From Chloroflexota bacterium (GTDB taxonomy: Bacteria; Chloroflexota; FW602-bin22; JACPRP01), in the NCBI GenBank assembly GCA_016210495.1, contig JACQUC010000074.1, positions 1 through 16,086 on the forward strand: DNA of 16,086 nt, given 5' to 3'. The notes under the pieces are model-generated. The model did no database searches. It was not told the origin of the DNA and saw nothing but the letters and a program-made list of their open reading frames with translations. Positions 1 to 16,086 of this stretch are shown in pieces. The translations under genes and the position numbers were made by a program. Positions within the stretch are counted from its first letter, which is position 1. Each line of letters opens with the position of its first letter.

Positions 1-69
1 GGCGGGGGGATGTCAAACGGAATACGACGCCCACCGCCGATGTGGGGGCTTCCGCATCGGGAGGTCCCA

Positions 70-92
70 GGGCGAGGAGACCTCGCCCCTAC
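70..92. repeat. Short palindrome with CTAC tail
   Basis: GGGCGAGG (70-77), loop AGA, CCTCGCCC (81-88), followed by CTAC. It is one of several intergenic palindromes in this window whose right arm ends in CCC and is followed by (C)CTAC or (C)TAC. It lies just downstream of the DUF2007 gene. Confidence 0.7.
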
Positions 93-108
93 GGCGGTTC
101 ATTTCGCG

Positions 109-354
109 TCAAGAACTGATCGACCAATCATCGTCAGTCTGAAGATAGGGGGCAAGGACAGTTCTTGCTCGATCGGCGTCGGCCTCTCGGACGCGTATCT
201 CGAACGGCCGCCATACGGAGGCGCCCCAGCCACCGGCGCCGACGCCGAGGGGTACCAGCACGCAAGGTATGCCCTCTGCCGCAAGGATGTCAGCCCACAT
301 CAAGGCCTCGGTCTCGAAGTTAAACGTCGCGACCGAGACGTCTTTTTTTGCCAC
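109..354 (-). CDS. DUF2007-type putative signal-transducing protein
   Basis: This small cytoplasmic protein of 81 residues looks like the DUF2007 family (described as putative signal-transducing proteins; role not established). The sequence has the family layout: an N-terminal beta strand with a 'which form and which site' helix (ETEALMWADILAAEGIP), a variable loop, then FEIRVREADADRARTVLAPYL near the C terminus. The frame is open upstream to 459, but I chose the GTG at 352-354 because AGAGGTG lies about 5 nt before it and the resulting length matches the family, whereas the extra upstream residues are unlike it. It stops at TGA. It follows the UbiD gene by 229 bases on the same strand; a repeat-rich gap separates them. 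No functional assignment is possible. Confidence 0.7.
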   Translation of the reverse strand: MAKKDVSVATFNFETEALMWADILAAEGIPCVLVPLGVGAGGWGASVWRPFEIRVREADADRARTVLAPYLQTDDDWSISS

Positions 355-459
355 AGCTACACCTCTCGCTCCTCGATCGACCCATTTCTCAAACGCAGAT
401 GTCGCTCGTGCACTCACAGACGGGATCGACGTGAATGACGTTGTCGGCATGGAGGCCAA

Positions 460-517
460 GGGGCAACCACACAGGGTTGCCCCTACAAGTTTACCGATAG
501 AGGGTTGTCCCTACAAG
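460..517. repeat. Palindrome plus direct repeat, CCCTAC-tailed
   Basis: GGGGCAACC (460-468) pairs with GGTTGCCCC (475-483), followed by TAC. The segment GGGTTGCCCCTACAAG (474-489) recurs with one change as GGGTTGTCCCTACAAG (501-516). It occupies most of the gap between the UbiD and DUF2007 genes. Confidence 0.65.
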
Positions 518-583
518 GCAATCACGTCCATCGGCGGAAGGATTCCTACGAGACCACCGCCGCAGATGCCGCCTGATTGTGCA

Positions 584-2185
584 CTAGCGTACTCTCTTGC
601 GCATGCCGATGAGCTTCTCGCCGGTCTTGTAGTACTCGCCCCTTAGCGCCAACTCGGCCTCCTCGGCAAACTCGGGCTCCCAGTAGCCGAGCTCGTAGCC
701 GTGCCACGGCTTCTTCAGATTGAGCTTGGGCAACCCCTCGGCTTCCCACAACTCCAGTGCCCGCTCCATAAACTCCTTCTTCGGCAGCGACACCGGCGGA
801 TAGGCCCACTTGCGCGTTGCGTCGATGAGGATGGCCGATGTGCCATTGGGCGGAGGGAACGTGCTTTCCTCGTGCGTGAGTCCACCCATGGGCGCCGCCG
901 AGTGGTCGAGCATCGAGCCCTTGCCCATAGTGATGCGGGTGTCGCGATGTGGCTGCATGCGGAAGCTCAGCGCCCAGTTCACGGAATCGGGATCGCGGGG
1001 GTCGATGTCCTCGTCCACCGCGATCAGAATCTTGCCGATGGTGGGGTCCAGCGCCACGGCGGCGTTGAGCGCCTGCCACGGTTGGGCGGGATTCGTCTTC
1101 TTCATCTGGATGGCCAGGTACTCCCAGCTACCGCTCGACTCGTGGAAGCCCACGTTGAGGACCGACGGGATGTTGCAGTCGTACTTCAGGAACTTGTACA
1201 TAACCGACTCATAAGCGATCTGTCGGATCTTGCTGGACTCGCTGGGGGGAAACTGGCTAATGATGGCGTGGTAGATCGCATCCCGGCGGTGTGTGACGCA
1301 GGTGACGTTAAGGAATGGATTGAGCACACGGGAGCCCATGTAGCCGCAGTACTCGCCGAAGGGGGCCTCGGGCTCCAGGAACTCGGTGTCCATCTCACCC
1401 TCGACGACGATCTCGGCCTGGGCCGGCACCTCGATGTCGACGGTCTTACACTTGACGACCTCGAGCGGCTCGCCCATCAAGGCTCCGGCCACCGCAAGCT
1501 CGTCCATCCCGTACGGCAGCTTTGCCGTTGCAGTGTAGGCAACGCTTGGCGGACCGCCCATTACCAGGGCAGCCTGCAGCGGTTTTCCCCGCTCTCGGGC
1601 CCTGTCCCAGTGCATATAGATGTGCTGCGTGGGGCCGACGAAGATGCCCAGGCGACGCTTGCTCTTGACCTGGGAGCGGTAGTTCCCAACGTTGCGGATG
1701 CCGGTATCCGGATCCCTGGTGGTCCAGTGCGTGGCCGTGGTGTATGGCGCGTTGTCAAAGCCGGGGGTAGAAATAGGAACGGGTATCCTCTCGATGCCGT
1801 TGCCGTCCCGGTCCAGGTCGTCGCCCAAAACCACGACTTCCTGGCAAGGGCCGCTAGACACCGAGTTCGTCGGCAACGGGTTGCGCAGCGCCTCGGCCCA
1901 CTTCTCGTTCAACTCGTCGATCCTGCAACCCATGCCGAGCGCGTAGATGTCGCGGGAGCCGGCCACGATGGCCACGGCCACCGGCATATCGTACTTTCGT
2001 CCCTTCACGTCGACGACGTTTTCGAAGAGAAATGCCTTGCGCTCCGCTTCGGGCAGCCCACGAAACTGGAGGCGCACAAATGGCATCAGCTCCGTGTCCT
2101 TGTTGATCTGGCGCTTGATGCGCACCAGCTTGCCTCTCTCTTCGAGCAGCTTGAGGTGCTCTCTAATGTCCCTCAAATAAGCCAA
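584..2185 (-). CDS. UbiD family prenylated-FMN-dependent (de)carboxylase
   Basis: Member of the UbiD family, which adds or removes carboxyl groups on aromatic or unsaturated acids using prenylated FMN made by a UbiX partner (no ubiX is in the window). The 533-residue length is typical. The catalytic triad of the family is visible: Arg170 in NVGNYRSQ, Glu273 and Glu278 in EPEAPFGEYCGYMG, at nearly the spacing of fungal Fdc1 (Arg173, Glu277, Glu282). The frame is open to 2242, but the TTG at 2183-2185 is preferred: AAGGGGGG lies 8 nt upstream, the protein then opens with the usual LAYLRDIREHLKLLEERGKLVRI-type start, and a candidate promoter lies at 2218-2246. Stop TAG. The substrate is unknown; neighbours suggest aromatic or cyclic acid catabolism. 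Confidence 0.95.
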   Translation of the reverse strand: MAYLRDIREHLKLLEERGKLVRIKRQINKDTELMPFVRLQFRGLPEAERKAFLFENVVDVKGRKYDMPVAVAIVAGSRDIYALGMGCRIDELNEKWAEALRNPLPTNSVSSGPCQEVVVLGDDLDRDGNGIERIPVPISTPGFDNAPYTTATHWTTRDPDTGIRNVGNYRSQVKSKRRLGIFVGPTQHIYMHWDRARERGKPLQAALVMGGPPSVAYTATAKLPYGMDELAVAGALMGEPLEVVKCKTVDIEVPAQAEIVVEGEMDTEFLEPEAPFGEYCGYMGSRVLNPFLNVTCVTHRRDAIYHAIISQFPPSESSKIRQIAYESVMYKFLKYDCNIPSVLNVGFHESSGSWEYLAIQMKKTNPAQPWQALNAAVALDPTIGKILIAVDEDIDPRDPDSVNWALSFRMQPHRDTRITMGKGSMLDHSAAPMGGLTHEESTFPPPNGTSAILIDATRKWAYPPVSLPKKEFMERALELWEAEGLPKLNLKKPWHGYELGYWEPEFAEEAELALRGEYYKTGEKLIGMRKRVR

Positions 2186-2217
2186 GTAAACAACCCCCCT
2201 TCGTGTTTGTATGTGCA

Positions 2218-2246
2218 TTTCTATCACAAAGTCGGGCGACATGCAA
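2218..2246 (-). promoter_or_regulatory. Candidate sigma-70 promoter for ubiD-family gene
   Basis: Reading the minus strand: TTGCAT (2246-2241), 17-nt spacer, TAGAAA (2223-2218). Expected transcription start near 2211, about 25 nt before the TTG start codon. It supports a separate transcription unit for the UbiD gene and the shorter start. Confidence 0.4.
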
Positions 2247-2488
2247 CGGCGAAAGAAAGTGGTGGTGTACAGGGGATTGCAGAAACGGCGGCAGGTTACG
2301 GCGTCATCGGATGTGGCAACGGATAAACGGATGCGGCCTTACGCGCGTCCGGCGTCAAATCTGGCCACACACTTGATCTGGCAGGGTTTCCGCAGCCGTG
2401 CAGAGTGGCTTTACGTGCTTTTCGTATGCCACAACGCTGATCCGCCGGTCCGGTGCGTCCGTTGAGGCCGAGTTCGCCGCGCACGGAA

Positions 2489-2534
2489 TGTGCCCCGGCT
2501 CCGCATTGCGGAGCCGCTAGAAAACTGGCACATC
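2489..2534. repeat. Nested palindrome, possible transcript end
   Basis: Inner stem CGGCTCCGC (2496-2504), loop ATT, GCGGAGCCG (2508-2516), perfect over 9 bp. Outer arms ATGTGCC (2489-2495) and GGCACAT (2528-2534) are also complementary. It sits 25 bases downstream of the lipoprotein stop codon. There is no T-run, so it is at most an mRNA 3'-end stabiliser or atypical terminator. Confidence 0.6.
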
Positions 2535-2558
2535 CCTGGGGCGCGGAGGAGCCTACCG

Positions 2559-3101
2559 CTACGGGATGATGAAGTTGGCCTTGACGTTGACGGACTTTTC
2601 GGGCTCCACGGGGTCATTGGTTCGCATGACTATCGCGAAGTCGTGGGGCCCGTCCATACCCTCGTGCATAGTGAAGGCTAGACCGACCATGGATGACATA
2701 CCCGGCTGCACTGTCGTATCACGTACGACGGGATTGACCGGTCAACAGCCCTCGACGGCACGAACGATGGCCGAGCGGATCTCCAGCGGCTGGTCGCCGA
2801 CGTTCTTGAACTCGAAGCCGTACGCGACTACGTTGCCAACCGGGACCTTGCCGAAGTCCACAACTTGGTCATTGAAGGCGATGCGCGGCCCGCCTGTTGG
2901 GCTGGGCTTGACCTCGGGTGCGGGGGCAATGGACACGGGTTTGGCCATTATGGGGGGAGTGGGCGTAGGAATGGGGCCGAAAGGCGCCTTTGCCGCCGGC
3001 TTGGGCGCAGCGGGCTTGCTGGCCGTCGAGCCGCCCGTGCAGCCGGCCAGAGCAATGAGTACACTAAGGGCCACCAATGTCAGCACGAACAGATTCTTCA
3101 A
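2559..3101 (-). CDS. DUF1573-like lipoprotein, probable selenoprotein (UGA at 2742-2744)
   Basis: Exported lipoprotein of 180 residues if the in-frame UGA is read as selenocysteine. Residues 1-21 form a signal peptide with lipobox L-A-G-C (Cys21 lipidated); 22-65 is an Ala/Pro/Lys linker; 66-180 is a DUF1573-like beta-sandwich (DFGKVPVG, FEFKNVGDQPLEI, then TNDPVEPEKSVNVKANF). UGA 2742-2744 follows Cys119, giving EGC-U-P where relatives, as I recall, carry a Cys or Cys-Cys at this spot. Downstream reading continues 60 codons, including TMHEGMDGPHDF, to TAG at 2559-2561. Without them the domain loses its second half. A hairpin 18 nt after the UGA fits a SECIS. Start TTG at 3099-3101 has GAGG upstream and lies 12 nt after the enoyl-CoA hydratase stop, so the two are probably co-transcribed. 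Alternatives: a truncated protein at UGA (119 residues), a disrupted gene, or an assembly error. Function unknown; a Cys-Sec pair suggests redox or metal chemistry outside the membrane. Confidence 0.8.
2713..2729 (-). promoter_or_regulatory. Candidate bacterial SECIS hairpin
   Basis: On the minus strand, GTCGTA (2729-2724), loop CGTGA (2723-2719), TACGAC (2718-2713): a perfect 6-bp stem. The apical loop starts 18 nt after UGA 2742-2744 and has G at its second position. Bacterial SECIS models place the loop about 16-37 nt from the UGA with a G in the first two loop bases, so this fits. CCGG at 2741-2738 and 2705-2702 could extend the structure to the UGA. Confidence 0.7.
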
Positions 3102-3113
3102 TTCAGTTGCGCC

Positions 3114-3905
3114 TCAATTCCCAATGAATTTCGGATGCCTCCTGGCCTGAAAGGCAAGAATACCTTCTCTAAAGTCGGCTGTAAGACTGCTATCCGCGAT
3201 GGCGTTTCGCTCGCGCTCCATCTGCGTCTCGAGATGGTCGCCGAGGCCTTCGTAGATCAGCGCCTTGGCTCTACCTATGGCCGCAAGCGGACCTTGCGCC
3301 AATTGGGCACCCACGGTGCGCACGCGCGACAGCAGGTCGGCTTCCGCCACAACCTCGTTCACGATGCCCATATTCAGCGCATCATCGGCGCTAAGCTCGC
3401 GGTTACTCCACGCCATTTCGACTACCCTCTTCACTCCGATGAGACGGGGCAAGAAGTAGGTCACGCCGCAATCCGGTGTCAGGCCGATTCCGGTGAAGGC
3501 CATTTTGAATCGGGCCTTGGCGGACGCAACCAGCAAATCACACGCCAGAGCCATCGCAAAGCCCGCGCCGGCAGCAACGCCGTTCACCGCGCCGATCACC
3601 GGCTTAGGCATGCGAATCAGCGTGGCGACGACGCCGTCAAGGTTAGTCGTTAGCTTGCGAAAGAACGTGGATGGGTCACTCTCCAACAGCTCGGCCATCG
3701 CCTTCACGTCGCCACCTGCGCTGAAAGCCTCGCCAGCCCCAGTGAGAACGAGCGCCTTGACATTCTGGTTGGAATAGCAGCGGACCACGGCGTCCAGGAA
3801 CTCCTCGCTCATTTGGAGCGTAAAAGCATTGAGGTGCGTCGGCCTGTTCAGGGTGAGGATGGCGATGCCACCGTCTTGCTGCAACAGGATAGTCTCATAC
3901 TCCAT
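3114..3905 (-). CDS. Enoyl-CoA hydratase/isomerase family protein, PaaG-like
   Basis: Crotonase-fold enzyme of 263 residues acting on acyl-CoA thioesters in the cytoplasm. The oxyanion-hole segments are clear: AFSAGGDVKAM (about 60-70) and GAVNGVAAGAGFAMALACD (about 105-123). The motif GIGLTPDCGVTYFLPR (139-154) carries Asp145 where classical hydratases have their second catalytic Glu, and the first Glu position is not conserved. That pattern resembles PaaG-type ring or double-bond isomerases more than simple hydratases. ATG at 3903-3905 is preceded by GGAGGT at 6 nt; the longer open frame to 4346 overlaps the cyclase gene and is not coding. Stop TGA. The lipoprotein gene begins 12 nt later. 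The exact reaction cannot be settled from sequence. Confidence 0.95.
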   Translation of the reverse strand: MEYETILLQQDGGIAILTLNRPTHLNAFTLQMSEEFLDAVVRCYSNQNVKALVLTGAGEAFSAGGDVKAMAELLESDPSTFFRKLTTNLDGVVATLIRMPKPVIGAVNGVAAGAGFAMALACDLLVASAKARFKMAFTGIGLTPDCGVTYFLPRLIGVKRVVEMAWSNRELSADDALNMGIVNEVVAEADLLSRVRTVGAQLAQGPLAAIGRAKALIYEGLGDHLETQMERERNAIADSSLTADFREGILAFQARRHPKFIGN

Positions 3906-3982
3906 TGTAGGACCTCCGGTAACCTTTGTCAGTTTGCCTAGCCCCACATACAGTTTACCACAATAGTCCCAAACACAACAGG

Positions 3983-4009
3983 GGGGCAGGCTTGTAAACC
4001 CGCCCCTAC
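3983..4009. repeat. Imperfect palindrome with CCCCTAC tail
   Basis: GGGGC (3983-3987) with GCCCC (4002-4006), extended inward by GG/CC across one mismatch, loop around CTTGTAAA, followed by TAC. It overlaps the 3' end of the cyclase gene and the 100-base gap before the crotonase gene. Member of the same palindrome family as 70-92 and 12791-12812. Confidence 0.55.
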
Positions 4010-4812
4010 ACGATAGCCAGGGGTCTGATGGGCGAAGCCGTGGCCCCCACGAAGCGCAGCGGCAGCGCCACGAACAAGAAGCTGTAAACCTTCTCTTTCG
4101 CCAGTTCCTCCAGGTTGAGATTCTCAATGATATGTATGCCCCGCTCGGCGAGGAGGAAACCGTGCACCTGGCCCTGCGTGGGCCAGAACTCAAAGGCCGC
4201 GTGGTCGCCGCCGACGATAGAAACGCCTGCGGCCGCGAGCCAGCGCGCTCCCTCCAGAGTCGGGCCAGGGACGCTACTGCCGACGCCGAGGAATACAGAT
4301 GGGTCATCCCAGAACTGCGCCCAGCCGGTGCGAACCAGCACAACATCGCCAGGGCGAAGATCGACGCCCTCAGCCCGCGCTACGGCCTCCAGGTCTTTGC
4401 TGGTTATGATGTAGTCCGGGTCCAAGGTCGACCTGTCTTTGAATCCCGCGACGTCCAATAGAACGGCTCGACGGAGGATGGGCTGCACCGTTTCTATTCC
4501 GTGGGCGGCCATGCCGCCGGGGCCCGTTTGGTGGGTCGCGACGTCGATGCCGCCGAAAAGACGGCCGTCCTTCGAGAAGTGCCCGATGGCGTCGATGTGG
4601 GTCGATGTGTGGAGGCTCATGAAGACCTGGTCGTTGGCCGAGCTGACGCCATCGGCATACATCCTGTCGCCGTGCCTCCTGTGGAGTGAGAAACAGAAGG
4701 GAGGATGGATGGGCAACACCGGCATACCATGCTTGAGCGGCTGTGAGAGATCGAAGACAGGACGTTCGCGGATCATCGCGAACAGGTTATCGAGACGAGG
4801 AGCGTCTTTCAA
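4006..4812 (-). CDS. Cyclase family protein (kynurenine formamidase-like metal hydrolase)
   Basis: Member of the cyclase/kynurenine-formamidase-like hydrolase superfamily (PF04199), 268 residues, cytoplasmic. The metal-binding signature is HTSTHIDAIGHF at 68-79 (His68, His72, Asp74, His78), matching the family pattern HxGTHxDxPxH except for Ser at the Gly position. DVVLVRTGWAQFW and VGGDHAAFEFWP are further conserved blocks. Family members hydrolyse amide or ring bonds (for example N-formylkynurenine, isatin) or act in ring closure, so a ring-opening hydrolase is possible here. Start TTG at 4810-4812 has AGAGGTG upstream, lying over the stop of the flavin oxidoreductase gene 3 nt away, which indicates translational coupling. 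Stop TAG. Substrate not predictable. Confidence 0.92.
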   Translation of the reverse strand: MKDAPRLDNLFAMIRERPVFDLSQPLKHGMPVLPIHPPFCFSLHRRHGDRMYADGVSSANDQVFMSLHTSTHIDAIGHFSKDGRLFGGIDVATHQTGPGGMAAHGIETVQPILRRAVLLDVAGFKDRSTLDPDYIITSKDLEAVARAEGVDLRPGDVVLVRTGWAQFWDDPSVFLGVGSSVPGPTLEGARWLAAAGVSIVGGDHAAFEFWPTQGQVHGFLLAERGIHIIENLNLEELAKEKVYSFLFVALPLRFVGATASPIRPLAIV

Positions 4813-4815
4813 ACG

Positions 4816-5955
4816 TCACCTCTTCAGCAGGAACGGCTCAGGCGCCTGGACCATACCTTTTGGCCACCTGATACAGACGGTTTTCTCGAACCGGTCGTTC
4901 AGCTCTGCGCAGTGGTCGCAGTAGGTGCAGCGCACGATCTCTTTGGCTCTGCCTTCCTTCGCCTTCTTAGGCCAGTCGGGATCGGTCAAGAGCGCCCTGG
5001 CCAGGCCGATAATGTCCGCCTGTTCTTTTTGGAGGATCTTCTCGGCAAGGTCTGGCGTGGGGATCTTCCCGGCCGTGATCACGGGGATCGTGTGCCCCGC
5101 CTCGCGCAGTGAGTTGCGTACGCCTTCGGCCAGATAGGCGTTCGCGGCATCGGGCATCCACGCCCTTGGCCAACAGCGCAGGCCGCTGTAACCGGTATAG
5201 GCCGACCACGGCTCGCCCGGGTTTGGCGGGAGCGCGTCGTCGTACTGGCCGCCACAGGATGTGCTGATGTAATCGATCCCGGCCTCGGCCAGCTTGCGCG
5301 CAATAACCGTCGAGTGCAACAGCGTGTTGCCGCCCACGACAAGATCATCGCCGTTGATCCGAGCGCCGAGGGTGAAGTCCTTGCCCAGGAGGTCCCTGGT
5401 CACATGATAGATTTCGAGCAACAGCCGTAAACGATTGTCGATGTTCCCGCCGTACTCATCCCGTCGCTTGTTCTTGCGCGAGAGGAACTGCGAGAGGGTC
5501 ATGCAGCTCTCGGCGTCCCACTCCAGGGAATCGAAGCCGGCCTCGCCGATGCGCAGCGCGGCGGTGCGGTGGTCTTCGACGAGCTGCTTTATGTCGTCGA
5601 GCGACAAATCCTCGACTTTCTGCCGCCAACCGCTCTTGGCGACCTTCAAGAAATGGCCGAGCTGGACGCCGATCTTGGTCGGGCCTTCGCGATGTACCGC
5701 GTCGACCCATCGCTTCAGGCCGGGCACGTAGTCGTCGCTGGAGGCTCTGATGTTGCGTGGGCTCTTGGACTTCTGGATGACGATGGCCTCGCTGATGATC
5801 CAGCCGACGCCGCCCCGCGCCTGGCGGGCGTACCGCTCGATGAGCTCGTCGGTCACGAAGCCTTCGTCGCTGGCGAGGTTGGTGACCAACGGGGTCGAGA
5901 CGATGCGGTTTTCGAGTTTCATTTTGCCGACGGTGATCGGCTCAAATAGCTTCAC
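4816..5955 (-). CDS. Old Yellow Enzyme family NADH:flavin oxidoreductase, short Fe-S form
   Basis: FMN TIM-barrel oxidoreductase of 379 residues, related to 2,4-dienoyl-CoA reductase and NADH:flavin oxidoreductases. Family blocks: KLFEPITVGKMKLENRIV (2-19), VQLGHF (97-102), AGFDSLEW (139-146), QFLSRKNKRRDEYGG (156-170), GLARALLTDPDWP (317-329). Cys343, Cys346, Cys349 and Cys361 resemble the 4Fe-4S ligands of dienoyl-CoA reductases. Two oddities: the usual substrate-binding H-x-x-H/N of the barrel is replaced by Asp147 and Ser150 (WDAES), and the protein ends soon after the cluster, with no C-terminal FAD/NAD(P) domain. The GTG start at 5953-5955 follows GGAG by 6 nt; the nearby ATG is out of frame and meets TGA at once. 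A promoter lies just upstream. Stop TGA, 3 nt before the cyclase gene. Confidence 0.93.
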   Translation of the reverse strand: MKLFEPITVGKMKLENRIVSTPLVTNLASDEGFVTDELIERYARQARGGVGWIISEAIVIQKSKSPRNIRASSDDYVPGLKRWVDAVHREGPTKIGVQLGHFLKVAKSGWRQKVEDLSLDDIKQLVEDHRTAALRIGEAGFDSLEWDAESCMTLSQFLSRKNKRRDEYGGNIDNRLRLLLEIYHVTRDLLGKDFTLGARINGDDLVVGGNTLLHSTVIARKLAEAGIDYISTSCGGQYDDALPPNPGEPWSAYTGYSGLRCWPRAWMPDAANAYLAEGVRNSLREAGHTIPVITAGKIPTPDLAEKILQKEQADIIGLARALLTDPDWPKKAKEGRAKEIVRCTYCDHCAELNDRFEKTVCIRWPKGMVQAPEPFLLKR

Positions 5956-5995
5956 TTCATGCTCCTTTGACTGTGTTGTGCAGACGACGTCTCTT

Positions 5996-6024
5996 AGTTT
6001 ATCACAGTGTGGAAAGGATGTGAA
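5996..6024 (-). promoter_or_regulatory. Sigma-70 promoter for the OYE-cyclase-crotonase-lipoprotein run
   Basis: Minus strand: TTCACA (6024-6019), exactly 17-nt spacer, TAAACT (6001-5996). Expected start near 5988, about 33 nt before the GTG of the flavin oxidoreductase. It lies in the 88-base gap after the kinase stop. Confidence 0.55.
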
Positions 6025-6043
6025 TGAGCTTTCTCCCAGCGTG

Positions 6044-7531
6044 CTATTCCAACACCTTGCTGCCGAATGCCCCAATGCGCAGCAAGCCGGCAGGACCGGT
6101 GGCCTCGTCGAAAGGAAGCGCGATCACCACGCGCGTGCCCTGGCCAGGGATGCTCTGTACCGTCAGCGTGCCGCCAACCGTCTGAGCTCTCTCCCGCATT
6201 GTTTGCAGACCAAAATGGCCGCCGTCGCCTAGCAAATAGGTCTCGGGCTCGAACCCACGGCCGTCGTCTCGCACGGTTATCTCGGCGATACGGCCGGCGG
6301 CTGTAAAGCTGATCGTTACCTTTTGCGCGTTGGCGTGTTTGCGTACGTTCGAGAGCGCCTCTTGAACGATGCGGATCGCCTGGATCTCCACGGACGCGGG
6401 AAGACTACCCGGCCAATCTTGCGCCACCTCAAGCGTGGCTTGCAGACCACTCTGCTCGCTGAAACGACGAACGTATTCACCCAAGGCAGGCACGAGACCG
6501 GGACTGCCATACTTGCTAACCCGCAGGCCAAGGATGACCTCACGCGCGTCGGAGTAGGCATCATCGGCGACCCTGGCCATCTCCTGCAAATCTACCCGCG
6601 CCGGTTCCACCTGGCCGGCGATGAGACGGCTCTCTACGCCACGGGCCATCATCTTGAGGTAGCCAAGCACCTGCGCGAGGCCATCGTGTACCTCACGTCC
6701 GATGCGCTCCCGTTCCTCCAACACGGCCGCATACTGCGCACGATAGCGCTCCTCGATGGCTCGATCCAGCCGGCCGCGCTGCTCCACATCGTAGATGCGA
6801 AGCACCAGCACGATCAGGTAAGCCAATACCATGGCCACCGACGTGCGGAACACCTGTACCGGCAGCCCCACCGCGTTCAGGAAGGATCCGTAGTTGAGGG
6901 CGCTGGCGGGAAAGAAGGGTGCGCGGGGGGTTACCAGCCCGCTCAACAGAGAAAACAGGGCAAAGGCGACCCCGATGCCGATGCAGACGGTGCTCAACTG
7001 CGGCACGCCCAGGTCCCGGAAGACCTTGCGGTGGCTGAACCAACCCCAGGCGGCAAGCATGCCTCCCGGCAGGCCCAGCATATAACGCGCCAGGCTGCTG
7101 GAGGTAGGTATCCAATCAGGCGACGCCAGCCAGCCCCACTGGGCAACGCCCCAGGATACTAGCGCCCAAAAAAGGAACAGCGGCACGGTGAGCCAGCGCA
7201 GCCACAGCCAACGAGGGTATGGCCGAGTCAGCAGGTCGATGGCAAACCAGAAAAGGAACAGGTAGGAGAATGCCGCGGCCGTCAGGTCGACCATTTCCAG
7301 GGAGAAGCTCTCGCCGAGCCTCAGCAATCCGGTACGCACCAGTATGAGCATCCGCACCCAATCCACAAGGCTGTGCAGAAATGCGAAAACTGCCAGCGCG
7401 GGCAGGGCGTGATTAAGGGATAGATCGGAGTCGACTCTCCACTCGAGGGCGATGGCCACGCCCATTATGAAGAAGGCCAATCCGTAGCCAAAATAGGAGA
7501 TCAGCAGGCTGTAATGGAACTCGAGAGCCAA
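6044..7531 (-). CDS. Membrane sensor histidine kinase, HisKA_3/NarL-type
   Basis: Inner-membrane kinase of 495 residues (521 if begun at the ATG 7607-7609). About seven hydrophobic helices fill the first 245 residues, with no large extracellular loop, so the signal is probably sensed within or near the membrane. Then EERERIGREVHDGLAQVLGYL is the dimerisation and phosphoacceptor helix (His282), EALSNVRKHA the N box (Asn395), DDGRGF the G1 box (422-427), GHFGLQTM the G2 region, and GQGT (463-466) closes the HATPase fold. Such kinases normally pair with a LuxR/NarL-type response regulator, absent here. Start choice: the ATG overlaps an extended -10 box (TGATATAAT), so transcripts would begin after it; TTG at 7529-7531 has GGGAGGCGAGG upstream. 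Stop TAG. The family is sure, the start less so. Confidence 0.95.
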   Translation of the reverse strand: MALEFHYSLLISYFGYGLAFFIMGVAIALEWRVDSDLSLNHALPALAVFAFLHSLVDWVRMLILVRTGLLRLGESFSLEMVDLTAAAFSYLFLFWFAIDLLTRPYPRWLWLRWLTVPLFLFWALVSWGVAQWGWLASPDWIPTSSSLARYMLGLPGGMLAAWGWFSHRKVFRDLGVPQLSTVCIGIGVAFALFSLLSGLVTPRAPFFPASALNYGSFLNAVGLPVQVFRTSVAMVLAYLIVLVLRIYDVEQRGRLDRAIEERYRAQYAAVLEERERIGREVHDGLAQVLGYLKMMARGVESRLIAGQVEPARVDLQEMARVADDAYSDAREVILGLRVSKYGSPGLVPALGEYVRRFSEQSGLQATLEVAQDWPGSLPASVEIQAIRIVQEALSNVRKHANAQKVTISFTAAGRIAEITVRDDGRGFEPETYLLGDGGHFGLQTMRERAQTVGGTLTVQSIPGQGTRVVIALPFDEATGPAGLLRIGAFGSKVLE

Positions 7532-7607
7532 TTTCGACCTCGCCTCCCGGCGGCGAAGTGCTGTCCTGGACCCATCGAATGAATCTGGACTAACTCCGAC
7601 CGGTTGC

Positions 7608-7616
7608 ATTATATCA
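7608..7616 (-). promoter_or_regulatory. Extended -10 promoter of the sensor kinase gene
   Basis: Minus strand TGATATAAT (7616-7608): TG-n-TATAAT, a perfect extended -10. The hexamer 17 nt upstream (TCAAAA) is a poor -35, as is usual for extended -10 promoters. It overlaps the ATG at 7607-7609. Confidence 0.55.
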
Positions 7617-7649
7617 TAAATGAAGGCCCTTTTTGAGTCGTTCGGGCCA

Positions 7650-7678
7650 TTGACCGCCAGCCGCTTTCAACGTATAAT
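7650..7678 (+). promoter_or_regulatory. Sigma-70 promoter, rightward
   Basis: TTGACC (7650-7655), 17-nt spacer, TATAAT (7673-7678): near-consensus. It points toward the VanW-type gene and would give a leader of about 285 nt carrying the large hairpin at 7785-7847. It is arranged back to back with the kinase promoter. Confidence 0.65.
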
Positions 7679-7784
7679 TGCCCTTCGAGGGGAGGTGGCT
7701 GGGCATGGGGTGGTTAACATATCCCCGAAACCTCGGTTCTTGCCGAAGTCGGTTGATTGGCCTAGAAGACGGCCCTCACCCTAG

Positions 7785-7847
7785 CCCTCTCCCTCTGGCC
7801 CCGATACATTCCTTGCGACGAGATGTATCGGGGCCAGAGGGAGAGGG
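7785..7847. repeat. Perfect 25-bp inverted repeat
   Basis: Left arm 7785-7809 and right arm 7823-7847 are exact reverse complements over 25 bp with a 13-nt loop. The arms start with CCCTCTCCCTCTGGCCCC. The preceding CCCTCACCCTAGCC makes it look like a dispersed REP-type or small palindromic repeat. It lies between the two rightward promoters of the VanW-type gene. Confidence 0.85.
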
Positions 7848-7924
7848 GACGACCGGCCGGCGTCTCACGACTTTGAAAAGACCCTATCCGAAGTCAAGTT
7901 CGTCAGGGCTTTACGCAGAGATTG

Positions 7925-7933
7925 TGCTACACT
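7925..7933 (+). promoter_or_regulatory. Extended -10 promoter near VanW-type gene
   Basis: TG at 7925-7926, C, then TACACT 7928-7933. Expected start near 7940, about 32 nt before the chosen GTG codon. No good -35 at 17 nt. Confidence 0.45.
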
Positions 7934-7971
7934 AGAGAGTAGGGCGCGTGCCCGGGGGTGGAGGCGGAGGC

Positions 7972-10011
7972 GTGGCAAATCCGCGTCAGGCGGTCCCTTC
8001 GGAAAAGAGATTCTCGGCAAAGGGCTACATGCCAGATAGCAATTCGACGCGTGCAATCGTTATCGTGGTCGTGGCCATCGGCCTTGTGATGCTGCTTGTC
8101 TTGGTGGGATCCCTCGTGATGTACTCCTGGGCCTATTCCGACCGCATCAACCAAGGCGTGAGCGCGTTGGGAGTCGATCTCGGCGGAGATACACAAGTGG
8201 TGGCGCGCGCACGTCTGTCGGAACGCTTCGAGCGCTACGCGGCGACGCCATTGACCCTGCGCTATGCCGAGAGCGAGTGGAAGGTCACCCCGTCCGAAAT
8301 GGGACTGCGCTTCGATGCGGCACGTACGGTCGCCTCGGCCTTCGAGATTGGTCGGGAGGGAAACCCAGTCCAGCGCTTCTTGTATCAGGTGACGATGTGG
8401 CGGACCGGTCAGGTGCCTGTGCAGGCATTCGTCACGATCGAACAGGGGCAGCGAGACGCATTCTTTGTGCGACTAGCGCGGCAGATAGACCAGCCATCTA
8501 TTGACGCTCGACTGATCATCCAGCCGGACCTAAAGGTGCGCGTGGCCCCATCGCAGGTTGGCCGTAGGCTGGAAAGCCCGAGATTGGCCACTGCCCTCGA
8601 GCGAGCCTTCATGAATCTTTCCAGCGGAGGCATCGACGTGCCAGTCCAAGAAACGCAACCCAGGATATCTGAAAGCGCCGTGCAGGAAGCAAAGAACGCC
8701 ACGGAGAAGATGCTGTCGGCACCGCTTAGCCTCAGCCACGAGGGTCACAACTGGAGCTTGCAGCCGAAGGGTTTGCAGGCCTGGGTCGAATTCGTCGAGC
8801 AAAAGGATGCCCAGAACAAAGCCAGGATGACGGCTAGCCTGTCGTCAGAGAAGCTGAAGAGCTTTCTGGCACAGGCGTCTCGGGAGATCGATCGCAAGGC
8901 GCAGAACGCGCGGTTCAGCTACAGCGGGGGTGCCTTGAGACTGCTACGCGAAGGCGTCGACGGACGCCACCTCGACGTGGACGCGGCCGTGGGCTTGATA
9001 CAATCGCAGGCCGTTTCGGATAAGCGTGTGGTATCACTGCCCGTATCGACCACGAGACCAGCGGTTAGCTCCGCGGACGTGAACAGGCTGGTGATCAAGG
9101 AACGAATCGACACCGCTTCGACGAGCTATGCCGGATCGATACCCGAGAGGAAGAACAACGTCGAGATGGCGGCCAAACGTCTGAATGGAGTTGTGATCGC
9201 GCCAGGCGAGATCTTCTCGTTCAACGACGAGCTCGGCCCAGCTACGTTGGAGGCCGGCTTCAAGACGGCGTGGGGCATTCAGGTGCGCGACGGTAACGTC
9301 CGCACGGTGCCAGCCGAGGCCGGTGGCATCTGCCAGGTAGCGACGACACTGTTTCAGCCTGTGTTCTGGTCCGGTTACCAACTGGAAGAGCGCTACTGGC
9401 ACCTGTACTGGATTCCCAAGTACGGCCAACAACCAAAGGGGTTGAAGGGATTGGATGCCACGGTGGACGCGCCGTACGTCGACTTTAAGTTCAAGAACAA
9501 TACCTCTAATCCTCTGTTGATTCAGACTTCGGCAGACGGCACTAATCTTACATTCTCGCTTTACGGCATCAAGCCGACCTGGGTTGTGAAGGTGGAGCCG
9601 CCCAAGATTGAGAACGTGGTAAAGACGATCACGGACACGGTAAAAGAGGAAGATCCGAATATGCCCGTCGGACAGAGTCTGTGGATCGAAGAGGCGCAGG
9701 ACGGCTTCAAATCCACGATTGTCCGCACGGTAACGGAAAACGACGACGTCCGAGTGCTGCGCCTGATCAGCGAGTACAAGCCTTCTCGAAATGTCATCCG
9801 CGTGGGCGCGAAGGCCGTGCCCGGCCAGGAGCCAAAGCCCGACCAGAAGCCAGAGCAACGTCCCCAAGCAACGCCGCAGGCGCCGCCAGCGCCACAGACA
9901 ACGCCGGCGCCACAGACTGTGCCACGCCCACAGCCAACGCCCACGGCGCAGCCGAAGCCGCAGCCACCAGCGACGCCACGGCCGCAAGCTACGCCAACGC
10001 CGCGACGATGA
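7972..10011 (+). CDS. Membrane-anchored VanW/G5 domain protein with PG4-type repeats (YoaR-like)
   Basis: Envelope protein of 679 residues. A short cytoplasmic N terminus is followed by one transmembrane helix (about 28-52), then an extracytoplasmic region to about 390 with two putative peptidoglycan-binding-4 type units (GVSALGVDLGGDTQVVARARLSERF is typical). The VanW domain spans about 395-520, with NNVEMAAKRLNGVVIAPGEIFSFND and GGICQVATTLF. A G5-like stretch (about 540-620) follows, and the last 55 residues are a Pro/Gln/Thr/Ala-rich tail. VanW domains occur in glycopeptide-resistance clusters and in many cell-wall proteins; their biochemical role is not settled, so this is not a resistance call. 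GTG 7972 has GGAGG at 7 nt; GTG 7948 and ATG 8029 are alternatives. Stop TGA. Two candidate promoters precede it. Confidence 0.93.
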   Translation: MANPRQAVPSEKRFSAKGYMPDSNSTRAIVIVVVAIGLVMLLVLVGSLVMYSWAYSDRINQGVSALGVDLGGDTQVVARARLSERFERYAATPLTLRYAESEWKVTPSEMGLRFDAARTVASAFEIGREGNPVQRFLYQVTMWRTGQVPVQAFVTIEQGQRDAFFVRLARQIDQPSIDARLIIQPDLKVRVAPSQVGRRLESPRLATALERAFMNLSSGGIDVPVQETQPRISESAVQEAKNATEKMLSAPLSLSHEGHNWSLQPKGLQAWVEFVEQKDAQNKARMTASLSSEKLKSFLAQASREIDRKAQNARFSYSGGALRLLREGVDGRHLDVDAAVGLIQSQAVSDKRVVSLPVSTTRPAVSSADVNRLVIKERIDTASTSYAGSIPERKNNVEMAAKRLNGVVIAPGEIFSFNDELGPATLEAGFKTAWGIQVRDGNVRTVPAEAGGICQVATTLFQPVFWSGYQLEERYWHLYWIPKYGQQPKGLKGLDATVDAPYVDFKFKNNTSNPLLIQTSADGTNLTFSLYGIKPTWVVKVEPPKIENVVKTITDTVKEEDPNMPVGQSLWIEEAQDGFKSTIVRTVTENDDVRVLRLISEYKPSRNVIRVGAKAVPGQEPKPDQKPEQRPQATPQAPPAPQTTPAPQTVPRPQPTPTAQPKPQPPATPRPQATPTPRR

Positions 10012-10073
10012 TGGCGACCCTGGACGTCGCAGCAATATCTAATCTGCGTAGTGGCGCCCTACGTTGCATGCGA

Positions 10074-10135
10074 ATTTGGAGTGCGCAGGCAAGCCTGCGC
10101 TGTGCACGGCGGCGGCAAGCCGCCGCACTCCAAAT
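10074..10135. repeat. Three-stem cloverleaf-like palindromic repeat
   Basis: Outer arms ATTTGGAGTGC (10074-10084) and GCACTCCAAAT (10125-10135) pair perfectly. Inside are two perfect 8-bp hairpins with AA loops: GCGCAGGC/GCCTGCGC (10083-10100) and GCGGCGGC/GCCGCCGC (10109-10126). The stems share a few bases at their bases. It lies between convergent genes, where it could also act as a transcript end. Confidence 0.85.
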
Positions 10136-10140
10136 CGCCT

Positions 10141-10160
10141 CCCCGCCAAAAGTAGCGGGG
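10141..10160. repeat. Small hairpin between convergent genes
   Basis: CCCCGC (10141-10146), 8-nt loop, GCGGGG (10155-10160). Lies 45 bases past the carboxyltransferase stop on the minus strand. No T-run follows on either strand, so a terminator role is uncertain. Confidence 0.45.
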
Positions 10161-10204
10161 AAGCGACTTAGGATCCTTTGGGGCGAAGCCAACAAGGACG
10201 GTCT

Positions 10205-11938
10205 TTAGCCGCGAATGATTCTTGGCAGCATAAGATGATGATGCGGGCAGAGGGATGTCGGGTTCTGGTAGGCGCAGTTGGCGAAGGCGACCATGTACTG
10301 CCGCATCGAACCAAAGGAGACTACCTCGTCGACAAAGCCCGTCGTGGCGCAGTAGGCGGGGCGAGACTTCTGATAGTACTCTTCGGCCAGGGCGTTCATG
10401 CGATCGATGATGGGTTGTAGCGGCCGGCCCGCCTCTTTTTCCTTGACCAGCCTCCTGGCGAAAGAGGCGACGGCGGCGGTTTCGCCGTGCATGACGTAGA
10501 TCTCGGTGGTCGGTGTTCCGAGTGTAAAGGCATTGTGGTTGTTGGCCGTCGGGCCGCCCATAATGTAGTGGGCAGCCGCAGTCCCCTTCCTGAGAACGAT
10601 CAGCATCATGGGGACGTCGGTCTGCTCGATGGAGTAGATCAACGACTGGCCGAGTCCGAGTAGCTCCGCCTTCTCGGCGTAGTCGCCGACGTCGATGCCC
10701 GAGGTGTCTTGGAACCAAACTATGGGCACGCGGTCTCGGCCGCATAGCGTCACGAACTCGTTCAGCTTGATGAGTCCCTGCCGGTAGAGCTTGCCTCCGA
10801 TGCCGGGATAGGGAGCGTAGTCCGGATATCCTTTTGGCAAGAAGCCCTGCCGGTTGCCGATGACGGCCACGAGTAGACCGTTTATCTTCACCAGGCCGGT
10901 ATAGACCTCCGGCCCGTAGTCGGGCCTGAACTCCATATGCTCGCTGTTGTCGGTGAGGCGAGCCAGAACCTCGTCGAAGCTGTAGGCCATCTTCTGGTTG
11001 AAGGGGACGAGATAGTCGATCTCGCTGGGATCGAAGCGGGGCTCCTTGGGCTCAGCGACGCGGAAGAACTTGGGGTCGTAGGCGGGCATAGCCTTCATCA
11101 GGTCTTTCAGCCCGTCCAGGACACCTTCCTCGGTCTCGTAGACGGCCTTGAAAAAGCCGGTGGCATCGTAGTGGATGCCGACGCGTCCGGGCGGAACCTC
11201 CTTGAAATTCTGGGTGGCGGTGATGATCGCCTCGGCCCCTTCCTCGTCAAAGAACCCCTTGGGACTCATGCCACTGACGATCCCGGCGCCGCCGACGGCG
11301 ATGTTGCAGTTCTTGTGGGCCAAAAGGTAGGTTGGGCTTACGCCCTGATAACCGCCACCAGCGGGGTTCGTGCCCCAGATGCCGGCGAGCACCGGAAGGC
11401 CCAGTTTCTCCAACTCTGCGTGCCTGAAGAAAGTGGTGCCACTGCCCCTTCGGTTGGCGTACACTTTCTCCTGTTCCGGCAGTTTCACGCCGCTGCAGTT
11501 GACCAACCAGACGACAGGAACGTGAAGTCGTTTGGCGAGATCGGTCACTCTCAAGATGTTGTCTGCCTGCCCGGCGATCCAGGCGCCCGCCATGACCTTG
11601 TTATCGAAGCCGATGACTACGGCCCATCTCCCACTTATCCTGCCCAGTCCGTCCACGACACCGGTGGTCCCCGATTCTTCATCCATCGGGTCGTAGAGGG
11701 TGTGCAAAGGGCACCAGGTGCCAGGATCGAGCAGGTATTCGAGCCGTTGGTGTACGGTCCACTCGCCGCGCTTGTTCAGGGTCTCGGCAGGCAAGCCGGC
11801 ATTCTTGACTTTGACTACCGCTTCGGCCAGCGCCTGTTCCACCTCCTTGATCTGCGTCACGTTCTCTTGCATCCGCTTCTTCAGGCCATCGGACAAGGGT
11901 TTGCCAAACTCGGTCATCTTCTCGAAGTATGGTCGCAT
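10205..11938 (-). CDS. gcdA: Glutaconyl-CoA decarboxylase alpha-type carboxyltransferase
   Basis: Carboxyltransferase of 577 residues, closely resembling the alpha subunit of glutaconyl-CoA decarboxylase of Acidaminococcus as I know it, along nearly the whole length. In that enzyme the alpha subunit moves the carboxyl group of glutaconyl-CoA to a biotin carrier, forming crotonyl-CoA, and membrane subunits couple release of CO2 to sodium export. Two crotonase-like halves are visible: GTNPAGGGY (189-197) and VGGAGIVSGM (215-224) in the first, IVWFQDTSGIDVG and RKGTAAAHYIMGGP (about 450-463) in the second. ATG at 11936-11938 follows GGAGGGAG by about 5 nt. Stop TAA. The biotin carrier and membrane subunits are not in the window, so an acyl-CoA carboxylase role in another context remains possible. 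It is transcribed from an extended -10 promoter. Confidence 0.93.
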   Translation of the reverse strand: MRPYFEKMTEFGKPLSDGLKKRMQENVTQIKEVEQALAEAVVKVKNAGLPAETLNKRGEWTVHQRLEYLLDPGTWCPLHTLYDPMDEESGTTGVVDGLGRISGRWAVVIGFDNKVMAGAWIAGQADNILRVTDLAKRLHVPVVWLVNCSGVKLPEQEKVYANRRGSGTTFFRHAELEKLGLPVLAGIWGTNPAGGGYQGVSPTYLLAHKNCNIAVGGAGIVSGMSPKGFFDEEGAEAIITATQNFKEVPPGRVGIHYDATGFFKAVYETEEGVLDGLKDLMKAMPAYDPKFFRVAEPKEPRFDPSEIDYLVPFNQKMAYSFDEVLARLTDNSEHMEFRPDYGPEVYTGLVKINGLLVAVIGNRQGFLPKGYPDYAPYPGIGGKLYRQGLIKLNEFVTLCGRDRVPIVWFQDTSGIDVGDYAEKAELLGLGQSLIYSIEQTDVPMMLIVLRKGTAAAHYIMGGPTANNHNAFTLGTPTTEIYVMHGETAAVASFARRLVKEKEAGRPLQPIIDRMNALAEEYYQKSRPAYCATTGFVDEVVSFGSMRQYMVAFANCAYQNPTSLCPHHHLMLPRIIRG

Positions 11939-11998
11939 GGGTTCTCCCTCCTTACTGCTTTGTAGAAAGGCCCCCGGCTCCTAGCCTTGAGCGGGGCC

Positions 11999-12007
11999 AT
12001 TATAACA
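11999..12007 (-). promoter_or_regulatory. Extended -10 promoter of the carboxyltransferase gene
   Basis: Minus strand TGTTATAAT (12007-11999), a perfect TG-n-TATAAT. Expected start near 11992, giving a leader of about 54 nt to the ATG at 11938. No good -35. Confidence 0.55.
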
Positions 12008-12040
12008 TGTGTAGGGTAGCTTGCCCAGGGGTCGATTGCC

Positions 12041-12057
12041 TTGGCACGAGTGTTGCA
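12041..12057 (+). promoter_or_regulatory. Sigma-54-type -24/-12 sequence
   Basis: TTGGCACGAGTGTTGCA matches every position of the consensus YTGGCACGRNNNTTGCW, with GG (12043-12044) and GC (12055-12056) separated by exactly 10 nt. Start expected near 12068. The TTGCA is shared with a sigma-70 -35 box. Whether the host has RpoN is unknown. Confidence 0.5.
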
Positions 12058-12081
12058 TGCTATAAATAAAAGAATTATAAT
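12053..12081 (+). promoter_or_regulatory. Sigma-70 promoter of the zinc-ribbon gene
   Basis: TTGCAT (12053-12058), 17-nt spacer, TATAAT (12076-12081), in the most AT-rich stretch of this region. Expected start near 12088, leaving a leader of about 140 nt. Confidence 0.6.
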
Positions 12082-12227
12082 GCAGTTGCTGGTATCTTTC
12101 CGCAGTTCACCAGAAACGGCTAGGTCGGACGTCGAATTCCATGCCATCTTAGCCCCGAAATTGTGGTTGCGCTGGCGGATAGTTCCAAGTAACTAATTTA
12201 CAAGTGTAGGGAGTCAGCAAGATCAGC

Positions 12228-12560
12228 ATGGAAGACAAGACGCTAACCTGCCGGGAATGTGGCCGAGAGTTCGTTTTCACAGCAAGCGAGCAGGAATTCT
12301 TCGCGCAAAAGGGTTACACGAACGAGCCGGGGCGGTGCCCGGAGTGCCGTGCTGCTCGCAAGGCAGAGCGCGGTGGCGGAGGCTTTGGCGGAGGCCGGCG
12401 GGAGCGGGAAATGTACCCGGCGGTTTGCGCGCAGTGCGGCAAGGCCACACAGGTGCCTTTCCAGCCGCGCAACGATCGACCCGTTTACTGCTCGGATTGC
12501 TTCTCGCAGCAGCGCTCAGGTGGCTACGAGCGGCGCTCGGGCGGGCGCGGTCGCTGGTAG
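12228..12560 (+). CDS. Double zinc-ribbon protein
   Basis: Small basic protein of 110 residues with four CxxC pairs: Cys8/Cys11, Cys37/Cys40, Cys67/Cys70 and Cys88/Cys91, i.e. two four-cysteine zinc ribbons. The first, TCRECGREFVFTASEQEFFAQKGYTNEPGRCPECRAARK in character, matches the probable zinc-ribbon domain family common in Chloroflexota and other bacteria; the second (CAQCGKATQVPFQPRNDRPVYCSDC) is the partner ribbon. Gly/Arg-rich segments (about 48-60 and 97-109) separate and follow them, as in nucleic-acid-binding proteins. The function is not known; RNA or DNA binding is an inference from composition. ATG 12228 has only a distant AGGGAG. Stop TAG. A strong 14-bp palindrome follows 20 bases later. 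Confidence 0.9.
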   Translation: MEDKTLTCRECGREFVFTASEQEFFAQKGYTNEPGRCPECRAARKAERGGGGFGGGRREREMYPAVCAQCGKATQVPFQPRNDRPVYCSDCFSQQRSGGYERRSGGRGRW

Positions 12561-12580
12561 GCACACAAACAGACAGGATG

Positions 12581-12611
12581 ACCAGAGACGACCCGGCGGG
12601 TCGTCTCTGGT
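12581..12611. repeat. Perfect 14-bp palindrome after zinc-ribbon gene
   Basis: ACCAGAGACGACCC (12581-12594), loop GGC, GGGTCGTCTCTGGT (12598-12611). It could close the zinc-ribbon transcript, although no T-run follows. Its core GACGACCC/GGGTCGTC recurs at 12874-12896. Confidence 0.75.
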
Positions 12612-12790
12612 GCAGCAACTCAAGCAACCCTCATACCCACAGGCATTCGACGGTTGTAATGTAGGCGCGAACGCCGTTCGCCCGTGCGGCCCCTCGATCT
12701 GACCGACACGCCTGTCCAGTGCAAGACGTCGGTCGGGTGCCCGCTTATCGGTGTACACGTCGATTTCTCACACCTGCCTGCCAACGCTGA

Positions 12791-12812
12791 GGGCGAACGC
12801 CGTTCGCCCCTA
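12791..12812. repeat. Palindrome with CCCTAC tail
   Basis: GGGCGAAC (12791-12798), loop GCC, GTTCGCCC (12802-12809), followed by CTAC. The same GCGAAC-GCC-GTTCGC core occurs at 12667-12681. Confidence 0.7.
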
Positions 12813-12873
12813 CGTTAACTACGCCTTCAGCCGGTTTCCTCCAAATCGGCGTCGACCTTAGGTTGATGCCTAT

Positions 12874-12899
12874 GAGACGACCCGCCGGGTCGTCTCTAC
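12874..12899. repeat. Palindrome with TCTAC tail
   Basis: GAGACGACCC (12874-12883), loop GCC, GGGTCGTCTC (12887-12896), followed by TAC. Lies 14 bases past the stop of the PPC-like protein gene on the minus strand; no T-run. Confidence 0.7.
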
Positions 12900-12912
12900 A
12901 TTGGGTTCGCCA

Positions 12913-13887
12913 TTATGGCCCTAAGCCGATGAGGGTTAGGGATGGCCCCGGGGCGCCGGTGGTGATGTTGATGACGGTGAGATCGAACTGCACGGGACGG
13001 CCGGCGTTTCCCCAGCCCTGAATGAACAAGGTGTAGGTGCCTGGCTCGGTCGAGGCGATGGACAGCCGTTTTTCCGCGGGGTTGCCGCTTTGAGTGGCCG
13101 TTCCGATGGGCTTGCCATCGGGCAGGGGACTCGACGGACTGTACGCGCTCAGGACGATGCCTGGATCGATCAGCGGGTCAGACGGGGCGTAGTTGAGGAC
13201 GAAACGAATCTCCGAGCCGTCGCCAGCGTATGGGAAGGTGTAGGCTGCCCACGCACCCAGGACCGGCAGTTGGCCGCTGGCGCCGGCAGTGGGCTGGGCG
13301 CTGGGGATCTGGGCAGCGGGCGACGGCGCAGGAGGGGAAGTCTCGGCAGAAGGGGGCGATGGCGACGTAGGGGCTGATGCTAAGGACGTAGCGCCCGGAG
13401 GGCCAGAGGAAACGAAGGTTAGGGCTGGCCCGGGGCTGAAGGTCGTGACATTGCTCACGGTGAGGGTGAACTGCACTGGACGACCGGCGGCGTCCCAATT
13501 CTGAAGAAGCACTGTGTAGGTGCCCGCCTCGCTCGATCCGATGGAAAGATGTTTTCCACCGAAGTTGCTGTATTGAGTCGCCGTGCCAATCGGCTTGCCG
13601 TTAGGAGGTGGATCGGACGGCCTGTAGCCGGTGAGGACGACTCCTTGATCTGTGCCAACATCGGCTGGGGCGTAATCGAGGCCGAAGCGGACCTCCGAGC
13701 CGTCGCCGGGATACGGGAAGCTGTAGGCAACCCACGCGCCTTTCTCCAGCAGTTGACCGCTTACCGTCGGACTGGCCGGCGTGGTAGGTATGGTGTCCTC
13801 GTCGGCAAGAACCGTAGTGGATAGCGCAGCGAGGAACGTCAGGCTCGCTGCAAGAAAGAGTGCCGAGGCCAAGGTGGAAACTTTCAC
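12913..13887 (-). CDS. Exported protein with two tandem PPC-like beta domains
   Basis: Secreted protein of 324 residues. Signal peptide at 1-28 (hydrophobic LASALFLAASLTFLAALSTTV, cleavage after VLA-DE). Two homologous beta-rich units follow, about 44-162 and 205-319, each with GQL..GAW.AY.FPY.GDGSE.RF.L.YAP, GKPIGTATQ, LSI.S.E.GTYT and GRPVQF.LTV. They resemble bacterial pre-peptidase C-terminal (PPC-like) domains, which assist secretion or binding. A Pro/Ser/Ala linker (163-203) separates them. There is no catalytic domain, so this is not a protease. The frame opens at ATG 13902, but GTG 13885-13887 has GGAGGT 5 nt upstream and starts a standard signal peptide. The strong similarity of the two halves points to a fairly recent internal duplication. 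Its role is unknown. Confidence 0.88.
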   Translation of the reverse strand: MKVSTLASALFLAASLTFLAALSTTVLADEDTIPTTPASPTVSGQLLEKGAWVAYSFPYPGDGSEVRFGLDYAPADVGTDQGVVLTGYRPSDPPPNGKPIGTATQYSNFGGKHLSIGSSEAGTYTVLLQNWDAAGRPVQFTLTVSNVTTFSPGPALTFVSSGPPGATSLASAPTSPSPPSAETSPPAPSPAAQIPSAQPTAGASGQLPVLGAWAAYTFPYAGDGSEIRFVLNYAPSDPLIDPGIVLSAYSPSSPLPDGKPIGTATQSGNPAEKRLSIASTEPGTYTLFIQGWGNAGRPVQFDLTVINITTGAPGPSLTLIGLGP

Positions 13888-13935
13888 AGTACACCTCCAC
13901 ATGCGCAGGCAAGTTGCCAGATCGCTGTGGCGATA

Positions 13936-13965
13936 ATATTACTCTGTGAGCCAGCCTTTTGGCAA
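13936..13965 (-). promoter_or_regulatory. Promoter of the PPC-like protein gene
   Basis: Minus strand: TTGCCA (13965-13960), 18-nt spacer, TAATAT (13941-13936). Expected start near 13929, about 42 nt before the GTG. Confidence 0.5.
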
Positions 13966-14203
13966 TAGTTTTGTTGGCCGAATGCAGAGGTTATCCGTTC
14001 TGCAGCGCGCGGGAAGACCACATGTGCGGGGTTAGAGCGGCGCTGCCACCATCCGTAGCCGCTCCGTCCTGCAGAGCGCGTGCCTGTTTGTGTGCCGAGG
14101 CGTCTGAGCTTTGGCGCACGCGTGCTGTGGCGAAGCCGTCTCCGCGCACGCCAGGTACAGCAAGGGCGCGCGCTGGCTGAAGCCATCGGCTACGGGGACG
14201 TCC

Positions 14204-14232
14204 TTGCGCTGGAACGGTAGCCACTCTATACT
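14204..14232 (+). promoter_or_regulatory. Promoter of the methyltransferase gene
   Basis: TTGCGC (14204-14209), 17-nt spacer, TATACT (14227-14232). Expected start near 14239, about 30 nt before the ATG. Confidence 0.5.
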
Positions 14233-14267
14233 TCTTGTAATTCAGACGAGGTGGCGGGTGGTCGAGG

Positions 14268-15020
14268 ATGGCAGAGATGGTGGGGGAGTGGCACGAAGAG
14301 TTCTTCCGCGGACTGGGCCTGGACCTGTGGCGGCAAATGGCGACGCGGGAGCAGACCGAGGCCGAGGTCGATTTTCTGCAAACCACGCTAAGCGTTGTTC
14401 CACCCGCGCGATTGCTCGATGTGCCGTGCGGCAACGGGCGACATTCGATCGAGATGGCAGCGCGGGGCTACGCCATGACCGGCGTTGACATAACCGATGA
14501 GCTCATACACGAAGGGCAAGGGAAGGCAGCGGCGGCTGGCTTGAGTGTAGATTGGTCGCTGGGGGACATGCGAAAACTACGCTTCGACAGCGAGTTCGAC
14601 GGCGCCTTTTGCCTTGGCAACAGCTTTGGCTATTTGGATGATCGCGGCAACCGAGCATTTCTGGCTGGTGTTTCGCGTGGGCTCAGGCCGGGTGCCCGAT
14701 TTGTGCTGGACACCGCGATGGCCGCGGAGTCGATCTTGCCCGGTCTGCCGGAGCGGGAGTGGCTGTGGGTAGGTGACATCCTCGTGCTCATCCAGAACCA
14801 CTATTGGGCTGGGGAAAGCCGGCTCGACAGCGAGTACAGTTTCGTACGCGGCGGCACGACTGAGCGGCGGACGGCGTCGTGCTGCATCTACACCGTGGCG
14901 GAGATCAAGCGCATGCTTCGACAGGTTGAATTGCAGGCAATCGCCACGTGGAGCAGTTTGGATGCGGAGCCGCTTAGGCTGGGTGACCATCGGCTGCTTC
15001 TCGTCAGTGAGAAACTGTAG
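14268..15020 (+). CDS. Class I SAM-dependent methyltransferase
   Basis: Soluble methyltransferase of 250 residues with a Rossmann fold that transfers a methyl group from S-adenosylmethionine. Motif I is RLLDVPCGNGRHSIEMA (about 48-64), the acidic end of strand 2 is GVDIT (72-76), and FDGAFCLGNSFGYLDD (about 109-124) is the motif IV region, of the Methyltransf_25/11 type. The C-terminal part (YSFVRGGTTERRTASCCIYTVAEIKRMLRQVELQAI) is a mixed fold seen in many small-molecule methyltransferases. The substrate cannot be predicted. Start ATG 14268 (ATG 14277 also possible; no clear ribosome-binding site for either). It has its own promoter and is followed by a terminator, so it is probably monocistronic. 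Confidence 0.92.
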   Translation: MAEMVGEWHEEFFRGLGLDLWRQMATREQTEAEVDFLQTTLSVVPPARLLDVPCGNGRHSIEMAARGYAMTGVDITDELIHEGQGKAAAAGLSVDWSLGDMRKLRFDSEFDGAFCLGNSFGYLDDRGNRAFLAGVSRGLRPGARFVLDTAMAAESILPGLPEREWLWVGDILVLIQNHYWAGESRLDSEYSFVRGGTTERRTASCCIYTVAEIKRMLRQVELQAIATWSSLDAEPLRLGDHRLLLVSEKL

Positions 15021-15058
15021 GCGAGAAGGTCGTGGAGATGTGGTATCGGTGACGATTC

Positions 15059-15095
15059 AGCTCGACCAAGAACCCAGGGTCGTTGTCGAGTTTTT
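15059..15095 (+). terminator. Rho-independent terminator after methyltransferase
   Basis: CTCGACcAA pairs with TTGTCGAG (15083-15090), an 8-bp stem with one bulged base, followed directly by TTTTT (15091-15095). It lies 40 bases past the methyltransferase stop. Confidence 0.7.
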
Positions 15096-15140
15096 AAAGG
15101 GGTAGGATTTCGACAGCGCGTGCCTCGGCGCCTATCCCCA

Positions 15141-15182
15141 ACGAACTAGTTCGTCTCAGCCACAAAATCGTCTCCAACTAGT
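15141..15182. promoter_or_regulatory. Paired palindromic operator candidates
   Basis: ACGAACTAGTTCGT (15141-15154) is a perfect 14-bp palindrome. AACTAGT recurs at 15176-15182, 32 bases from the first copy (15144), close to three helical turns. Both lie just upstream of the promoter at 15192-15220. Confidence 0.5.
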
Positions 15183-15191
15183 AAAAAAGTA

Positions 15192-15220
15192 TTGACAAGA
15201 CCGAGCGCTTGTCATATATT
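15192..15220 (+). promoter_or_regulatory. Near-consensus sigma-70 promoter with internal inverted repeat
   Basis: TTGACA (15192-15197), exactly 17-nt spacer, TATATT (15215-15220). TGACAAG (15193-15199) and CTTGTCA (15208-15214) form an inverted repeat spanning -35 to -10, where a repressor such as a TetR-type protein would block polymerase. Start expected near 15227, about 330 nt before the NuoE-type gene. Confidence 0.75.
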
Positions 15221-15233
15221 AGTATATAAGATA

Positions 15234-15299
15234 GTATGTCGCGAATGCGACGACAGACGATTTTTCGACATACGTGATGGGGTCTCCGCTGTTGGAGAC
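15234..15299 (+). promoter_or_regulatory. Structured leader with mutually exclusive hairpins
   Basis: GTCGC (15238-15242), loop GAAT, GCGAC (15247-15251) competes with GTATGTCG (15234-15241) pairing to CGACATAC (15266-15273), since both use 15238-15241. A third hairpin is GTCTCC/GGAGAC (15282-15299). It starts a few bases after the predicted transcription start. Confidence 0.4.
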
Positions 15300-15564
15300 A
15301 TTGACCGGCACGGCAACGGTGATCGGGGCCAAGGACGCCGGCATGCGCGCCGTCGCGGCCATCTACCATTACGTGCGGACCAGGATAGCGTCAAGAGGCT
15401 GGGTGCTCGGTCAGGTTTGCCCTCTGCTCCAGTTACGCAGTGTCGCCCTCGCGCTAGCTCCTATCAGCTTGTATTCGAGATCGATTATTCCCGGACTGTC
15501 ATCTGCACCTACGGCTTTCGCCGTAGGGGCGAGTGCGTTCTTGGATAACAGGATGGAAAGATGA
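15274..15564 (+). CDS. Doubtful small open frame upstream of NuoE-type gene
   Basis: Open frame of 96 residues, not matched to any family I know. For it: the stretch from about 15310 to 15385 has strongly G/C third positions, as real genes here do, and the stop TGA overlaps the next ATG as ATGA, a typical coupled arrangement. Against it: no ribosome-binding site before ATG 15274, the second half has ordinary composition, and a palindromic repeat (15508-15527) lies inside it. It could be a degraded gene fragment or simply leader RNA. Confidence 0.25.
   Translation: MMGSPLLETLTGTATVIGAKDAGMRAVAAIYHYVRTRIASRGWVLGQVCPLLQLRSVALALAPISLYSRSIIPGLSSAPTAFAVGASAFLDNRMER
15508..15527. repeat. Short palindrome CCTACGGC/GCCGTAGG
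   Basis: CCTACGGC (15508-15515), loop TTTC, GCCGTAGG (15520-15527). Followed by GGCGAG; it resembles the CCTAC-type palindromes elsewhere in the window in inverted orientation. Lies 34 bases before the NuoE-type start. Confidence 0.6.
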
Positions 15565-16037
15565 CTCATTTATTAAAGACCGCGGTTCCCGTCGACGATC
15601 CAGTGGATAGCTGCACGGACCAGCGTGGGGCCTTGATTCCGCTGCTCCAGCAGGTGCAGGAGAGGTTCGGCTACCTACCCAATTCCTCTATCGCGGAGGT
15701 TGCCCGCGTCCTGAGGATGTCACCCAGCGAAGTGTACGGTGTCGCCACCTTCTACGCCCAGTTTCGCTTTACTCCCCCAGGTGAGACGACGGCCAAGGTG
15801 TGCCAGGGTACCGCCTGCCACGTGCGGGGCGGCAAGAAGATCCTGGAAGAGCTGGAAAAAGTGCTGGGGGTCCAGGCCGGCGGAACCACCGAGGACCGCA
15901 AGTACTCCCTGGAGCGGATCGCATGCTTTGGGGCGTGCAGCCTGGCTCCGGTGGTAGTCGTCGGGAACGACGTCCACGGCCGCCTCACGCCGTCCAAGGT
16001 GAAGAAAATCCTGCCCGGATCGGGGGACGGCACCTAG
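15561..16037 (+). CDS. nuoE: NuoE/HndA-type [2Fe-2S] NADH dehydrogenase subunit
   Basis: Thioredoxin-like [2Fe-2S] ferredoxin subunit of 158 residues, the 24-kDa subunit family of complex I (NuoE), also found in NAD-reducing [FeFe]-hydrogenases and NAD-linked formate dehydrogenases (HndA, HydC). The helical N-terminal half is typical (LIPLLQQVQERFGYLPNSSIAEVARVLRMSPSEVYGVATFY). The cluster ligands are Cys81 and Cys86 (KVCQGTACHVRGG) and Cys122 and Cys126 (ACFGACSLAPVVVV), the expected CX4C and CX3C pair. Length is full. It would pass electrons between the NADH/FMN subunit (NuoF/HndC type, expected just downstream outside the window) and the rest of the complex. ATG 15561 overlaps the stop of the doubtful frame. 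Stop TAG. Preceded by an operator-bearing promoter, so expression is probably switched. The parent complex cannot be decided. Confidence 0.95.
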   Translation: MTHLLKTAVPVDDPVDSCTDQRGALIPLLQQVQERFGYLPNSSIAEVARVLRMSPSEVYGVATFYAQFRFTPPGETTAKVCQGTACHVRGGKKILEELEKVLGVQAGGTTEDRKYSLERIACFGACSLAPVVVVGNDVHGRLTPSKVKKILPGSGDGT

Positions 16038-16039
16038 CA

Positions 16040-16084
16040 GGGGTCGGGGGCTGGGGGGTTCGGACCGGGGTCAGGGATCGGGGG
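16040..16084 (+). repeat. G-rich tract with quadruplex potential
   Basis: G runs of 4, 5, 6, 4, 3 and 5 (16040-16043, 16046-16050, 16053-16058, 16067-16070, 16074-16076, 16080-16084), separated by 2-8 nt, begin 2 nt after the NuoE-type stop. GGGGTC-like units repeat. The window ends here. Confidence 0.6.
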
Positions 16085-16086
16085 AC

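Follow-up and report, generated by a model that had tools for sequence, protein, structure and literature searches.

Does the UGA triplet at positions 2742-2744 (minus strand) of this Chloroflexota contig end a short lipoprotein gene, or does it encode selenocysteine? The window, by which we mean the whole stretch of 16,086 nucleotides analyzed here, carries on its minus strand a reading frame that runs from a putative TTG start at 3101 to a TAG stop at 2559 and contains a single in-frame TGA, codon 120. Our re-reading of the frame agreed with an earlier note on this DNA: the UGA follows directly on Cys119 (codon at 2745-2747, minus strand), the frame then stays open for 60 codons before the TAG, and read-through would place a Cys-Sec-Pro motif at residues 119-121. 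Drawing on domain scores, homolog alignment, conservation of the TGA, the hairpin that follows it, and the Sec machinery of relatives, we consider it very probable (about 0.96) that UGA120 is read as selenocysteine and that the gene (2559-3101, minus strand) encodes a selenoprotein of 180 residues.

Predicted product of the UGA-containing gene

The N-terminus (3039-3101, minus strand) looks by eye like a signal peptide and ends in a lipobox-like LAGC (residues 18-21), whose Cys21 we take, following the lipobox rule, to be the probable lipid anchor. The product is probably exported and lipid-anchored, in keeping with the lipoprotein assignment made earlier. The DUF1573-like domain of that assignment was also recovered: the read-through protein exceeds the cut-offs of both PF22544 (HYDIN_VesB Ig; 46.8 bits versus 25.5, residues 72-175) and PF07610 (DUF1573; 37.3 bits versus 26.1, residues 74-175), and cutting the protein at UGA120 lowers these scores to 30.8 and 26.5 bits, respectively. 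The protein database entry for this product is the truncated form of 119 residues that the earlier note had foreseen; gene prediction cut the protein short here and probably did so for others. The enoyl-CoA hydratase gene, also on the minus strand, stops 12 bases before the start of the CU gene (named here for its adjacent Cys and Sec), a spacing and orientation suggesting that the two may be co-transcribed.

Conservation of codon 120 among homologs

A protein search with the window's product returned 44 matches, one of them its own truncated entry. In the 44-row alignment of the 43 other matches and the read-through protein (U written as C), every row has G118 and C119, Cys occupies position 120 in 90% of rows or more, and conserved positions beyond it are P133-G134, M145-H146, G148-M149, H153, and D163. 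The earlier note had set out what a homolog search might give, either Cys aligned at residue 120 with conservation past the UGA or homologs that all end there; the former was obtained, with relatives aligning beyond codon 120. Since gene callers stop at UGA, Sec forms are probably under-represented in predicted-protein collections.

Scanning genome contigs yielded 57 loci, 55 of which cover codon 120, with TGA in 39 and Cys in 16. G041, a Dehalococcoidia bacterium, is the genome of locus L002; of 393 genomes in its class, 42 contain matches to the CU protein. The loci of 30 of these were read and include further TGA members, the motif being CU/CC in 28 genomes, CGC in one, and U-S-U in one; matches in the remaining 12 genomes have E values of 6.8e-6 or weaker and lie outside the motif count. 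The genomes closest to the window, judged by its carboxyltransferase among 301 genomes of the same phylum, are G554 (89%) and G474 (88%), and all three CU copies from these two (L093, L094, and L099) have TGA at codon 120.

Phylogenetic analysis of 87 members (111 columns; 33 of 84 inner branches well supported) placed 70 Sec (TGA) and 17 Cys forms on one tree, with at least 7 changes between Sec and Cys, 4 of which are forced by well-supported branches. The window clusters with L093, L094, and L099, all of them Sec forms, with a support of 89/65 that lies below the tool's good-support mark. This distribution of TGA and Cys at a single codon, together with a hairpin tied to the TGA forms (see below), supports selenocysteine at residue 120, as the earlier note had claimed.

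Two observations on the family stand apart from this question. The CU-family domains of L004 and L008 are joined by very short branches and are filed as Anaerolinea versus Thermoflexus, so that one label may be off. L073, L074, L076, and G041:C154 are tandem forms: just before the CU domain they have a further DUF1573-like domain, which lacks the Cys-Sec pair.

A SECIS-like hairpin downstream of the UGA

Covariation and pair counts point to a SECIS-like hairpin at 2712-2730 (minus strand), corresponding to columns 15-33 counted from the UGA. The family helix pairs columns 15-21 with 27-33; in the window its outermost pair (column 15 with 33) is C-A, and six pairs (16-21 with 27-32) enclose the loop CGUGA. 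In 59 TGA sequences, from which the window was left out, 93.7% of helix cells are paired against 73.8% in shuffles, each of the seven helix pairs varies on either side, and covariation scores 0.631, above both the shuffles (0.259) and the slid helix (0.276 at most); further pair types in the same sequences (14 versus 14.3 in shuffles) show no excess. Much of the helix change falls on third codon positions. Where VVGSTT is encoded, the third positions of the first Val and the first Thr co-vary as C-G, T-A, and G-C, and the third position of the second Val changes with its partner; members encoding TIGSMV also retain the helix.

The pairing separates TGA from Cys loci. Both third-position pairs are present in 66/66 TGA loci versus 3/17 Cys loci (Fisher 2.6e-13, kinship ignored), at least five of the six core pairs in 66/66 versus 3/17, all six in 62/66 versus 2/17, and GU at loop positions 2-3 in 66/66 (window included) versus 4/17. 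The tree set gives a similar picture, with both third-position pairs in 70/70 Sec and 3/17 Cys forms, and the six core pairs plus the GU loop in 66/70 and 0/17. Only four independent Sec/Cys pairs lie on well-supported branches, too few for the hairpin link to reach kinship-free significance: in random pairings, Sec accompanies the third-position trait in 2.9 of 4 (median p 0.25) and the six-pair plus GU trait in 4.0 of 4 (median p 0.125), neither ever going the opposite way.

With the window excluded from its construction, a covariance model matched the window at a single place, the codon 120 site (18.5 bits, E 0.014). It also matched Cys loci there: L001 reached 26.9 bits and L004 20.6 bits, both above the window. 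Part of its score for Cys loci comes from shared coding sequence, so the evidence we prefer is that of pair counts and of changes at third codon positions. L001 (8169-8218), itself a Cys form, retains pairing at 4 of 7 SECIS-like positions, possibly reflecting a recent Sec-to-Cys change.

Folded alone, the window hairpin is no more stable than shuffles (z -0.13), and no Rfam family or tRNA was matched in the window. Neither folding of the single sequence nor a generic hairpin screen counts as evidence here; the screen is passed by 31 of 369 TGA triplets in the window and failed by codon 120, because the upper stem alone amounts to -6.4 kcal/mol. The SECIS rules listed in PMC13188914 specify a loop of 3-9 nt, a stem of 4-16 bp, G in the first two loop positions, and 16-37 nt between UGA and loop; the window hairpin fits those rules, with the loop CGUGA, in which the G at position 2 precedes a U, a stem of 6 bp, and a spacing of 18 nt. 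The same source gives a minimum free energy of -7.5 kcal/mol or lower, in a passage that does not state the stretch meant; besides the value for the upper stem, the window yields -9.3 kcal/mol for the 39 nt after the UGA and -13.9 kcal/mol for 50 nt. In the proposed decoding step, SelB and Sec-tRNA would read UGA120, aided by the SECIS hairpin, with 18 nt between the codon and the hairpin loop. The conserved SECIS provides a detection model for the CU subfamily.

Selenocysteine machinery in relatives

A first machinery test covered 40 of the 57 loci (29 TGA genomes and 11 Cys genomes), and selA or selB scored above the curated cut-off in 29/29 TGA genomes versus 6/11 Cys genomes (Fisher 7e-4). 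As six of the 11 Cys-only genomes possess selA or selB, having the machinery is no proof in itself. A second set comprised 54 genomes, of which 41 were TGA-bearing, including G060 (U-S-U type) and G041 (which also has a Cys copy); selA was above the cut-off in 35 of these 41, in 2/5 Cys-only genomes, and in 8/8 genomes of G554's order without the gene. Sec machinery is common in that order, and its presence there is no pointer to the CU gene on its own. The six TGA-bearing genomes in which selA was not above the cut-off are G474, G344, G096, G058, G047, and G048.

With regard to the two nearest genomes, G474 has a tRNA-Sec match of 69.7 bits and neither selA nor selB above the cut-off, and G554 has both selA and selB, its best tRNA-Sec match (43.9 bits) falling under the Rfam gathering score of 47 bits. 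We rejected tRNA-Sec as a criterion: matches of 47-51 bits occur in three Cys genomes without selA or selB above the cut-off (G002, G033, and G034), and 5 of 14 control genomes also pass. Sec formate dehydrogenases are reported in Anaerolineales (PMC4959059).

Alternatives to selenocysteine at codon 120

Were UGA120 a true stop, the gene would encode a 119-residue lipoprotein and the remainder would be relic sequence. The truncated database entry agrees with such a stop, as does the use of UGA elsewhere in the window: among the 11 further ORFs inspected it ends three (those of enoyl-CoA hydratase, FMN oxidoreductase, and VanW) rather than the four genes counted by the earlier note. A relic is, however, difficult to reconcile with the conserved protein sequence after the UGA, the drop in domain scores upon truncation, the TGA that 70 of 87 members share at this codon, and the hairpin tied to the TGA forms, and we regard termination at codon 120 as very improbable. 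A sequencing error or a fresh mutation from TGC or TGT deserves hardly any weight: the window's product is one member sequence from one contig, but the same TGA is found in L093, L094, and L099 and in 66 further rows of the tree set. A code variant in which UGA is read as another residue, such as Trp or Gly, would explain the open frame and nothing further; Cys at residue 120 in homologs, the other window ORFs that end at UGA, and the presence of selA, selB, and tRNA-Sec in relatives all speak against it, and we consider its probability negligible.

Gene neighborhood and a possible copper link

Taking residue 120 to be selenocysteine, we turned to the genes around it for hints of function. The neighborhood set comprised 68 loci with context of unequal length, window included; neighbors were clustered by BLAST and ten representatives were scanned, among them one from each cluster named here. 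A PCYCGC lipoprotein cluster lies near 32/68 loci, a CuA-type cupredoxin-cytochrome c fusion near 29/68, a NapH/NosR-like ferredoxin-type Fe-S membrane protein near 28/68, a second CuA-type cupredoxin near 18/68, and a heavy-metal P-type ATPase near 16/68. At least three of the first four clusters occur together at 19/68 loci and any of them at 47/68; none was found at 21/68, including the window and the near relatives L106 and L107. L113 is counted among these 21, yet has a PCYCGC gene missed by the clustering.

The pattern CxxxCxxxHxxM, which we take to mark CuA ligands in these neighbors, is present in 29/29 and 18/19 members of the two CuA-type cupredoxin clusters. In G041's class, PCYCGC proteins occur in 21/28 CU/CC genomes versus 13/365 others (p 2.5e-20, kinship ignored), and the two genes lie within 6 kb of each other in 14/28. 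At L013 (near 7120) and L017 (near 2732), the CU selenoprotein adjoins an OS_HP4-like PCYCGC neighbor whose UxIC stretch contains an in-frame TGA.

Among the 12 ORFs of the window itself, the CU gene has no copper-protein neighbors. Its surroundings (584-6075 and 10205-11938) hold a minus-strand row of UbiD, enoyl-CoA hydratase, cyclase, and FMN-oxidoreductase genes together with a carboxyltransferase, and resemble a degradation cluster with the selenoprotein gene inside it; a NuoE-like thioredoxin-type 2Fe-2S ferredoxin (PF01257) is located at 15561-16037, near the contig end. Comparison of the 12 window ORFs with eight stretches from relatives found no shared gene order, only the CU gene and the carboxyltransferase being matched, in separate stretches. 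A search of the 393 genomes of G041's class with the window carboxyltransferase at E 1e-150 gave no match.

From the shared neighborhood, the CuA ligand pattern, and the PCYCGC co-occurrence, we infer that the Cys-Sec pair may serve CuA-type copper sites. The gene would yield an exported, lipid-anchored DUF1573-type domain whose loop bears adjacent Cys119 and selenocysteine 120. This pair could form a thiol-selenol site in the periplasm, acting on partner cupredoxins either by maintaining their two CuA cysteines in the reduced state or by supplying those cysteines with Cu(I). The partners would be an operon-like set of the PCYCGC lipoprotein, the CuA-type cupredoxins, of which one is a cytochrome c fusion, and the NapH/NosR-like Fe-S membrane protein. 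We hold this role, in which a periplasmic Cys-Sec site reduces or copper-loads CuA-type cupredoxins, tentatively, at somewhat below even odds and by homology only, because the window is without these neighbors. A broader version, rather unlikely in our estimation, envisages a widespread unlisted subfamily whose vicinal Cys-Sec metallates or reduces the CuA centers of small periplasmic cupredoxins and would link selenium to CuA assembly, with a PCYCGC selenoprotein as partner in some genomes.

Other functions of the selenoprotein must be weighed against CuA maturation. Detoxification of mercury or another soft metal by the Cys-Sec pair is suggested by the CU motifs that PMC13188914 lists for SaoL, SaoC, HgcA, and MbdU and by the several transporter-type selenoproteins that it links to metal resistance, and the P-type ATPase cluster would be in line with such a role. 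However, 0/10 scanned neighbor representatives are mer-type enzymes, and the clear signatures among them belong to CuA-type cupredoxins and Fe-S carriers, so we think soft-metal detoxification quite unlikely. A copper-independent role in the periplasm, as a general reductase of thiol-disulfides or peroxides, would match the expectation, voiced in PMC13188914, that most uncharacterized selenoproteins are redox proteins, and one cluster, near 5 loci, has a scanned member that is redoxin/thioredoxin-like. We nonetheless lean away from a general reductase, given that the Pfam matches are Ig-like, not thioredoxin, and that the most frequent identified neighbors are copper and electron-transfer proteins. 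For the CuA role, the neighborhood leads to a direct, testable hypothesis on the part of selenium in copper-site assembly.

Comparison with known selenoproteins and related proteins

Sco/PCuAC-type proteins are CuA assembly factors; the CU protein shares with them only the proposed role, and no homology is claimed. A sequence search of the PDB gave one match (E 0.15), and 0/15 candidate stretches from viral contigs is a relative of the CU protein. The OS_HP4 proteins (CYCXC/PCYCGC; NF041379, PF13798) belong to a different family, which is a frequent neighbor of the CU gene, co-occurs with it, and in some copies carries an in-frame TGA. Adjacent CU motifs are listed in Table 1 of PMC13188914 for SaoC, SaoL (MerB-like), HgcA, MbdU, KCU-star, and CopZ form 2; these share the motif and differ in the domain models listed for them, which are not DUF1573.

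Ordinary DUF1573 and HYDIN-VesB-like Ig domains (PF07610, PF22544) are closer, the window protein scoring above both cut-offs. They have CxC, in contrast to C-U or C-C here, mostly followed by Pro. In an alignment with them, C119 and residue 120 match the two cysteines of CxC, with Sec at the second.

The earlier note knew of no characterized selenoprotein of this kind, but a DUF1573 selenoprotein, OS_HP2, had already been published. It is described with pfam07610 and the motif UxC (PMC2398784) and is given the motif UGC in tables of PMC9312934 and PMC13188914; NCBIfam holds a model for it (NF041425, cut-off 100 bits). The review of 2026 (PMC13188914) covers 119 families and subfamilies and treats Sec position and motif as justifying a separate subfamily; its table gives CU for other families only and not for DUF1573. 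A CU DUF1573 subfamily appears in no title or abstract among the matches listed, a literature mostly outside subscription journals, and the word DUF1573 is absent from the main text of deep-Sep (PMC12013277).

Other motifs occur in DUF1573-like relatives. L086 (G060; 1486-1821, minus strand) has two in-frame TGA codons one apart (U-S-U), a motif nearer to OS_HP2 than to CU, and L100 (G561; 693-1040, plus strand) has C-T-U, G561 also possessing the CU copy L096.

The DUF1573 domains of OS_HP2 and of the window protein are homologous, and the same loop bears the Sec in both. NF041425 matches the window protein weakly over residues 78-176, at 30.1 bits against the 100 required for membership, and of ten relatives or domain segments, eight score 14.8-35.5 bits and two have no match. 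Compared through the model and the published motif, UGC has Sec first, whereas in the window Cys and Sec are adjacent with Sec second. By its sequence, the window protein very probably represents a distinct CU branch of DUF1573 selenoproteins, with an adjacent Cys-Sec pair, Sec second, and a score far below the NF041425 cut-off; this would be a further Sec subfamily, one whose motif the PMC13188914 table does not give for DUF1573. It is the CU form that we find unlisted, DUF1573 selenoproteins as such being already known.
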